Shown piece by piece: positions 1-64,000 of a stretch of DNA of 64,000 bases. A program made the translations under genes and the position numbers. Location: assembly GCA_030616775.1 (NCBI GenBank), contig JAUWWQ010000001.1:113419-177418 (forward strand), read 5' to 3'. Every line of letters starts with the position of its first letter. The first letter of the stretch is position 1. The notes beneath the pieces are model-generated. The model made no database searches and had not been told where the DNA came from. It saw only the letters and a list, made by a program, of their open reading frames with translations. The DNA comes from Planctomycetota bacterium (GTDB lineage Bacteria > Planctomycetota > Phycisphaerae > UBA1845).

Positions 1-1242
1 CCGGCCTGGAGCTGCATGGCCGCCAGCAAGGACCCCGGCACGCTGGGCATCTACGGGTTCCGCAATCGCGCCGATCACTCGTATGACAAGCTCAGCATTG
101 CAACGTCGCTGGCCGTCAAGGAACCGCGCATCTGGGATATCCTCAGCACCTATGGCAAGCAGTCCACCGTGGTGGGCTTCCCAGGCACCTATCCCATTGT
201 AAGGCCGATCAACGGCCATATGATCACCAGCTTTCTCACGCCCGATACGACTGACCCGAAAATCACCTGGACGCATCCACCGGCCCTGAAAAACGAGATC
301 AACAAGCTGGTCGGCGAATACATGGTTGACGTCAAAGGTTTCCGGACGGATGACAAGAAGTGGCTGCTCGAGCAGATCTACCTGCTGAATGACAAGTGCT
401 TCCGTGTGGCCCGGTATCTGCTTAATAACAAGCCGTGGGATTTATTCTGGATGGTCGACATGGGAGTGGACCGTATTCACCACGGCTTTTGGTCGTCCAT
501 GGATGAGTCCCACCATCGATACGAACCGGGAAACGAGTTCGAAAGCGCTGTCTTTGATTATTACAAGCATATAGACGAGCAGATCGGCAAGACGCTGGAG
601 TGCATCGATCTCGACAAGACGGCCGTCTGGGTGGTCAGCGATCACGGCTGCAAGGGTATGGTCGGCGGCTGCATGTTTAACCAATGGCTGATGAACGAAG
701 GTTATTTGCACTTTGTGGAGCCGGTCGAACCCGACCAGAAGTTCGCTGTCAAGGATATCGACTGGTCCGGGACAACAGCATGGGGAGAAGGCGGCTACTA
801 CGGCCGGCTGTTTATCAACGTCGAGGGCCGGGAGCCGAACGGTAAGGTAAAACGCACTCACTACGAATCCTTCCGCAATGAGTTGGTTGAGAAGATCGAG
901 GCCATCAAGGATCACGAGGGAAACCTGATGGGTAACAAGTGCTACAAGCCGGAGGAGATCTACGACAAGGTTAACGGCGTGTCGCCGGATCTGGTTGTGA
1001 TCTTTGGCGATCTTCGCTGGCGGTCTGTGGGTACGGTCGGCAGCAACAGTATCCACACTTTCGAGAATGACACCGGTCCCGACGATGCCAATCACGCTCA
1101 GGAGGGGATGTACCTCTATTCTCACCCATCCTTACCGGCCCGCGGCCGCGTCGATAGCCCGACACTGTACGACGTCGCACCGACAATTCTCACCCAACTC
1201 GGCCTGCCCATCCCGGGCGGCATGAAGGGCAAGCCCCTGTAG
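1..1242 (+). CDS. Alkaline phosphatase superfamily phosphodiesterase/nucleotide pyrophosphatase-like protein (5' end missing)
   Basis: The frame is open to the window edge: codons before the first ATG (16) read PAWSC and continue the protein, so the true start lies outside. The visible 413 residues match the type I phosphodiesterase/nucleotide pyrophosphatase branch of the alkaline phosphatase superfamily. The N-terminal part resembles the catalytic-residue region of this family (SCMAASKDPGTLGIYGF). WMVDMGVDRIHHGFW and VVSDHGCKGM supply Asp/His ligands for the two metals, and SPTLYDVAPTILTQLGLPIP is the usual C-terminal stretch. Such enzymes hydrolyse phosphomono- or diesters, but no substrate can be read here. 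The gene converges on the FG-GAP gene that ends at 1292. Family assignment is firm; specificity is open. Confidence 0.85.
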   Translation, partial: PAWSCMAASKDPGTLGIYGFRNRADHSYDKLSIATSLAVKEPRIWDILSTYGKQSTVVGFPGTYPIVRPINGHMITSFLTPDTTDPKITWTHPPALKNEINKLVGEYMVDVKGFRTDDKKWLLEQIYLLNDKCFRVARYLLNNKPWDLFWMVDMGVDRIHHGFWSSMDESHHRYEPGNEFESAVFDYYKHIDEQIGKTLECIDLDKTAVWVVSDHGCKGMVGGCMFNQWLMNEGYLHFVEPVEPDQKFAVKDIDWSGTTAWGEGGYYGRLFINVEGREPNGKVKRTHYESFRNELVEKIEAIKDHEGNLMGNKCYKPEEIYDKVNGVSPDLVVIFGDLRWRSVGTVGSNSIHTFENDTGPDDANHAQEGMYLYSHPSLPARGRVDSPTLYDVAPTILTQLGLPIPGGMKGKPL

Positions 1243-1291
1243 TAACGCCCTGATGCGGTAATCACCCCGGACTCATTCACATAGTCAGGGT

Positions 1292-4200
1292 TCACCGATC
1301 TGTCATAGGAAGCTGCATGATGGTGGGTCTACTTGGCCGTGTGTTATAGGTGCGAAGGTAGTGTTGCAGTTTGGGTGTCTCAGGATAGTGCTCCGACGCC
1401 GAGTATGGGTAGCCGGACATACCGTGGAAGGGCAAGGGGGTTACGGTCTCGGAGAACTTGGTGTTCAAATCGCCGTCTTTGACCCAGCCATCGGCATAGA
1501 AGACAAAATCCCGCACCCAGCCGGCGGGCAACGCAGGCAGAGAGGCGGCGTCAAAGCGCAGCGATAATTCATCGCCCGGGCCGAAGATAACATACATGTC
1601 ATCGGGGTTGGCTAATAGTGAGGTCACGTCACCATAACGCGTGAAGAAACCCGCGGGCGGGTTCCACGATCCCGTCGGACTCACGCTCGCGTAGTCGAAC
1701 CGTTCGTAGCCGTGGGCATCGCGGGTCATCCTGGAGAAGCCGCGGTAATGCAAATCTGCATCCATGACGGGCAACTCGGTTATGCGGCAGCGGTCGGCCT
1801 GGTCCCTCGTCGAAACAAAGATTCGATCAAAGTAGACCCGCATGTTCGTGGATAAGCGGACGTGGTAATCGTCGCTGGGAAAAAGGCCGGTCAAATCCAC
1901 CGGCACGACAATGCCCTTGCTGGTCGGCAGGCCGACGGACTCGATTGCGGTGCGCCAGCTCCCCTGATCGTTGCGGACTTCCAGTGATAGAGGCGTCAGT
2001 TGGAAACGCGGATCCTGGCCAATGGCCATCCCCACACTTGACTCTGGCCAGTAAATCCAACTGTCCAGAAAAAGCACGATTTGCCCGGCTCCCGACAGAT
2101 CACCGAGATCAAGCGTAAGGGCGTGGGGTTCGGCCAGCCCGTCGTACTGCCGCACTAGCGGGAAAGTTGGAAACCGACCATCTCGCTCCAGAATCAGCTC
2201 AAGTACGTCAACACCACGGTGGTCAACCGCTAAGACCGGTGCCCGCTGTTCCGCCACGGCGAAGAGCTTGTCCTCCGGCGGTGGAGAGCTGAACATCTCA
2301 TTGGGAATAACCTCGAGTTCGGCAGGGTGATCCACAACGCGCAACGTAATCTGATCCGCATAGGTGATCTCTCGCAACTCCTCAGTGAGTCGCAACTGGT
2401 AGGCTCCATCCTTGGCGACGAGCTGGTGTGATTTAATCTTGGTCAGCTCGGTGTTATCGAGCGGGTAATAGACCCCGGGTGCCATGGGTACACCCAGCGG
2501 CCCGATGCCGAGAATCTCGTTGACCAGCTCGAACCTGCTACCATTGTAGGAGTATAGAAAGGCACACGAAGCCGACACTTTGACATACTGTTCAATCGTG
2601 AGGACATCGTTGATCGAAGGACGAATGACGTTCTGGGCCTGCCCGTTGGGCCACACTACGCGCACCACGTTCAGCTTCTTTAGATTACCAATCCCGAAGT
2701 GTACGGGCCCCTCGCAAACGGTCTGTCTCTGATAATGCCCACCGGATGAGATCTCCACACTAGCTCCATAGGCGCTTCTATTTACCTTTTTGCCAACCAG
2801 GCGCACATTGAGCCAGTTCGCCGGTTTGGAATCGTCGTTTCTCAAGAGCACTGGGCCACGACCGCGTGTTTGCAGAACTATGTCCACATCTCCGTCGCCA
2901 TCCACGTCGCCTGTGGCAATATCGGCGATCCGGCCCCACGAGGTATTGAGCCCGACCGGCTCTGAAATGTCCATGAAACGGCCTGCACCCGCGCCAGCCA
3001 GCAGGATGAGTGATCCGCCGTCGGCGGCCAACAACAGGACGTCAGACCAGCCATCGTTGTTATAATCGAAGACCTGAATCCGTCCCACCCCAGCTCCGGT
3101 CAACACTTCCGGCAATGGGATGGCCTCACCTTGGAAGTGTGCACGCCCGTCATTCGTATAAAGATAGAGTCTCTTCCCGACGGCAACCAGCAGATCGGGC
3201 TTGCCATCCCTGTTGAAATCACCTTCCGCCACCGCCCGGGCCTCCCCGTCGATAGACGGAGAAAATAAACCGCCATTAGTGAACTTGCCCATGCGGGCGT
3301 TAAGAAAAAGCCGCGAGGCGGTATCAGCATTGCTGATGAAGAGATCAATATCGCTGTCCGCATCGAAGTCGGCGAAAAGGGCATCCTGGGTTTGAGCACA
3401 GCCGGCAAGTAGTCCTGCTTCATCGGTCTGGTCGGTAAATGTGCCGTTGCCGTTGTTGCGCAGGAGGGTGTTGAGCTCACCACGAAGATCGCTGGGAAAC
3501 GAGAACTGCTCCACCTCTGTGGGGGGAGTCAGATCCAGGTGATTCCCCACAAAAATGTCCAAATCATTGTCGTGGTCATAGTCGAAGAATGACACTGTGC
3601 GCCCAAACTGCGGCTCATCCACGCGGGCTGATTTCGAGACGTCTTCAAACGTACCGTCACCCTTGTTGTGATAGAGCACATTCGGACCGTAGTTGGCAAC
3701 GTACAGGTCGAGGTGACCGTCATTGTCGTAATCGCCGAAGACAGCATCCAACCCCATCCGGTTGTCACCTACACCGGCCGATTCGGTAATGTCCACGTAG
3801 CGTCCGTTGCCCTCATTGCGAAACAATCGGTTGCCGGAAGTCTGCGGGCTAGGTGTGCAGTTGACGATGTAAATGTCCAAGTTGGTGTCACCATCATAGT
3901 CAGCCAGCGATACAGCCCCCCCGACTAACGGCACGTAACGATCCCGGATCTCAGCTTCGTTGTAGTCAGCCCGATTGAAATGCTCCGGCGTCGGTGCCAG
4001 CGGCGCTGATGGCTTAATTCCAACGTCCAGACCGGAGGCTCTCGTCGCATCTACAAACCGGCTCGTCCCTATGGGGCAAGGCACCAGGTCCTTGGTCAAA
4101 CGCGGAGCTTGGATGATATAGGTGTACTTGCTGCGCTCCAGAGCCTCGGCGGTCTTGTCCGCCTCGTCAACCGTATCCTTGACGAGGTCAAAAACCTCCC

Positions 4201-4813
4201 GATGGCGTTTGGCATCGTCGATCTTACCAAGCCGCCGGTACAACGTGATTAGTTGGTAGTGGGAGCTGGGATGCTGCGGGGTAATCTCAACGGCACGTTT
4301 AAAGGCGCTGACTGCGTCCTCATAACGCTGCAGGAACTTATAGCATACTCCAAGGTTGTAATAGGCGCCCATACATTTTGGATCGCGAGCGCTAACGTGC
4401 TTGAGGCTTTCGATCGCCTTCTCATATTCGCCCCGACGTTTTTGCGCGATGCCCTGAATGTAGTAGACGCCAAGGAGATCCGGATTGAGCACCCGGGCTT
4501 GATCAAGCATGTGGAGCGACTCTTCGTACTCGGCCGCGCGCATCATGACCAGTGCCAGGTTGAAGTGGTCTATGGCTGAATCGGGAAGCAACTCTATGCA
4601 GCGTCGGAATTCCTCGGTGGACTCTGCGAACTTGTCGTTCTCATAATAGGCCTTGCCGATCAGACGTCGGGCATCCAGCTCGGCGTTGATAGCTTCGCTA
4701 CGTGGCTCTGCCAGAACCGTCGGACTTGCCCAACAAAGAGCAACCAGGGCGAAGGCTACCGTCCTTGCCAACCATCTGGTACCGCGCACAGATTGCTGCT
4801 CGCAGTTCGTCAT
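1292..4813 (-). CDS. Secreted TPR + FG-GAP/VCBS + ASPIC/UnbV protein (CRTAC1-like), 1173 aa
   Basis: Start taken at ATG 4813 (MTNCEQQ) because it places a signal peptide, WLARTVAFALVALCWASP, near the N-terminus; a TTG at 4852 would add 13 residues. Domains in order: about five TPRs (roughly residues 45-215), many FG-GAP/VCBS repeats with Asp-rich calcium loops such as DYDGDTNLDIY and DYDNDGHLDLYVANYG (about 250-690), an ASPIC/UnbV module (NWLNVRLVGKKVNRSAYGA onward), then about 400 residues that I do not recognise. The FG-GAP repeats should form an extracellular beta-propeller. It lies 48 bp upstream of (3' to) the next minus-strand gene, with the same modules in the opposite order, so the two are probably an operon and perhaps partners. 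Function unknown beyond extracellular binding. Confidence 0.85.
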   Translation of the reverse strand: MTNCEQQSVRGTRWLARTVAFALVALCWASPTVLAEPRSEAINAELDARRLIGKAYYENDKFAESTEEFRRCIELLPDSAIDHFNLALVMMRAAEYEESLHMLDQARVLNPDLLGVYYIQGIAQKRRGEYEKAIESLKHVSARDPKCMGAYYNLGVCYKFLQRYEDAVSAFKRAVEITPQHPSSHYQLITLYRRLGKIDDAKRHREVFDLVKDTVDEADKTAEALERSKYTYIIQAPRLTKDLVPCPIGTSRFVDATRASGLDVGIKPSAPLAPTPEHFNRADYNEAEIRDRYVPLVGGAVSLADYDGDTNLDIYIVNCTPSPQTSGNRLFRNEGNGRYVDITESAGVGDNRMGLDAVFGDYDNDGHLDLYVANYGPNVLYHNKGDGTFEDVSKSARVDEPQFGRTVSFFDYDHDNDLDIFVGNHLDLTPPTEVEQFSFPSDLRGELNTLLRNNGNGTFTDQTDEAGLLAGCAQTQDALFADFDADSDIDLFISNADTASRLFLNARMGKFTNGGLFSPSIDGEARAVAEGDFNRDGKPDLLVAVGKRLYLYTNDGRAHFQGEAIPLPEVLTGAGVGRIQVFDYNNDGWSDVLLLAADGGSLILLAGAGAGRFMDISEPVGLNTSWGRIADIATGDVDGDGDVDIVLQTRGRGPVLLRNDDSKPANWLNVRLVGKKVNRSAYGASVEISSGGHYQRQTVCEGPVHFGIGNLKKLNVVRVVWPNGQAQNVIRPSINDVLTIEQYVKVSASCAFLYSYNGSRFELVNEILGIGPLGVPMAPGVYYPLDNTELTKIKSHQLVAKDGAYQLRLTEELREITYADQITLRVVDHPAELEVIPNEMFSSPPPEDKLFAVAEQRAPVLAVDHRGVDVLELILERDGRFPTFPLVRQYDGLAEPHALTLDLGDLSGAGQIVLFLDSWIYWPESSVGMAIGQDPRFQLTPLSLEVRNDQGSWRTAIESVGLPTSKGIVVPVDLTGLFPSDDYHVRLSTNMRVYFDRIFVSTRDQADRCRITELPVMDADLHYRGFSRMTRDAHGYERFDYASVSPTGSWNPPAGFFTRYGDVTSLLANPDDMYVIFGPGDELSLRFDAASLPALPAGWVRDFVFYADGWVKDGDLNTKFSETVTPLPFHGMSGYPYSASEHYPETPKLQHYLRTYNTRPSRPTIMQLPMTDR

Positions 4814-4861
4814 TCGCTGGTTTTGCTCTTTTCTGTGGGGCTGGTCCCTCAAGCTGTTTCT

Positions 4862-7774
4862 CTAATCTACCCACACGCTCGCAAGGTCGGTGTCGACAGG
4901 ATCGTCCAGTCCGCGCAACTGCCTGATGTGCTCGATCAACTCCTGCTTGTCTTCAGATTTATTATAGAGCTCCAGACGGACCTTAAGCTCTTCCGAGTTC
5001 GGATACTCTACGAGCCCCTGCTGCCATGTCTGCCGAGCACTGGCCAGGTTCTTATCGAAACCCTCCTCGCGATTTTTCACATAGGAGTCTCCCAGACCCA
5101 CGTAACCCAAGGCAAAGAAATCGCGCTGTTTCACAGCCGGCAGGGCCTTCTGCATGGCGATCAACTCCGTGAAGTCCTTAATGGCCAACGGAGCGTGGTT
5201 CAGCTTGCGGGGCCAGTGCAGGTGATTCATGCCCCGAATGAACTTGGCCGTCCAGCAGTCGGGGTCGATCTCCAGGATAACGTCGAGCTCCGCGAGGGAC
5301 TTGTTCGACAACTTACCCTGACTGACAATCCCCAGCTTGGGATATGGCATTTTATCAACGTAAGCCAACGCCTTGTTCAGCCGGGGAATGATTGAATCGG
5401 GGTGTGTCTCAACAAGATCTTCAAAGAAGCGAATCGACCGGTCGAAGTAAACGTGGCCGTACAGGCGAATCAACGTACGATAGGCATTGGAATACAACAA
5501 AGCGTCAGGATCGAGATGGATCGCCTTCTCCAGCTCACTCAAGGCCGCGCCGCGCCGGCCACGCCTGTCCAGCAAGAGGGAAAACTCATAGCGCTTCTCC
5601 GGGTCGGCGGGATCGTTCTGGACAGCCTGCTTCAACCTCACATACTCTTTCTTGAAGGCCGCCTGCTCCTCCCAAGTAAGCTGCGGTTCCTCCTCGGTGA
5701 CATTTGCCGCAGCCTCGGCCGTCTTTTCCTCGCGTTCGACCTCCCGCCTTCGGGCTTCGATCTGGGCCTCTTTGAAGCGTTTACGCTCCTCGAGGAAGGA
5801 CTGCGGCGTGTTCTCAGTGTATTTGAGGAGTTGATTTGGCTTGACATTCTCGAACCGCTCCACATAGCCGGTGGGCCAGCGAATCTCAATACGGTCGATA
5901 GTCTTGCGCTGCCCGAGGCCGAAGTGCAGTCGATACGGACACTGGCTGTGGTCGCCATTGCCGCCATTGACCTCACGGATCTGCGAAACCCCCTCAGAAA
6001 CCACTGTCACTCGCGTCCCAATGGCATCGCGGTTGCAATGGGTACCGGCAAGCTCCACCTGTAGCCAATTGTTCTTGTTGCCGATGTCGTTGCGATAGAG
6101 CACACTGTCCTGACCCTGATTGGAAATGTAGACATCCAGGTCCCCGTCGTTATCGAAATCAGCAATAGCCAGCCCTCGACCGTCACCTGTGTCGGCAAGT
6201 CCGAGCTGCTCAGCCACCTCGGTAAAGACCTCGTTTCCCTCGTTGCGCCATACGCGGGACGGCTCATAACCGGCGAAGGACTTGTCGGCCAACTCAGGCC
6301 ACATCTGCGCATCGCGCGGGTTAAAACCGGGTTTGGTGACCTCAATCGCCAGATCCGCGAAGTATTCATAAGACCGATCCCCGGAGATGTATCCATTGGC
6401 CACTATTATGTCCAGGTCGCCGTCGTTATCATAATCCCAGAACCGCCCGGCCCAGCACCACCCGGCGTCGTACACATTGGTCTCGAAGGACACATCACTG
6501 AATGTCTTGTCCCCCATGTTGCGATAGAGCTGGTTGCCTTCCTTGACGTACTCCTTCGTCCAAATATTGGTGATGTACAAATCGAGCCAGCCGTCGTTGT
6601 TGTAATCGCCGAACTCGACGTTCATCCCCTTGTGAGTGTCCCAGCCAATGGCGTCGTCGGTCACATTGCTGAAGGTGCCGTCGGCGTTCACACGATAGAC
6701 ACGGTCCTGTCCGAAGTCGTTGGCCAACACAAGGTCCTGGTCACCGTCATTGTCATAGTCGCCGGCGCCGACATCAAGTGTCCAGCCGGTATCATCGATC
6801 TTGAGTTCCTTACTGGCGTCGGTGAAAGTGTCGTCACCGTTATTGCGATAAAGGACATTAGGCCCCGCGTCGCGGGCCGTCTCGAAGTCCTCGTGCATCT
6901 GGTGGGCGTCCTTCAGACTCCACAGATGGACGTTGCGAAAGTAGTTGCCGACGTACAGGTCCAGGTGGCTGTCATCATTGTAGTCGAACCAGATAGCTGC
7001 ATTGCCGTTCCCCCTGTCGCCCACGCCGGCCTCATCGGTCACGTCCGTGAACGTCCCGTCGCCGTTGCTGCGATAGAGGATGTTCCATCCCCATTTGACG
7101 ATGTATAGATCAAGGTGGCCGTCGTTGTTGTAGTCTCCCCAGACGGCGTCCATGCTGGTGCCGCGATTCTGATATACATTCAGTCTCTTCTCGCTCTTTA
7201 TGACGGAATAGATCTGCCCGGGATCGATGATTCGCCATTTGCGTCCCGGCTGCACAACAGAGACGGCCCCGTCCCCGGAGAGGGAAATGCCGTGAGCTGA
7301 AAGCGTCTGCACAAGCCGATCGGAGATGGTGCGATTGTCCAGCTCCTTCTGAAACGCGGCGTCAATGCCGAACAACAGGACTTGGTCATTGGACCGGGCT
7401 ACACCCGCTGCCTCCCCCACGTCGACGAATGTGGCGTCCCCGTTGTTACGGAAGAGTCTGTTCGGTTGATTCAGTTGTGAGTTGGTCACATACAGGTCGA
7501 TGTCACCGTCATTGTCGTAGTCAGCCGCCGCAGCGGAGGCGCCCACCGACGCCATCCACGCCATGATGCGGTTCAGCTTCATGTCCAGGACGGGTTTGTG
7601 ATGACGGTGTCGGACGCCCGCGCGATCGGTGATGTCCACGAACGCCTTGCCGGTTGCCTTGGCCTTGGGCTTTTGTTCCGTCGTGGGCGACGCATCTGCG
7701 AAACCGCCCAGGATTACGCCCATCAGCCAGAGAGAAAGGAGGATCCCTGGGCTGCTGACCTGACACCTGTTCAT
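4862..7774 (-). CDS. Secreted FG-GAP/VCBS + ASPIC/UnbV + TPR protein (CRTAC1-like), 970 aa
   Basis: ATG 7774 is preceded by GAGGGG at a good distance. A signal peptide (GILLSLWLMGVILGGFADA) is followed by FG-GAP repeats with D-x-D-x-D-G loops (AAADYDNDGDIDLYVTNS and others, about 45-570), ASPIC/UnbV (NWLQVELAGTHCNRDAIG to about 655), a charged coiled-coil stretch (FLEERKRFKEAQIEARRREV to about 710) and C-terminal TPRs (about 715-940). The domain order is the mirror of its downstream neighbour, whose TPRs come first. ASPIC/UnbV proteins of this type are abundant in Planctomycetota, Acidobacteriota and Bacteroidota with no assigned biochemical role. The role here is inferred to be extracellular or periplasmic binding. 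Confidence 0.85.
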   Translation of the reverse strand: MNRCQVSSPGILLSLWLMGVILGGFADASPTTEQKPKAKATGKAFVDITDRAGVRHRHHKPVLDMKLNRIMAWMASVGASAAAADYDNDGDIDLYVTNSQLNQPNRLFRNNGDATFVDVGEAAGVARSNDQVLLFGIDAAFQKELDNRTISDRLVQTLSAHGISLSGDGAVSVVQPGRKWRIIDPGQIYSVIKSEKRLNVYQNRGTSMDAVWGDYNNDGHLDLYIVKWGWNILYRSNGDGTFTDVTDEAGVGDRGNGNAAIWFDYNDDSHLDLYVGNYFRNVHLWSLKDAHQMHEDFETARDAGPNVLYRNNGDDTFTDASKELKIDDTGWTLDVGAGDYDNDGDQDLVLANDFGQDRVYRVNADGTFSNVTDDAIGWDTHKGMNVEFGDYNNDGWLDLYITNIWTKEYVKEGNQLYRNMGDKTFSDVSFETNVYDAGWCWAGRFWDYDNDGDLDIIVANGYISGDRSYEYFADLAIEVTKPGFNPRDAQMWPELADKSFAGYEPSRVWRNEGNEVFTEVAEQLGLADTGDGRGLAIADFDNDGDLDVYISNQGQDSVLYRNDIGNKNNWLQVELAGTHCNRDAIGTRVTVVSEGVSQIREVNGGNGDHSQCPYRLHFGLGQRKTIDRIEIRWPTGYVERFENVKPNQLLKYTENTPQSFLEERKRFKEAQIEARRREVEREEKTAEAAANVTEEEPQLTWEEQAAFKKEYVRLKQAVQNDPADPEKRYEFSLLLDRRGRRGAALSELEKAIHLDPDALLYSNAYRTLIRLYGHVYFDRSIRFFEDLVETHPDSIIPRLNKALAYVDKMPYPKLGIVSQGKLSNKSLAELDVILEIDPDCWTAKFIRGMNHLHWPRKLNHAPLAIKDFTELIAMQKALPAVKQRDFFALGYVGLGDSYVKNREEGFDKNLASARQTWQQGLVEYPNSEELKVRLELYNKSEDKQELIEHIRQLRGLDDPVDTDLASVWVD

Positions 7775-7930
7775 GTTTCATACCCCTCTTAGGTCGCTGG
7801 CACCGCCCGCCACGCAACCGCTACCAGTTCCCTTGACTGGCAACAAGTAAGGTCCTAGGTTGACCGGCAATTTAGGTTATTGACCTTTGGTGCGGACGTC
7901 AAGCTACACTTGCCGCCGAGGGTAAGCGTT

Positions 7931-10309
7931 GTGCGCTCATACTTTCGCTTGGTCACATCACGGCCGGTTCCCGTGTTGGTCATTGCGGCCACCGTAGGCT
8001 TCGCGGCCGGCGCATTCATGCTCCGGTTGACCCGAGAGACCAGCCCGGACGCATTCATCCCCGAGGACCATCCGGCCCTGGTCCTGAAGCGACAGGTCGA
8101 TGAGTCATTCGGACTCCGGGAGCCGATCGCTATCGGCGTGTTCCGGGACCGACCCGGCGGGATCTTCAACCCCGACACCCTCAGGCTGATCCGGAACCTC
8201 ACCCAGGCCATCCAGCAGCTTCCGGACATCGACCCCGATGACGTGCTCAGCATCGCTACCGAGTCGGGGGTCTACTTCGAGGACGGCGAGCCCGGTTTCG
8301 AGCGGTTGATGCGAAGCATTCCCGAGGACCCCGAGGGTCTCGAGGCACTCAAGAGCGATATCCTCGGCTACGAGCTGTACGAAGGAACACTGGTCTCGGC
8401 GGACGGCTCTGCCGCCACCATTCTGATCCAGCCGGAAGACGAAGGGCGTGCCGACGCACTCTACCGCGGGTTGGTCCGCCTAATGGGCGATCCGGCCATC
8501 ACCGAGCAGATCGTACGAGATGAACGTCTGGTCGTCGCAGGCGAGGCCGCGGTGAGAGCTCACATGGGGGTGGCCGTCTCCGACGACGCCCTGCGCATGA
8601 ACTTCATCTGCCCGGTGGTGATGGCCGTGCTCATCGTGCTGGCCTACCGGACCGTTCGGGGGACAGTCCTGCCGCTAAGTGTGATCGGCGGGGCCTCGGC
8701 CCTGGCCCTGGGGTCGATGGCTGCATTCGGCGTACCGATCTACATCGTCACCAACGGCATCTTCGTAATCATCATGGCCCTGGGTGTGGCCGACTCGTTA
8801 CATCTGCTGGGCCAGTATTACGAAGAGCAGCTCCGTCTGGCCGATCGGAGCAGGCAGGAGGTGGTCGTCGATGCGTGCATGGCCCTGTGGTACCCGTTGT
8901 TGGTGACCACTCTGACGGATATTGCCGGCTTCTTCGCCCTCTATCTGGTCGGGAGGATGCCGCCGATCAAGTTCTTCGGATTGTTTACCTGTGTCGGGGT
9001 GCTCGGGGCGCTCATCTACTCGTATGCGGTCGTGCCCGCAGGACTGATGATCGTACCGCTCAGAACAAGCGGGGCCTTTCTCAAACGCAAGACCGGCGCC
9101 CGACGATCTGGAAGCCTGGACGCCATCGGGACGATGTTGGGCAAACTTGGAGCATTCACCTTTCACCGCCGGTGGATCGTGCTCGCCGTCGGAGCCCTGC
9201 TGATGGTTATCATCGGCTGGGGTGCCTCGAAGGTCACCATCAACGATGCCCGGATCCTGGCTTTCAAAGATCACCACCCCATCTCCCGGGCCACCGCGGC
9301 CTTGAACGAACGTTTCGACGGCACCAGCCAGTTGAACATCGTGGTGACCGCAACTGAAAAGGGCGCCATGCTTCGGGCCGACGTGTTGCGCAGAATCGAA
9401 GCGTTGGAAGCGTTTACCGAGTCGCTTCCCCATGTCGGTGGGACTCACTCGCTGGTCGGATGGGTCAAGCGTGCCCATCAGAAGATGCACGAGGAAGACC
9501 CAGCCTATTACGCCATCCCCGACGATCCCTTGGACACGCGGTTTTATCTTGACGTACTGTCGGATTCCCGCACTTCACCAATGGCCCGTCTGCTGCACGA
9601 GGTCGCCGACAAGAGCTACACCCATGCCAACCTGATTGTCCGGATGAAGAGTAGCCAGTTCATCCATCAGCGCGAAGTTATAAAGCCGCTGGAAAGGTAT
9701 TTGACTGAAGAGTTCAACGATGAGTTGCTTCACGCCAGGCTGGCCGGGCGTGTTAATCTTGACTATCACTGGCTGAAAATGGTCCGTACGACCCATCTCA
9801 ATAGTGTGGTCTTCTCGGTCGGGTGTGTGCTGCTGTTGACCGGTCTGATGTTCCGTTCCGTCGTCGCGGGGCTGTTGTGCACGTTGACCGTCGGATTGGC
9901 CGTGCTGGTGAACTACGCCATTATGGGGTTTAGTGATATTCCATTGGGTGTCGGCACGTCCATGTTTGCAAGTATCGCCATCGGCGCGGGTGTCAATTTC
10001 CCGATCCACATTCTCGATCGGCTGCGGATAAACCTTCGAGCACCTGGGGCGAACCCCGGCGACGTGTTCTCCAACACGCTGGCGTTTACCGGAAGGGCCC
10101 TGTTCTTTACGGCATTTGTCGTGGCCGTCGGGTTTTTGCTGCTATGCGTCTCGGAGTTTCGCACGCTGGTCCGTTTCGGCCTGCTGATCGGCGTCGGCAT
10201 GATCGTCAGCTTCCTTGCCAGCGTCACCATCCTGCCAGCCATCGTCGCAGCCTTCAAACCCCGCTTCGTATGGGGCAACCGCGGAAACGAATCACGCCTG
10301 CCGCGGTAG
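7931..10309 (+). CDS. MMPL/RND-family membrane exporter, 792 aa
   Basis: GTG 7931 is preferred because GAGGG stands just upstream and the protein then begins VRSYFRLVTSRPVPVLVIAA, the first membrane helix. An ATG at 7880 would add 17 residues. The architecture is the duplicated RND/MMPL plan: one helix, a large periplasmic loop (about 35-220), five or six helices (FICPVVMAVLIVLAYR through LLVTTLTDIAGFFALYLVG), a second large loop, then a second helix bundle (LNSVVFSVGCVLLLTGLMF to the end). The motif GVADSLHLLGQYYEEQ is typical of the RND/Patched-like family, which exports lipids or hydrophobic compounds by proton antiport. It converges on thrC with a 30-bp gap. Substrate unknown. Confidence 0.85.
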   Translation: MRSYFRLVTSRPVPVLVIAATVGFAAGAFMLRLTRETSPDAFIPEDHPALVLKRQVDESFGLREPIAIGVFRDRPGGIFNPDTLRLIRNLTQAIQQLPDIDPDDVLSIATESGVYFEDGEPGFERLMRSIPEDPEGLEALKSDILGYELYEGTLVSADGSAATILIQPEDEGRADALYRGLVRLMGDPAITEQIVRDERLVVAGEAAVRAHMGVAVSDDALRMNFICPVVMAVLIVLAYRTVRGTVLPLSVIGGASALALGSMAAFGVPIYIVTNGIFVIIMALGVADSLHLLGQYYEEQLRLADRSRQEVVVDACMALWYPLLVTTLTDIAGFFALYLVGRMPPIKFFGLFTCVGVLGALIYSYAVVPAGLMIVPLRTSGAFLKRKTGARRSGSLDAIGTMLGKLGAFTFHRRWIVLAVGALLMVIIGWGASKVTINDARILAFKDHHPISRATAALNERFDGTSQLNIVVTATEKGAMLRADVLRRIEALEAFTESLPHVGGTHSLVGWVKRAHQKMHEEDPAYYAIPDDPLDTRFYLDVLSDSRTSPMARLLHEVADKSYTHANLIVRMKSSQFIHQREVIKPLERYLTEEFNDELLHARLAGRVNLDYHWLKMVRTTHLNSVVFSVGCVLLLTGLMFRSVVAGLLCTLTVGLAVLVNYAIMGFSDIPLGVGTSMFASIAIGAGVNFPIHILDRLRINLRAPGANPGDVFSNTLAFTGRALFFTAFVVAVGFLLLCVSEFRTLVRFGLLIGVGMIVSFLASVTILPAIVAAFKPRFVWGNRGNESRLPR

Positions 10310-10339
10310 ACGCTTTCTCAGCATAAGGGCTTGCGCGAG

Positions 10340-11713
10340 CTATGCTTTGTGAGGGCTTTTCAGAAGCAGGTCGCGGAAGGATTCGTACTCCGTCGAGATG
10401 GTCTCGTACGTTTCCGGGCGGTTCTCGAGACCGGCTAGCGACGGAGGCGTGTCGGGATCGATTCCCAGTATGGCACGGATCTCTTCGGGGAACTTGGCCG
10501 GGTGTGCCGTCTCAACTGAAACCGACAACGTATTGTCACTCTCTGTGTTATCGCGAAAGTAGTGCTCCAGGCCGGCCCAGCCGACTGCGCCGTGCGGTTC
10601 CAGAATCAAGCCGTAGCGATCATATGCATCTTTGATCGAGGTTCGGGTTTCGTCGTCGCTGATGCTGACGGCGTACAGGTCGCGGCGCAGGCAGTCGAGA
10701 TCGGGTTGCTCGTGGACATTGCCGACCTCGTCCATTCGCCCGCCGTACACGTCCACCAGGCGGGCCAGGTTGGACGGATGCCCGACGTTCATGGCGTTGG
10801 ATATGCAGACCCGCGAGGGGACGATCTTCCGATATCGCCCCGTGTGCAGGAAAGCCGGCACCTCGTCGTTGGCGTTGGTGGCGATCACCAGCCGCTCTAT
10901 GGGTAAGCCCATTCGTTTGGCGATCACCGCTCCCATCATGTTTCCGAAGTTGCCCGAGGGTACGCAAATCACGATGGGCTCTTGGGCGGCGGCGTCTGCG
11001 AGCTTGACATAGACATAGACGTAGTAGACGGCTTGGGGCAGCAGCCGGCCGATGTTGATCGAATTGGCCGACGTGAGGCGGAGGCCGGAAAGATCCGGGT
11101 CGGCAAACGCCCGCTTTACCATAGCCTGGCAATCGTCGAACTTGCCCTCGACGCCGAAGGTGGTCACGTTCCCCCCGATCGTGGTCATCTGCTTGCGCTG
11201 GCGGGCGGAAACCTCCTTGATGGGAAACAGCACCACGACGCTGACACCCTCGACACCGTAATATGCGTGGGCGACGGCGCTGCCCGTATCACCCGAAGTG
11301 GCCGTGAGGATGAGAAGCCCACCACCCTCGGTCCGCATGAGCACGCCCATTAGCCGGGCCATCATGCGGGCGGCGAAATCCTTGAATGAGGCGGTGGGAC
11401 CGCGGTCCAGCCGCATCAGGTGGCGTCGCCCGGTAACATGTTCGAGCGGCACCTCGAAGTCGTATGCGTCCTCGCACAGTGACTTCAATGTGGCATCATC
11501 GACCATGCCGACCGTGAACCGCCGCAACATCGTGTGAGCGATCACAGGGTAGCTCTTGTCCGCAAGCGCCCCGAGGTCATCTGCAGAAAGCGGCGGGAAT
11601 CGATCGGGCATGAACAGGCCGCGGTCGGGGGCCTGGCCTTGCAGCAACGCCTCACGAAGCACAACCGTCGGTGTGTCCCGATTGGTGCTGTAGTAACGAA
11701 CCGGTTCGTCCAT
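10340..11713 (-). CDS. thrC: Threonine synthase
   Basis: A 457-residue PLP enzyme of fold type II that converts O-phosphohomoserine and water to threonine. The N-terminus MDEPVRYYSTNRDTPTVVLREALLQG and GLFMPDRFP are the hallmark of the long bacterial threonine synthase. The PLP lysine is K111 in GPTASFKDFAARMM, and ILTATSGDTGSAVAHA and VPSGNFGNMMGAVIAKRMG match the phosphate-binding and cofactor loops. It is divergent from the PLP enzyme at 12062, so two enzymes drawing on homoserine derivatives flank a shared intergenic region. No attenuator or riboswitch is obvious. Confidence 0.95.
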   Translation of the reverse strand: MDEPVRYYSTNRDTPTVVLREALLQGQAPDRGLFMPDRFPPLSADDLGALADKSYPVIAHTMLRRFTVGMVDDATLKSLCEDAYDFEVPLEHVTGRRHLMRLDRGPTASFKDFAARMMARLMGVLMRTEGGGLLILTATSGDTGSAVAHAYYGVEGVSVVVLFPIKEVSARQRKQMTTIGGNVTTFGVEGKFDDCQAMVKRAFADPDLSGLRLTSANSINIGRLLPQAVYYVYVYVKLADAAAQEPIVICVPSGNFGNMMGAVIAKRMGLPIERLVIATNANDEVPAFLHTGRYRKIVPSRVCISNAMNVGHPSNLARLVDVYGGRMDEVGNVHEQPDLDCLRRDLYAVSISDDETRTSIKDAYDRYGLILEPHGAVGWAGLEHYFRDNTESDNTLSVSVETAHPAKFPEEIRAILGIDPDTPPSLAGLENRPETYETISTEYESFRDLLLKSPHKA

Positions 11714-12061
11714 GTGGTTAACCGTTACTTCGTCGGCCGCGGGGGTTTTCGACCGGCCGCGGCGGATCGCCTATCCTTCCGACCTTGGCTCTACGCCGGT
11801 AGATCGTAGCAGTCAGCGTTCCAGGCGCAAACCCCTCGGAGACGGGCACACTGGCAAACCGGTTTTACCGGCGCTCCACCAGAAGCCGCGAGAGAGCCCA
11901 CGCCAAAAAGCCGCTCCCGCCGTCGGGATGCGCCGAATCGGGCCCAAAGGCCCCCAGTGCGGTCGGGAATCCGCCGGGCGCCATTGCCGGACAACAGGCC
12001 GATCGTGTATACTGATCCTGCCCGGCGGGGAGATACCGCGGGCTTTTACAGGAGAATGCCC
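11714..12061. other. Divergent intergenic region between thrC and the PLP gene at 12062
   Basis: About 350 bp with no convincing gene. It holds the candidate sigma70 promoter listed separately and the ribosome binding site AGGAG (12050-12054) of the PLP gene. Reading frames running through it have no family-like content. Confidence 0.5.
11984..12013 (+). promoter_or_regulatory. Candidate sigma70 promoter for the trans-sulfuration gene
   Basis: TTGCCG (11984-11989) and TATACT (12008-12013) are separated by 18 bp, ending about 48 bp before the ATG at 12062. The match is good by eye but not tested. Confidence 0.4.
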
Positions 12062-13525
12062 ATGTTTGGCGGTGAAGAAATCGAAATCACACCGGGGATG
12101 CAACGGTACATCGATCGCAACAACGAGTATCTCGCCAAGCGGGCCAAGTACATCCGCGACGTGGTCAAGAAGTGGAAGTTCGACACCATTGCGGTCCACG
12201 GGCTCTATTCCGTCGAGGAGGCGATCGAGGACTACCAGGGCGCCATCATCGAGCCCATCTTCATGAGCGCGTCGCAGGCCTACCGCGACTCGGATGAGCT
12301 GGCCGCGGCCCTGGCCTACCTGATCCCCACCTGGTGCTACTCGCGCATCGCCAACCCCTCGACCTACTATTACGAGTGGGCGCTCGCATTGCTGGAGGGC
12401 TACGGCTTTGACGGCGAGACCTCATGCTGCTCGACGTCTTCGGGCATGGCGGCGATCATGACGGCCGTCCAGCCGTTTTTGGTGCACACCAAGCACCACG
12501 TCCACGAGCCGCGGAACTTCCTGGCCACCGCCCAGTGCTACGGCGGCACCTTCCAGCAGTTCAACGTCCGTTTGATGCAGGAGCGCGACATCGAGTGCCG
12601 CTGGGTCGAGGATCCCACCGACATCGACCAATGGGCTTCCAAGATCGATGGGAACACGCGCTTTCTGTATGGCGAGTTGCCCAGCAACCCCCAACTGGGG
12701 TTCTTCGACGTTGCGGCGGTGGCGGACCTGGCCCACAGCCATAACCTCCCTCTGATCTGTGACTCGACCGTGGCTACGCCTGCCCTTCTGCGTCCGATCT
12801 GCCACGGCGCTGACATCGTGGTGCAGTCCGCCTCCAAGACTCTGACCGCAAGCGGTTTTGGGATAGCCGGTGCGGTGATCGCTCGCAAGGACCTGATGAC
12901 CAACATCGACAACGACGATCTCAAGAAGGATTTCGCCCTTTACATCAAGTACCTGCCCAACCGGGATTACGGCCCGAACCTCCACCCCATGCAGGCCATT
13001 ATGACCTTAAATGACATGCGGACCCTGCGTTCCAAGATGGACCTGCTCAGCCGCAACACTATGAAGGTGGCTGAGTTTCTCCAGGGCCATCCGCAAGTGG
13101 AGAGCGTCGGTTATCTCGGGCTGCCCCACCATCCGCTGCACGAGCTGGCCAGTAAGTACATGTGGCTGGTGGACGCGGAGCACGACGAGCAGTACGGCAA
13201 GCCGGTCAACCGCTACGGGCACCTGATGTCCTTCTGCGTCAAGGGCGGAGCAAAGCCGGCCCGCAAGTTCTTCGATGGTCTGCAACGGATCTGGCGGGCC
13301 ACCGACCTGGGCCGGATCAAGAGCGTGGCCACCATCCCGGCTATCTCCACCCATCAACAGCAGGGCGAGGAGGGCCGTAGACTGGCCCATGTCCCGCCGA
13401 ACATGGTCCGGCTCTGCGTGGGCGCCGAGCATCCCGACGACATCATCGCCGACCTCGACCAGGCGCTACACAAGATTAAATCGCGGCGCGCGGTGGGGGC
13501 CAGCAAACCCGCGCCGGTCTCCTGA
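12062..13525 (+). CDS. Trans-sulfuration-type PLP enzyme (Cys/Met metabolism family), 487 aa
   Basis: The start is ATG 12062, seven bases after AGGAG; an ATG at 12056 lies too close to that site. Residues from about 40 on match the cystathionine gamma-synthase / gamma-lyase / O-acetylhomoserine sulfhydrylase fold: HGLYSVEEAIEDYQGAIIEP, the aromatic-rich YSRIANPSTYYYEWALALLE, the glycine/serine turn CSTSSGMAAIMTAV, and the PLP lysine K259 in VQSASKTLTASGFGIAG. It is longer than typical members (about 400), with an extra 35-residue head and insertions. Placement between thrC and the homocysteine methylation operon supports a role in making homocysteine or cystathionine, but the exact reaction (gamma-synthase, sulfhydrylase or lyase) cannot be decided. 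Confidence 0.8.
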   Translation: MFGGEEIEITPGMQRYIDRNNEYLAKRAKYIRDVVKKWKFDTIAVHGLYSVEEAIEDYQGAIIEPIFMSASQAYRDSDELAAALAYLIPTWCYSRIANPSTYYYEWALALLEGYGFDGETSCCSTSSGMAAIMTAVQPFLVHTKHHVHEPRNFLATAQCYGGTFQQFNVRLMQERDIECRWVEDPTDIDQWASKIDGNTRFLYGELPSNPQLGFFDVAAVADLAHSHNLPLICDSTVATPALLRPICHGADIVVQSASKTLTASGFGIAGAVIARKDLMTNIDNDDLKKDFALYIKYLPNRDYGPNLHPMQAIMTLNDMRTLRSKMDLLSRNTMKVAEFLQGHPQVESVGYLGLPHHPLHELASKYMWLVDAEHDEQYGKPVNRYGHLMSFCVKGGAKPARKFFDGLQRIWRATDLGRIKSVATIPAISTHQQQGEEGRRLAHVPPNMVRLCVGAEHPDDIIADLDQALHKIKSRRAVGASKPAPVS

Positions 13526-13682
13526 CCCTCCGTTGAAGGACTATCGGGCCTGGGATTTGCTACCACACTCTCCAATTCCATTGCAGGCGTACCCTGCCGG
13601 CCTCATAGTCGAGGGGAATAGCCGTATACTTGGAGTGTCACGCACTATCCAGAGTTGGCGCGTAGAATAACGGAGTTGGGTG

Positions 13683-15143
13683 ATGAGACCTATTGTCAGA
13701 TTCCTGGGGGATGAACTGGTACGGAACATCGTCGCCGAGGCCCGGAGCGTCCTGTGCACGCTCGGAGTCGAGATCCGCAACAACGGTATCCTCTCCATGC
13801 TATCGGATCACGGCGCCAGGGTCGATGCCGAAAAGGGCCGTGCCTTTTTTACCCATGATGTCATCGACAACGCTCTGGATGCCGCTCCCGGGCGGTTCCG
13901 CCTATATGACGTGCTCGGGCGCGAAACACACGATTGCTCCGGGGATAATGTCTATTTCACGCCCGGCTCCGCAGCCATAACCATCCTCGATGGCAACACG
14001 AACAAGATTCGTACGCCGACATCACAAGATTATATCAACTACGTGAAAGTCGTGAGCCAGCTCGACAACATCGCATCGCAAAGTACGGCGCTTGTTCCGG
14101 GCGATGTACATCCAAATATCTCCGACAGCTACAGGCTATACCTTAGTCTCATGTTCTGCGATAAGCCGGTTGTCACCGGCGCCTTTACCATCGACTCCTT
14201 CAACGTCATGAAGGATCTACAGCTTGCCGTACGAGGAACGAGGGAGAACTTGAAGGAGAAGCCTCTTGCCGTATTCTCCTGCTGTCCGACTGCGCCCTTG
14301 AAATGGAGTGACGTCACATCACAGAACGTCGTTGACTGCGCCTTGTATTCCATTCCCGTAGAATACATATCCATGCCGCTGTCCGGATTTGTGGCCCCGG
14401 TCACGCTGGTTGGTACACTGGTGCAACACACCGCCGAGACCATAAGTGGGATAGTCATAAGCCAGCTCACCAATCCCGGCACGCCGGTCCTCTATGGAGG
14501 CTCGCCGGCCGTCTTTGACGTCCGCTATGAGACCACGCCGATGGGCGCCGTGGAAACAATGATGATCGACTGCGCCTATAATGAGATTGGCAAACACCTG
14601 GGTCTACCCACCCAGGCATACATAGGACTGAGTGATGCCAAGCAACTCGACGCCCAAGCCGGTCTGGAATCGTCCATGGGGGCTACGCTGGCCGCTCTGG
14701 CCGGTATCAATAACATATCAGGTCCGGGAATGCTGGACTTTGAAAGCTGCCTGAGCCTCGAAAAGCTCGTCGTGGACAATGAAATATGCGGCATGGCCTT
14801 GCGCCTTGTAAAGGGGATAGAACCTAAGGAGGACTTTCCGGCCCTTCCGAGATTCGAGGAGCTCCTCAAAGAGCAGCACCTGCTGATATCCAAACACACA
14901 CGCCGGTATCTCAAGGAAGAACACTATCTGCCCGGGCCGACGATTGACCGGGCCAACCGATCGCGCTGGGAGCAGGAAGGCGGACTCACCCTTGGTGAGC
15001 GGGCCCACGCGGAGGTAGAGAGATACCTGGCCAATTATCAACCTTCATCGTTGTCCGAAGATATCCAAGCGGAATTGACAAGACTCATGAACACTGAGGC
15101 CGCCCGTTATGGAATGGACGGCCTTCCACACAGCAATCTATGA
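13683..15143 (+). CDS. MttB-superfamily (non-pyrrolysine) methylamine:corrinoid methyltransferase, 486 aa
   Basis: ATG 13683 follows GGAG by 7 bases; a GTG at 13680 is the alternative. The sequence matches the trimethylamine methyltransferase (MttB) family, for example LCTLGVEIRNNGILSML, VYFTPGSAAITILDGNTNKIR, NPGTPVLYGGSPAVFDVRYETTPMGA and GLESSMGATLAALAGINNISGPGMLDF. No in-frame amber codon occurs, so it belongs to the large pyrrolysine-free group. Characterised members there demethylate quaternary amines such as glycine betaine or proline betaine. It should transfer a methyl group to the Co(I) corrinoid of the protein at 15883. Its stop overlaps the next start as ATGA (15140-15143), indicating translational coupling. 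Confidence 0.85.
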   Translation: MRPIVRFLGDELVRNIVAEARSVLCTLGVEIRNNGILSMLSDHGARVDAEKGRAFFTHDVIDNALDAAPGRFRLYDVLGRETHDCSGDNVYFTPGSAAITILDGNTNKIRTPTSQDYINYVKVVSQLDNIASQSTALVPGDVHPNISDSYRLYLSLMFCDKPVVTGAFTIDSFNVMKDLQLAVRGTRENLKEKPLAVFSCCPTAPLKWSDVTSQNVVDCALYSIPVEYISMPLSGFVAPVTLVGTLVQHTAETISGIVISQLTNPGTPVLYGGSPAVFDVRYETTPMGAVETMMIDCAYNEIGKHLGLPTQAYIGLSDAKQLDAQAGLESSMGATLAALAGINNISGPGMLDFESCLSLEKLVVDNEICGMALRLVKGIEPKEDFPALPRFEELLKEQHLLISKHTRRYLKEEHYLPGPTIDRANRSRWEQEGGLTLGERAHAEVERYLANYQPSSLSEDIQAELTRLMNTEAARYGMDGLPHSNL

Positions 15144-15853
15144 CCGAGATCATCACATTCTCAGCCGAAGAAGCTGCACCGGACAGAAATGCTGTCTTCG
15201 AGGGTCAGGGTATACCTGCAGGGGCGGTTGTCACACAAGACACCGAAGACTTATACAACACGGCGCGCGATGTGCTTTCGGACAGCGCTGCGCCGGTCGC
15301 CATGTTTGCGGAAATATCCAAGGCGGATTTCGCCGTTGTCTACCGCGGAGTAGGGTTCAACGAGCCGAGCACACCCGTCAAGGATATTTCTGCCCGGGCC
15401 GAACAGCTAGCCCTGTTTGCACTCACGTTAGGCAAGTCAATAAGTGAGAAAATCACGGAGCGTTTCGAGGCGGGCGACTTCGCAACGGCCAGCATGCTGG
15501 ACTCTGCGGCCTCCGCAGCGGCCGACAGGCTCGCTGGTATCGTTGAACCGCGCTTTCTTGAGTATCTCCTATCCAGAGAACTGGCTACGCCTTCCACAAC
15601 AGTATTGGGCTATAGCCCCGGTTATTGTGGCTGGCACATGAGCGGCCAGGAGAAGCTCTTCGAGTTTCTTCAACCTGGACGGATCGGAATTTCGTTGACG
15701 GAGAGTTTTCTGATGCAGCCGTTGAAATCGATTTCCGGCGTCCTTATTGCGGGTCCCGCTGACATCCACAGATTCGCCAATTCCTATCCGCTCTGCTCTC
15801 TCTGCGAGACCCAGAGCTGCCGAAAGAGGATACGGGCATTACCGGAAACATGA
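15140..15853 (+). CDS. MetH-activation-domain-like corrinoid reactivation protein, 237 aa
   Basis: The C-terminal half aligns with the AdoMet-binding activation domain of cobalamin-dependent methionine synthase. LGYSPGYCGWHMSGQEKLFE corresponds to the R-x-A-P-G-Y type AdoMet loop, and GISLTESFLMQPLKSISGVL to the conserved LTESFAMWP segment. In MetH this domain re-methylates oxidised Co(II) corrinoid using AdoMet and an electron. Here it is a separate protein, so it probably services the corrinoid protein two genes on. The tail has a Cys motif, YPLCSLCETQSCRKR (C-x2-C-x4-C), absent from MetH, which might bind an Fe-S cluster or zinc. The ATGA overlap with the MttB-like gene supports joint function. 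Confidence 0.8.
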   Translation: MTEIITFSAEEAAPDRNAVFEGQGIPAGAVVTQDTEDLYNTARDVLSDSAAPVAMFAEISKADFAVVYRGVGFNEPSTPVKDISARAEQLALFALTLGKSISEKITERFEAGDFATASMLDSAASAAADRLAGIVEPRFLEYLLSRELATPSTTVLGYSPGYCGWHMSGQEKLFEFLQPGRIGISLTESFLMQPLKSISGVLIAGPADIHRFANSYPLCSLCETQSCRKRIRALPET

Positions 15854-15882
15854 AGTACTGACGACACACAGAAGGAATCGAT

Positions 15883-16521
15883 ATGGATATACTCACGCGG
15901 ATTTCGGACACCCTAATCGGCGGTGACGATGAGAACGTTGCCCGGCTTACCCGGCAGGCGATTGATCAGGGCATCCCGGCCAAGGACATTCTGGATAGAG
16001 GACTCATTGGCGGGATGAATACCGTCGGTGAAAGATTCAAAGTGCATGAGATCTTCCTGCCGGAGGTGCTTCTGTCGGCAAGAGCCATGCACGCCGGGTT
16101 GGATGAAATCAAGCCCTTGTTGATCCGGGACGGGGTCCCATCGCGCGGCAAGGTAATCATCGGTTCGGTACAGGGTGATTTGCACGACATTGGCAAGAAC
16201 CTTGTCGGAATAATGCTGAAAGGCGCCGCCTTCGAGGTGATCGATCTCGGCAACGACGTAGCCCCGGAGAGTTTTGTGGAGACGGCAACAAGGGAGAACG
16301 CCGTGATAATCGGCATGTCCGCGCTGCTCACGACGACAATGCCGATGATGGGCTCAGTCGTCAACCTCGTCAGGGAGCAGGGTCTCGGCGACCGTTTGAA
16401 GATCATAATCGGCGGAGCCCCCGTCTCCGAAGAGTATGCCCGCCAGATTGGTGCCGATGCGTACGGCTTTGACGCGGCCAATGCGGTCGACCGTGTGAAA
16501 AGTCTTGTAGGTGTGAACTGA
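15883..16521 (+). CDS. Corrinoid-binding methyl carrier protein (MtbC/MtaC-like), 212 aa
   Basis: The protein has the two-domain plan of small corrinoid proteins. An N-terminal four-helix cap (LARQAIDQGIPAKDILDRGLIGGMN, GERFKVHEIFLPEVLLSARAMHAG) is followed by a Rossmann-like B12 domain. That domain holds the base-off/His-on signature D-x-H-x-x-G in VQGDLHDIGKNLVGIML, a GMSALLTTTM loop and IIIGGAPVSEEYARQIGADAY. It carries the methyl group between the MttB-like enzyme and the homocysteine methyltransferase, which starts one base after this stop. AGAAGGAA lies just before the ATG. Family assignment is firm; the partner is inferred from the operon. Confidence 0.9.
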   Translation: MDILTRISDTLIGGDDENVARLTRQAIDQGIPAKDILDRGLIGGMNTVGERFKVHEIFLPEVLLSARAMHAGLDEIKPLLIRDGVPSRGKVIIGSVQGDLHDIGKNLVGIMLKGAAFEVIDLGNDVAPESFVETATRENAVIIGMSALLTTTMPMMGSVVNLVREQGLGDRLKIIIGGAPVSEEYARQIGADAYGFDAANAVDRVKSLVGVN

Positions 16522-16522
16522 G

Positions 16523-17416
16523 ATGAAGCAGCTTCTTGAGCGACTTACCACCGGAGAAATCTTGGTTGCAGATGGAGCAATGGGGACACTCCTTTTCCAT
16601 AAAGGGCTCAAGCCCGGTGACTGTCCTGAGTCTGTTAATCTTGCCAGGCCGGAGATTATGGAAGAAATCGCCGGCTCATATCTGGCTGCCGGCGCAGACA
16701 TAGTCCAGACCAACACCTTCGGGGGATCTTCGCTGAAACTCGCTGCATATGCTCTGGGTGAAGCCGCGGAAGAGATAAACCGAAATGCCGTCACTGCAGT
16801 TCGAAAAGTAGTCGGTGAGCGTGCCTACGTGTCCGGGTCGTGCGGTCCGACCGGCAAGATATTGAAGCCCTACGGAGATGCCGACCCCGAGGAACTCTAC
16901 GACAGTTTCCACAAACAGATCCAGGCGCTGGTCAGTGCCGGGGCCGACTGTGTATGCGTCGAGACTATGGTGGATGTCAAGGAGGCGACATTGGCTGTCA
17001 GGGCCGCGAAGGAGGTTTCCTCAGGTACTCCCGTGATGGCCACAATGACATTTGATGCCACCGCAAGGGGCTTCTACACGATAATGGGCGTGGATATCAA
17101 ACAGGCTGCATCCGGGCTCGAAGAAGCCGGGGCGGATGTTGTCGGCTCCAACTGTGGCAATGGCATTGAGAACATGATCAAGATCGCCAGAGAGTTTCGA
17201 GAGTGTACCGGCCTACCTCTTATTATTCAGTCTAATGCCGGCATGCCGGAGACCAAGGATGGTGCAACAGTATACAGGGAAACACCTGAGTTCATGGCCG
17301 ATAGAGCCGCCGAACTGATTGATACAGGTGTGTCGATCATTGGGGGCTGTTGTGGAACCACTCCGAAGCACACTGCTGCCATGCGGAAGATGGTCGATAC
17401 GCTCACAAAACGTTAA
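16523..17416 (+). CDS. Homocysteine S-methyltransferase domain protein (MetH module 1-like), 297 aa
   Basis: A single Hcy-binding TIM barrel equal in length to the first module of MetH: ILVADGAMGTLLFHKGLKPGD, YLAAGADIVQTNTFGGSSLKL, CVETMVDVKEATLAVRAAKE. Zinc/homocysteine ligands are the Cys in VVGSNCGNGIENM and the Cys pair in IIGGCCGTTPKHTAAM. It lacks the folate, B12 and activation domains. Two of these are supplied by neighbouring genes and the folate module seems to be replaced by the MttB-like protein. The gene should form methionine from homocysteine and methyl-corrinoid. The one-base gap to the corrinoid gene shows tight co-expression. Confidence 0.85.
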   Translation: MKQLLERLTTGEILVADGAMGTLLFHKGLKPGDCPESVNLARPEIMEEIAGSYLAAGADIVQTNTFGGSSLKLAAYALGEAAEEINRNAVTAVRKVVGERAYVSGSCGPTGKILKPYGDADPEELYDSFHKQIQALVSAGADCVCVETMVDVKEATLAVRAAKEVSSGTPVMATMTFDATARGFYTIMGVDIKQAASGLEEAGADVVGSNCGNGIENMIKIAREFRECTGLPLIIQSNAGMPETKDGATVYRETPEFMADRAAELIDTGVSIIGGCCGTTPKHTAAMRKMVDTLTKR

Positions 17417-17528
17417 CGATGGATGTGTCTATGAGCGGTGTTTACGCACAGACTGATGGACAAGCCGGCTTGAGGCCACGTGTCGCCGGACAAGATCAAC
17501 TTGCAGGTCTACAAGGAGGCACATCAAG

Positions 17529-18395
17529 GTGATCGGCAATTTCGCCCTCATCATCGGCGCTATGAGGTGCGGTACCACCAGCCTGTTCAGCTACCTGGCC
17601 CAACATCCACAGGTATCGCCATCAACGCCTAAAGAGCCGGATTTCTTCGCCAACGACGGCAACTGGGGCAAAGGATTTGAATGGTATCAAACACTGTGGG
17701 ACTGGGACCCGCACAAACATACCATTGCACTCGAAGCATCCACGAACTATACGAAAATACCCGGATTACCCAACGCTGCCGAGCGCATTGCGAAGGTCAA
17801 AGCGGATTTCCGTTTCATCTATGTGCTACGCGACCCGATCGAGCGAATTGAGTCTCAATATGCGCACGCAGTTGTGCACGGAAAGGCGGCGATACCGGAA
17901 GGCGGCGAGGGAGAACTGCGTACTCACTGGATTGCGGTCTCCAAGTATGCCATGCAAATCGCGGAATACTACGTCCGATTCCCGTCGGACCGGATCTTGC
18001 TCCTGGACTTTGACGATCTTAAAAAGGAACCGGACGCGGTCGTGAAACGCGTATGCCGGTTTCTCGACATTGACCCTTCTTCATCCCTGGCCGGCGTGGG
18101 CACGGTTCACAACCCGAGCAAACGCGATCATCCGTTGTACGTCGCCCTTAAGCGCAGCTCACTGGCTTGTTCGGTCGCCAAGCTGCTCCCGCTCAGCATC
18201 AAGCAGAGCCTGCGCAATCGCCTGGCCCGGAAGCTCGACGTGGATATCAGGCTCTCGGAATCTCAGCGGGCGTTTGCCCTGCGTGAGCTTCAAGAGGACA
18301 TGAAGAGGCTGAGCGAGGAGTACGGCTTCGACGTGTCACGCTGGTGTCGGCCACAGGCAGGCGCGGAGGACCCGCAAGGAACCCGCACCCGATAA
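17529..18395 (+). CDS. Sulfotransferase family protein (PAPS-dependent), 288 aa
   Basis: GTG start at 17529, fixed by AAGGAGG at 17513-17519, a near-perfect ribosome binding site nine bases upstream. The 5'-phosphosulfate loop is GAMRCGTTSLFSYLAQHP, and the 3'-phosphate motif is FRFIYVLRDPIERIESQY. EPDFFAND and LLLDFDDLKKEPDAVVKRVCRFLDID complete the Sulfotransfer_1 fold. No signal peptide or membrane helix is seen, so it is cytoplasmic. The acceptor may be a glycan or lipid but nothing here identifies it. It lies 112 bp after the methionine operon and could be co-transcribed; a link to that pathway is not implied. Confidence 0.85.
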   Translation: MIGNFALIIGAMRCGTTSLFSYLAQHPQVSPSTPKEPDFFANDGNWGKGFEWYQTLWDWDPHKHTIALEASTNYTKIPGLPNAAERIAKVKADFRFIYVLRDPIERIESQYAHAVVHGKAAIPEGGEGELRTHWIAVSKYAMQIAEYYVRFPSDRILLLDFDDLKKEPDAVVKRVCRFLDIDPSSSLAGVGTVHNPSKRDHPLYVALKRSSLACSVAKLLPLSIKQSLRNRLARKLDVDIRLSESQRAFALRELQEDMKRLSEEYGFDVSRWCRPQAGAEDPQGTRTR

Positions 18396-18676
18396 AACGT
18401 TCTCAAACCTCAGTTACCAGGGCATCTGCAACGGCGTGACCGCCGCAATCCGATTGACGGGCATCTTCGATCGCGCCGGAGGAGCCATCCGAGAAATCCA
18501 GGCCAGACGACTTCGGGAACCAACGGCCCCGTAAGGGCATCCAAGTACTTGAGCCGCCCACACGGGTTACTGGGAATCACAGGTGTGGACACAGAGGCGG
18601 GTGCGCCAACACGCTACTGTAAAACCGTTCCCCGAGCGCGTTTTGGCCTGAAAGCGTGCGCGAGAACATGGGTGGC

Positions 18677-18708
18677 ACTGGTCCCGATGTATATCGGGAC
18701 CCGCCAGT
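18677..18708. repeat. Palindromic intergenic repeat, GGTCCCGAT/ATCGGGACC core
   Basis: Nine-base arms GGTCCCGAT and ATCGGGACC enclose GTAT, flanked by ACTGG and CCAGT that can extend the stem with mismatches. It resembles a dispersed palindromic unit; it has no T-tract and is not a typical terminator. Confidence 0.6.
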
Positions 18709-18731
18709 ATTCCTTCGTCAGGCATGCATAG

Positions 18732-18753
18732 CACTGGCAGCAAGCTGCCAGTG
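18732..18753. repeat. Perfect inverted repeat CACTGGCAGC-AA-GCTGCCAGTG
   Basis: Ten-base perfect arms around AA. It follows the previous palindrome by about 25 bp and shares the TGGCACTGG theme, so the two probably belong to one repeat family. Confidence 0.65.
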
Positions 18754-18915
18754 GCACCACACGCGCTCTAAGAAAACGGTGGCTCGTGCGTAGTAGAATA
18801 TAGACGAACGACCGGGCATTGAAGAAGTCCGGGTTTCGTGACCGGCGGGCAAGAGTTCACCTTGGGATGCCCATTCTCGCCGGGTGGATCGGCTGGAGCG
18901 GAGATATCCGACGCC

Positions 18916-19428
18916 ATGCATCCGATCAGGCTAGCCTGGATCAGGTCGATCCTCAACGAGTATGAGGGTCCGCTGATGCGGTACGCCGCGCGGATCACCG
19001 GTGACGTCGACCGGGCCCGCGACGTGGTGCAGGAGACCTTCCTGCGCCTCTGCTCGGAAGATCCGGCTCAAGTGGACGGACGTGTCCCTCAATGGCTGTT
19101 TACCGTCTGCCGCAGCCGGGCATTGGACGTGCGAAGGAAGGACAGTCGCATGCAAGCTCTGACCGAAGCCCAGATGCAAAAGCGGAAGAGCCCGGATCGT
19201 GGTCCGGCAAAGACTGCCGAAAGTCGGGAGGCATCCGGCCGGGTGCTGCAGGTGCTGGCCCTGCTGCCGGAAAACCAGCAGGAGGTCATTCGACTTCGGT
19301 TCCAAAGCGGCCTGAGCTACAAAGACATCGCGAGTGTTACGGACCTCAGTGTTTCCAACGTCGGTTACCTGATTCACACCGCGATAAAGACGATCCGGGA
19401 AAAGCTGAACCTGAGCCGCGGGCTTTAG
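18916..19428 (+). CDS. ECF-family RNA polymerase sigma factor, 170 aa
   Basis: Start taken at ATG 18916 (MHPIRLAWIRS), with GGAGA 11 bases upstream; a GTG at 18838 would add 26 residues without similarity. Region 2 is YAARITGDVDRARDVVQETFLRLC and region 4 is LALLPENQQEVIRLRFQSGLSYKDIA followed by the HTH SNVGYLIHTAIKTIREKL. It should direct polymerase to a small regulon and is followed by a gene whose N-terminus looks like an anti-sigma or zinc-finger-type cytoplasmic domain. Oddity: the last codons and the TAG stop lie inside a REP-like palindrome (19417-19434), so the C-terminus LSRGL is repeat-derived. Confidence 0.9.
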   Translation: MHPIRLAWIRSILNEYEGPLMRYAARITGDVDRARDVVQETFLRLCSEDPAQVDGRVPQWLFTVCRSRALDVRRKDSRMQALTEAQMQKRKSPDRGPAKTAESREASGRVLQVLALLPENQQEVIRLRFQSGLSYKDIASVTDLSVSNVGYLIHTAIKTIREKLNLSRGL

Positions 19429-19503
19429 CCCGCGCGGACAGCCGAACGCAGGCGAGCGTAAAGAGGAATCGTGCCACCGCGCAGGCTAAAGCCTGCGGCT
19501 CGG
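19412..19503. repeat. REP-like doublet in opposite orientation
   Basis: Two copies of one palindrome in inverted orientation. 19417-19434 has arms CGCGGGCT and AGCCCGCG around TT. 19480-19497 has arms CGCAGGC and GCCTGCG around TAAA. Read on opposite strands both fit GAGCCGC-N-GGCTTTAGCC-N-GCGCGG. The first supplies the stop codon of the sigma factor; the second lies 35 bp before the VWA gene. The layout resembles a BIME-type REP pair. Confidence 0.7.
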
Positions 19504-19531
19504 ATGGAATTAACACGCAAAGGAAAATGCC

Positions 19532-21649
19532 ATGAGCATTGACCCCAACGATCCGAAACTGACCGCCTACGCTCTGGGCGAACTTGATGACACCGAGCGT
19601 GCCGAGGTAGAAGCACAATTGAAGGAATCCGAGGCCGCCCGTCAAACGGTCAACGAGATCCGCAAGACCGCCGCATTATTGACCAGGGAACTCAAGGCCG
19701 AACCTGCGCTAGCCCTATCCGACGACCAGCGGAACGCCATCGAAGCCAAGGCAGAGCAGGTCTACGGGGGAGGCAAGAAGCCAGCGCCGGTGAAACGCTT
19801 CAGCCTACGGCGTTGGTGGATCCCCACCAGCGTGGCCGCTTCGCTGCTGATCGTCGGATTCGTCGGTTACATGCAACTTGGCGGATTGTCCAGAGCGCGC
19901 GAACTAAGCCCGCGGCTGCGGGCACGCCTAGACACGGAAAAGCAACTCCAGGGCCAGCGCTTGGCGGATGCGTCGCGCGCCACGAGCCCAGCATCTCGAC
20001 GCCGCCGAGAGCTAAGGCCTGTCGGCAACGTCCGGCTGGAAGTATCCGCGTCTGCAGGGCCTTCCGAGGAGCGTTTGGCTGCCCTGGGGTATGTTGGAGG
20101 CACCGTTGCAGCAGACGACGCTTACTATTTGCCGTGGTCGGCCATAGAGTCTGGCGAAGGATGGAACCATAAATACTCCATTTCGGGGCCAGCCTGCAAC
20201 ACGGAAGACTATGACTATATTGTCGAGAACCCGTTTCTGGCTGTGGTGCACAATCCGCTGTCGACGTTCTCGATAGACGTGGATACGGCCTCCTATGCCA
20301 ACATCCGGCGATTCCTGAACCAGGGTAGGCTGCCGCCGCCGGGGGCGGTGCGAATCGAGGAGATGGTCAATTACTTCGACTATGACTATCCTCTGCCGGC
20401 CGGCGATGATCCCTTCTCCGTCAATGTCGAGGTGGCCGACTGCCCGTGGAAGGCCGATCACATTCTCGCCCGGATCTGCATCAAGGGTCAGGAGTTCGAG
20501 CCGGACGAGCGCCCGCCGGCCAATCTCGTGTTCCTGATCGATGTCTCCGGCTCGATGCGGCCGGCCAACAAGCTCCCACTGCTGAAAGAGGCCATGGAGA
20601 TGCTCGTCGATCAGCTCGCCTACGACGACTCCGTGGCCATCGTGGTCTACGCCGGTGCATCGGGTCTCGTGCTGCCGTCAACGCCGTGCGAGGACAAAGG
20701 TGCGATCCTCTCGGCCCTGGATCGACTTCAGTCCGGCGGCTCAACCAACGGCGGGGCGGGAATTCAGCTTGCTTACGACACGGCCGTTGACAACTTCATT
20801 GAGGGCGGCGTCAACCGGGTCCTCCTGGCCACCGACGGCGACTTCAACGTTGGGACCACCAGCCAGAGCGAGCTGGTCCGTATGATCGAGGAGAAGGCTA
20901 AGAGCGGTGTGTTCCTGAGCGTGCTCGGCTTTGGCATGGGTAACTATAAGGACTCGATGCTGGAGAAGCTGGCCGACAAGGGCAACGGCAACTACGCCTA
21001 CATCGACACGGCCAACGAAGCCCGAAAGGTGCTGGTCGAGCAGATCGGCGGGACGCTGGTGACCATTGCCAAGGACGTCAAGATTCAGATCGAGTTCAAC
21101 CCGGCCGAGGTGAACGCGTATCGCCTGATCGGGTATGAGAACCGTATGCTGCGAGCCGAAGACTTCAACGACGATACCAAGGACGCCGGCGAGATAGGCG
21201 CGGGCCACACCGTAACGGCCTTCTATGAGATCGTACCTGCAGGGGTGGAGATCGATCTGCCCGACGTTGATCCACTGAAGTACCAGCCCGCAGTAGCCGA
21301 GACGTTTTCGGTTGAGGAATCACGGCGCGGGCCAAAGCCCGCGGCTCAGGGTGGTGAGCTGATGACGGTCAAGCTGCGCTACAAGGAGCCGGACGGCGAC
21401 ACCAGTAAGCTGATTGAGATGCCGGTGACCGACGCCGGTCTGACACTGAACGACATGTCCGATGATTTCGTGTTCGCCGCCTCGGTGGCCTCTTTCGGCA
21501 TGCTCCTGCGCGGCTCCGAGCACAGCGGCGATTTCACATACCAGGCCGTGCTGGAGATGGCCCAGGCATCAATCGGCGAGGACCCCTTCGGCTACCGCAC
21601 CGAGTTCGTCAACCTGGTCCAACGCGCCACAGAGCTACAGCCCGAGTAG
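19532..21649 (+). CDS. Membrane-anchored VWA (YfbK-like) protein with anti-sigma-like N-terminus, 705 aa
   Basis: The N-terminal 70 residues (DPKLTAYALGELDDTERAEV) look like the cytoplasmic segment of FecR/RsgI-type anti-sigma proteins. One membrane helix follows (WWIPTSVAASLLIVGFVGYM, about 91-111), then a repeat-rich linker, a segment beginning NPFLAVVHNPLSTFSIDVDTASYANIRRFL, and a von Willebrand A domain with the MIDAS start VFLIDVSGSM and later LLATDGDFNVGTTSQSEL. The C-terminal region matches the VWA-associated domain (DVKIQIEFNPAEVNAYRLIGYENR). Directly after an ECF sigma gene, it is likely to control that sigma factor. Two REP-like palindromes are embedded in frame (near residues 122-129 and 598-606). 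Confidence 0.85.
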   Translation: MSIDPNDPKLTAYALGELDDTERAEVEAQLKESEAARQTVNEIRKTAALLTRELKAEPALALSDDQRNAIEAKAEQVYGGGKKPAPVKRFSLRRWWIPTSVAASLLIVGFVGYMQLGGLSRARELSPRLRARLDTEKQLQGQRLADASRATSPASRRRRELRPVGNVRLEVSASAGPSEERLAALGYVGGTVAADDAYYLPWSAIESGEGWNHKYSISGPACNTEDYDYIVENPFLAVVHNPLSTFSIDVDTASYANIRRFLNQGRLPPPGAVRIEEMVNYFDYDYPLPAGDDPFSVNVEVADCPWKADHILARICIKGQEFEPDERPPANLVFLIDVSGSMRPANKLPLLKEAMEMLVDQLAYDDSVAIVVYAGASGLVLPSTPCEDKGAILSALDRLQSGGSTNGGAGIQLAYDTAVDNFIEGGVNRVLLATDGDFNVGTTSQSELVRMIEEKAKSGVFLSVLGFGMGNYKDSMLEKLADKGNGNYAYIDTANEARKVLVEQIGGTLVTIAKDVKIQIEFNPAEVNAYRLIGYENRMLRAEDFNDDTKDAGEIGAGHTVTAFYEIVPAGVEIDLPDVDPLKYQPAVAETFSVEESRRGPKPAAQGGELMTVKLRYKEPDGDTSKLIEMPVTDAGLTLNDMSDDFVFAASVASFGMLLRGSEHSGDFTYQAVLEMAQASIGEDPFGYRTEFVNLVQRATELQPE
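19895..19917. repeat. Degenerate REP-like palindrome inside the VWA gene linker
   Basis: On the minus strand it reads AGCCGCGGGCTTAGTTCGCGC, a diverged match to the REP unit at 19412. It encodes ARELSPRL just after the membrane helix, where insertion is tolerated. Confidence 0.45.
21324..21347. repeat. REP-like palindrome inside the VWA gene
   Basis: Arms CGCGGGC and GCCCGCG around CAAA (21326-21343). On the minus strand it reads GAGCCGCGGGCTTTGGCCCGC, nearly the unit at 19412. It is in frame and encodes RRGPKPAAQ between conserved segments of the VWA-associated domain. Confidence 0.6.
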
Positions 21650-21675
21650 CGGTAGACGCAGCGCTGCCGTAGCCG

Positions 21676-21718
21676 CCGGCGCCCCCGCCGAATGTAGCGT
21701 CCGGCGCCCCCGCCGGAC
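21676..21718. repeat. Tandem GC-rich palindromes after the VWA gene
   Basis: Two adjacent units: CGCCGGCG-CCCC-CGCCG (21676-21690) and GTCCGGCG-CCCC-CGCCGGAC (21699-21718). They lie between convergent genes and could help termination as RNA hairpins, although no T-run follows. They differ from the REP family above. Confidence 0.6.
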
Positions 21719-21764
21719 GTAGCCTGCCTGAAGGTCCAGCCGCCTGCTGTTGATCGGAGTCTCT

Positions 21765-23453
21765 CTACCTCGACAGTGCCACGGCGTCGACTTTGGTCAC
21801 CCGGACGATTTCTTCGACGGTGGTGGTTCCTTTGACCACCTTGGTCCAGCCGTCCTCGCGCATCAGTTTCAGGCCGTTCGCTCGGGCCGCGTTCTGAATG
21901 TCAGTGGCCGACTTGCGTTGCAGGATCATCTCCCGGATCTCGTCACCGACCGGCAGCAACTCGAAGATTCCCAGCCGGCCGCGGTAGCCGGTATGGCGGC
22001 ATTCCCGACAGCCCGCGCCGCGGTAGAGCTTCTGCCCCGGTTCCAACTTGAAATCGGACGGAATGTCGACCGGCTCAGGCGTGTATTCCTCGCGGCACGA
22101 CGTGCAGATTCGCCGTACCAGTCGCTGGGCAAGCACGCCGCTGATGGCACTGGAGACCAAAAACGGTTCCACCCCCATATCGAGCAGACGCGTCGTGGCC
22201 GTTACCGCGTCGTTGGTGTGCAATGTGCTGAAGACCAGATGACCGGTAAGTGACGCATTGATGGCCACCTCAGCCGTCTCCAGGTCACGAATCTCGCCGA
22301 CCAGGATTACATCCGGGTCGTGCCGCAGGAAGGAACGCAACCCGGAGGCGAACGTAAGCCCGATGTGCGGTTTGATCTGCACCTGTTGGATTCCGTCGAG
22401 GTAGTACTCGATCGGGTCCTCGATCGTGAGAATCTTGATGGTGTCGTTCTTGATGGAGTTCAGGGCAGCGTACAGTGTTGTGGTCTTGCCGGAGCCGGTC
22501 GGACCGGTAACCAGCACGATCCCATACGGCTGTTTGATCAGATGCTCGACGCCCTCGTGGGCTTCGTCGATGAGCCCGAGTTCGCGGAGAGCCAACATCG
22601 CAGACTGCTTGTCGAGGATACGCATGACCACCGCGCCGCCGAACGCAGTGGGAATGATGCTGATCCGCAGGTCGATGTCGCGGTTCTCAGCCTTGATCTT
22701 GAAGCCCCCGTCTTGGGGCAGCCGCTTCTCGGCGATGTTGAGATTGGAGAGAATCTTTATGCGGCTGACGATCGCAGCGTGAAACCGGCGGATCTCGGGT
22801 GGGACGTTGGTCGTATGAAGCACACCGTCGACACGGTAGCGGATTTTCAGGTCATCTTCGTATGGTTCGATGTGAATATCGCTGGCCCGGTCGCGGATGG
22901 CCTCGAGGAGAATCTCATTGACCAGCTTGACCACCGTCGCCTCCTGGGCCTGCTCGATCAGGTCGGCGTTATCCGCATCGACCTCACTGACGACCTCGAC
23001 GGCGGACTGGCCGATCATCGCCTCCACGGTGTGCCCGCCGACGCCGAAGTGCTCCTTGATAACCCGAGATATCTCCTCGCTGGTCGCCAGAACCGTCTCG
23101 ATCTTCGCACCCATCAGCATGCGAAGTTCGTCGAAGGCGTAGAGATTGAACGGGTTGCTGGTGGCCACCCGGATCGTGCCATCGTGACGATCGATGGGGA
23201 TCACACGATCGCGATGGACAACCTTCGAGGGAGTCTGTTTGAGTAGCTCGGTGTCGATGGCCACATCGGACAGGTCGATCAGCGGGATGGCCAACTCCTC
23301 GCTGTAGACCTGAAGGTAGTCGCGTTCCTTGATCAGCCCTAGGCGGACCAGACAATGCTCGATCCGCTCGGAGGGCTTCCGGGCCGCCGTCGCCTGCTCG
23401 AGCTGAGCAGCCGTGATTATCCCACGTTTAAGGAGAACTTCGCCGAGGCTCAC
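21765..23453 (-). CDS. GspE/PilB-type secretion or pilus assembly ATPase, 562 aa
   Basis: GTG start at 23453. The N-terminal MshEN-type domain (SLGEVLLKRGIITAAQLEQA) precedes the ATPase core: Walker A GPTGSGKTTTLYAALNSI, the Asp box ILTIEDPIEYYLDGIQQVQI, Walker B FLRHDPDVILVGEIRDLETA and the His box LTGHLVFSTLHTNDA. A zinc-binding insert with CTSC and CREC follows (RICTSCREEYTPEP, GAGCRECRHTGYRGRLGIFE), as in T2SS GspE and T4P PilB. It powers pseudopilus or pilus assembly at the inner membrane. No other gsp or pil genes are present here, so which machine it serves cannot be said. Confidence 0.92.
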   Translation of the reverse strand: MSLGEVLLKRGIITAAQLEQATAARKPSERIEHCLVRLGLIKERDYLQVYSEELAIPLIDLSDVAIDTELLKQTPSKVVHRDRVIPIDRHDGTIRVATSNPFNLYAFDELRMLMGAKIETVLATSEEISRVIKEHFGVGGHTVEAMIGQSAVEVVSEVDADNADLIEQAQEATVVKLVNEILLEAIRDRASDIHIEPYEDDLKIRYRVDGVLHTTNVPPEIRRFHAAIVSRIKILSNLNIAEKRLPQDGGFKIKAENRDIDLRISIIPTAFGGAVVMRILDKQSAMLALRELGLIDEAHEGVEHLIKQPYGIVLVTGPTGSGKTTTLYAALNSIKNDTIKILTIEDPIEYYLDGIQQVQIKPHIGLTFASGLRSFLRHDPDVILVGEIRDLETAEVAINASLTGHLVFSTLHTNDAVTATTRLLDMGVEPFLVSSAISGVLAQRLVRRICTSCREEYTPEPVDIPSDFKLEPGQKLYRGAGCRECRHTGYRGRLGIFELLPVGDEIREMILQRKSATDIQNAARANGLKLMREDGWTKVVKGTTTVEEIVRVTKVDAVALSR

Positions 23454-23789
23454 TGCTTCCGATCCGTCGCATTCGGGCTCGCTGCTTCAGGCGGGCCAGG
23501 GGCCGTCGTCCGACAGGCCTAGTCCGCGCATACTACATCCCTCTCTTATACACATGATCGGGTAAGCGGACTCATTTAGGATTGTAAACCTTAACCGGCG
23601 TTTTGGAAAGAGGTTACAGCCGCCTGGCGGGTCCGATACGGGTGCCGGTGGCGCTTGTTTCGGACGCCAACCCATCGTATCGTCGTATCGCCGCGTGTAA
23701 CGGCAATTGGGGTCCACGCGGAGCACCCGGATGATCACCAATATACCCGGTGGGCCTGGGCGATAGGACGGGTTGGACGGATCGACGTT
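23454..23789. other. Divergent intergenic region
   Basis: About 335 bp between the GspE-like gene and the UDP-sugar pyrophosphorylase gene, expected to carry both promoters. I see no well-matched sigma70 pair, operator or repeat. An in-frame extension of the downstream ORF to 23655 has no family content. Confidence 0.4.
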
Positions 23790-25226
23790 ATGAGCAACTC
23801 TGCGAGCATCGAGTCACGCTATCAGGCCTGCCTGGCGAAGCTACGGAAGAGGGGCCAGGAACACGTCCTGCGCTGGTGGGACGACCTGGGCCCGGCCGAT
23901 CGCGAGCACCTGCTGACCGATATCGAGTCCATCCCGTGGGAGATCCTGGATAGGTTAATCCGTTCGCACGTCCTCATAAGACCCGACCACACCGTTCCGC
24001 GGGATTTGAGTCCGCCCACGGTCTACAAGCAGCCGCCCACGCCAGGGCAACGAGCGTTGTATGACCAAGCGGTTCGGCTAGGTCGAGATTTGATCCGGAC
24101 GGGAAAGGTGGCTGCACTTACCGTCGCCGGTGGCCAAGGAACACGCCTGGGATTCGACGGCCCCAAAGGTGCCCTCGAGGTGACGCCGGTCGGCGGCAAG
24201 ACGCTCTTTGAACTCTTTGCGGAGACAATCAAAGCCGCCCGCCGCTGCTACGACAGCCCCATCCCTTGGTACATTATGACCAGCCCGGCCAACCATGAGC
24301 AGACGGCCGAATATCTCAAATCGCGCGACTTCTTCGGCCTCCCCGAAACGGATGTGATCCTGTTCCGTCAGGGCATGCTCCCGGCGTTCGATTTCCAGGG
24401 GCGGCTTCTGCTTGCACGCAAACACCGGCTGGCTTTGGCACCCGACGGTCACGGCGGCTCGCTCAAGGCCCTGGTCGCAAGCGGTGCACTAAGCGACCTG
24501 TGCACACGCGGCATCGAGATCATCACCTATTTCCAGGTCGATAATCCGCTTGTCAAACCGTTCGACCCGCTCTTTATCGGATTGCACGCCAAGACGGGCT
24601 CGGAGATGTCGACCAAGGTTACGCCGAAGGCCGATGACTTGGAGCGCGTCGGCAACGTGTGCGTCCACGACGGCAAGGTTGTTGTCATCGAGTACTTCGA
24701 CTTGCCCGACGAATTGGCCCACGCCAGAAACCAGGATGGCAGCCGCAAGTTCGACGCCGGCAACCCGGCTATCCATCTGCTCAACGTCGACTTCGTCGAT
24801 CGGGTCGTCGCCCGATCATTCCAGATGCCGTTCCGCCGTGCGGACAAGGCCGTCGCCTATGTCGACCAGACCGGCTCGCTACAAGAGCCGACCGCTCCAA
24901 ACGCCGTCAAGCTGGAGGCATTCATTTTTGATGTGCTGCCGCTGGCTGCAAACCCGCTGTTGCTCGAGGTGGACCGTGCCGAGGAGTTCTCCCCGGTAAA
25001 AAACGCCACCGGTGTCGATTCGCTTGAATCATCAAAGCGCGACCAGAATGCCCGGGCATGTCGCTGGCTGGAATCAGCCGGTGTCACCGTCCCACGCAAG
25101 CCCGATGGTCAACCTGATGTCACTATAGCAATCTCACCCTCCTTCGCCCTTGACGCCGAAGACGTCAAAGAAAGTCGCCATCAGGTACCCGTCCTGAAAC
25201 CCGGCGGCGCGGTCTACATCGAGTAG
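23790..25226 (+). CDS. UDP-sugar pyrophosphorylase, UDPGP/UAP family, 478 aa
   Basis: Start at ATG 23790 (MSNSASIESRYQACL), where similarity begins; the frame is open upstream. The nucleotide-binding signature is VAALTVAGGQGTRLGFDGPKG, close to the L-x-x-G-x-G-T-R-L-G of eukaryote-type UDP-N-acetylhexosamine and UDP-glucose pyrophosphorylases. Further family blocks are PWYIMTSPANHEQT, QGMLPAFDFQGRLLLA, APDGHGGSLKALVASG and YFQVDNPLVKPFDPLFIGLH. It makes UDP-activated sugar from UTP and sugar 1-phosphate in the cytoplasm. The UAP-like blocks favour GlcNAc-1-P or GalNAc-1-P, but glucose-1-P is possible. No operon partner. Confidence 0.88.
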   Translation: MSNSASIESRYQACLAKLRKRGQEHVLRWWDDLGPADREHLLTDIESIPWEILDRLIRSHVLIRPDHTVPRDLSPPTVYKQPPTPGQRALYDQAVRLGRDLIRTGKVAALTVAGGQGTRLGFDGPKGALEVTPVGGKTLFELFAETIKAARRCYDSPIPWYIMTSPANHEQTAEYLKSRDFFGLPETDVILFRQGMLPAFDFQGRLLLARKHRLALAPDGHGGSLKALVASGALSDLCTRGIEIITYFQVDNPLVKPFDPLFIGLHAKTGSEMSTKVTPKADDLERVGNVCVHDGKVVVIEYFDLPDELAHARNQDGSRKFDAGNPAIHLLNVDFVDRVVARSFQMPFRRADKAVAYVDQTGSLQEPTAPNAVKLEAFIFDVLPLAANPLLLEVDRAEEFSPVKNATGVDSLESSKRDQNARACRWLESAGVTVPRKPDGQPDVTIAISPSFALDAEDVKESRHQVPVLKPGGAVYIE

Positions 25227-25592
25227 GGTACAATTCGCTCGTGCGAGATTCCTATCTCGCACGCACTGTTCGCAGGATTCCAATTATGCAGGGTTGCGGG
25301 AAAGGATTCCCGCCAGAGTCGGTGCGAGAACCGATTCTCGCACCAGCAGCGCTACTAAACTCACCGGGCGTCCTGTGTCGACGCGTCAAATGTACCGCCA
25401 ACCCAATCCTGCACAAGTGCCATCGCCAGCATCACGGCGTGGTCCAGACCCATATCAGTATCGATTACCACTGGGAGGTGATTGTCGATGTGGTACGCGA
25501 TTGCCGGTGGGGCAAGCAGCGAGATAAACGCAATCAACAATCTCAGGCGACAGCGCATAACAACTCTCCAACCAGGTCCAAACGTTCCGCGC
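25227..25592. other. Convergent intergenic region with a stem-loop array
   Basis: About 365 bp with no supported gene. It contains the three palindromes listed next; the remainder, toward the ABC permease gene, shows nothing recognisable. Confidence 0.5.
25241..25344. repeat. Array of three related stem-loops
   Basis: 25241-25262: GTGCGAGAT-TCCT-ATCTCGCAC, a perfect 9-bp stem. 25296-25313: GCGGGAA-AGGA-TTCCCGC, 7 bp. 25321-25344: GGTGCGAGAA-CCGA-TTCTCGCACC, 10 bp. The first and third share GTGCGAGA and 4-base loops, so they are copies of one element. Placement after the stop at 25226 would allow a role in transcript 3'-end formation or stability. Confidence 0.7.
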
Positions 25593-26408
25593 CTACACCG
25601 TGCAGATGTCGCGGCGTGCGAAGATCATCGCGCCGGCTGTCCACAGAATGGCACTGACGGCTATCAGCACAAGCATATCCTTGACCGGCCAAGCGGTTTC
25701 GCGCAGAATTAGCAACGGCCGGTAGTAGTTCTGAAGGCTCAGAAACGCAATGCTCTTGGCGGGACCCCAGAATTGGGCCAGGGAGTTCAGCAAGAATGAT
25801 GCCAGAACGATACCGAAGACGATCCCCACCGCTCGGCCGCGCCGATCACTCAGCGACGACACCAGATAAGCCACCGACCCGACTGCGACGTAAAGGCAGT
25901 ACAGGTTGATAACGACAATGATCAGTTGGCCTGGGGCAAGTGGGGCTTGAGGACCCGACAACCAGCCTCCGATCAGATTGCCCAGCAACCCTATGGCGAC
26001 GAGCACCAAACCGGAGACTAGCCACACCACTGATTCAAGCGCGTAGACGCGCGTCCGCGAGATCGGTAGTCCAAACAGCACATCGATGGTTCCGTGATCG
26101 ACCTCGCCCGCGGGCATGCGGGTGCAAAACGCAATCCCCTGAGCCCAGACCAGTGCCAGTACAACAGGGTGGACCCAGGCGATCGAAGCAATGACACCCG
26201 GGTCGATCGTGCTACCGACCTCCGTACCCAGCAGGCCCTTGAACATCCCTTGTATGAAATCCAACTGCAGCCATCGACCGGACAGTGCTTCGTTGAACTT
26301 CGGGAGGATGTAGGCCAGCAGAGCCTCGAGGCCCGCCATGGCCAGTGCAAAGAGCAATGTGGCTAGCCAAACCTCGTGTATCGTTTTGGCAATCAAACCC
26401 CGAGTCAC
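25593..26408 (-). CDS. ABC-2-type exporter permease, 271 aa
   Basis: GTG start at 26408, overlapping the upstream ATPase stop as GTGA; the frame is open to 26543 but that extension has no membrane content. About six membrane helices are visible: WLATLLFALAMAGLEALLAY, HPVVLALVWAQGIAFC, VVWLVSGLVLVAIGLLGNLI, QLIIVVINLYCLYVAVGSVAYL, GIVFGIVLASFLLNSLAQF and MLVLIAVSAILWTAGAMIFA. The cytoplasmic motif GTIDVLFGLPISRTRVYALE is typical of ABC-2 (NosY/YhgE-like) permeases. It forms a two-gene exporter with the ATPase; substrate unknown. Confidence 0.88.
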   Translation of the reverse strand: MTRGLIAKTIHEVWLATLLFALAMAGLEALLAYILPKFNEALSGRWLQLDFIQGMFKGLLGTEVGSTIDPGVIASIAWVHPVVLALVWAQGIAFCTRMPAGEVDHGTIDVLFGLPISRTRVYALESVVWLVSGLVLVAIGLLGNLIGGWLSGPQAPLAPGQLIIVVINLYCLYVAVGSVAYLVSSLSDRRGRAVGIVFGIVLASFLLNSLAQFWGPAKSIAFLSLQNYYRPLLILRETAWPVKDMLVLIAVSAILWTAGAMIFARRDICTV

Positions 26409-27298
26409 ATGCCGGGCTCCAACTCGTAGTATTGCTGAAACAGCCTGGTGAGATCGGGTTGCCCGATGGACAGGTCCTCGATCGGTTGGCCTGCGCTCCA
26501 CCGCACCAGCTCCATCACCGGGCCTGCGAGGCTGGCATACCACTGCCGGTCCCGCCGTTCATACACGTCCAGGAACGCTGGAACGGTGATTTCGTCGAGC
26601 TTGGCGGTCTCCAACCAACGCATTGTCACAACTCGCCTGGCCCGGGCCCGCAGGGCCTCCAGCGTTTCGTCCGCCACCAGCTTCCCTTCTCGGAGAATAG
26701 CCGCCCGGTCGCATAATTGCTCAACTTCGCTGAGGGTATGGCTGGAGAAAAAGACGGTGTGACCGGCCGACGCCAGGTCGCGAAGGTGCTGATACAGCTT
26801 GTCCTGCATGAGTGGATCGAGCGACGCGGTCGGCTCATCGAGGATGAGCAGTCTAGGGCGATGAGCGAGGGCGAGTATCAACCCCAGCTTCTGGCGCATT
26901 CCCCGCGACATGCGGCGCACATTGAGGTCCGGTTCAAGGCCGAACTCCGCGGCCAGTTCGCCACCCGTCTTGGTCAGGTCGCGTCCGCGCACACGCCCGA
27001 AGATTTGTAGGGCCACCCTGCAAGTGAGCCATGGATAGAGCCGCAGGTCGCCCGGCAGGTAGCCGACATCGGTTTTCACCCGGTGGCTGGCCCGCCAGCA
27101 ATCCAGGCCAAAAACGCGGGCACCACCCTCGCTGGGTCTGAGGAGCCCCACGAGCACCCGGATTGTGGTTGTCTTCCCCGAGCCGTTGGGACCCAGGAAC
27201 CCGAACAACATCCCCTCGGGCACGCTGAGGTTCAAACCCTCGATCCCCATCCGGCGGCCATACCGCTTGGTCAGTTGTTCGGTGACAATAACGCTCAC
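26405..27298 (-). CDS. ABC transporter ATP-binding protein, 297 aa
   Basis: GTG start at 27298 is supported by AAGGA seven bases upstream and by the protein then starting VIVTEQLTKRYG; an upstream ORF extension to 27358 is not needed. Walker A GFLGPNGSGKTTTIRVLVGLL, Q-loop region VGYLPGDLRLYPWLT, signature MSRGMRQKLGLILALAHRP (a variant LSGGQ), Walker B RLLILDEPTASLDP and H-loop VFFSSHTLSEVEQLCDRAAI are all present. The C-terminal 80 residues are the usual extension of CcmA/NatA-type exporters. It couples ATP hydrolysis to the permease encoded next. Confidence 0.93.
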   Translation of the reverse strand: MSVIVTEQLTKRYGRRMGIEGLNLSVPEGMLFGFLGPNGSGKTTTIRVLVGLLRPSEGGARVFGLDCWRASHRVKTDVGYLPGDLRLYPWLTCRVALQIFGRVRGRDLTKTGGELAAEFGLEPDLNVRRMSRGMRQKLGLILALAHRPRLLILDEPTASLDPLMQDKLYQHLRDLASAGHTVFFSSHTLSEVEQLCDRAAILREGKLVADETLEALRARARRVVTMRWLETAKLDEITVPAFLDVYERRDRQWYASLAGPVMELVRWSAGQPIEDLSIGQPDLTRLFQQYYELEPGM

Positions 27299-27714
27299 CG
27301 TATGTCCTTGCTGTAGCAAATGGGAGATCCGCCGCCGTAGTTCGGTTAACCGCAGCAAGTGGACGACGGCAAATAGCAGTTGCCCTCACACCGCACAGGG
27401 CAACCTCTACGTGCACAGAAATACATGCGTGCCACGATACGCCCGTCTGCGATCAGTGGCAAGATAACGACATCGGATTCATTAAGCGATAAACAGTGCC
27501 GCCCGCGCAATGTAAGCCTCAAGCCGCCCACCGAGGACATGTCCTGCGTCCAAGGCAAACGCTCGTACATACCCCGTTAACATGGTTCTCGCCGGGTAGA
27601 AAGACCTTGGCAACGCGGACCTCGGACCTGTGCTGTCCGTATCGCTGGAACTGCATATTCCCGTGACCGGCGCCGATCGCCCCGCCGCTCACGCGACAGT
27701 GATCGTCACTCACG
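27299..27714. other. Intergenic region, no gene recognised
   Basis: About 415 bp between the 11-haem cytochrome stop and the ABC ATPase start. It holds the ABC operon's ribosome binding site and presumably its promoter. Short frames are compositionally ordinary; no repeat or tRNA was seen. Confidence 0.4.
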
Positions 27715-29805
27715 TCAAGGCTTGTCCTTCGAAGGCCCGTCATCGGGGACGGAGGCTGGCGACCTCAGTCCGTCTGGGGCGTTGCGATCATCGCGCCGTG
27801 CCCCGACGGGTCCGCCGGGAGCGGCGACTGTTTCGAGGGGCTGTGGTTCTTCCTCTTCTTCGTACAGTTTGCGCTGCACGAACGCCTTGAGTCTCGGCCC
27901 CTCGGGATGCTCGTGTGTGTACATGTCCTTGGGCATCTTCCCTGCAAGCCAAGCAGGGTTCATCGGATAGACCATCGGGCCAAACATCGTCGAATAGCCG
28001 TGCCAGACGAGGATGGCCAGTGTGGCAAGCCACGCCTCGTAGTAATGAATGACCAGGACCACGTCTAGGACGCCCTTGGGCAGATTCCACCGTTCGACGA
28101 AGTAATTGTCGAACCACAGCAGGACGCCGGTGATGGTCATGATGACCGCTCCCCAGATAAGCGCCCAATATTCGCACTTCTCCATGTAGCTGAACCGGCC
28201 GAACCGGGGTTTGCCCTCACGAACGCCAAGGAAGTACAGGGCGCTCTGCTTGATATGAACCAGATCGCGCGGGGACGCCAACATGTCTCTGAACCACCGC
28301 CTGCCCCGCCGCGTGCCGAAATACCCCATATGCCACAAGCAACAGATCACGAAGATGACCGCGGCAATGCGATGAACCAGTCCGCGGATAAGGAAGCCCT
28401 CGCCTCCGCCCCACCCGAATAGAAGCCGGACCCACCACGCCTCGGAAAACCGCAGCGAAAAGCCCGAAATAACCAGCACGATGAACGAAATGGCAAGCAC
28501 CCAGTGCTGCATCGTTTCATTGACGGTCATTCGGACTACGAGGGGCTTTTGCCCCATGATCTTGATATGGCGGAACCAGTCGCCGAGGCAATGCAGGGCC
28601 ATCAGCCCGATGGTGATACTGATCAGCCAGTAGTAGAATACCGTAAAGAAGCGGGGCCACCCCGTTTTGATCCCCGCAGCGGTCTCGTGAATCGGGACAC
28701 TGGCAAGTTCGGCCGTGATCCCGGGGTGGCAATGACCGCAGGTCTCTCGCAGGTTATTGGGGTGAATGGACGCCGTCGGATCGGTATGCTTGAGGATACG
28801 GTGGGCGCCATGACATGATGCGCAGTTGGCGACGTTGACGTCTCCGGCCTTGGACTTAAGACCATGATAGCTGTCGATGTAGGTGCGCAATCGACCGGGC
28901 TCGATGCCGTACTTCTCATTAAGCACGGCGGATTCGTGGCACGGCGCGCAGGTTTCCTCAGCCACGCGGGCGGCGCTGACCGGCGATCGGGGATCATCCG
29001 GCGAAATGATCCCATGCTCGCCGTGACAGTGAGTACATACCGGTGAATCCACCGCGCCACGGTGGACAAGCTGGCCGTGGATCCCATCCCAGTAATCCTG
29101 AGTGACAGATTTGTGACACTGACCGCAGGTGTCCGGAATGTTGAAATGGTGGATTGTCGATTCGGGATCGGCGGGACTCAGGATGCGATGAGCCGTCTGG
29201 TTTCCTTCAGCGTCCGTAGCCGAGTGGCAATCGTTGCAGGTGGCCTCGACGTACAGCCCCATTCTGCTCGCCTGCCCGTGAACGCTACTTTCGTATAGTC
29301 TCAAAGGTTCGCCGCGCAAGAATTCGTGTCTCTTGACCAGGTCCACGTTAGTGTGGCAGGATCGGCAGGTGCTCGGCACATTGATGTGATGGACATGCGA
29401 TTGTCTGTCGGACGAGGGCAAGATTTCATGGGCCCCATGACAGCTCCAGCACCTGGGAAGATCCGGATCCTTTCCCACCTGCAATCGACCGTGCTTTTCA
29501 TAGATCTCGGCCTCCTCCTCGTGGCACTCGCCGCAGTTTACCGGCGCGACGGTGTCACCGTGCGGTCGAGGAGATTCGGGAGCCAACTGCTCCATCGAGA
29601 TGGATTCGTGGCAGTCCGTGCAGTCGATAGTGCTGTGAATGGAACCGGCCAAAAGCTCATACGGTGCGCCCGGAAGCTTCCTATCCGCTGTACCGTCGTG
29701 GCAGTCCGCACAGCTTTGAGGCGGCGAATCCTGGGCGTGTGCAGAGCCGGCCAGACTCACCGCGCTCAGCGCGAAGTATACAGCAAACGATATAGCTGGT
29801 CTCAT
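27715..29805 (-). CDS. Fused multihaem (11 CxxCH) cytochrome c - cytochrome b membrane protein, 696 aa
   Basis: ATG 29805 follows AAGGAGAG and opens a signal peptide (RPAISFAVYFALSAVSLAGSAHA). Eleven CxxCH motifs follow in the first ~370 residues (CADCH, CTDCH, CGECH, CWSCH, CRSCH, CNDCH, CGQCH, CTHCH, CAPCH, CASCH, CGHCH). About five membrane helices then form a di-haem cytochrome b domain of the formate dehydrogenase gamma/hydrogenase type (FFTVFYYWLISITIGLMALH, QHWVLAISFIVLVISGFSL, HRIAAVIFVICCLWHMGYF, YWALIWGAVIMTITGVLLWF, AWLATLAILVWHGYSTMF). The topology fits quinol/quinone exchange wired to periplasmic haems in one chain. The C-terminal tail is charged and disordered. It is paralogous to the next gene and lies 97 bp downstream of it. 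Confidence 0.88.
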   Translation of the reverse strand: MRPAISFAVYFALSAVSLAGSAHAQDSPPQSCADCHDGTADRKLPGAPYELLAGSIHSTIDCTDCHESISMEQLAPESPRPHGDTVAPVNCGECHEEEAEIYEKHGRLQVGKDPDLPRCWSCHGAHEILPSSDRQSHVHHINVPSTCRSCHTNVDLVKRHEFLRGEPLRLYESSVHGQASRMGLYVEATCNDCHSATDAEGNQTAHRILSPADPESTIHHFNIPDTCGQCHKSVTQDYWDGIHGQLVHRGAVDSPVCTHCHGEHGIISPDDPRSPVSAARVAEETCAPCHESAVLNEKYGIEPGRLRTYIDSYHGLKSKAGDVNVANCASCHGAHRILKHTDPTASIHPNNLRETCGHCHPGITAELASVPIHETAAGIKTGWPRFFTVFYYWLISITIGLMALHCLGDWFRHIKIMGQKPLVVRMTVNETMQHWVLAISFIVLVISGFSLRFSEAWWVRLLFGWGGGEGFLIRGLVHRIAAVIFVICCLWHMGYFGTRRGRRWFRDMLASPRDLVHIKQSALYFLGVREGKPRFGRFSYMEKCEYWALIWGAVIMTITGVLLWFDNYFVERWNLPKGVLDVVLVIHYYEAWLATLAILVWHGYSTMFGPMVYPMNPAWLAGKMPKDMYTHEHPEGPRLKAFVQRKLYEEEEEPQPLETVAAPGGPVGARRDDRNAPDGLRSPASVPDDGPSKDKP

Positions 29806-29902
29806 AAGCACTCTCCTTGGCGCTGCGAAACAGGTTGAACTGTTCCGGCGTCGGAACCGGGCTGCCGGTACGGGTATTAACCGCCGGCGTGGGATCATCT
29901 TC

Positions 29903-32785
29903 CTACCGATAGGTGAACAGCATCGCATAAATAATCAGGGCAACCAGCGCGAACCCAATGGCCAGTGCCGTAAAGCCAAACACCCTAACCCACAGCGTGA
30001 AGCCCGGCGAAGCTGGCTCTGTCAGGTGCTTCTCCAGCTCACCGTTAGCAGTCAAGTCATCGTACAATCGGGGCTTATCCTGCTTCAACTCCTGCACCGT
30101 CATCCGTCCGGTGAAAATCACAGGATCCATCGGGAACTTCTCCGGGCGGAAATGGGTGTTGAAAAAGTGCACCGTAAAGATGAACCCGGTCGCTAGAAGC
30201 GCCTCGTCACTGTGCACAATCGTAGCCACATTAATCCACCAACCGGGGATGAAACGAGTGAATGCTTCCGGGAACCACAAGCACAGGCCAGTGATCCCAA
30301 TGATGGCCACACCCCAGAAAACGGCGAAGTAGTCGAATTTCTCCCAATAGGTCCAGCGCCCATACTGCGGACGCGGTCCGAGACCCAGGAACCACTTCAG
30401 CGTGTACGTAAATTCCCTAATATCGGACAGCCTGGGCAGAATCGTATCCGGCCCAAAGAAGTACTCCCTCACCGTCCTATCGCTCTTGAAGAACTTACGG
30501 GCCACGTTCCCAAGATGTGCGAAGAAATACCCAAATGTCACGATCGCACAGATTCGGTGAATCCAGCCAGCTGTGTCGGTCCCACCCAAGATTCTGAACA
30601 GCACCTGTGCCCACTGCGTGTACGAAAACTTCAGCATCATTCCGGTAATTGCCAAGCCAAAGAAGCTCAAGATTACCGTAAGGTGCAGTTTGCGCTGAAA
30701 AGGTGTGAATCGCACGAATTCCCTCGCACCGGGTTTCGCGGTGGCTAGCGTGGCGGTATGCTCTTTCCGCAGCTTCCAGGACCGCGGAAGCCAGGCCAGT
30801 GTATGTATCCAGAAGAAGCCAAAGGTGCCCACCAACAGCCCCGTCATGCCCCAAAAGGCGTAGAACAAGACGGGATACTTGTCTGGGTCATGGTGCGTGG
30901 CATGAGTAAGGTACCCCGCGAACTGACGATGTGAACCTTCATGACATTTGCCACACGTCTCGACGATGTTATTGCGGTGCAAGGTAGAACGCGGGTCGGT
31001 CGGCCGGTAAATCGCATGAGCGTCGTGGCAGTCGTAGCACTTCGCCCGCGTTGTGTCCCCCAGCTTGGATGCTTTCCCGTGATAAGTCTTGAAGTACGTC
31101 TCGGCAACCTCCTTGTGACACTGCCCGCATTGCTCCATTATCCCGAGCTTGAAGGCGGGCATGTCCGTACGAGCTACGGTGTGTGCCGAGTGGCAGTCGT
31201 CGCAATGCGGCAGCTCCGGCATCCCGCGCACCCGCCGGCTGTCGTAATCCGGGTTTCCCTCCACTGAGTGAATGCTCCGTTGATACTGCTCGTAGATACC
31301 GTCGTGGCATTGGCCACACGTAGCAGCGATGTTCTGTTTGCTGACCGTCGATTCAGGGTCGCTTCGGGGAAGCTCCTTGTGGGCTGAATGACAATCCGTG
31401 CAGGTCGCCGTTACGGTCAGACCGCTCTCGAGCAGCCCCTTCCCGTGGATGCTCATGGTGTAGTGTTCGATGATCTTCTCTTCTGGGCCGAAATAACGGA
31501 CGGCGGCCTTCTCACCCTCACGATGGCACTTCGCGCAGAGCCGCGGAATATTCCGGCTGTGCGTGAGCGACTCGCGTATGATGGCCGCGAGTAGCGCCGG
31601 AGCGTCAGGAGGAATATCGGGTTCAAGCACACCATGCCGCCCATGACAGTCGGTACAATGCGGAGCATTGGGGTCTCCGGCAGCGTGCAACTGCCCGTGC
31701 CGGCCTCGATCATAGTCGGTCCCCTCTTCCGTGTGGCACACGGCACAATTAACCGGGCCGGTGATCGTCTTACAGGAACGCTCCTTGGACGGCTGCACCC
31801 CGGTGTGGCATTGTGCGCAGGAGACATTCTCCCGACCATGGACTGACCGCGCATGCTCGTCCACATCAACATACAGCAAACGGCCGTCACCGCTTGCCAC
31901 GAGAGTCGAGTCACTGTGACACCGCAGGCAGTCGGAGTTGCTCATCAGTGTGTCGTAGAAGACCTTCCGAGCTTCGTGTGGCAAATGGCACTCCACGCAG
32001 ATGGGTACTACGCGCCTGCCCTGTTCAGTCTTCTCCCATAACTCACCGGCGATCACCTTGCGATGGACCTCTTCAATCAGGCCGTGACACTGCATGCATG
32101 TTTCCCGTACCCTGTCCTGGTGGATAGTCGACTCAGGATCGGTGTGCGGGCGAACATTATGCCCCGTGTGGCAACTCGTGCAGACCGCCGTGACAACCAG
32201 GCCCTGCTTGAACAGACCCTCGCCGTGAATGCTCTGTTTGTACCGCTGGACAATCTGCTCCTGGGGAATGTCGTGGGTGCGTTCGACCTCGGCGCCTTCG
32301 GCATGACATTGAGCGCACATCTGTGGAATGTTGAAGGGTGAGATTGCGGAATCTGGGGCCTTCAAGGGAAGGATATAGTGCTTGCCGTGGCAATCCTGAC
32401 ACAGGGGTGCATCCTTGTCGCCAGCCTCCGCTCTCTGCCCGTGCGTACTGGCCCAGAACGCCGCAATGGGACCGTCTTCGTCCTCGTGACACTCACCGCA
32501 GTTGACCCGCTCAAGCCCGGTTAGGTGCGGCCACTCCTCAACACCATCAAGTTCTTCGTGGCAGTCGGTACACTCCAAATCGGAATGCACACTCTGCGCG
32601 AAGCGCTCCGTGTCAACATGAAGTGACACATCGTGACCGTCCCGCTCAACTTTCAGGCCGGGGCTGCTGTGACATTGGAGACAGTCGGGATTGTCTTGTC
32701 CGTTTGCAGGCAGCACCAAAAGCAGGAACGCCACCCAAGCAACGACTGTGAAAGGTGCTCGGCTGGTTACCACCTTGTATCGCAT
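29903..32785 (-). CDS. Fused multihaem (19 CxxCH) cytochrome c - cytochrome b membrane protein, 960 aa
   Basis: Start taken at ATG 32785, giving the signal peptide APFTVVAWVAFLLLVLPANG; a GTG at 32803 is the alternative. I count 19 CxxCH motifs, from CLQCH near residue 40 to CGKCH near 650, in a repetitive cytochrome c7/c3-like pattern with many distal His (SVHGRENVSCAQCH, SIHGKGLL). The last ~300 residues carry about six helices of a cytochrome b (PVLFYAFWGMTGLLVGTFGF, HLTVILSFFGLAITGMML, HRICAIVTFGYFFAHLGN, FAVFWGVAIIGITGLCLWF, ALLATGFIFTVHFFNTHF, GFTALAIGFALVALIIYAML). Likely role: moving electrons between the quinone pool and periplasmic or outer-surface cytochromes. Direction and partners are unknown. 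Confidence 0.9.
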   Translation of the reverse strand: MRYKVVTSRAPFTVVAWVAFLLLVLPANGQDNPDCLQCHSSPGLKVERDGHDVSLHVDTERFAQSVHSDLECTDCHEELDGVEEWPHLTGLERVNCGECHEDEDGPIAAFWASTHGQRAEAGDKDAPLCQDCHGKHYILPLKAPDSAISPFNIPQMCAQCHAEGAEVERTHDIPQEQIVQRYKQSIHGEGLFKQGLVVTAVCTSCHTGHNVRPHTDPESTIHQDRVRETCMQCHGLIEEVHRKVIAGELWEKTEQGRRVVPICVECHLPHEARKVFYDTLMSNSDCLRCHSDSTLVASGDGRLLYVDVDEHARSVHGRENVSCAQCHTGVQPSKERSCKTITGPVNCAVCHTEEGTDYDRGRHGQLHAAGDPNAPHCTDCHGRHGVLEPDIPPDAPALLAAIIRESLTHSRNIPRLCAKCHREGEKAAVRYFGPEEKIIEHYTMSIHGKGLLESGLTVTATCTDCHSAHKELPRSDPESTVSKQNIAATCGQCHDGIYEQYQRSIHSVEGNPDYDSRRVRGMPELPHCDDCHSAHTVARTDMPAFKLGIMEQCGQCHKEVAETYFKTYHGKASKLGDTTRAKCYDCHDAHAIYRPTDPRSTLHRNNIVETCGKCHEGSHRQFAGYLTHATHHDPDKYPVLFYAFWGMTGLLVGTFGFFWIHTLAWLPRSWKLRKEHTATLATAKPGAREFVRFTPFQRKLHLTVILSFFGLAITGMMLKFSYTQWAQVLFRILGGTDTAGWIHRICAIVTFGYFFAHLGNVARKFFKSDRTVREYFFGPDTILPRLSDIREFTYTLKWFLGLGPRPQYGRWTYWEKFDYFAVFWGVAIIGITGLCLWFPEAFTRFIPGWWINVATIVHSDEALLATGFIFTVHFFNTHFRPEKFPMDPVIFTGRMTVQELKQDKPRLYDDLTANGELEKHLTEPASPGFTLWVRVFGFTALAIGFALVALIIYAMLFTYR

Positions 32786-32848
32786 CTTCTGTGGGTACGC
32801 CACTGTCAGAAGACCACAGCCATCATCCAGGCCGCGGCTCCTCGGCCG

Positions 32849-33103
32849 TCAGTCATTAGAATTCATAGACTGAGCCGGCTCCCTCTGGCTCGGGCTTTCC
32901 GGTTCATTTGGCGCGAATCTGTCCGGCCCTATCCGCGTGGACAGCTGAGTCGTAATCGCTCGGATCGCCTCCGGGGTAGACTCCGAAGTCGATTCTTGAC
33001 CAGGCACCACAGGGCCGAGAGCAATGCTCGCCAGGGCGTTCATCAATCCGCCGACGCTCATCGGCTGAACCTTGATCCGCTCAACTCTCGCCGGACCGGG
33101 CAT
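32849..33103 (-). CDS. Small hypothetical protein, 84 aa
   Basis: ATG 33103 is preceded by GGAAAGG at about eight bases, and the ORF fills the space between the HmcA-like gene and the 19-haem gene. The N-terminal ~35 residues (VQPMSVGGLMNALASIALGP) are mildly hydrophobic; the rest is polar, rich in Ser/Pro/Glu. No haem or Fe-S motif. I do not recognise it. Position and the ribosome binding site are the only support. Confidence 0.35.
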   Translation of the reverse strand: MPGPARVERIKVQPMSVGGLMNALASIALGPVVPGQESTSESTPEAIRAITTQLSTRIGPDRFAPNEPESPSQREPAQSMNSND

Positions 33104-33162
33104 CGTTCCAGCCTTTCCGAATCGGCTGACGGTCCGTCCCGCCCTGCCCACTCGCCGGGGCG

Positions 33163-34356
33163 TCAGCCAGAACCCAGTGTCTGAGCACTGGCGACAGGGC
33201 CGGGACGCTTGACCGGGAAAACGATACCTTCCTCTTCGTCGTGGCACTCTTCGCAACTCGGAGGACGGTCAAACTTACGGTCGACGTGGCAATCCTCGCA
33301 GTCGATCTCCACGTGGGCCTCGTCCAACTGCTGTCCGGTTACGGCGTGGTCGAACGTGTCCGGGCTCCAGGCACTGTGGCAGGCGTTGCACTCGCGATCG
33401 AGCTTGACAAAGCGCACTTCCTCGTGGCACACACGGCAACTCTTGTCTTCATGATAGGGGCTGAGCGGCCATCCCGTGGTAATATGGTCAAATGACGGAG
33501 GTTCGGGCTCGCCCTCCAGCCAATGGCAGTGGTCGCATCTCTCGGGACTCTCCATGTCGTGGCAATGGGCGCAAGGGTCGTGATGCTCCTCGAGCGTCTT
33601 GACCTTGACCTCTTCTGCCTTTGCTTGGTCTTCGTGGCACCGCATACAATTGTCCTCGTGGTGGCACTCCGCACAGCTAAACCCGAATCGGTGAATGTGT
33701 TCCTTGTGACGAAAGGTGACATTCGTCCCAGCCACGTACTTGTATTTGGTCTGATAGGTCTTGATCTCCGGCTCCGGAATGGGCGGGTGCATCCGCCCCA
33801 TAATGTCGTCTTTGGTCGGAATCCCCGTCATTCCGAACTCTCGACCGCGCCCGGCCTTCGGCGGGTGGCATACCTCGCAGGCGGTTTCGTGGCTCCACTC
33901 TCGGTGGCAGGCCAGACACTGCCGGTGATAGGCGGCCTTCAGGCTGGGCTTACGCATATCCTCGCGCACCGGAGAGACTTCGTGGCAGCTCTTGCACTCG
34001 GGATGTTCAGCGCCCTCGGGTGTAAAATGGTGGCATACCGTACACCCACGGGTCATCTCCGCCATGTCGGCGTGCCCCTTATGGTCGAACGGGACCGGCA
34101 AATAGAGTTCTTCCAACTCGTTTAGGATTACCAAATCGGGGACGCGTTTCTTGAATGCCTCGGCCATTGCAGCGGCTTCGGCACGATTGCACCCTCGGAG
34201 GCACAGGTTCTCCGGCGATGGGTTGTCGCACGTGTGGCAGGAGCCGCACGGTCCCCCGTGATCCGGCAAGCGCAGGGCGGGGTCCTGGGCGGGCGCCAGT
34301 GTGGCAAGGGCCCCGCCCAACAATGTGGCCACTAGGGTCCTCAGCGATCTCAGCAT
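33163..34356 (-). CDS. HmcA-like class III multihaem cytochrome c (13 CxxCH), 397 aa
   Basis: Start at ATG 34356: GGAGGG lies seven bases upstream and the protein begins with a signal peptide (MLRSLRTLVATLLGGALATLAPA). An in-frame ATG at 34389, overlapping the upstream stop as ATGA, would add 11 residues. Thirteen CxxCH motifs (CGSCH, CTVCH, CKSCH, CLACH, CEVCH, CAECH, CMRCH, CAHCH, CDHCH, CRVCH, CNACH, CEDCH, CEECH) with paired His (FDHKGHADM, FRHKEHIHRFGF, TFDHAVTG) match cytochrome c3 modules. The first motif, GPCGSCHTC, is HmcA-like. HmcA of Desulfovibrio has 16 haems. Periplasmic electron-transfer subunit of the Hmc-like complex encoded upstream. Confidence 0.88.
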   Translation of the reverse strand: MLRSLRTLVATLLGGALATLAPAQDPALRLPDHGGPCGSCHTCDNPSPENLCLRGCNRAEAAAMAEAFKKRVPDLVILNELEELYLPVPFDHKGHADMAEMTRGCTVCHHFTPEGAEHPECKSCHEVSPVREDMRKPSLKAAYHRQCLACHREWSHETACEVCHPPKAGRGREFGMTGIPTKDDIMGRMHPPIPEPEIKTYQTKYKYVAGTNVTFRHKEHIHRFGFSCAECHHEDNCMRCHEDQAKAEEVKVKTLEEHHDPCAHCHDMESPERCDHCHWLEGEPEPPSFDHITTGWPLSPYHEDKSCRVCHEEVRFVKLDRECNACHSAWSPDTFDHAVTGQQLDEAHVEIDCEDCHVDRKFDRPPSCEECHDEEEGIVFPVKRPGPVASAQTLGSG

Positions 34357-34385
34357 TGAGCAGCCCTCCGGTTTCTGGCAGTGAC

Positions 34386-34502
34386 TCATCGGCGCTCCGG
34401 CGTAACAAACCGCCAGAACAGGATGAACGCCACCATAAAGACGACCGCGATCACGTACTCGATCGCTTTCGTCTCCATCATGTACTCTTGTAAAGTCTGC
34501 AT
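34386..34502 (-). CDS. Small single-helix membrane protein (HmcD-like), 38 aa
   Basis: A short ORF between the HmcBC fusion and HmcA-like gene: ATG 34502, stop TGA 34386-34388, with AGAGGTG seven bases before the start. The peptide begins MQTLQEYMMETKAIEYV and then forms one membrane helix (IAVVFMVAFILFWRFV) with a positive tail (TPERR). HmcD of Desulfovibrio is a ~47-residue membrane protein at the equivalent operon position, so I infer an Hmc-complex small subunit. Such a short sequence cannot prove homology. Confidence 0.6.
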   Translation of the reverse strand: MQTLQEYMMETKAIEYVIAVVFMVAFILFWRFVTPERR

Positions 34503-34528
34503 TCGCAGGCACCTCTCGACTCTGCGGT

Positions 34529-36787
34529 CTAATGCTCCACGCCGTACCGCGGGTCATCACGGAGCACCGGCATCCGGTTGACCATCCAGCGGAAGGTGAG
34601 CAGGCCCACCGTAACGACCGTTATGGTCACGGCAAACTCCGTCCAGCGAGGGAAGTAACGCTCCGCCTGGTTCCACTGGAACGTGATTATGGAGACGTTG
34701 AGCCGGTTGAGCACAATGCCCAGAACGGTCAGGACGCTCGTAAAGCGCACCAGCGAAGCGCTTTGTATCCGGACCGCATGAGCGAAGAGGAGGCAGGGCA
34801 ACAGCACGAAACCGAAGACCTCCGCCAGGAACCAGAACCCGTGGGGAGTAATCAAAAGGTCCCAGTGTTGCCCGTGGGCGACACCGAGCCACTTCAGGCA
34901 GAAGTACGTAAACAGGACAACAGAGGCGGCCTTGCCCAAACCGATCACCAACCGGTCGACGTGAGCCGGGTCGTGGCCGGCCACCTGGTCATGGAAGATT
35001 CGATGCGAAAGCATGCTCTCCACGATGACCATTGCAAGCCCCGCAGCGACGGCGGACACGAAGAAAAACACCGGGATAAACGGCGAGTACCACAGGGGAT
35101 GCACCTTACCCGGGGCCAGGAGAAATAGGGCCCCCAGCGCCGACTGGTGCAGTGTCGACAAGATGACACCGAAGATCGTGGCCCCGATGGTCAGTCTAGC
35201 AGCCCACTTGCGCAGCGTTTTGGCGTTGATCCATTCAAAAATGGCCGGACAGAACTCCACAAACTGGACCGTAAGGTAAAGCGCCACGTGCCAGCCGACC
35301 AGGAACATCACCGACGTGACACCGAACGAAACAAACATCGGGTAGGGAAGCCGCCACGGCCGACCAAGGTCATAGCAAAGACCGACCACGACAAAGAAAT
35401 ATCCCAATAACCCTGTAAGGATCGCCGGACGGACCAGCGGGCGGTAGTCTTTCAGTCCAAACAGGTGCACTGCAGAGCCGAGGACGAAGCCGCCCGCAGC
35501 CAGGGCCACGCCGCATAGGACGTCGAAACCAATCCACAGTCCCCAGGGATTGTTGTTTGTAAGATTGGTGGTGGCTCCCAGCCCCTTGGTGAACCGGATC
35601 CATGTGATCGGAAGGCCGACGCAAAGGATGATCAACGCCACCGCGTTGAAGGGAGTGAGCAGCCCCTTCGCATACTCGCCCAGGGACTGCCCCATGAACA
35701 GCTTGTCCGCCACCCAGGACCACGAGATGGCGGGTGCTGCGACGAGTGCGCTGGGGCCGGGGTTGTCCGCAGGGCCCTTCGGAGGTTCTTCGACCACAGC
35801 AAGCTGTGGCGGGTCATCCGGATCGGGCGATGGTCTCGGCTCATCGACCGTGGTCACGGACGACGGGTCGCCCCCACCAGGAACCTGCCTCGGACTGTCG
35901 AGTTGGGCCGACTCCTCCCGACGTTTCGTGAAAGCGTAGCAACCGATAAACAGCGCCGGCCAGATGGTCAACACCAGTGGTACTGCGGAGAGGAAGCCCT
36001 TGGTCAGCTCCGGATAAGGGGTCGTTCCAAGGTCAGTCCGAAAACCGAGCTCCCCGAACGGCTTGGGTGAAATGTACAGCCAGCAAGTTCCCCCGGCCTC
36101 GGTCTCACCGTAGATGTGATCCACGTACCTGGCAGGGTCATGTAGGATCTTTGCCCGGGCAAAAGCGATAAGGTCCTTCCGTTTGCCGAACGTGATGGCC
36201 TCCTCGGGACACATCTTTGCGCAGCCCGGAATATCTCCCTCTTTGGTGAACCGGTCGAAGCACATGGTGCACTTCCTGACCACGGGGGTATATGGATTGT
36301 CGAACGTGTAGGAGGGAACGTAGAAGGGGCAAGCGATCATGCAATAACGGCAGCCTATGCAGACGTCTTCATTGTACAGCACGGGACCCTCAGGGGTCTT
36401 CCGGAAGGCTGCAACGAGACAGGCCGATGCACAGGCCGGCTCGTTACAATGCATACATTGCTTCTTGACGTATACGGGGTTCACGCCCGGTTCAGGTGAC
36501 GGATATTCGTTGACCACCGTGAACCACTCGTTACCGGTTCTCCTCATCTGCTGGAAAACCGACTTATCTTCATAGGCTTCGATCGGCTGATTGGGCTGGC
36601 CGTTGGCCTCCTTGCAGGCCCACTCGCACTTCCGGCACCCCACGCAAAGGCTGAGGTCCGTCAGCATCCCCATCCATTCGTCCGAAATCCTCTGCACGGG
36701 TACCGCCTCAACGGTCTCGGTTCCCGCGATGCTGGCGGCGCCGGCCGCCCCGGCCAGCTTGAGGAAGTCCCGTCGATTCGTGCTCAT
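34529..36787 (-). CDS. HmcB-HmcC fusion: TAT-exported four-cluster Fe-S domain joined to NrfD-type quinone-interacting membrane domain, 752 aa
   Basis: ATG 36787 opens a TAT signal (TNRRDFLKLAGAAGAASIAG). Residues 48-195 hold four [4Fe-4S] cysteine sets: CVGCRKCEWAC, CMHCNEPACASAC, CIGCRYCMIAC, and CTMC with CAKMC. One helix (FLSAVPLVLTIWPALFIGC, 265-283) is the HmcB anchor. A ~60-residue Pro/Asp/Glu linker follows, then about ten helices of the NrfD/PsrC family to the C-terminus. In Desulfovibrio these are separate hmcB and hmcC genes. The fused protein should pass electrons between periplasmic Fe-S/haem carriers and the quinone pool. The small membrane gene begins 26 bp downstream. Confidence 0.9.
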   Translation of the reverse strand: MSTNRRDFLKLAGAAGAASIAGTETVEAVPVQRISDEWMGMLTDLSLCVGCRKCEWACKEANGQPNQPIEAYEDKSVFQQMRRTGNEWFTVVNEYPSPEPGVNPVYVKKQCMHCNEPACASACLVAAFRKTPEGPVLYNEDVCIGCRYCMIACPFYVPSYTFDNPYTPVVRKCTMCFDRFTKEGDIPGCAKMCPEEAITFGKRKDLIAFARAKILHDPARYVDHIYGETEAGGTCWLYISPKPFGELGFRTDLGTTPYPELTKGFLSAVPLVLTIWPALFIGCYAFTKRREESAQLDSPRQVPGGGDPSSVTTVDEPRPSPDPDDPPQLAVVEEPPKGPADNPGPSALVAAPAISWSWVADKLFMGQSLGEYAKGLLTPFNAVALIILCVGLPITWIRFTKGLGATTNLTNNNPWGLWIGFDVLCGVALAAGGFVLGSAVHLFGLKDYRPLVRPAILTGLLGYFFVVVGLCYDLGRPWRLPYPMFVSFGVTSVMFLVGWHVALYLTVQFVEFCPAIFEWINAKTLRKWAARLTIGATIFGVILSTLHQSALGALFLLAPGKVHPLWYSPFIPVFFFVSAVAAGLAMVIVESMLSHRIFHDQVAGHDPAHVDRLVIGLGKAASVVLFTYFCLKWLGVAHGQHWDLLITPHGFWFLAEVFGFVLLPCLLFAHAVRIQSASLVRFTSVLTVLGIVLNRLNVSIITFQWNQAERYFPRWTEFAVTITVVTVGLLTFRWMVNRMPVLRDDPRYGVEH

Positions 36788-36953
36788 CAAACTTTCACCC
36801 TTGTATGTTGATTGCGCGCAGCGCGGCCGCACCTCACCTCACCCACCAGGACGGTTTCCTGCCTTCGTCCGGGTTTCACAGGCCTACGACCGCAGGCGTT
36901 ACGTCACCTCGGACCGCTGGGACCCCAATGGGCTCTAGAATCCATGTACGCAT

Positions 36954-36981
36954 GGTATACATACGCCATACGCGTATACAA
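36954..36981 (-). promoter_or_regulatory. Candidate promoter for the Hmc-like operon
   Basis: Minus strand: TTGTAT (36981-36976) and TATACC (36959-36954), 16 bp apart, inside a local AT-rich palindrome in which GTATAC occurs on both sides (36955-36960 and 36974-36979). The symmetry might also be an operator. The leader to the start at 36787 would be about 160 nt. Confidence 0.35.
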
Positions 36982-37028
36982 TCGGCATGCCATGCCCACC
37001 GGACCATCGAGTATTCTTGCGGCCAGGG

Positions 37029-37082
37029 TCAAAGTCTGCGACTTTGAGTGCAACGGAGCCGGCCGCCTTGTAAAAAGGCGGC
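37029..37082. repeat. Two adjacent perfect hairpins
   Basis: TCAAAGTC-TGC-GACTTTGA (37029-37047) and GCCGCCTT-GTAAA-AAGGCGGC (37062-37082), each with 8-bp perfect stems, 14 bp apart. They lie in an intergenic region and look like dispersed repeats; neither has a T-tract. Confidence 0.55.
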
Positions 37083-37521
37083 GCCGCGCCCGCGCAGTAA
37101 GAGAATCTGGGGGAATTGGCTCGCAGAGACAACCCCGCGGTCCGGAACGGCCCGCCAAAACCCGGCTTGAGGCCGCGAGGCGCTCTTTCCGCGAAAGGGG
37201 CGCACAAACAACACCTAAGCACCAAGCCGCGCGCATAACTCCCATGCTTGGTCGACGGACGACCTTACGTTATGCGACGAAACATGACCCTCGCGCCCGG
37301 TTTCGTTAGCCCGTTAAGCTCTCGGGCTCCTCGCACCTCGGTAAGCACCTCGCCTACAGGCCCCGACACACGGCGAGTCAGTCAGCCTGGAAGCAGTCAG
37401 GGCGCCCGGAACCACAACGGCTCCCGGGGCCCGGCAGTGTATGTCCACTCGCTACGTCCCCGACCAGCCACGCCTGGCTGTGCTGCCCTCAATGAGCACT
37501 CACGGTTGACAAGCCGCAGGA

Positions 37522-38127
37522 CTACAGATCGTCGAGGCCGGTATGGCAGACGCTGCAGTCTCTGGTACCATCGTCGTTCCGATCGTCGTGGCAGAACCAG
37601 CACCCGGTATCCGGGTTATGCATGGCGTCTTTCAGCACGGGTATGCCGCCCACGACCTCGTCTCGGTTGTGGCAGGTGTCGCAGCCGGTATCCAACCCTG
37701 CTCCTTCGTGATGGCACTGCGTACACCCAATCACCTGGTCAAATCTGTGGAAGTCGTGGTCGAATTCCGCGGTCTCGTAGACCTGCTCATTCACCACGCA
37801 CTCACCCGTTCCCGTATCGCAGAATTCACCTTCTTCGCAGTCGTCGTCCGAGGTGCAGCCGGTTGGCGCCAGTTCACACTCACCCGTATCCACGTTGCAG
37901 ACCTCTCCATCATCGCAGTCATCGTCTGAGGTGCAGGGTACGGCCGGCTCCCCGCACTGTCCGGTGGTCAGGTTGCAGACCTGATCACCGGGACAATCCG
38001 CGTCCGTCGTGCAGGGCGGTACCGGGGGAAACGGGCAACCCGTGCCGAAGAACATCAGACCGACGCAAAGCATACAGATCGCCGCTGAAACGACCGCAGC
38101 TTTGAGTTTTGCAGCGGAATTCTCCAT
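37522..38127 (-). CDS. Tetrahaem cytochrome c lipoprotein with Cys-rich repeats, 201 aa
   Basis: ATG 38127 follows AAGGAG by eight bases. A hydrophobic leader (AVVSAAICMLCVGLMFFGTGC) ends in a lipobox-like site. Three Cys/Asp-rich repeats follow (CTTDADCPGDQVCNLTTGQC, CTSDDDCDDGEVCNVDTGEC, CTSDDDCEEGEFCDTGTGEC), of the kind common in myxobacterial and planctomycete surface proteins. The C-terminal ~70 residues have four CxxCH motifs (CTQCH, CDTCH, CWFCH, CSVCH) with FDHDFHRFD before them, as in cytochrome c3/c7. It follows fdhE by 38 bp, so it is a likely periplasmic electron acceptor for the formate dehydrogenase. Confidence 0.8.
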   Translation of the reverse strand: MENSAAKLKAAVVSAAICMLCVGLMFFGTGCPFPPVPPCTTDADCPGDQVCNLTTGQCGEPAVPCTSDDDCDDGEVCNVDTGECELAPTGCTSDDDCEEGEFCDTGTGECVVNEQVYETAEFDHDFHRFDQVIGCTQCHHEGAGLDTGCDTCHNRDEVVGGIPVLKDAMHNPDTGCWFCHDDRNDDGTRDCSVCHTGLDDL

Positions 38128-38165
38128 CAGTTGAGCTCCTTGATTCTTCATCCAAGATTGAAACA

Positions 38166-39086
38166 TCATGCACAAACTTCCAACGGTGACAGGTTCTTGC
38201 CCTGGGCGATCACGTCAAGATGGGCTGCGGTGAGCAGCTCCAACCCGACATAAACCCGCCCGGAAATCCGGTCACCGTCAATAACCTTGATATAGCGATG
38301 ACAGCTCTTGCAAAAATCGATGCGCAATTCCGGTTCGTCGGAGGTAAACAAGTACTTGGCGTCACCGTCTTTCGTCGAACCACAGGCAGGGCACTTGAGC
38401 GCCGGGACGGCCCAACGCGAGGCGCAAAACGAGCAATGCATGAAACGCCGGGGGGCGGCGGTAATGCCTTCCTGACCAGTCTGCCCCTTGCAATACTCCA
38501 CCAGTCCTGGGACGCCGCCGCACACCGGACAGCAAAACCGTCTCCACTCCTCGAGATGATCCTGCAGCAGCCAACTCTCGGCTACCAGCTCCCAGTGCGG
38601 GAAGGTGACCGCTCGAGACAACGTAGCCAACACCGACTCGTCGATTCCGATCTTGCGGCTGGCATCTGCGACCAACTCCCACCGCTCGGGGCGCTGCTCC
38701 AAAAGCCAGGAAGCCGGCGCAAAGTCACCGGTCTTCTCGGCATGATCGATCTTCTCGACGGCTTCGCGCAGGACCTCGTTGCCCCGGCGAAAGACCTCCT
38801 TCATCTCCGTCCACAGGTCCAGCAACGATTGCGGCTTGACGCCCGGGTCGTAGCGCTGGATCAGCGGCGTGCCCTTGCGCAAAGATTCGCGCACTTGCTC
38901 AGCGCCCAGCTCCTCAGGATGAACCACCAGCCGATCCCGCCACTCGATCTGGCAGCGGAATACGGTGAGATAGAAGTCGAGCATCTCCCTGTAGGCGGGG
39001 CGGGCCTTGAGGATGGCCTCGGCCCGCCGGTTCAACGCCTTCAGGGCTGATCGATCGTTCCTGCCTGACGAGGCCGGTTTGCCCAT
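38166..39086 (-). CDS. fdhE: Formate dehydrogenase accessory protein FdhE
   Basis: Start at ATG 39086 (MGKPASSGRND) with GAGGGA seven bases upstream; a TTG at 39101 is possible. The C-terminal domain contains the FdhE cysteine pairs: CPVCGG, CSFCASRW, CPACGSTKDG and CKSCHRYIK, which fold as rubredoxin-like metal sites. FdhE is needed for assembly of TAT-exported respiratory formate dehydrogenases, binding the catalytic subunit. It lies 12 bp after the beta-subunit gene, consistent with one operon. Confidence 0.92.
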   Translation of the reverse strand: MGKPASSGRNDRSALKALNRRAEAILKARPAYREMLDFYLTVFRCQIEWRDRLVVHPEELGAEQVRESLRKGTPLIQRYDPGVKPQSLLDLWTEMKEVFRRGNEVLREAVEKIDHAEKTGDFAPASWLLEQRPERWELVADASRKIGIDESVLATLSRAVTFPHWELVAESWLLQDHLEEWRRFCCPVCGGVPGLVEYCKGQTGQEGITAAPRRFMHCSFCASRWAVPALKCPACGSTKDGDAKYLFTSDEPELRIDFCKSCHRYIKVIDGDRISGRVYVGLELLTAAHLDVIAQGKNLSPLEVCA

Positions 39087-39097
39087 CGCCTGGTCCC

Positions 39098-39775
39098 TCA
39101 ACCTTCCCGTGTGGAGAGGATGTAGTAGCTGGCCGGATCCGCCAAGAGAAGCAGCAGACGCACATCCCGTTTGTCCAGGATCGTGGCGTTCGGAAATCCG
39201 TCCGCTTTCACTTCCTCCAGCCGGGCCTCGGCCGTCGCGAGGATCTCATCGCGGTCGCCGAACGTCAGGGCGTCGGTGGGGCAGGCCTTCACGCAAGCCG
39301 GAAGCTCACCGTTGTGCACTCGATCGTAACACATGACGCACTTGTATAGCCGTCCGTCCGGCCCCTGGCGGGGGTTATCGAACGGGCAGGCCAACCGGAT
39401 CTTGCTGTAAGATTCGTCCTTCGTGCCTTCATTGAATATGACGGCCCCGGTCTCGGCGTCAATCGTGATCGAGCCTTCATGTTCGGCCGCCTGCTTGCAC
39501 GGCGCATCGATGCAGTGACGGCAGGAATTCCGCAAGAAGTCCCAGGCCAGCGTGCCGTCGGGCCGCTCCGTTTCCTTGAAACGGATAAGCGCCCAGCAGC
39601 ACCAAGCCAAATCGTGCGGATTCTCGTACGTCCCGCGGTTCGTAGTATGCACGGTGTCCAGTTCGTTCCACTGTTTACACGCCACCTGGCAGGACCGGCA
39701 AGCGATGCACTTGGTCGTATCGCACAGGTACGATTTTCCGTTCGACGGACCGGGTGCGATTATTTCCTGTGCCAT
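39098..39775 (-). CDS. fdhB: Formate dehydrogenase Fe-S (beta) subunit, 225 aa
   Basis: Four [4Fe-4S] cysteine groups: CDTTKCIACRSCQVACKQW, CRHCIDAPCKQAA, CPFDNP near residue 129, and CVMCYDRV with CVKACPTDAL. It is shorter than E. coli FdnH (294) and lacks a C-terminal membrane helix, so it is probably a soluble periplasmic partner carried across with the alpha subunit. No cytochrome b (FdnI) gene follows, so electrons probably pass to the tetrahaem lipoprotein or the Hmc-like complex. It begins 3 bp after the alpha-subunit stop. Confidence 0.9.
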   Translation of the reverse strand: MAQEIIAPGPSNGKSYLCDTTKCIACRSCQVACKQWNELDTVHTTNRGTYENPHDLAWCCWALIRFKETERPDGTLAWDFLRNSCRHCIDAPCKQAAEHEGSITIDAETGAVIFNEGTKDESYSKIRLACPFDNPRQGPDGRLYKCVMCYDRVHNGELPACVKACPTDALTFGDRDEILATAEARLEEVKADGFPNATILDKRDVRLLLLLADPASYYILSTREG

Positions 39776-39778
39776 GGT

Positions 39779-42700
39779 TTAGGCCTCCTTCTCAATATCG
39801 ACCATAAAGGCCTTGCTTTCGGGAATGCGCGTATTCGGGTCGCCCACGTTGGGGGTTAGGAGATTCCCGCTCGTTACGCGCGTGCTGTCCATAGCGGGAG
39901 CCACCCAACCGAAGCACCAGGGCACGCCGACCTGATGAACCGTTTGCCCTTGAATGGTGAACGGTTTGAAGCGTTTGGTGACGATGGCCACCGCCTGCAC
40001 TCCGTCGGTTTCGCGAGCGCTTTTGACGAGCACACGGTCACCGTTGGCGATACCCTTCTCCGCGGCCAGTTCCTCGGACATCTCGACGAACATCTCCGGC
40101 TGAAGCTCGTTGAGCCATGGAGTCCAGCGGGTCATCACGCCGGTCTGCCAGTGTTCGGTTAGCCGGTAGCTGGAGCAGACAATCGGATACTCCGTACCGC
40201 CCGGTGTGGCTACGGCGTTCATCTCCTCGGCTGGAGGTACATAAACCGCAGGGTTGAGCCGTTGGGCGTGCCCCATCGGATTGGCGGCAAGCGGTGACTC
40301 GAGCGGCTCGTAGTGCTCGGGCACCGGGCCGTCCTTCATCGGGCCGAAGATCTGGCCCACGCCATGCTGCCGCATGATGAACGGCAGGTAGGTTCCCTCC
40401 CTGTAGTTGCCGTCGGCATCCTTCAAAGGCACCGCGCCACCGTCGGGCACGTCGCCCTCCCATCTCTCACCAGTCCATGCGATCACCCTACGGCTCTCGT
40501 TCCAGGGAGTCCCCAGGACATCCACGCTTGCGCGGTTATAGATGATCCGCCGGTTGATCGGCCAGCACCAGGCCCACTCGGAGTTCAGACCGATCGGATC
40601 CGTTGCCGGATCGGAAGCAATCCGACGGGCCATGTTGTTGCCGTCCTCGTTGTAAGACTGGCAGTACAACCAGTTGCCCGAGGAGGTCGTCCCGTCTTCC
40701 GCGAGCAGGGTGAACTTTTCAACCAACCCGGTGGGATTACCCTCTTCATCGAGGTTGTATCCATTGATCTCCTTGGCCAGCATGACCGACGGGATATCCG
40801 GGCCATCGAAATAGTCCCACTTGAGCCCCAAGATCGAATCGGGGAACGTCGCAGCGCTGTCGGCTTCGTAGAGTGCCTTAACTGCCAGGAACAGCTCGTT
40901 CATGATCTCCGAGTCGGGCTTGGCCTTTTGATTCTCATCGTCGGGATTAACCGGCGGATCGACGGCCTTATAGCGCCACTGTGCCCATCGGCCGGAGTTG
41001 GTGATGCTGCCCTCCTTCTCGACCGAAGCGGCACACGGCAGCTCGAACACCTCAGTATTGATGTCGGCGGGGTTCATACCGGGCCCGCGCCAGAACTCGG
41101 CCGTCTCGGTCGGGTAAATGTTGACGCAGACCAGCCAGTCGAGCTTGGCCATGGCCTGCCGCACCTTGTTGGCGTTGCCGCTGCTGCACGCGGGGTTCTG
41201 GCCCCAGGCGAACATGCCCTTGACGGTCCCATTGTACATGGCATCGAACAGCGGCTGCCAGGCGTAGTTCACCCCGACGTCGATCTTCGGCAGCCAGTCG
41301 TAGCGGAAGTCGTTGTCAGGATTGGCGGCCGTACCGTACATGCTCTTGAGGAAGCTGGCCATGTACAGGGGTGTCTTCTTCCACCAGTTAAGGCTGCGCG
41401 GCTCACCCGTCGTCAGTGGGCGAGCCGACTCGTTGTACGTGGCAAGGTCGGTCCAGTTGTCCTGCGGGGTCTTCAGATATCCCGGCAGGATGTGGAACAG
41501 CAGGCAGTGGTCCGTGGAGCCCTGTACGTTCGATTCGCCGCGAAGTGCGTTGACGCCGCCGCCGGCCACGCCGATGTTCCCCAGCAGAAGCTGGATAATC
41601 GACATGGTGCGGATGTTCTGGGCGCCTACCGTGTGCTGCGTCCAGCCCATGGCGTACATGATCGTGCCAGCCTTGTCGGGCTGGTAGCAGTTGTCCACGT
41701 AAGCCTGATACACCTCCAGCAGCTTCTCCTGCGGCGTGCCGGTGATGCCGGAAACCATCTCCAGCGTGTAGCGCGAGTAGTGCGTCTTGAGAAACTGGTA
41801 TACACAGTTCGGGTCGTCCAGCGACCATTTGCCGTCGCCATCCACGGACTTGAGGATCTCACCGGCCCCGTCGGTCTGAAACGCCCAGGCGCCCTGGTCG
41901 TAAGTGTTGCCGGTTAAGCCGCTGAACACCCCGTCATCGAAGGAGAACTTGGTGCGATCCAGCAGGAAGCTGGCGTTGGTGTATTCCTTGACGTACTCGG
42001 TCTGGATGTGTTCCGTTCCGCCAATACCGCCGAGGATGTAGTTGATCATCCCGCCCAAGAAAGCGATGTCCGTGCCGCTGCGAAGCGGGGCGTAGATGTC
42101 CGCCACCGCGGACGTACGTGTGAAGCGCGGGTCCACGCTGATGAGCTTGGCCCCGCTTTCCCGCGCCCTATTCACCCATCGCATGGAGATAGGATGGTTC
42201 TCCGCCGCGTTGGACCCCATGACGATGATGACATCGCTGTTGCCGATGTCGATCCAGTGATTGGTCATGGCACCCCGCCCGAACGAAGTCGCCAAACTGG
42301 CGACAGTGGCGGAGTGTCAGTTCCGGGCCTGGTGTTCTATGTATACCAGGCCAAGTGCCCGCAGGAACTTCTGGTAAAGCCAGCACTCCTCATTGTCCAA
42401 CGCCGCGCTGCCCAGTGATCCGATGCCCGTCGTTCGATTGACCGTGTTGCCCTCGGCATTGGTGGTCTCGAACGTCGCATCGCGCGCGGTCTTGATGCGC
42501 TCCGCGATCATCGGGATGGCTTCCTCCCATGTCAGCTCCTGCCATTCCGTGGCCCCCGCGGCCCGATAGCGCACCGTCGTGAGGCGGTTTTCATTGTTGG
42601 CCATCTGATACAACGAGGACCCCTTCGAGCACGCCGTTCCCTGGTTGATCGGGTGCTCTGAGTCGCCCTCGATGTTGATGACCTTACCCCCCGAGGAGTG

Positions 42701-42886
42701 CACCACGAACCCGCAGCCCACGGCGCAGTATGGGCAGATGGTCCAGGTTTGGGTGGCCTCCTCGAGGTTCTTGCGCAGCTCCGCTGCGTGGGCCTCGACC
42801 GGGTACAGCGCGAAGCCCATCCCGGTGATGGCCACCCCCGCGGTGACCGCGGAGGTTTTTAGGAATTCTCTCCGTGTCAACAACAT
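39779..42886 (-). CDS. fdhA: Selenocysteine formate dehydrogenase alpha subunit (TAT-exported, Mo/W-bisMGD), 1035 aa with Sec190
   Basis: The gene reads through an in-frame TGA at 42317-42319. Upstream, 189 residues carry a TAT signal (LTRREFLKTSAVTAGVAI), the [4Fe-4S] cysteines 51, 54, 58 and 86, and end WLYQKFLRALGLVYIEHQARN. Downstream the same frame continues HSATVASLATSFGRGAMTNH. This junction matches E. coli FdnG (NQARV-U-HGPTVASLAPTFGR), so TGA encodes selenocysteine, the Mo/W ligand. Later molybdopterin-binding blocks are present (AMGWTQHTVGAQNIRTM; GVPWCFGW). AGGAGG lies five bases before ATG 42886. It oxidises formate to CO2 in the periplasm. Confidence 0.95.
42271..42319 (-). promoter_or_regulatory. 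Bacterial SECIS-like hairpin directing selenocysteine at the in-frame UGA
   Basis: From the UGA on, the mRNA can fold as an outer stem CACUCCGCC with GGCGGGGUG (one G-U pair) and an inner stem GUCGCC with GGCGAC, capped by a loop AGUUU 18 nt after the UGA. Position and small GU-containing loop resemble the E. coli fdnG SECIS. It should be bound by SelB with Sec-tRNA, encoded elsewhere. Confidence 0.75.
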
Positions 42887-43758
42887 TGGTACCTCCTAAT
42901 ATCTAAACTGGTCCATGAAAACACACGCTAATCGGCCAGTACGAATTCAAGGCCTGTAAACGCTAGTGGCGGTTCTTCCGTCGTATGGACTACGACAGGC
43001 GACGCCCCGATCAGCCGAACTGCGTGTCGTACCCTCCGATGGACGACACCGGGACAAGTGCGCTCGTAAACGAGCCGTTCGGTACCGACAACCGCGCCTA
43101 CCTAATCCACTTTGCTTTTGCCTAGAGCAAGCGGCGCACCAAACGCAATGCCAAAAAGACAGAACAATCCCGACGGCCGGAGCTGGGATCAGTCGCAACT
43201 GAAAAACTCAAGGAAACTGGCCTGGTCCGCACCGATCCTAGGCGCATTTTTATTGAGCGACTTCCGCGCAAGCCGCTTCACGCGCCCCCTCTCCGGTCAG
43301 GTGTCAGTATGGACGCCCACCGCAATCTCGTCAACCCCAAAATCCTCGAAGCCTGTGACAGCAAGGATCCTGCCTACTTTCGGGTGTCGGGGGCAATGGG
43401 GCCACCGAAGGCGGGTTTGAAGCGGGTCTAGAACCGTGCATCCCCCTGGTGGCGTGATATCATACCGAAAATGAGATTCAGCCTCAGCCAGTTCGCCCTG
43501 CCCAAGGTGGAAGAGAAACAGTGCTGACCCGGATTACCGTTCTGGAGAAGGAACAACGGCCAGCACGCTACTCAGAATCTCGGAAACGATGGGACTTGTC
43601 CTGCTGCCGTCTGGTGGATGCGCTGCTCCGCACCCTGTCGCACAGCAAGCTGTCGCGCAAGGCAAGAAGTATGTCATCCTGGTCGGGCACGGGGGCGATC
43701 CGTTCTCGCTTTTGGCGGAATGGACCCTGCCGCGTTAGAGTATAGCCGGTAGCGAGTA
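42887..43758. other. Divergent intergenic region between the formate dehydrogenase operon and fdhD
   Basis: About 870 bp. It includes the AGGAGG site of fdhA and must hold both promoters, but I see no convincing sigma70 or sigma54 pair. I looked for a tRNA-Sec (selC) here and did not find one. The frames present are short or motif-free. Confidence 0.4.
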
Positions 43759-44682
43759 ATGTCCGGCGGGAAAGGCCGGTCACGCGTTTTGGATACCGGT
43801 CCGGTGGAATCGATGCAGCCCGATCGTCTGACCAACGAACCGAATGACGAACTGGACGGCGTCTCCCCGGAAAAGGAAGCCGAAGCCACGGAGCAGACCA
43901 TCGAGTGGGCAATCCGTCGCTATCACAAGGTTCAAGGCCCAAGCGCCGTCAACGACAAGGTCGTCCGCGAGCAGCGCATCGAGCTGGTGATTAATGGAGT
44001 TCCGCTCCTGGCCATGCTGGCTTTGCCTCGTGATGTCGAGGCCCTGGCCGTGGGTTTTCTCGTCTCCGAAGGGCTGTGGCGTGATCGCATTAGGCTACCT
44101 GAGGTCCATTTCGACGCTCAGGCCGGCAAGGTGATGTGCGTCGGCCGCTTCGACGAGGACGCCGTAGAGACCATTCACCGCCGGTGGACTTTTGGCACGG
44201 GATGCGGCGGTGGAGGAACCGCTCGGGATCTATCGCTGTTGGACGAATGTCGCCCCATCGATAGCCGGTTTTCCGTGCGGGTTTCCCAACTGGTGGCGCT
44301 TGGCCGCGAGTTTCGCCAACAAAGTGTCCTTTATCGCATGACCGGCGGGGTGCATGCCTGTGGCATTTGCGACACTGACAGGCTTCTACTATTCGCCGAG
44401 GACATAGGCCGGCATAACGCCTTCGACAAGGTGGCCGGTATGGCATTGCAGCGCGGGTTGGATCTGTCTGACAAGATCGCAGTGACGACTGGTCGGCTCT
44501 CAGCGGAGATAGTGGCCAAGGTCATCGCCCACGGCTTGCCGGTGTTGGCATCGTCCTCGGCCCCAACGGCAATGGCCCTACAGTGGTCCCGCCGCTTCGG
44601 GTTGACGCTGGTAGGCTTTTTGCGTGGGGGGCGTATGAACGTCTACACCGGCTATCAGCGCGTGGCCGCTGACGATGGATGA
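43759..44682 (+). CDS. fdhD: Formate dehydrogenase accessory sulfurtransferase FdhD
   Basis: 307 residues; the first ~60 are a non-conserved polar head. Family blocks: VVREQRIELVINGVPLLAML, MALPRDVEALAVGFL-type segment, RMTGGVHACGICDTDRLLLF, EDIGRHNAFDKVAGMAL, TTGRLSAEIVAKVIAHGLPV and SSAPTAMAL. FdhD moves sulfur from IscS to the Mo/W cofactor of formate dehydrogenase. The loop that carries C-x-x-C in E. coli FdhD (Cys121/Cys124) here reads FGTGCGGGGTARD with one Cys, while a C-x-x-C appears instead in VHACGICD. Divergent from the formate dehydrogenase operon it serves. Confidence 0.93.
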   Translation: MSGGKGRSRVLDTGPVESMQPDRLTNEPNDELDGVSPEKEAEATEQTIEWAIRRYHKVQGPSAVNDKVVREQRIELVINGVPLLAMLALPRDVEALAVGFLVSEGLWRDRIRLPEVHFDAQAGKVMCVGRFDEDAVETIHRRWTFGTGCGGGGTARDLSLLDECRPIDSRFSVRVSQLVALGREFRQQSVLYRMTGGVHACGICDTDRLLLFAEDIGRHNAFDKVAGMALQRGLDLSDKIAVTTGRLSAEIVAKVIAHGLPVLASSSAPTAMALQWSRRFGLTLVGFLRGGRMNVYTGYQRVAADDG

Positions 44683-44774
44683 GTCCTCAGCTCTTAGCCG
44701 TCGGCAGACTGTCTGGGCGCTTGCTGAAAACCTGCGTTACCGGCTGCCGGCTGATAGCTGATAGATGACGGTTG

Positions 44775-45398
44775 ATGACTTCTTCACGAACCATACTGTC
44801 AGTGATTGGCCCGTGCTCAGGCTGTGGGAAGACTTTGTTCGTAACCCATCTGCTTCGGCACATTGAGCGACTGAGCTGCTTGAAGATCAGCCCGGCCTAT
44901 GATTGGCCGGAGGATTCCGAAGGTGGGCAGGTAGTTGGAGAAGACTTCTATTTAGAAGACTCGGCCCACCTCAATCGCCCCGGCAAAGACACCGCCGTGT
45001 ACCTGGCAGCCGGGGCCGAAGGCGTGCAAAGGCTTAGACACCGTCGAAAGGGCTTGGGACCGGGCCTTGCTGCCGCGCTGGAACGTCTCCCACCCGACAT
45101 TCCTATCGTGCTGGAGAGTTCCAGCGCCGTCCGGTTGATAAAGCCGGTGGCCGTGGTCCTGGTCGTCCGCCCAGCCCTCCACGAAATGAAGGCCGCCACA
45201 AGGGATGTCCTCACCTTTGTGACCGATTTGTTGATAAACGCGTCAGAGGATGAGCACTCGGCCGCTGCCGAAGCTGAGCGGCTTTGCGCGGATTTTCCCT
45301 TGCTTCAGCCGCAATACACCTTCTCAGCCGATCTCATTTCCGAGCCACCACCCGGCAAGATGCTGACCCGCTTGCGGGCCCTACTTACAATGGACTGA
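44775..45398 (+). CDS. P-loop NTPase, MobB-like, 207 aa
   Basis: Start at ATG 44775; a TTG at 44772 precedes it. The P-loop is SVIGPCSGCGKTLFVTHLLRH, followed by LKISPAYDWPEDSEGG where MobB proteins have K-H-H-type residues, and IPIVLESSSAVRLIKPVAVVLVVRP where MobB has its Walker B-like segment. MobB binds GTP and assists MobA in forming the guanine dinucleotide cofactor. A position 92 bp after fdhD supports a role in Mo/W-bisMGD maturation, but divergence leaves this uncertain. Confidence 0.6.
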   Translation: MTSSRTILSVIGPCSGCGKTLFVTHLLRHIERLSCLKISPAYDWPEDSEGGQVVGEDFYLEDSAHLNRPGKDTAVYLAAGAEGVQRLRHRRKGLGPGLAAALERLPPDIPIVLESSSAVRLIKPVAVVLVVRPALHEMKAATRDVLTFVTDLLINASEDEHSAAAEAERLCADFPLLQPQYTFSADLISEPPPGKMLTRLRALLTMD

Positions 45399-45599
45399 CG
45401 AAGCCGTGAGTCTGCATGATCAGATCGTCCGGCACCGTGGCTCGGTGGAGTCCTTCGAGTTCTTTAGGGCGCGGTGGCGCGGCGGGTGCCACGGCCAAGC
45501 GTAGCGCCGCCATGTAGACTGACGTTCAAGCGAACCATGCCGGCGCCTTGGGCTTGAGCATGCTGCCCGATCAGCGGCGATGCTGCGTTTCCAGGGTTC

Positions 45600-46874
45600 T
45601 CATGGGTCGCGTGTCGCGTCGCCATCGGTGATTCCGAGTGGATCGTAGCCCGCTATCTGAAAGGGCGAGAGACGCCACAGACCGCCCAGTGCATCGTAGT
45701 ACGGCTCGGTGATGGCACGCTTGATGGTGGCCTCGTCGCATCGCAGCGGATCATAAGTGATGCGGGCCTTGGCGGCGCCGGGATCAGGCCACGCTTCCAG
45801 CCTGATATAGCCTGGAATCTCGAACACGTCGTCACGCTCAAGGTAGTACATCAGCAAGTTGGCGTTGCCGCGGCAGGCAAGATTGTGGATTCTCAGTTCA
45901 GCGGTAGCCGTCGTTGCGGGCTCCCGACCGCGCGTCTTGGCGAACGATGGCAGCGGGAACAGATAACTCGCGGCTACGGCCGTTGCCGTGCAAAAGAGCA
46001 GAACGGCGATCAGGATCCCCACCGGCCACCGGCGTCCTACCCATCCGGGCGGTCCCCAGCTCACGACTCCGGTTTCTCCGGCGGGGCACGCCTCGACGCA
46101 ACTCAGGCACGAAAGGCATCGTGCGGCTGTCACCTGCCGGACGTTGTGAACCGGAATCGCCATCGGACAGGCGATCGCACACTTGCCGCAGTCGACGCAG
46201 GCCTCCTCGTTGCGTGTGATGCGTGTAAACCCGAAACGCGAAAAAGGATTGAGTACGGCCGCCAGCGGACAAAGCCAGCGGCAGAACGGCAGGACAACAA
46301 TCAGCGATCCGGCGATGATTCCGCCGCTCACAACGTACGCCCAGAAGGTAATGTCCTCGCCGTGTCGGCTGATCAGGGCGTAACACGGGCCAAACCCTCT
46401 GAACACCAACTCAGCGGACTTGTAGGTGAAGTACAGAATGATCGCCACAAGCGGGTACTTCAGGAGAGACAACGTCCGATCAAGCTTGTGGGGAAGCCTT
46501 ACCGGCCTGACACCTAACCGGGCGGCGCCTTGTTGGAGCCACTCCGAGATGGTGCCGATCGGACACATGTATCCGCAGAATGCCCGGCGAAGTGCCAACG
46601 TCATGACCAGGACGCCCGCCAGGATGTAGAAGTTCGAGACCGCGAGAGAGCACGTCAGGTTGCCCTCGGTGACGTACGTATGGAGCGCCTCGACGCCGCC
46701 AAACGGACACCACCGCTCGGCGTTGCCCCGAAACACGAAGACGCCGGCAACCGTCAAAGTCAAAAAGCCGAATTGGACGACTCGTCGCGCAGTTATCATG
46801 CCAGCCCAGGTAGGTCGCTTGCGGGTGGTTGCTCGGTGGTCAGTGATTGCCCCGGCGACTCCGTGCCACGTCAT
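45600..46874 (-). CDS. NapH/CcoG-like polyferredoxin membrane protein with degenerate HMA-like C-terminal domain, 424 aa
   Basis: Start at 46874; an ATG at 46799 (MITARRVVQFG) would fit the first helix better and is an alternative. Helices include VVQFGFLTLTVAGVFVFRG, NFYILAGVLVMTLAL, YPLVAIILYFTYKSAEL and GGIIAGSLIVVLPFCRWLCP. NapH-type cysteine motifs are WCPFGG, FCGYMCPIG and FCRWLCPLA. Two [4Fe-4S] ferredoxin sites follow: CVDCGKCAIACP and CLSCLSCVEACP. The last ~100 residues resemble a heavy-metal-associated fold, but the metal loop reads ACRGNANLL with one Cys. It probably transfers electrons from quinol across the membrane; partner unknown. Shares an operon with the upstream TPR gene. 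Confidence 0.75.
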   Translation of the reverse strand: MTWHGVAGAITDHRATTRKRPTWAGMITARRVVQFGFLTLTVAGVFVFRGNAERWCPFGGVEALHTYVTEGNLTCSLAVSNFYILAGVLVMTLALRRAFCGYMCPIGTISEWLQQGAARLGVRPVRLPHKLDRTLSLLKYPLVAIILYFTYKSAELVFRGFGPCYALISRHGEDITFWAYVVSGGIIAGSLIVVLPFCRWLCPLAAVLNPFSRFGFTRITRNEEACVDCGKCAIACPMAIPVHNVRQVTAARCLSCLSCVEACPAGETGVVSWGPPGWVGRRWPVGILIAVLLFCTATAVAASYLFPLPSFAKTRGREPATTATAELRIHNLACRGNANLLMYYLERDDVFEIPGYIRLEAWPDPGAAKARITYDPLRCDEATIKRAITEPYYDALGGLWRLSPFQIAGYDPLGITDGDATRDP

Positions 46875-46895
46875 CGCCCACTACGGCATACTCTT

Positions 46896-47756
46896 CTATT
46901 CCTTTCCGCTCCCGCAGCCGCACTTGGCTCGCCTCGGGCAGTTGCCGCACGCCGGACCTTTGCTGCACTTGGACTCCTCGATGGTGGACTGGGTCTTAAG
47001 GGCTTCGGAGAAATCAGCGCTGCTCGTAAGCGCGGTAAAATCCTTGCAGTCTTTGGCTTCGGCTTTGAGCGAGTCAAGCCGGCTGGGAGGCGTGAGTCCA
47101 AAGGACCGGGTCAATGCCTCGAGCGACCCTTGCGAGTCACCGGTCAGTGCGCGCAGACAGGCGAGTTCATAGAAGACACGTGGGCCCGCGTCGTTCTCGA
47201 CGTTCACCATTCGCGCAATTGCCTTCGCCTCATCGATCCGTCCCTGGCGGGCGAGCGCAAGCCCCAGAAGAACGCTCGTTCGTGGGTTTGCATCCTCCTT
47301 GCCCAGACCGCCGAGGACCTCAACGGCCTCGGCGTTCTTGCCCAGGGCGAGGAGGGTCTCAGCCAGCATGACGGCAGAGTCCGGCGCGAGGTGCTGCTGG
47401 TGAATCTTCCGGTCCAAGGGCAGGGACTCGGAGTAGACTCTGTGGTTGTAGTAGAACGTGCGAAGTGCCCGCGCCATCGACATCCACTGATCCGGGTCCT
47501 GCTCCTTCTCGATCCCTTCCCGCATCCGGATGACCTGGCGAAGCATGCCAAAGGTCTGCTGGTACTCCTGGTTGCTCGCGTCGGTCCTGGCGGCCGTTCT
47601 GAACGCCTGCAACGCTTCGTCGAACTTGACCTCGGCGAGTAACGCCTTACCGTCCGTGAACACTCTCGCCGCGTCTTCTGCCGGCCCTGCCAAGACAGGC
47701 ACGCACGCCAGCGCAACGCACCCAATCAGAAACTCCACGACTACTTTGTGCCGCAT
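46896..47756 (-). CDS. Secreted TPR protein with Cys-rich C-terminus, 286 aa
   Basis: ATG 47756 is eight bases after AAGGAG. Signal peptide (VVVEFLIGCVALACVPVLAG), then TPR-like helices (DGKALLAEVKFDEALQAFRTA, SAVMLAETLLALGKNAEAVEV, SVLLGLALARQGRIDEAKAI). The tail CSKGPACGNCPRRAKCGCGSG has six Cys in about 20 residues, suggesting a metal or Fe-S site. It ends 21 bp before the NapH-like gene, so the two probably work together in a periplasmic redox or metal-handling role. Confidence 0.7.
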   Translation of the reverse strand: MRHKVVVEFLIGCVALACVPVLAGPAEDAARVFTDGKALLAEVKFDEALQAFRTAARTDASNQEYQQTFGMLRQVIRMREGIEKEQDPDQWMSMARALRTFYYNHRVYSESLPLDRKIHQQHLAPDSAVMLAETLLALGKNAEAVEVLGGLGKEDANPRTSVLLGLALARQGRIDEAKAIARMVNVENDAGPRVFYELACLRALTGDSQGSLEALTRSFGLTPPSRLDSLKAEAKDCKDFTALTSSADFSEALKTQSTIEESKCSKGPACGNCPRRAKCGCGSGKE

Positions 47757-48207
47757 CAAATGATCTCCTTAGAAAGTCCCCTTCCTCCGCCGGCCCCACG
47801 GGGGCTTCGGCGCCTTCGGTCGGACCCAGGTTCGGGCCGCACCCGGCCTTGTGTGGATCTGTACAATCCTCGAGGTCAGGTCCTACGTGATAATCGTAAC
47901 AAATTCCGCACCGTAGGGCCAACAGCCAGGGAGCTAACACTGCGAATCTGGCCGACTCCCCCCGGACCATGACCCGGCCCAGGCCGCAGGTGCGTCCAAT
48001 TGTCGCCTCCCCGGGCCTGAAAACCCGCTGAAATCGGCGCCGAGACGTGTGGCACCCAAGCAAACGGCATCCGTGGAATGCAGTCTGCTCGCGCGTCCGG
48101 CAGGCGGCGAAAAAGTGCTTTCGCAAATCCAACACCAAGATGTTTACGTCGGGGTCCTTCGCCGCTTTGCTGCGTAAGGATCCAGTGATAAACGCCAACT
48201 GGAACGG
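47757..48207. other. Intergenic region, no gene supported
   Basis: About 450 bp. It includes the ribosome binding site of the TPR gene. One minus-strand frame here has a short hydrophobic segment followed by a Cys, but it runs on into the TPR gene and was rejected (see below). No repeat was seen. Confidence 0.4.
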
Positions 48208-48885
48208 CTATGGCAAGCTCGTGGCCGTGAGCGATGTTGGCAGCGCTTGCAGCACTGCGGCCATCGGGAAATGGCGCCCCGGACATTGTGTCTTGCCCGT
48301 GACGGCGCCGTGGGTCGTCACCCGCGACGGTGGGATTCGACAAGTGTGACAAAGGAACCGTAGCAGTTGCTCAAGCGATTTGAGCTGTCCGGCGGTCGGC
48401 TTAGTCTTGTTGAAGTTGCCCACCAGGCATATTCCGATACCGTGCTCGTTGTAGTAATTGCTGGGCGTTTTGCAGTGAGCGCCGTGTTTCTGTTTGTGCC
48501 AACGTGATCCCGCCTCGACGTATCCGTCAGGCGTATCCGTCCCGTTGCCAATCACAAAATGATACCCGAGCTCATCCCAGCCGTTCCTGGACCTGTGGTG
48601 TTTGTCGAACGTCCTGGCCCCGCCGACAGCCGTCGCGCTATGGTGCAGCACAATGGTCGTCCATCGCGTGCTGATTGGCCGCCTGTACGGGTTCCACGAC
48701 CGATCATAGTGGAGCGGGGTTCCGTCGGCCTGGCGGAGGGAAGCCCGACGAGGAGATGCGGGGTCAGGTTGTGGGCGAACCGAGTAGACTGGGTAGAGCG
48801 ATGTTGACGGCTGCACCGGGGCGTCGGATACGCACGCAACTCCGCAGGCACCAAGAAGCGAAGTCGCAAAAATGAATCGCCGCAC
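48208..48885 (-). CDS. N-acetylmuramoyl-L-alanine amidase (Amidase_2/PGRP fold) lipoprotein-like, 225 aa
   Basis: GTG start at 48885 gives a hydrophobic leader with Cys (RRFIFATSLLGACGVACVSD), a plausible lipoprotein signal. The amidase domain has zinc ligands typical of T7-lysozyme/AmpD-like enzymes: WTTIVLHHSATAVGG, DELGYHFVIGNG, and THGAVTGKTQCPGRHF. It cleaves the amide between MurNAc and L-Ala of peptidoglycan, or binds it. GIGICLVGNFNKTKPTAGQ is also characteristic of this family. Monocistronic; divergent from the FlgM-like gene. Confidence 0.88.
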   Translation of the reverse strand: MRRFIFATSLLGACGVACVSDAPVQPSTSLYPVYSVRPQPDPASPRRASLRQADGTPLHYDRSWNPYRRPISTRWTTIVLHHSATAVGGARTFDKHHRSRNGWDELGYHFVIGNGTDTPDGYVEAGSRWHKQKHGAHCKTPSNYYNEHGIGICLVGNFNKTKPTAGQLKSLEQLLRFLCHTCRIPPSRVTTHGAVTGKTQCPGRHFPMAAVLQALPTSLTATSLP

Positions 48886-49168
48886 GCATGGACCCCCGAA
48901 AACCGGCAGCCTGTCAGGAAAGAACCCAAAACCTCCGCCAAGGTTATCGGTCAAGACCCCCCTTGGCGTCAAGGAAAAAGACGGCACCGCCGTCGCGCGG
49001 CGCGGCAGTACACCGCGTCTGTCCGCGATCAACGGTCCACGGCGGCTGTGAATATCGGAACAAGCTCAACTGCCTTCAGCGCCCAGACGATACCGATTTT
49101 AGACGAACGTGCCCGAAATGGGGACGGAATGACTGATGCCGCTGCACCGGCAAGCGGAGACGATTGAC

Positions 49169-49444
49169 ATGGCTCCCCGGACGATAGTGCTCAGGCAACA
49201 TGAGCCCAGAGATTCGCTCGCCGAGGACCTGCAACGGTGGAAGGAGATGGTGCGAAGGCTTCCTGCGGTGCGCGTCGAAAAGGTGGTGATGATGCGTGCC
49301 GCGTTACGTAGTAATTCGTACGACGACGAGCACATCCTCGGGCACACGGTCGCTCAACTGAGCAACGACATTGGCATGTTGTGCCGTCGGGAATTGATGG
49401 AAGGCCACGGCAGCGACCGACCCAACGTACCTAACGGCGTATAA
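49169..49444 (+). CDS. FlgM-like small protein (possible anti-sigma-28), 91 aa
   Basis: ATG 49169 follows GGAG by nine bases. The central part, AVRVEKVVMMRAALRSNSYD and then DEHILGHTVAQLSNDI, fits the FlgM C-terminal pattern R-x-E-K-V-x-x-L+-x-A-I-x-x-G-x-Y ending in an A-x-x-L-L-like helix. FlgM binds FliA until the flagellar hook is finished. No flagellar genes are near, and the protein is short, so this is a suggestion from pattern only. It converges on the zinc-ribbon gene with an 8-bp gap. Confidence 0.45.
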   Translation: MAPRTIVLRQHEPRDSLAEDLQRWKEMVRRLPAVRVEKVVMMRAALRSNSYDDEHILGHTVAQLSNDIGMLCRRELMEGHGSDRPNVPNGV

Positions 49445-49452
49445 CCTGCGCC

Positions 49453-50202
49453 CTATGCTCGGGAGCGCTGCGTTTCCGGGCTTTCCAGATAGAGGATCCG
49501 GCCGCACACCTTGCAGACTTGCAGTTCGTCACGCGTCTGCAGCGCATTGACCACCTCGAGCGTTACCGTGATGTTGCAACCTGAACAGATGTATTCGTCT
49601 CTCTTGGGGTGCAGCTTGGCAATGGGAACCATTGCCTCACCGTCAAGGTGCTCGGCGACACGAGTGAAGCTGGCCAGGGCGCTGGGCGGGACCCTCTCTG
49701 CGCACTCCTCGCGATCGGCCCTCAGGCCGTCATGCTGCGGTTGGCATTCAGCGTCGTAACCACGGAACGCCTCTTCGGCACGTGTGACGTCTTCCAGCAA
49801 TCGAGCTTTTTCAGCTTCGATCGTAGCAGCCTCGTTCTTGAGGTTTTGAACCAGATCCATCAGTTGGAGAATCTCTGTTTCCATCTTGGCATTATCGGCC
49901 TTTTCGGTGTTCATCGCGGTGAGGATGGCCGCGTATTCTCTGTTCGTTTTGGCCCTGTTTAGTAGCTGGCGATGCCGGTTGATTAAATCTTCGCGGGAGC
50001 TGGCCTCAAGTTGGAGGGTATCGAGTCTGACCTGACGCTCGCGGATGGTCTGGCGGTTCTGTTGGGATTTCTCTTCGGCGGTTTTGACCTGACGTTTGTA
50101 GTACTCGACGCGGCGTGCCTTGGCATCTCTCTTGCGTCGGATGTCGGCAAGTTGTAATTCGACGGCTTGTAAGCGGTGCAGCGCTTCCAGCGTTTCACCC
50201 AT
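49453..50202 (-). CDS. Coiled-coil protein with C-terminal C4 zinc ribbon (DUF164/CT398-like), 249 aa
   Basis: ATG 50202 (MGETLEALHRLQAVELQL). Residues 10-175 are a long antiparallel coiled coil (DIRRKRDAKARRVEYYKRQV; NRAKTNREYAAILTAMNTEK is the conserved NREY hairpin). The last 50 residues form a zinc ribbon with CSGC and CKVC (YICSGCNITVTLEVVN, LQVCKVCGRILYLE). These proteins are widespread; a role in nucleic-acid or membrane-linked processes has been proposed for relatives without a settled function. No partner gene adjacent. Confidence 0.88.
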   Translation of the reverse strand: MGETLEALHRLQAVELQLADIRRKRDAKARRVEYYKRQVKTAEEKSQQNRQTIRERQVRLDTLQLEASSREDLINRHRQLLNRAKTNREYAAILTAMNTEKADNAKMETEILQLMDLVQNLKNEAATIEAEKARLLEDVTRAEEAFRGYDAECQPQHDGLRADREECAERVPPSALASFTRVAEHLDGEAMVPIAKLHPKRDEYICSGCNITVTLEVVNALQTRDELQVCKVCGRILYLESPETQRSRA

Positions 50203-50755
50203 TCACGGCTCCGTTGGCCAAGCTGGCCACCTTGCTCGGCTCGCCACCATCGGACGAGCGATCCCATCTATTATGCCCCAACTCGAGGCTCGATGCAAGG
50301 GCGGAATATAAGTTCGATGGGGTGCATCCCAAAAAAGGTGGCAAGCCGCATATGGTGTGGCACAGTCTCGCGCAGCGAGGCCGTGGGCTGACCCTTGCAT
50401 GGCCTGTCCCGCCTGCGGCGGGTCAGACCGTGCCTCCCCCGATGGGCTGCACCCGACGGGTGTGACAGTCCGCGGTGGCCGTGGACGAACGACCGGTTCG
50501 ATCGGCTGCTTCCTCGCAGCGCAACGAAGGTTCTTGACAGTGGCGGTGGCGCTTCCCCGGACCACTCGCCTGTTCCTCAGGACGACCCGGCTTGTCGCCC
50601 AAATGTGCCAAGTTGGCGTCAAGTTCATCCCGTGACGCCTTGGTGTCCGCGGAGGCACCGGCCGTCCATAGAGGGCCACGCACGACGGGTGCATCCCGAA
50701 GTCACCGATCTGCGGACCGAATCCGGGCTTGTCGAATGGCCGGTTGTGGTGCAAT
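50203..50755. other. Intergenic region with GC-rich hairpins
   Basis: About 550 bp without a supported gene. A small perfect hairpin CCCGCC-TGC-GGCGGG (50408-50422) and a short CACCC/GGGTG inverted repeat (50450-50462) are present. Frames spanning the region are rich in Arg/Pro without motifs. Confidence 0.45.
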
Positions 50756-51181
50756 ATGTCTAGCAGCACGAAGGTGACAGCGGCCAACCGCCGGCGAGTC
50801 ATTTCGGCATGCAAAGGTGGGCAAGTAGGAGCTGTCGGCGGGCACACGGGATTGAATATCTTCATCGATTCCGGGTTGGTATCGCTGCACCCGGACGGGA
50901 AAGGCGGTTTACGGCAGGCGGCCTTTGAAACTTCACGAGACAAGTTCATCGGATGGGGGTTCGATCAGAACAAGCTCAGCGGGCCGGTGGAGTCACACTT
51001 GCCGCTGGCGCTCGGACCATTGAGCCAGTCGAAGCTGATGGTCCTTCCCGGAAAGGTCGGCGATAGGGACTTCGGCAGCGTTCGCATTGACGGTCTGCTG
51101 AGCCACGCGTTTCTCAAACAATATACCTGGACCTTGGATTTCGTAGAGCGGGACTACGTCTTTTCGTCGAAATCTGATTAA
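50756..51181 (+). CDS. Retropepsin-like aspartic protease-related protein, possibly truncated, 141 aa
   Basis: ATG 50756 chosen; the frame is open to 50729. Two segments recall retropepsin-like domains: NIFIDSGLVSL where D-T/S-G would be the catalytic motif, and VRIDGLLSHAFLKQYTWTLDF where the family has I-D-G-I-L-G-x-x-F-L and a V-x-I-D-F strand. The spacing is short, there is no signal peptide, and the second flap region is weak, so it may be a remnant. It lies before the old integrase fragment at the tRNA site. Low confidence in function, fair confidence that it is or was coding. Confidence 0.4.
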   Translation: MSSSTKVTAANRRRVISACKGGQVGAVGGHTGLNIFIDSGLVSLHPDGKGGLRQAAFETSRDKFIGWGFDQNKLSGPVESHLPLALGPLSQSKLMVLPGKVGDRDFGSVRIDGLLSHAFLKQYTWTLDFVERDYVFSSKSD

Positions 51182-51348
51182 ACTCCGCTGTCCAAATGTT
51201 CCGCGCAGGTGGCAGACGGGATGCCGACTACTTGAAGAGTTCTCTCCGCTGCCGCGAACTTCCAGCGCGTCGTGCAAGGTCATCGAACTGGTCACGCGGT
51301 TGAACGGAGCCCGCCAGAGTGGTTCACTTCGGGCTCCCAAACCGGCCC

Positions 51349-51615
51349 ACGCCGTTTACGCTGCACACCTTCCGTCAGAGCAGCGGCCAGGACCACGCGG
51401 GCAACGGAACGCCCGGGCACGTGCTGCAGAAGCTGATGGGACATGCTTCGATCATGACCATCAGGTAGTCCTACCTGTGGGTCGGCGACGCCAACGAACG
51501 TGAGGCGACGGGCCGCTACGGGAGGCTGCTGGCGGGACCGGACTCCGGGTTGGATTCTGGCGACGAAACTGACGCTAAAATGACGTCGGACGGCTTGAGG
51601 AGGTGGCGAGGATAG
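51349..51615 (+). pseudogene. Remnant of a tyrosine integrase C-terminus with an in-frame TAG
   Basis: The frame reads TPFTLHTFRQSSGQDHAGNG, then TPGHVLQKLMGHASIMTIR, a TAG at 51466-51468, then SYLWVGDANEREATGRYGRLL and a final stop at 51613-51615. It aligns with the catalytic region of the intact integrase at 51840 (APFTLHTFRKSFAQNHADAG, LARLLGHSNTRVTMQFY), keeping the H-x-x-R and L-M-G-H boxes, with the stop just before the tyrosine segment. No N-terminal part is recognisable upstream. It sits on the opposite side of the tRNA gene and points toward it, as expected from an older element at this site. Confidence 0.75.
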
Positions 51616-51618
51616 TCA

Positions 51619-51647
51619 TTGACAGGCTGGAGTGTCTGATCTCTAAT
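51619..51647 (+). promoter_or_regulatory. Promoter of tRNA-Val
   Basis: TTGACA (51619-51624), a 17-bp spacer and TCTAAT (51642-51647) match the sigma70 consensus closely and end 15 bp before the tRNA. Intact promoter sequence suggests the tRNA is expressed despite integrations next to it. Confidence 0.7.
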
Positions 51648-51661
51648 AGTCCACCGCATCG

Positions 51662-51735
51662 GGGCGATTAGCTCAGTCGGCTAGAGCGCCTGCTCGACAC
51701 GCAGGAGGTCACAGGTTCAAGTCCTGTATCGCCCA
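51662..51735 (+). tRNA. tRNA-Val (anticodon GAC)
   Basis: The acceptor stem GGGCGAT/ATCGCCC, D-arm beginning TAGCTCAGTCGGCTAGAGC, anticodon stem CCTGC/GCAGG and T-arm ACAGG-TTCAAGT-CCTGT all pair. The seven-base anticodon loop is TCGACAC, which puts GAC at 34-36 and reads Val codons. Position 33 is then C instead of the near-universal U. CCA is not encoded. The 3' end is the probable attachment site of the integrase encoded 105 bp downstream. Confidence 0.9.
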
Positions 51736-51839
51736 TTGACATAACCCTTTTGCTCGCAACGACTTACGCTTCGGCGTAGGGTGCAGGATTCCACCGACAA
51801 GCCCCAAAAGTGTCACCGCTGTGTCTCCGAGTGAAGGAA

Positions 51840-53096
51840 TCACACCACGTCTTTAGTCCTGCGGTTCCTATCGAACAGGTGGTTCATGGCCTCAGCAGCC
51901 GCCTGCTCGTTGGCATCGGTGGCCTTTTGATAGAACTGCATGGTCACCCGGGTATTGCTGTGGCCGAGCAGCCTGGCCAGGGTTCGGGGTGGTGTGCCGG
52001 CATCAGCGTGGTTTTGGGCAAAGCTCTTGCGGAACGTGTGCAGCGTAAACGGGGCGGTTAACTCAACGCCTGCTTTGCGGAGGTACGCCTTCGTATCTCG
52101 CAGGAGGTTGTTCGTCATGTTCCGGTTCTGCCAGGGGCGCCAAGCATGGCCACCCCACGGCTGGTGTTCCCGGCATAATTGCCAATACTCCTGAACACGT
52201 CGGAACCGCTCCGGCGTCAGTACCAGGAATCCGCCAGATTTGAACGATTGCCGCATGGCCTCGGTCAGGTCCGGGACCGCCGCCTCAGGGATGGGCACAG
52301 TGCGCTCCTTACTCTCTACGGATTGTCCTTCAGCCTTGACTGTAAACGGAGGCAGGCCCTCCGTTGGCGCACGGTTCACAACGCGCACACGCCGGCGCGC
52401 TAGGTCTACGGTGGCAGCCATCATGTTCCAGGCTTCGCCCGGCCTAAGACCGGCGCCGTACATCAGCCAGTAGCACGCCCGTTGGCGCACGCTTGGGACC
52501 GCTGCCAGCAACATCACGAACTCGTCTGCGGTTAGGTGATGCCACGGGCGGCCCTTCGGGTTGATCTTTAGCGCTGAGTTGCCACGAACATGCGATCCGC
52601 TGAACGGGTTGCGGTCGATGTAGCCCCACTGAACAGCTGCACCGAAGATGGCCCGGCAGTGGATCAGGTGGCGAGCCTTGGACCAGCTCGACAGCTCACC
52701 CGGGCGGCCGTCTCGACGCTTACGAGTAGCCAAAAAGGCCTCCGCGTAGCGCTGCTGGATGGTACGCACCTTGCGCGTGCAGCCGAAGTATTCGAGTAGC
52801 TGGTTCGTGGTGTTGCCATAGCCGATCTGCGAAGCGTAACTCAAGCCGGCCAGGCGGGCTTCCTCGAACTCGGCAAGCAGGCGACCCAAGGTTACGTCGA
52901 TAGGCAGGTCCTGTGGCACACCCTCGTCGAGTTGATGCTGCTTCTCGATCAAGAAGGCCTTAGCATCCCGGCTTTGCCGGAACGATCGCCCGGAGCGTTT
53001 CTGCTTGCCGGTGTCGGGGTCGGGCTCGCCGTACCAACGGACCACCCAAGGGCTCCTGCGATTTGGCTCATTCAGTAACAGCACCCGAGTGATCAT
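51840..53096 (-). CDS. int: Tyrosine-type site-specific integrase, 418 aa
   Basis: ATG 53096 is seven bases after AAGGGG. The N-terminal Arm/SAM-like region (residues 1-170) precedes the catalytic domain. The catalytic set is complete: Arg218 (YGAGLRPGEAW), Lys263 (SVESKERTVPIP), His353 and Arg356 (TLHTFRKSF), His379 (ARLLGHSNTRV) and Tyr389 (TMQFYQKATD). It recombines attP with an attB site, here most likely the 3' end of the adjacent tRNA-Val. It reads toward the tRNA, a common arrangement, and is separated by 224 bp from the excisionase-like gene. Confidence 0.93.
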   Translation of the reverse strand: MITRVLLLNEPNRRSPWVVRWYGEPDPDTGKQKRSGRSFRQSRDAKAFLIEKQHQLDEGVPQDLPIDVTLGRLLAEFEEARLAGLSYASQIGYGNTTNQLLEYFGCTRKVRTIQQRYAEAFLATRKRRDGRPGELSSWSKARHLIHCRAIFGAAVQWGYIDRNPFSGSHVRGNSALKINPKGRPWHHLTADEFVMLLAAVPSVRQRACYWLMYGAGLRPGEAWNMMAATVDLARRRVRVVNRAPTEGLPPFTVKAEGQSVESKERTVPIPEAAVPDLTEAMRQSFKSGGFLVLTPERFRRVQEYWQLCREHQPWGGHAWRPWQNRNMTNNLLRDTKAYLRKAGVELTAPFTLHTFRKSFAQNHADAGTPPRTLARLLGHSNTRVTMQFYQKATDANEQAAAEAMNHLFDRNRRTKDVV

Positions 53097-53320
53097 AACA
53101 TGCCCCTTCGCAGGCCATTTCCGGCGCCTCCGCCACTTCTAGCCCATCCCGCTTGCTTCAGGCCCGCCAGCAAGCCGAAATCGCCTGTGTCGGCCTCCTG
53201 GCATTGCACCCAGCTGTGCCATGCCCCGACGATCGCTCTTCTCACGCCGGGATGCAAGTCGAATCGTCCAGAAAGTGTCATAAAAGTGACACTTATCTTC
53301 GATCCCGGTGTCAGGCTTTG

Positions 53321-53554
53321 TCATCGCTGCTTGCTACGTCTTGTGCGATTCCTGCTGGTTCGAGCCGTTGTGGACCGCGAGGCCACGAAGTCCAGCATGT
53401 CGTCCGCCCTAAACCGCCGTTCCCGCCCGATCCGGATGGTCGCCAGCTCGTGAGCGTGGACGTAGCGTTCAACGGTCTCCACGGAGCACCGCAACACGGC
53501 AGCCACCTCTTCCGTGGTCATGACCAACGGCAACGGCTGAAGCGGCGTGGACAT
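53321..53554 (-). CDS. Excisionase-like helix-turn-helix protein, 77 aa
   Basis: ATG 53554 overlaps the primase-gene stop; a GTG at 53557 is an alternative. MTTEEVAAVLRCSVETVERYVHAHELATIR with IGRERRFRADDML is the MerR-like excisionase family fold (HTH_17). The C-terminus is basic (TSRNRTRRSKQR). In mobile elements such proteins direct excision or regulate early transcription. Placement between the integrase and replication gene supports an Xis-like role. Confidence 0.8.
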   Translation of the reverse strand: MSTPLQPLPLVMTTEEVAAVLRCSVETVERYVHAHELATIRIGRERRFRADDMLDFVASRSTTARTSRNRTRRSKQR

Positions 53555-55497
53555 CACGGCTTGGTGCCCCCCTCCAGTGGTGCTGTTTCGGCATCAGATT
53601 CGATTCGCGCATCTAGAGAGAGTGGGCGTGCGCGAATCGAATTCTCGCTGCGGCTGTATCGGAACGGGTCGTTCTTCCTGCCCTCGCCCGATGCGATCCA
53701 CAAGCTGGTGGATGCGCCGTGCTTCAGGTCGCTCTGAAGCAACCGTTTGCTCGGGCGAGGCACGGAGTCGTCGGGCCAAGCATCGAGTATCTCGTCCGCC
53801 TTGAACCCTGGTTCCGTGGCTGGCAGCAAGTTGCTGATCACTGCTAGGCGGTCCGACTGCCTGGCGTCGGCCTTCGTGCCGATTGTCCGGTATTCGTCAT
53901 CCGTAAGCTCAAGGACTACTTCCGGAGTTGTCTCATCGAATCTTGAGTAGGCCGTTAGCACCCTTCTGCGGTCCTCGCGGTTCTTCGGATTCAGGCGGCG
54001 CAGTTCGATGATGACGTCCACGAAGCCGGGCAGAGCGCCAGATCCGCGAGCCGCCTGCCCTTCCCCGGCGTCACCCTTACGCGGGTGGTGTACGAGTAGC
54101 ACACCTGCGCCAAGCTCGGTGATCGCGTGCAAGGGCTGTAGGGCTGCGATGACTTTAGATGCGTCGTTCTCGTCGGAGACCGGCCAGCACACCGCGACTG
54201 TATCGAACACGATTATTGTGTACCCGTCCCTGCGAACCAATGCGGCCAAGTAGGCAACGAACTCGCGCCACTCCTCCCCGGTCGGTCGCCCGAGGAACGG
54301 TCGGCACAACAACGCGACGTGGTCACCGATGCCCAGATCGTCTCGTCGTCGGGCCCACAGGCCACGGCTCTCCTCGCTTACGACCAGGATTTGCCCCTCG
54401 CTCACCGCCCCAGCCAGATCTCCCCCAGCACCAAAGGCGCGCAGCAAGTGGCTGAGCAGCGTAGTCTTGCCTGCCTTCCACAGACCCGTCAGCAAGGTGA
54501 TGTGGTCCACCGCAAGGTAGCCGTCCCAGAGCCAGGTGATCGAGACACCGTCCCCTAGCTGGGAGAGAGGCACGGGCTCGGGGAATTCGATTCGCGCACG
54601 CTCACTTTCTTTAGGAGCGCGAATCGAATTCTCAGCCGAAACCAGCTCGGGTGTGTGGTCGGCGAGGTGCTCGATGTGCCGCCCAATATCGAGATTCTCG
54701 GTCGAGTCCCGCAGATCAACATAATCCGCCAAATCACCTCCCTCGGGCAGGCCGGGTATGGTCACGAGTCTGACGGTGGCGCGTGGCTTGAGGCCGCCCA
54801 GGATTCCGGCTACCACTTCCACGTACCGCCGACCGGCCGCATCGTTGTCCGGCAGAGCAATGACTTCCTTCCCGGCCAGCGGGAACCAGTCGGTCCGCTG
54901 AGGTGCATTGGCTCCGTGGGCAGACGTTGTAGCTGTTAGCCCAATCTGTTTCGCCGCGTCGGCGCACTTCTCGCCCTCGACTAGACAGACCCGGTGGGCC
55001 TTGGCAAGGTCAAGTAGGCCGTACAGTGGCCACGGCCCTGAGGGGGCGCCAACGACCCATCCGTTGCCGTCGTGGTGGATTGGCCGGTACTCCTTCGATC
55101 CGCTTTGCCTGTCTAATCGGACCACGCGGAAGGCTTCGCGACCGTCGGCATAGCGGTACACCCAAGTGCCCGCCTCAGCACCGCCGAGAGTCCGGCTCAG
55201 GGCCCTTATGGCTGCCTCTGCAGATGGATAGACAGGGCTGGTGCTCCGTAGTCTTGAGGTGGCGGCAGTGGTGCTGTCGGCTTGCGGCCAGAGGCCACGT
55301 TCGCGCAACGCCGACAGCACTGTATCCTGGGGGCATCCAGCATGGCAGTGAACCAGAACGGTCCCGTTCTGCTCGGCGATCGACAAGCTGGGTTCGTGGT
55401 CGTCATGTGCCGGGCAGCGCGCCAGCCACCCGCGGCCGTTGCGTTTTGCCCCAAGTGCGCGGACCAGCGTCGATAGCAGTTCTCCTGGGACAGTCAC
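53554..55497 (-). CDS. Primase (CHC2 zinc + Toprim) fused to RepA-type AAA ATPase, 647 aa
   Basis: GTG 55497 overlaps the upstream stop as GTGA. N-terminal zinc-finger of CHC2 type: GWLARCPAHDDHEPSLSIAE and VLVHCHAGCPQDTVLSAL. A Toprim segment follows (HRVCLVEGEKCADAAKQIG; VIALPDNDAAGRRYVEVV, about 170-235). The AAA/RepA-like ATPase has Walker A LLTGLWKAGKTTLLSHLLRA, then IVFDTVAVCWPV and LLVHHPRKGD (about 325-500). It should unwind and prime DNA for element replication. Two 48-49 bp palindromes are inserted in frame, near residues 289-305 (linker between Toprim and ATPase) and 618-634 (C-terminus). Confidence 0.88.
   Translation of the reverse strand: MTVPGELLSTLVRALGAKRNGRGWLARCPAHDDHEPSLSIAEQNGTVLVHCHAGCPQDTVLSALRERGLWPQADSTTAATSRLRSTSPVYPSAEAAIRALSRTLGGAEAGTWVYRYADGREAFRVVRLDRQSGSKEYRPIHHDGNGWVVGAPSGPWPLYGLLDLAKAHRVCLVEGEKCADAAKQIGLTATTSAHGANAPQRTDWFPLAGKEVIALPDNDAAGRRYVEVVAGILGGLKPRATVRLVTIPGLPEGGDLADYVDLRDSTENLDIGRHIEHLADHTPELVSAENSIRAPKESERARIEFPEPVPLSQLGDGVSITWLWDGYLAVDHITLLTGLWKAGKTTLLSHLLRAFGAGGDLAGAVSEGQILVVSEESRGLWARRRDDLGIGDHVALLCRPFLGRPTGEEWREFVAYLAALVRRDGYTIIVFDTVAVCWPVSDENDASKVIAALQPLHAITELGAGVLLVHHPRKGDAGEGQAARGSGALPGFVDVIIELRRLNPKNREDRRRVLTAYSRFDETTPEVVLELTDDEYRTIGTKADARQSDRLAVISNLLPATEPGFKADEILDAWPDDSVPRPSKRLLQSDLKHGASTSLWIASGEGRKNDPFRYSRSENSIRARPLSLDARIESDAETAPLEGGTKP
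53597..53644. repeat. In-frame palindromic element, copy 1 (3' end of primase gene)
   Basis: Arms GATTCGATTCGCGCA (53597-53611) and TGCGCGAATCGAATTC (53629-53644) pair with one bulged base around a 17-bp core. It encodes ENSIRARPLSLDARIE. It matches copy 2 as its reverse complement with about three core differences. Confidence 0.75.
54583..54631. repeat. In-frame palindromic element, copy 2 (middle of primase gene)
   Basis: Perfect 15-bp arms GAATTCGATTCGCGC (54583-54597) and GCGCGAATCGAATTC (54617-54631). It encodes ENSIRAPKESERARIEF in the linker between the Toprim and ATPase domains. It is inverted relative to copy 1. Confidence 0.75.
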
Positions 55498-56624
55498 GGC
55501 TCACCTGCCTTATCGGGGCCGTTACCCGAGATTGGGCCCACTTCGGCCCCCCAGCAGGTCCAGCCCTCGCGCTGGCCGCGGGCGAAGACTTCGAGATAGG
55601 GTCCCGGACTGCAGGATTCGACGAGTCCGTAAAACTCGAGCGGTTTGCTGGAATGGCCGTGCGGTCCGCGCGGCGCTTGGAACCAGGTGCCGACATCCTG
55701 ACGCCTGAGGGGCTGCGAACCCTTGACGCCGAACATGATGTGCTCTGTACTGCCGCGGAAGTAAGCACCCATACCATAATGGGCCTTGCACCACGTGAGC
55801 ATTGTCGAATACCTGAATCCCCAGCCCTCAAGGAGTGACTTGCCGCCAAATACCGTGCGGTTCGTGACCCACAAGTAAATGTGGCAATCCTCATCGGCGT
55901 AGTCACCAATAGGCAATCGCGCGATTTCGTCCAAAGGCATCGTGGCGTAGAGTGGGCTAGCGCGGCCATACAGGCCCTCGTCTTCTCCGTCACCCTCATC
56001 ATGGGGCCAGGGCGGATCGATCGTGATCGCTGCGAACTTCGCCTCGCCGAGCGCCTGTTCCAAGGTGCACGCAGAATCAACAAGCCTCTGATTCTCATCA
56101 CGTCGCGCGTGCCGCACCTGCTCCTTCTGCTCGCGGCGGACCTGCTGCAAGGTTGCGTCACCTTCGTGAATCCTGCGTTGCTCCTCCGCCGACAAGGCCG
56201 CATAGGCGTCCGCCTGGGCAAGACGCCATTCGGCCGTCTTCGGGTCGACGCCCAACTCTCCCGCAACATCCCTAATTGTTAGGGAAGTACTGTCGTTCCT
56301 CGCACCCCGCCCGCGGCGGACGCCGCGTAGGGCGAGCAGTTGGCTGAACACGTTGCCCCACCGAATGGGATCCAAATGCCGGCGCGCCAAGTTGATTTTC
56401 AGGACGTGTTCCCGCTTGTCCTCTTCGCAGTCGAACTGACGGACGATCGTCTCATACGGGATACCCAAGCGGCCCGCGATCTGGGCCCGGTGGTGCCCGT
56501 CGAGGATATTCCCGGTTTCATCGACTTCCACTGGTACTAGGACGCCCCGCTGCTGGATGTCAGCCTCCAGGGCCGCGTACTCCTCTGGGCGGAGTTTTCC
56601 AAGCAGCTGGTATCTCTCAGCCAT
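55494..56624 (-). CDS. ParB-N domain fused to MT-A70-family adenine DNA methyltransferase, 376 aa
   Basis: ATG 56624 is fixed by AAGGAGG seven bases upstream. Residues 1-95 are a ParB/Srx-like domain (LRPEEYAALEADIQQRGVLV, GNILDGHHRAQIAGRLG). A helical KorB-like stretch follows (TIRDVAGELGVDPKTAEWRLAQ), then an MT-A70 methyltransferase with motif IV as DPPW (AAITIDPPWPHDEGDG), HIYLWVTNRTVFGGKSLLEGW and LTWCKAHYGMGAYFRGSTE. It probably makes N6-methyladenine in the element's DNA, with the ParB part as recognition module. No restriction gene is adjacent, so protection or regulation is likelier than a classical R-M system. Confidence 0.87.
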   Translation of the reverse strand: MAERYQLLGKLRPEEYAALEADIQQRGVLVPVEVDETGNILDGHHRAQIAGRLGIPYETIVRQFDCEEDKREHVLKINLARRHLDPIRWGNVFSQLLALRGVRRGRGARNDSTSLTIRDVAGELGVDPKTAEWRLAQADAYAALSAEEQRRIHEGDATLQQVRREQKEQVRHARRDENQRLVDSACTLEQALGEAKFAAITIDPPWPHDEGDGEDEGLYGRASPLYATMPLDEIARLPIGDYADEDCHIYLWVTNRTVFGGKSLLEGWGFRYSTMLTWCKAHYGMGAYFRGSTEHIMFGVKGSQPLRRQDVGTWFQAPRGPHGHSSKPLEFYGLVESCSPGPYLEVFARGQREGWTCWGAEVGPISGNGPDKAGEP

Positions 56625-56844
56625 TGGCCGCCTCCTTAGTCCTCCGACGGGCGTCAATGGCATTCAACTCGTGGCGGACCATCGCCACTACGTCCCGGCC
56701 GAACAGTCTGAGAGTGCCGGCGCGTGCAGCCGGGCGGATATGCGGGCGCGTGGCCAGCACATGCAGCACACGGTGGAGCGGCTCGTCCAGCTCCGTTGCA
56801 ATCACTCCGGGAGTAATTAACTTGGGAGCGGATTCAGTTGCCAT
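56617..56844 (-). CDS. Small HTH-like DNA-binding protein, 75 aa
   Basis: ATG 56844. The sequence LITPGVIATELDEPLHRVLH, then IRPAARAGTLRLFGRDVVAM, resembles an excisionase/MerR-type winged helix where a wing (AGTLRLFG) is followed by a helix. It overlaps the ParB-MT gene by 8 bp, so they are co-translated. Palindromic operator-like sites lie upstream at 56900-56967, fitting a self-regulating repressor or replication regulator. Only fold-level similarity is claimed. Confidence 0.55.
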   Translation of the reverse strand: MATESAPKLITPGVIATELDEPLHRVLHVLATRPHIRPAARAGTLRLFGRDVVAMVRHELNAIDARRRTKEAANG

Positions 56845-56866
56845 CACGTAAACACCTCAACTTCAT

Positions 56867-56967
56867 GAGGGCATCATTGCCCTCTGAAAGAAGGCAAGTG
56901 TTCACGTGAACGGCTAAATGATGCGGGTTTCGGTGGGATTTTCGGGGGTGTGCGCGTTCATGAACGC
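56867..56967. promoter_or_regulatory. Operator-like palindrome cluster upstream of the small HTH gene
   Basis: Between the hypothetical gene's stop and the HTH gene: hairpin GAGGGCA-TCAT-TGCCCTC (56867-56884), perfect palindrome GTTCACGTGAAC (56900-56911) and perfect palindrome GCGTTCATGAACGC (56954-56967). GTTCA/TGAAC half sites recur in both palindromes and again just after. Symmetry and spacing suggest binding sites for a dimeric regulator. Confidence 0.55.
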
Positions 56968-57984
56968 TTACCGTGAACGCGCGCGCTGGCAGGCCCGGCG
57001 CTGGTCAGCCCGCACGTCTGACTCCTGCTCGGCGATTAGCTCGTTCAGTACGGCCTGCCGTTGCGGGTCAACCTCGGTCTGTTGTGCTGTATCGTCCACG
57101 GTGACGCCGGTCAGCGCGGTCTCCCGGGGCTTGCCCGTCCGCTCGGCTTCGTGCTCCGCCTTGCGTGCTTTGAGAAACGTCGAGTCTTTGATCGCGTTGC
57201 TAACGCTGGAAGGTGAGCATTTGAGACTCCGCGCTAATGGCCTTAGGCCGTGGTAGCCGTGCCGCCTGACAACCTGCTCGGCCCTCTTGCGCAACTCTTC
57301 TCGGGTTGTGCCGGGCTTGCCAGCACCCTTCCCGCGGCGTCTGCCGTTTAAGCCACACAGCAGAATGTCGATCCCATACACGGACGCCATGAACACATCA
57401 CTAAGCTCACTACAAAAGTAGTCTGGCAGCTCCTGGGCCCATTTGTGAAAGGGCTCATGGGAGTGACCAAACATCTCGCTGATCGCCCTTAGCTGCGCAG
57501 TGTCGTACGGGAAAGTCGTACAGCCGGTACGTTTGCGGTCCCATATCAGTTTCGTGGTCTTGAGAGGAGATCCAGGCCGTCGTTGCCACCCCAGCTCAAA
57601 CAGCGTCCAAAGCCACCGGGTGCGGTCGGTTCTCACAGAGAGCGTTTCTCTGGGAAATCGTTGGCCAGCGGGGGGAGACTGGCCCAACAGCGCCCGGCCG
57701 GCATCGTTCGCCGACCTCCAAAACAAGTACACACCGGCAGGCTCGCCGATGTAGTACTCGCGTCGCCACGTACAACGTTCGGGAGTGTCTGCTTGCTCGT
57801 AGGCCGCAAAGCCCCCGTTGACAAACCTGCCCTCAGGGGCTTCTCGTGGGGTTTCCGCCAGCCTGTCGCGTTGGCCGGGGCCAGCATGAATGAGCACACA
57901 GCGCACGCCGGTGTATTGCTGTGCACCCGATTCAAATCGGCTTCGCAGTGTGCTCAGTGTAGTCCGCCAAAGCTCGTTCGACAT
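56968..57984 (-). CDS. Hypothetical protein with C-terminal HTH-like region, 338 aa
   Basis: ATG 57984 is preceded by GGGAG at nine bases. I do not recognise the family. The N-terminal ~200 residues are aromatic and Cys-poor (RCTWRREYYIGEPAGVYLFW; RTRWLWTLFELGWQRRP). A basic segment (LNGRRRGKGAGKPGTTREEL) leads to RPLARSLKCSPSSVSNAIKD, which looks like a helix-turn-helix. The C-terminus is polar. Position in the element suggests a regulatory or replication accessory protein. Confidence 0.6.
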   Translation of the reverse strand: MSNELWRTTLSTLRSRFESGAQQYTGVRCVLIHAGPGQRDRLAETPREAPEGRFVNGGFAAYEQADTPERCTWRREYYIGEPAGVYLFWRSANDAGRALLGQSPPAGQRFPRETLSVRTDRTRWLWTLFELGWQRRPGSPLKTTKLIWDRKRTGCTTFPYDTAQLRAISEMFGHSHEPFHKWAQELPDYFCSELSDVFMASVYGIDILLCGLNGRRRGKGAGKPGTTREELRKRAEQVVRRHGYHGLRPLARSLKCSPSSVSNAIKDSTFLKARKAEHEAERTGKPRETALTGVTVDDTAQQTEVDPQRQAVLNELIAEQESDVRADQRRACQRARSR

Positions 57985-58110
57985 ATGTACTTACTCCCAC
58001 TGGGAGGCGCTGAGCGGGTTCGCGAGTAGAGCGAGTTGCATCCCGTCTGATTGGCGAGCATCAGCCGCGTTCCTGGCTACTGTGTCGGTCTCCTCAGCGT
58101 ATCGTTGGAT

Positions 58111-59202
58111 CTAAACCCACTCAAGGCGGAGCTTCAATCGGTTAAAGCGGTTGTAACCGATGATTCCTTGCCGCTGGAGCCGGCCAACCACGATCCCCGG
58201 CGCTATGCCAACTGATTTGGCAAACTCCTCGATCGCTGCCCAGCTCCTGAGCCGGTTCAATTCTGCGGCCCGCTGTGGTGGGATCAGATAGTCCGCCGCA
58301 AAGCGGTCCGCTCTCTTATCTCGCTCGTCGCTGGACTTACCATTGTCGATGAACACCTGTTTCTTGCCATCATTGAGGATATGACCCGCCTCGTGGAAGA
58401 ACGAGAACCAGAACTGATCGTTGCTCTTGTAGCGCAGGCTGAGCAGAATCATGGCCTTGTTCGGCGTTAGCCATTGTGTTGCTCCGCTTGCTGGGGCGCC
58501 CCTGATTTCCGGCACAAGGACAACAGCCACGCCAGCAGCGGCACATAGCTTCTTCATTTCAGGCACGAACGCTTCCGGCAGCTCAATAGTCAGGCACCGG
58601 ATTTCAGCCAGAGCCACCCTGAACTTACTCTTATCGAACGGCTGGTACTTTGTTACCTGGGCTTCCAATTCACCCAGGCGCAGCCACGTGGCCATGGCTC
58701 CGGGCAGACCTTTGAATGCCGGCGACTTGCGCAAGGAAAACTTCGGGCTACCCCAAAGCCCTTTCCAAGCGCTCACGCTGGCTACACCGAAGAAACGCAG
58801 GACTTCCCGCAGCAGCAGCGCCTTATCTCGGTGCCTCTCGATCTTCCCTCGCTTGATGAGCTCTGCCGTGGGAATCCCCTTAAGCCATGCAAGATCCTTC
58901 TCCAGCCGCTTCTTCTCCTCCAGCCGAACCAACTGCTCCCTGTAGTTGCTCTCGAGGTTGTTCCACATTCGCGCGGATACTCCCGTGACCCGTTCCAGGA
59001 GGTTCGCCGTGTCGTAGGTTATGGGTGCCTTGCCTTTCATCATCAGGTTGACGTGTTTGGCTGATAGCCCTGTACGGGTTGCCAGCTCGCGTTGATCCAT
59101 ACCCAGGGCATCGATGGTCTCTTCGAGTGTCCGGCCGGGAGCGACGGCGTAATCCGGTTCGAACGGGTATCGTTTTGCGCTCCCCGTCCTTGTGTTGCCC
59201 AT
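58111..59202 (-). CDS. higA: HigA-type antitoxin fused to ImmA/IrrE metallopeptidase, 363 aa
   Basis: ATG 59202. The N-terminal XRE HTH (APGRTLEETIDALGMDQREL, TGLSAKHVNLMMKGKAPITY) is of the HigA type. The C-terminal region has the zinc-peptidase motif H-E-x-x-H in FWFSFFHEAGHILNDGK with DERDKRADRFAADYLIPP, as in ImmA/IrrE. The antitoxin half should bind and repress; the peptidase half might cleave a repressor or regulate antitoxin turnover. The toxin gene ends 10 bp upstream. Confidence 0.87.
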   Translation of the reverse strand: MGNTRTGSAKRYPFEPDYAVAPGRTLEETIDALGMDQRELATRTGLSAKHVNLMMKGKAPITYDTANLLERVTGVSARMWNNLESNYREQLVRLEEKKRLEKDLAWLKGIPTAELIKRGKIERHRDKALLLREVLRFFGVASVSAWKGLWGSPKFSLRKSPAFKGLPGAMATWLRLGELEAQVTKYQPFDKSKFRVALAEIRCLTIELPEAFVPEMKKLCAAAGVAVVLVPEIRGAPASGATQWLTPNKAMILLSLRYKSNDQFWFSFFHEAGHILNDGKKQVFIDNGKSSDERDKRADRFAADYLIPPQRAAELNRLRSWAAIEEFAKSVGIAPGIVVGRLQRQGIIGYNRFNRLKLRLEWV

Positions 59203-59212
59203 GATTACCTCC

Positions 59213-59554
59213 TCATCGGCCGTGATAGTCCACGACCTCGATCACGAGGACGCGGGTCACTTTCGTCCAGTCCAGCCCGCCATCTGGCTTGGCGGGCACG
59301 GGATCATGATCAGCCCGGAAGATCAGCCGCTTAGGATGAACCAAGTCAACGGCCAGTTGCCCCTTCCGGGCTCCGGAAAGCTCATGGCAGCGGGCAGCAG
59401 GCAGTTGCCTGACGTCATCGAGGGTGTCGGCGGCTGTGAGTTCGCTCAACCGCTGCTGGAGAATCCTGGCCATCCGGGGACCGTACTTTGCCTGCATCTC
59501 CTTGGGCGAGTTGCAGATCTTCTGCATCTTCCATGATGAGAAGCTTACCTCCAT
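59213..59554 (-). CDS. higB: HigB/RelE-family toxin, 113 aa
   Basis: ATG 59554. The sequence matches the plasmid-maintenance killer (HigB) family: RILQQRLSELTAADTLDDVR, ARCHELSGARKGQLAVDLVH, and RLIFRADHDP where the catalytic basic residues lie. Such toxins are ribosome-dependent or free mRNA endonucleases. Toxin-first order and 10-bp spacing to the HTH-ImmA gene are those of higBA modules, which stabilise mobile elements. Confidence 0.85.
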   Translation of the reverse strand: MEVSFSSWKMQKICNSPKEMQAKYGPRMARILQQRLSELTAADTLDDVRQLPAARCHELSGARKGQLAVDLVHPKRLIFRADHDPVPAKPDGGLDWTKVTRVLVIEVVDYHGR

Positions 59555-59574
59555 GGTCCAAGTTCCGCCATTAT

Positions 59575-59603
59575 AATATACGAGCTTGGTAAACCTTTTT
59601 CAA
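59575..59603 (-). promoter_or_regulatory. Promoter of the higBA module
   Basis: Minus strand: TTGAAA (59603-59598), 17-bp spacer, TATATT (59580-59575), a good sigma70 match, about 20 bp from ATG 59554. An overlapping TATAAT at 59575-59570 may be used instead. The symmetric AT-rich stretch is a likely operator for the antitoxin. Confidence 0.6.
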
Positions 59604-59669
59604 GGACTTTCTGGCGGGAGGTCCATCTGGGTCCAGCTCGGCATCGGCCCTGGTGGTTGAAGCACCCTA

Positions 59670-59983
59670 CTACGGTCGGGCCGGCGGGGCATGGCCTTCG
59701 CGCGGCGCGTAAACGAGATAGGAGACGGCCAAGTCAATGTCGACGTCGGGGTAGCCTTTCTGCGAGCTTTTGCTCTTCGGTACTTTCTTCTCCTTGCGCA
59801 GCACGCCGTGCCTCGTCGTTGCCTTGGGACTGCTGGCTCTTGGCCGCACTTCGTACAGAGTCTGTGCTTGCCGCGCAGCGCCGGCTTCTTGACCTCAGCC
59901 GCCATCCAGCACCTGTGGCATACCTTGCACTACGACCTGTCTCTCTGTCTCTGAATTGCAGGGGCGCAGCGCACACAATGCAT
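59670..59983 (-). pseudogene. Decayed small zinc-finger protein gene (amber codon and frameshift)
   Basis: From ATG 59983 the frame reads MHCVRCAPAIQRQRDRS, a TAG at 59932-59930, then CKVCHRCWMAAEVKKPALRG and KHRLCTKCGQEPAV. Paired cysteines (CVRC, CKVCHRC, CTKC) look like a zinc-binding domain continuing across the TAG. Near 59820 the plausible coding frame shifts to one that reads PKATTRHGVLRKEKVPKSKS, then QKGYPDVDIDLAVSYLVYAP, ending at TAG 59672-59670. Either lesion would break the protein, so I call a pseudogene. Family unknown. Confidence 0.4.
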
Positions 59984-60277
59984 ACAGGGGAAAATCCTGG
60001 AGATCCTGTTTTTCTTGATGGAGCACGTGCCGGCAAACCTCGTCGCCATCGTGTGCACGGGGTTTGGCGTATCGGGCGATGGCGTCGAGGAAGTGCATAT
60101 TCCCTTGGATTAAAAGGTGGCTCTTGGCGAGTCGCGTCTTCGGGGCAGATTTCATCGCCGTGGCTGACAAGGGCCAGCAGCTTCGCGACAGGATTCGGCG
60201 AAGGCCCACGCTCGGAGACTGCCGGTGAGAACGAAATGGCTGGGAGCCATGCGGACGCTCAGGCGGCAACAGGTCGG

Positions 60278-60317
60278 CCCAGATTCACGCATAGCCGCAT
60301 GTTGGCGCGAATCTGGG
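60278..60317. repeat. Imperfect inverted repeat
   Basis: CCCAGATTCACGC (60278-60290) pairs with GCGCGAATCTGGG (60305-60317) with one mismatch around a 14-base loop. The AGATTCRCGC arm recalls the elements in the primase gene but is not the same sequence. Confidence 0.5.
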
Positions 60318-60397
60318 CAAGATAGCCGGGGCGTCCTGACAAGGGAGACGTATAGGTGTCACACCACTGAATTTTTGAGTTTTCCCCCCGCCCCTCA

Positions 60398-60425
60398 TTG
60401 ACAACGCCCGTAACGTTACCATAGT
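60398..60425 (+). promoter_or_regulatory. Promoter with an internal palindromic operator
   Basis: TTGACA (60398-60403) and CATAGT (60420-60425) are 16 bp apart. The spacer contains the perfect palindrome GTAACGTTAC (60410-60419). This is a classical repressor-controlled layout, but no strong gene follows. Confidence 0.4.
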
Positions 60426-61111
60426 GTGACTTTCACTTGTTTGATGCGTCAGTTTAGGCAGGCGCACCGGGCGCGAGAGGAACTTGACGCCCAACAATTC
60501 AGGCGTCAAGTCGGGCCGGAACCTGCTGCACACCGCTATAACTGGCAGCTACTCATGAAGGAACTGGTTGTGCGCGGTGGCTGGAGAACGCGGATATCTT
60601 CGCTCGGACGCGAAGTTGGCTGCGCTCGGACGGCCCTGTTAACGCATGTACTTGCAATGATAACGCTGGGTTCAACCGATCGGCAGACGGGTTCGTTGCT
60701 CGCGCTCCCCGCCCGAGATAATTCGTCGAAAACTGTGAGCGCTAAACCTTCGGCCTGCGTTATAGATAGAGGGCGAGTTGTGCGCGTTCGAAAAACAACG
60801 ACCCGGATAACAGAAAAGGAGGGGTGACTAAGGGAGCATAGAAAAAAGCGAGGACGAGCCGGTACTTCGTGGGTAACGTCACACCGGCCCGCCCCGAGTG
60901 TCATGGCGGCGGGCGCGAGAAGCGCCCGTCGCCCGACCCTTTCAGTCTAGTCTCCCCATCCCTGAGAGTCAACAAGAAGGCGTGCCACCGGGGACGGTGA
61001 TTGAACCGCGCGCAGCCGAGGTTCGCCGTATACGTGGTACGCGATGTTGAGCGGGTGCTGCAAGCGCAATTATCGGGTGTGCGGCAGGTAGGACGTGAGG
61101 GTAAACGCAGT

Positions 61112-61141
61112 TTGTTACGGCTGACTGAATTGGAGTATGGT
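61112..61141 (+). promoter_or_regulatory. Candidate promoter of the beta-helix exoprotein gene
   Basis: TTGTTA (61112-61117) and TATGGT (61136-61141), 18 bp apart, about 26 bp before the start codon. AAAGGA follows as the ribosome binding site. Weak-to-moderate match. Confidence 0.3.
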
Positions 61142-61167
61142 CAAGATTGAATGAAAGGAACACTGCC

Positions 61168-64000
61168 ATGAGAAGAAAAACGATTGTAGGACTTACCAGT
61201 TTGATGGGCCTGACGCTGTGCGTTGGGCCGGCGTGGGCGGCGGATATCAATGTGCCCGGCGACTACACCACGATCCAAGACGCGATTGACGCCGCCGACC
61301 CGGGCGACGCGATCCACGTCGAGCCGGGGACGTACACAGAGGACTTGGTCTTCGCGGTCGGGAAAGATGACCTGGAACTGGTCGGGGACGAATCGGATCT
61401 CACTGTAACGATCATCAAGGGTGTGGTAAACGCCGACGTGTCCCTGTGGCCACTGGCGGTTCCGAACATCGACGTCCTGGCTGACGGGGTCGAGATTCAC
61501 GGTTTCACGATCCAGGGACCGGACCCCGAAACCGACACGTACGCAAGCGGAATCCTGATCGGCGGCGACGACGCCAACATCCACCACAATGCGTTCCAGG
61601 TTACCAACGCGAGCACCCTGGATGAGATCTCCCAGGGAATTGTGACATACCGGGATGCAAACAACCCGACGGGCGGAGACGTCGACGGGCTGAACATCCA
61701 CGACAACAGTTTCGAGCCGTGGGGCGATGGGACCGCCGGCTATGAGGCAATCTTCATCAACCATGCCTCTTTAGATCCAGACCCAGCCGGCACGGTCACG
61801 ATCGCGGACAACGAGTTTGGTGGTATGTTGCTGCGTGCGATTACCACTGAACGATCGAATACTTCGATCACTGGCAACACGGTGTCAACGACGCTGGATC
61901 CCGGTCTGCCTGGTGGCTATCAGGGAATCAACGTGCGGGACTTTGGTGGGCGCGAACAGAAGGACGTGACCGTGACGGGCAACACGCTCGGCGGCACTTC
62001 GGGTTTCGGCCAGGCCCTACGGGTCGGGCTTAACAACACGCAGACGATGAGCAACATCACCGTCACGGGTAACGATTTCGTGTGCTGTAATGATATCCAG
62101 GTGCAGGACTCGGCCGAGATCTTGAACATTCAGGACGTGCTGGACAACAACACGTTCGACAAGGCCGTGGTTGTCAGCGGATCGTCGTTCCTTCACACCA
62201 TCTGGACTAGCATCCAAGACGGTATCGATGAGGCCTCAGCCGACGATACTGTCATGGTCCTGTCGGGAACCTACGTAGAGGACCTGGTCATACCGGCGGG
62301 CAAGGACAATCTGGAGTTGGTCGGCGCGGGCGGTGCGACGATCAAGGGCGTCGATACCCTACCGTGGGCTAACTTTCCCCTAGCGGATCCCAACATTGAG
62401 ATCCTGGCAAACGGTGTCAAGCTTCACGGCTTCACCATCGAGAGCCCGGACGTGCCGGACGGGGACTATTCAAGCGGCATCGTACTGAACGGCACGGACA
62501 TAGAGATTTACGATAACGACTTCGTGCAGATCGCCGCCGGTGACGGAGGGGGTGTCGTGATCCAGACATACCGAGACGACGTTCTCGGATTCGACAGCAA
62601 CGTCGATCGTCTGAACATCCATGACAACACCTTCAGCGGCAATCCCGGCGGCGGCTACGATGCGGTCTTCATCAATCACCAGGGGGCAGCCGTGGGCGAC
62701 TATGTGACCGTGGAGGACAATGCGTTCTCCGGGAAGGCCTACCGCGCCGTCACGACCGAGCGTTCAAAGACGAAGATCATCGACAACACGATTCAGACGA
62801 GCCTTGCTGGCGCGGGCCAGGGCATCCTCGTCATGGACTTCTCCAATCGGGACCAGGAGGACGTGACAGTCCAGGATAACGTGGTCACGAGCACATCGAG
62901 CTTCGCCCAGGGCCTGAAGGTCGGGTCTTCGGGCGGCCAGTTGATGACCGATATCTCCGTTACGAGCAATGTCTTTGACGGGAACGAAGTGGGGATTGTG
63001 TTCCGTGCCCTGAAATCAGGATCAACGGTAACGGTTGTGGACAATCGGATCATCAACAGCACCGGCAGCAGTTCCGGGATTCATATCCTATCGGGTACTG
63101 ATGTTGACGGGATGACCGTCGCGTATAACAGCATCGCCGGCAACGCCGGATTCGGTATCAACAACGAGAGCGCTGGGATGCTCAACGCCGAGAACAACTG
63201 GTGGGGCGCTCCGAGCGGTCCGTTGGATCATAGTGGAACCGTTGAGGTGGTTTGGCCGGACGACTGTGTAGATCCTGCTGATGAAAAAAACGAAGAAGGT
63301 TGTCTTGGTTTGGGGGATGAGGTCAGCGAGAACGTGGACTACTGCCCGTGGCTGATGGGCGGTATCGGCAACTGCGACTGTGACCAGTATAAGGACTATG
63401 AGGAGAACTATGCCTGGTGGGACTACTGCCGTCGGTACCCTGGAAACGAGCCGTGCGAATGCCTTGATCCCATTGATTTGGATAGAGACGGTGTTCCGGA
63501 CGACTGTGACAGCGACGTGCCACCCGATTCCTGTTGTGATCCGATAACCGGTGAAACCTGCCCGCTCGATGACGGTATCGAGTGTACCGATGACATATGT
63601 TCCGATCCCGACGGCGTTCACGGAACGTGCGTCCACACGCCGATACACGCCTACTGCGACGACGAGAACGAGTGTACGGAAGACACATGCGATCCAACTG
63701 ACCCTGCCGCCGATCCAGTAACCGGTTGCGTGTTTACACCTGTACCGGGTCGCGAGTGCGATGACGAGAACGCCTGTACTACGGATGATACGTGCGACGA
63801 TACGGGCGCGTGCATCGGTGGCCCGCCGCGGGATTGCGATGATCAGAATGTGTGCACGGATGATTCGTGCGACCCGACTACGGGCTGCGTGTACGTGAAC
63901 AACACCGATCCGTGCGACGATGGCGATGTGTGCACGACGAACGACACGTGCTCAGACGGCGCATGTGTCGGTGGCCCACCGCTGGATTGCGATGATCAGA
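61168..64000 (+). CDS. Large secreted right-handed beta-helix protein with Cys/Asp-rich repeats (3' end beyond window)
   Basis: ATG 61168 follows AAAGGAAC. The open frame runs 944 codons to the window edge without a stop. Signal peptide TIVGLTSLMGLTLCVGPAWA, then two successive ~325-residue beta-helix domains that begin alike: DYTTIQDAIDAADPGDAIHV and SIQDGIDEASADDTVMVLSG, each with parallel-helix rungs such as VTVTGNTLGG and SNITVTGNDF. After NWWGAPSGPLDH come Cys/Asp-rich repeats of about 40 residues (CDDENECTEDTCDPT, CTTDDTCDDTGACIGGPPRD, CDDQNVCTDDSCDPTTGC). These resemble the repeats in the tetrahaem lipoprotein at 37522. Probably cell-surface, binding or cleaving polysaccharide; no catalytic motif was identified. 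Confidence 0.85.
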   Translation, partial: MRRKTIVGLTSLMGLTLCVGPAWAADINVPGDYTTIQDAIDAADPGDAIHVEPGTYTEDLVFAVGKDDLELVGDESDLTVTIIKGVVNADVSLWPLAVPNIDVLADGVEIHGFTIQGPDPETDTYASGILIGGDDANIHHNAFQVTNASTLDEISQGIVTYRDANNPTGGDVDGLNIHDNSFEPWGDGTAGYEAIFINHASLDPDPAGTVTIADNEFGGMLLRAITTERSNTSITGNTVSTTLDPGLPGGYQGINVRDFGGREQKDVTVTGNTLGGTSGFGQALRVGLNNTQTMSNITVTGNDFVCCNDIQVQDSAEILNIQDVLDNNTFDKAVVVSGSSFLHTIWTSIQDGIDEASADDTVMVLSGTYVEDLVIPAGKDNLELVGAGGATIKGVDTLPWANFPLADPNIEILANGVKLHGFTIESPDVPDGDYSSGIVLNGTDIEIYDNDFVQIAAGDGGGVVIQTYRDDVLGFDSNVDRLNIHDNTFSGNPGGGYDAVFINHQGAAVGDYVTVEDNAFSGKAYRAVTTERSKTKIIDNTIQTSLAGAGQGILVMDFSNRDQEDVTVQDNVVTSTSSFAQGLKVGSSGGQLMTDISVTSNVFDGNEVGIVFRALKSGSTVTVVDNRIINSTGSSSGIHILSGTDVDGMTVAYNSIAGNAGFGINNESAGMLNAENNWWGAPSGPLDHSGTVEVVWPDDCVDPADEKNEEGCLGLGDEVSENVDYCPWLMGGIGNCDCDQYKDYEENYAWWDYCRRYPGNEPCECLDPIDLDRDGVPDDCDSDVPPDSCCDPITGETCPLDDGIECTDDICSDPDGVHGTCVHTPIHAYCDDENECTEDTCDPTDPAADPVTGCVFTPVPGRECDDENACTTDDTCDDTGACIGGPPRDCDDQNVCTDDSCDPTTGCVYVNNTDPCDDGDVCTTNDTCSDGACVGGPPLDCDDQ

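Follow-up and report, generated by a model that had tools for sequence, protein, structure and literature searches.

The system closest to the locus described here is MtgBCDE of Ruegeria (PNAS 2025), a split methionine synthase and glycine betaine demethylase in Ruegeria pomeroyi, with a split synthase also present in Phaeobacter inhibens (PMC12478193; PMC5764234). Mutants showed that the carrier, pterin and homocysteine (Hcy) proteins are needed for methionine, and mtgD mutants are methionine auxotrophs, so the pterin protein MtgD is essential; activation has been ascribed to RamA together with DUF1638, and no PF02965 protein was found in P. inhibens (PMC12478193; PMC5764234). The mtg genes are dispersed in R. 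pomeroyi and P. inhibens, and colocated, mtgD included, in S. meliloti (same sources). We found no published description of the cassette reported below in the titles and abstract openings of the open-licence literature.

Within the window, that is, the whole stretch of 64,000 nucleotides analysed, open frames and Pfam searches delimit a tight run of four genes, B, Act, C and E, that spans 13683-17416 on the + strand. The features are as follows.

12008..13525, + strand: PLP enzyme, atypical O-acetylhomoserine sulfhydrylase-like, flanking and outside the conserved cassette (PF01053, E 2.6e-78)
13683..15143, + strand: B, predicted MttB-superfamily methyl donor protein, non-pyrrolysine, 486 aa (PF06253, E 2.4e-72)
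14628..14630, + strand: codon 316 of B (CTG, Leu), counterpart of the MttB pyrrolysine (HMM alignment)
15140..15853, + strand: Act, predicted stand-alone MetH-activation-type corrinoid activase, 237 aa (PF02965, 9.4e-12)
15608..15628, + strand: GYSPGYC, Act residues 157-163, degenerate AdoMet motif (Gly157 for the expected Arg) followed by near-invariant Cys163 (homologue comparison)
15794..15820, + strand: CxxCx4C C-terminal tail, Act residues 219-227 (homologue comparison)
15883..16521, + strand: C, corrinoid carrier protein, 212 aa (PF02310 and PF02607; PDB matches)
16177..16194, + strand: DLHDIG, C residues 99-104, a DxHxxG motif (conservation)
16523..17416, + strand: E, homocysteine S-methyltransferase, 297 aa (PF02574, E 1.7e-68; PDB match 1q7m)
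17153..17155, + strand: Cys211 of E, putative zinc-ligand position (conservation)
17348..17353, + strand: Cys276-Cys277 of E, putative zinc-ligand positions (conservation)

The initial annotation had described four adjacent genes with MttB-like, MetH-activation-like, corrinoid and Hcy domains, joined by one ATGA overlap and one 1-bp gap, and this description is borne out: the stop of B overlaps the start of Act in the ATGA at 15140-15143, and 1 bp separates the TGA of C (16519-16521) from the ATG of E (16523). None of the four proteins matches PF00809 (Fol) in Pfam, so that the set of MetH modules (Hcy, Fol, B12, Act) is incomplete, and none matches PF01717, the catalytic domain of MesA-D, at E <= 0.001. 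The trans-sulfuration-type PLP gene noted upstream is real, as its PF01053 domain indicates, and reaches no NCBIfam cut-off among the families listed (25 of 45), but it is not conserved with the cassette; its protein has no match at E <= 1e-5 in any of 80 related loci, and we therefore place it outside the conserved unit.

PF06253 covers residues 3-471 of B, making it a full-length member of the MttB superfamily, and its sequence matches in the PDB are MtgB (9yce/2qne) and MttB (7xcl). We considered and rejected the possibility that B is the pyrrolysine-containing trimethylamine methyltransferase MttB: X334 of 7xcl aligns with Leu316, a residue shared by at least 80 of the 81 B sequences, no in-frame stop occurs before codon 487, and B scores below the TIGR02369 cut-off (353 versus 525 bits). 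Rfam searches, which covered the window together with 36 related loci, placed PYLIS_3 matches inside 13 B genes, the window's included; we discount these as genuine pyrrolysine elements, since they look like coding-sequence resemblance to mttB and codon 316 of the window specifies leucine.

For Act, the activation fold of TM0269 and MetH is predicted, and this fits the AdoMet-dependent corrinoid repair put forward in the initial annotation, but the AdoMet part of that claim is now uncertain. The motif RxxxGY, which we take to be the AdoMet motif of MetH-type activation proteins, is lost in the window's Act through Gly157; the organism's own MetH carries RYSFGY at this site, and the arginine occurs in 67 of the 120 Act homologues listed. 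Instead, the family keeps four near-invariant cysteines, three of them in the CxxCx4C tail, with Cys219, Cys222 and Cys227 retained in 103, 102 and 103 of 103 Act sequences, respectively, and the tail motif lying within the last 60 residues in all 120 homologues listed. Because these cysteines are near-invariant and the arginine is present in only part of the family, we propose that Act is an Fe-S-assisted activase, with or without AdoMet; if this is right, it would represent a type of corrinoid activase in which the activation fold of MetH is paired with a set of conserved cysteines.

C combines PF02607 and PF02310 with a DxHxxG motif that is presumably corrinoid-binding, the composition of an MtgC/MtbC-like carrier; each of D99, H101 and G104 is conserved in no fewer than 63 of the 64 C sequences, the PDB matches are 1y80, MttC (7xcn_M) and MetH, and the NCBIfam cut-off for a named carrier is not reached. 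E unites the PF02574 domain with three cysteines (Cys211, Cys276 and Cys277) that we take to be zinc ligands; each is conserved in no fewer than 50 of the 51 E sequences.

Alignment of B alone retrieved 80 related loci, and cassette relatives come from about a dozen phylum-level lineages. All four genes are present in 50 of these loci (44 of the 60 where the contig is long enough), indicating that the neighbourhood is not due to chance, and 48 of 49 resolved runs have the order B-Act-C-E. No recurrent fifth partner emerged from neighbour clustering of 79 of the 80 loci (L072 has no placed run), and Rfam, applied to the window and to 36 of these loci, detected no SAM or cobalamin riboswitch adjoining the cassette. 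A single SAM-I/IV match lies in L038, 5.7 kb beyond E. At least one cassette gene is missing from 30 loci. Of these, 16 lie on a contig that runs at least 2.9 kb beyond B: five hold B alone (L008, L024, L026, L068, L084), two B-Act (L013, L059), three B-C (L039, L045, L085), four B-C-E without Act (L016, L018, L023, L066) and two B-Act-C without E (L025, L055). The B of L008, of which only the first 435 residues are present, is the closest to the window's B among the 80. Median pairwise identities are 0.70 for B, 0.62 for C, 0.60 for E and 0.44 for Act, and correlations between the proteins' distance matrices are only modest (Spearman 0.35-0.54), suggesting that parts of the cassette may have been exchanged.

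According to the initial annotation, an MttB-type protein stands in place of the folate module. This is true of the cassette, where Hcy, B12 and Act are separate, an MttB-type protein is present and Fol is absent, but fails for the organism, whose genome encodes MTHFR and a complete 1173-aa MetH (Hcy, Fol and Act by profile, the B12 region by BLAST). In this organism the cassette is thus at most a second methionine route. The proposed search for a CH3-THF:corrinoid methyltransferase in this genome revealed none besides MetH, as PF00809 matched otherwise only a 292-aa protein, read as FolP because of its size and score; the MtgBCDE synthase, in contrast, has a stand-alone MtgD. It also has a RamA-type activase, and a RamA partner elsewhere in the genome would have counted against the annotation; the RamA C-terminal domain PF14574 found no match in this genome and, among the controls, matched Methanosarcina only. 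A second MttB was not found in the genome.

We examined 51 genomes, including MAGs and possibly incomplete (a completeness figure is given for the window's genome only), with profiles for PF02574, PF00809, PF01717 (MetE), PF02219 (MTHFR) and PF01053. A MetH-type frame (PF02574 plus PF00809, paired by eye) occurs in 33 of the 51, which, together with the MetH and MTHFR of the window's genome, implies that most hosts do not depend on the cassette for methionine. In five genomes, E is the sole homocysteine-methyltransferase match and PF01717 and PF02219 are unmatched, which favours a folate-independent methionine synthase, with the qualification that PF01717 failed to match the Methanosarcina control, so that core synthases of MesC type, and perhaps MesB, may have escaped the search. 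PF02219, a search that would miss a flavin-free MTHFR, matched 39 genomes and left 12 unmatched, the five among them. A strong PF01053 match, likely a homocysteine-forming enzyme, is kept in two of the five (G018 and G026, one a single chromosome record); the other three (G031, G044, G047) have none and therefore may not make homocysteine themselves.

The RamA domain was found in four of the eight genomes without Act beside B versus one of the 43 with Act (Fisher p 0.0013), a hint that RamA may substitute for the missing Act. It is only a hint because the genomes do not count as independent observations (G005 and G007, both WOR-3, have nearly the same surroundings) and because B stands alone at the locus in two of the four RamA genomes, G014 and G048. 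A genome-wide search of fourteen relatives with an Act-less locus, using the Act profile, recovered another Act-like frame, 228-327 aa long, at a different site in six (G012, G014, G022, G049, G054, G055), one of 286 aa beside the MetH of G039, MetH only in G051, and no match in six (G005, G007, G048, G052, G053, G056).

We think it probable that the cassette is a separate-subunit, folate-independent, corrinoid-based methionine synthase, with methyl flow from B to C to E and reactivation by Act. B would demethylate a methylated compound, likely an amine or a betaine, and load the methyl onto the corrinoid of C, from which E would pass it directly on to homocysteine, while Act would re-reduce inactive corrinoid by means of an Fe-S cluster, alone or together with AdoMet, in place of the ATP-driven RamA. 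The initial annotation named a quaternary or tertiary amine as the substrate; the neighbourhood offers no recurrent transporter or amine-catabolism gene in its favour, and B departs from MtgB and MttB at the aligned pocket positions. The many incomplete loci, the modest correlation between the distance matrices and the lack of an adjoining riboswitch in the loci scanned also weigh against the synthase reading. Bacteria with the cassette are likely to make methionine directly from a methylated nutrient, and in the window's organism this would be a second route beside MetH. More tentatively, and leaning slightly against it, we consider a self-contained folate-bypassing synthase in which an MttB barrel takes over from the folate module and an Fe-S Act from RamA, serving some candidate-phylum bacteria as their sole methionine route.

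The MetH and MTHFR of the window's genome and the MetH-type frames in 33 genomes would also suit a catabolic module, whose main job is amine demethylation with homocysteine, and then AdoMet, as the methyl sink, and the MttB-family proteins whose activity is reported in PMC8604678 and PMC12478193 are catabolic methyl donors. We regard this reading as unlikely, given that neighbour clustering found no recurrent transporter, uptake, amine-catabolism or downstream catabolism gene, that E stands as the only homocysteine methyltransferase match in G018 and G026, without PF01717 or PF02219, and that homocysteine seems a poor sink for bulk methyls. If B were instead a new CH3-THF:corrinoid methyltransferase, the cassette would be a split MetH that still depends on folate, another kind of TIM barrel serving as its folate module; the unusual conservation of B, as expected for a ubiquitous endogenous donor, and the PF02219 matches in 39 genomes agree with this, as do its aligned pocket positions, which are unlike those of both MtgB and MttB, the two characterised members compared. 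Yet B matches no pterin-binding family in Pfam and 12 genomes, the five strict ones included, have no PF02219 match, which makes a folate donor quite improbable. Finally, E might work alone on betaine in the manner of Bmt or BHMT, the corrinoid genes being mere neighbours, as the Bmt of P. inhibens by itself accepts betaine and DMSP in vitro (PMC12366255); but the median gap between C and E is 1 bp in 48 loci, E is nearer to MetH of T. maritima (1q7m, its best PDB match, E 6.4e-53) than to BHMT (7.7e-21), and the PRK07534 cut-off is not reached (231 versus 338 bits), leaving this reading very improbable.

If the folate-independent synthase is right, it would account for the "missing methionine synthase" of several uncultured lineages, such as that of a Zixiibacteriota chromosome without MetH, PF01717 or PF02219 matches, and would explain what a large orphan branch of metagenomic "trimethylamine methyltransferases", otherwise read as methylotrophy, does. 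In hosts with this sole route, all AdoMet methyls would derive directly from a methylated compound that the cell scavenges. The donor, carrier, acceptor and activase would form a four-protein system open to reconstitution.

The cassette resembles MtgBCDE in having a separate MttB-family donor, corrinoid carrier and homocysteine methyltransferase arranged around one carrier, and differs from it in having a PF02965-type activase and no MtgD, where the Ruegeria system uses MtgD and RamA. Compared with corrinoid MetH (Hcy-Fol-B12-Act) and with TM0268/TM0269 of Thermotoga, it lacks Fol, has the remainder split in three and adds an MttB-type protein, and its Act differs from MetH and TM0269 by the CxxCx4C tail and, in the window, by the absence of the AdoMet-motif arginine. 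The MtpB, MtcB and MtyB systems with MtqC, MtqA and RamQ share with it an MttB-family donor and a small corrinoid carrier, but their acceptor is THF via MtqA and their activase the ATP-dependent RamQ (PMC8604678), where the cassette has a homocysteine methyltransferase and Act instead. The core methionine synthases MesA-D, as described in PMC7857596, are folate-independent and draw partly on corrinoid proteins, like the proposed cassette; they are related to the C-terminal domain of MetE, whereas E belongs to PF02574 and has the gene of its presumed donor protein adjoining.

The four-gene cassette of the window is real and forms a widely conserved variation on the corrinoid methionine synthase. 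The adjacent genes of the initial annotation, with their ATGA overlap (B/Act) and 1-bp gap (C/E), are all present at 13683-17416 as one plus-strand run:

13683-15143, +, B, MttB superfamily, non-pyrrolysine
15140-15853, +, Act, stand-alone PF02965 (MetH activation) protein
15883-16521, +, C, small corrinoid carrier with DxHxxG
16523-17416, +, E, homocysteine methyltransferase

In the alignment, Leu316 of B occupies the pyrrolysine position of MttB, and the three zinc-type cysteines of E are near-invariant among relatives. In Rfam, part of the B coding sequence (14628-14727) exceeds the gathering score of PYLIS_3, the mttB element for pyrrolysine insertion; B has no amber codon despite this match, and what this family scores seems to be similarity of coding sequence.

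To assess conservation, GTDB r220 species genomes were searched with 20 aligned B proteins, and the best 80 of 298 relatives (B identity 69% or more) were kept. The full set is found in 50 of these 80 loci, and in 44 of the 60 where at least 2.9 kb of contig remains past B; of the 49 loci resolved at ORF level, 48 have the gene order B-Act-C-E and one has Act-B-C-E. Going by record titles, the 50 full loci include members of Planctomycetota/Phycisphaerae, Stahlbacteria/WOR-3, TA06, Gemmatimonadota, Cloacimonadota, Zixiibacteriota, Aegiribacteria/Fermentibacteria, Neomarinimicrobiota, Bacteroidetes, Acidobacteria, Aminicenantes, Eisenbacteria and Electryonea. No family that might be a fifth partner is shared by over 13 loci or keeps a constant position in the flanks, which vary except for a common neighbourhood in five WOR-3 loci (L041, L044, L061, L063, L069). 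In an Aegiribacteria locus, a SAM-I/IV riboswitch match lies downstream of the cassette, about 5.7 kb away (L038:12373-12476). A literature search (titles and abstract openings, open-licence papers) found no description of the B-Act-C-E cassette.

At least one cassette gene is missing from 30 of the 80 loci; in 14 of these the contig stops less than 2.9 kb past B, and in 16 it runs further:

Incomplete loci in which the contig continues
B alone: L008, L024, L026, L068, L084
B-Act: L013, L059
B-C: L039, L045, L085
B-C-E: L016, L018, L023, L066
B-Act-C: L025, L055

The B closest to that of the window among the 80 (94%; L008:9985-11304) comprises residues 1-435 only, has no Act, C or E beside it, and lies in otherwise unrelated DNA, a fragment through transfer, loss or misassembly.

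Act homologues also occur outside the cassette. One has as neighbours a corrinoid carrier gene and a second gene that, by eye, begins like a monomethylamine methyltransferase (L090:1-2139), and proteins of this type may also act in other corrinoid systems. Two others (L093:1195-1992, L094:298-1131) retain SPGYCG and CxxCx4C; the cysteine set is therefore not confined to the cassette. The PLP gene noted upstream in the initial annotation is present in the window, where 12008-13525 encodes a long, atypical O-acetylhomoserine sulfhydrylase-like enzyme, but it has no counterpart in any of the 80 related loci. A PF01053 (PLP enzyme) protein scoring similarly to it (open frame 469-470 aa) adjoins a canonical one in two source genomes, G036 and G037; the window's own genome has a canonical one within 5 kb of its MTHFR.

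That genome (4.45 Mb, 108 contigs, 97.8% complete) encodes one MttB by genome search, the closest named relative of B being from a Phycisphaerae bacterium (84% identity). It also holds one complete MetH (1173 aa), an MTHFR (332 aa) and, besides MetH, one pterin protein, which is FolP-sized; searches of it for PF01717 (MetE-type) and the RamA C-terminal domain gave no match. The initial annotation proposed a split methionine synthase with an MttB-type donor replacing the folate module; the contrary findings it named give a mixed outcome: a RamA/MtgA partner was not found in this genome, but a folate-type methionine synthase is present. E, C and Act share 34%, 34% and 27% identity with their counterparts in this MetH, so the cassette did not arise by a recent split of that protein. 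In this organism the cassette is likely auxiliary to MetH.

Computationally, a folate-independent synthase is best supported by a survey of 50 of the 80 source genomes plus the window's own for PF02574 (homocysteine methyltransferase), PF01717, PF00809 (pterin-binding), PF02219 (MTHFR) and PF14574 (RamA C-terminal). A MetH-type frame, with PF02574 and PF00809 matches in one open frame as paired by eye, occurs in 33 of 51 genomes. Of the 18 without such a frame, PF01717 matches occur in seven (G004, G005, G007, G010, G016, G024, G027; those of G005 and G007 are weak, at about 100 bits) and PF02219 matches in three others (G006, G020, G048). A MetH-type frame, a PF01717 match and a PF02219 match are all absent from eight (G015, G018, G026, G031, G036, G037, G044, G047), of which G026, G036 and G037 are chromosome records of about whole-genome length; MesC-like proteins could be missed here, since the PF01717 search missed the Methanosarcina control, which has MesC as described in PMC7857596. 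PF02219 matches are absent from 12 of the 51, and flavin-free MTHFR, described in the same source, falls outside that family's coverage. G018, G026, G031, G044 and G047 each show a single PF02574 match, to which one or two more are added in G015, G036 and G037. No pterin protein beyond a FolP-sized one was found in G018, G026 (apart from a 41-residue piece below cut-off) and G031, and none at all in G044 and G047. A PF01053 match above 450 bits in G015, G018, G026, G036 and G037 could represent a homocysteine source; G031, G044 and G047, without such a match, may be scavengers.

From the protein families of B, C and E, we infer that a methyl group would pass from B to C and on to E. B gives roughly equal scores with MtgB and with MttB, and at the pyrrolysine-pocket positions (pocket as outlined in PMC9842639), compared by eye, it differs from both: Ser96-Ala97 lies opposite Gly110-Thr111 of MttB and Ser346 opposite Tyr364, while Met231 is the same residue as Met249. 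MttB-family proteins are described as methylating Co(I) carriers (PMC8604678), and Phaeobacter and Ruegeria are described as making methionine with a separate carrier and a PF02574 protein (PMC5764234, PMC12478193). Unlike the window's cassette and genome, in which no MtgD was found, the Phaeobacter and Ruegeria system has this folate protein as an essential component, according to the same two sources.
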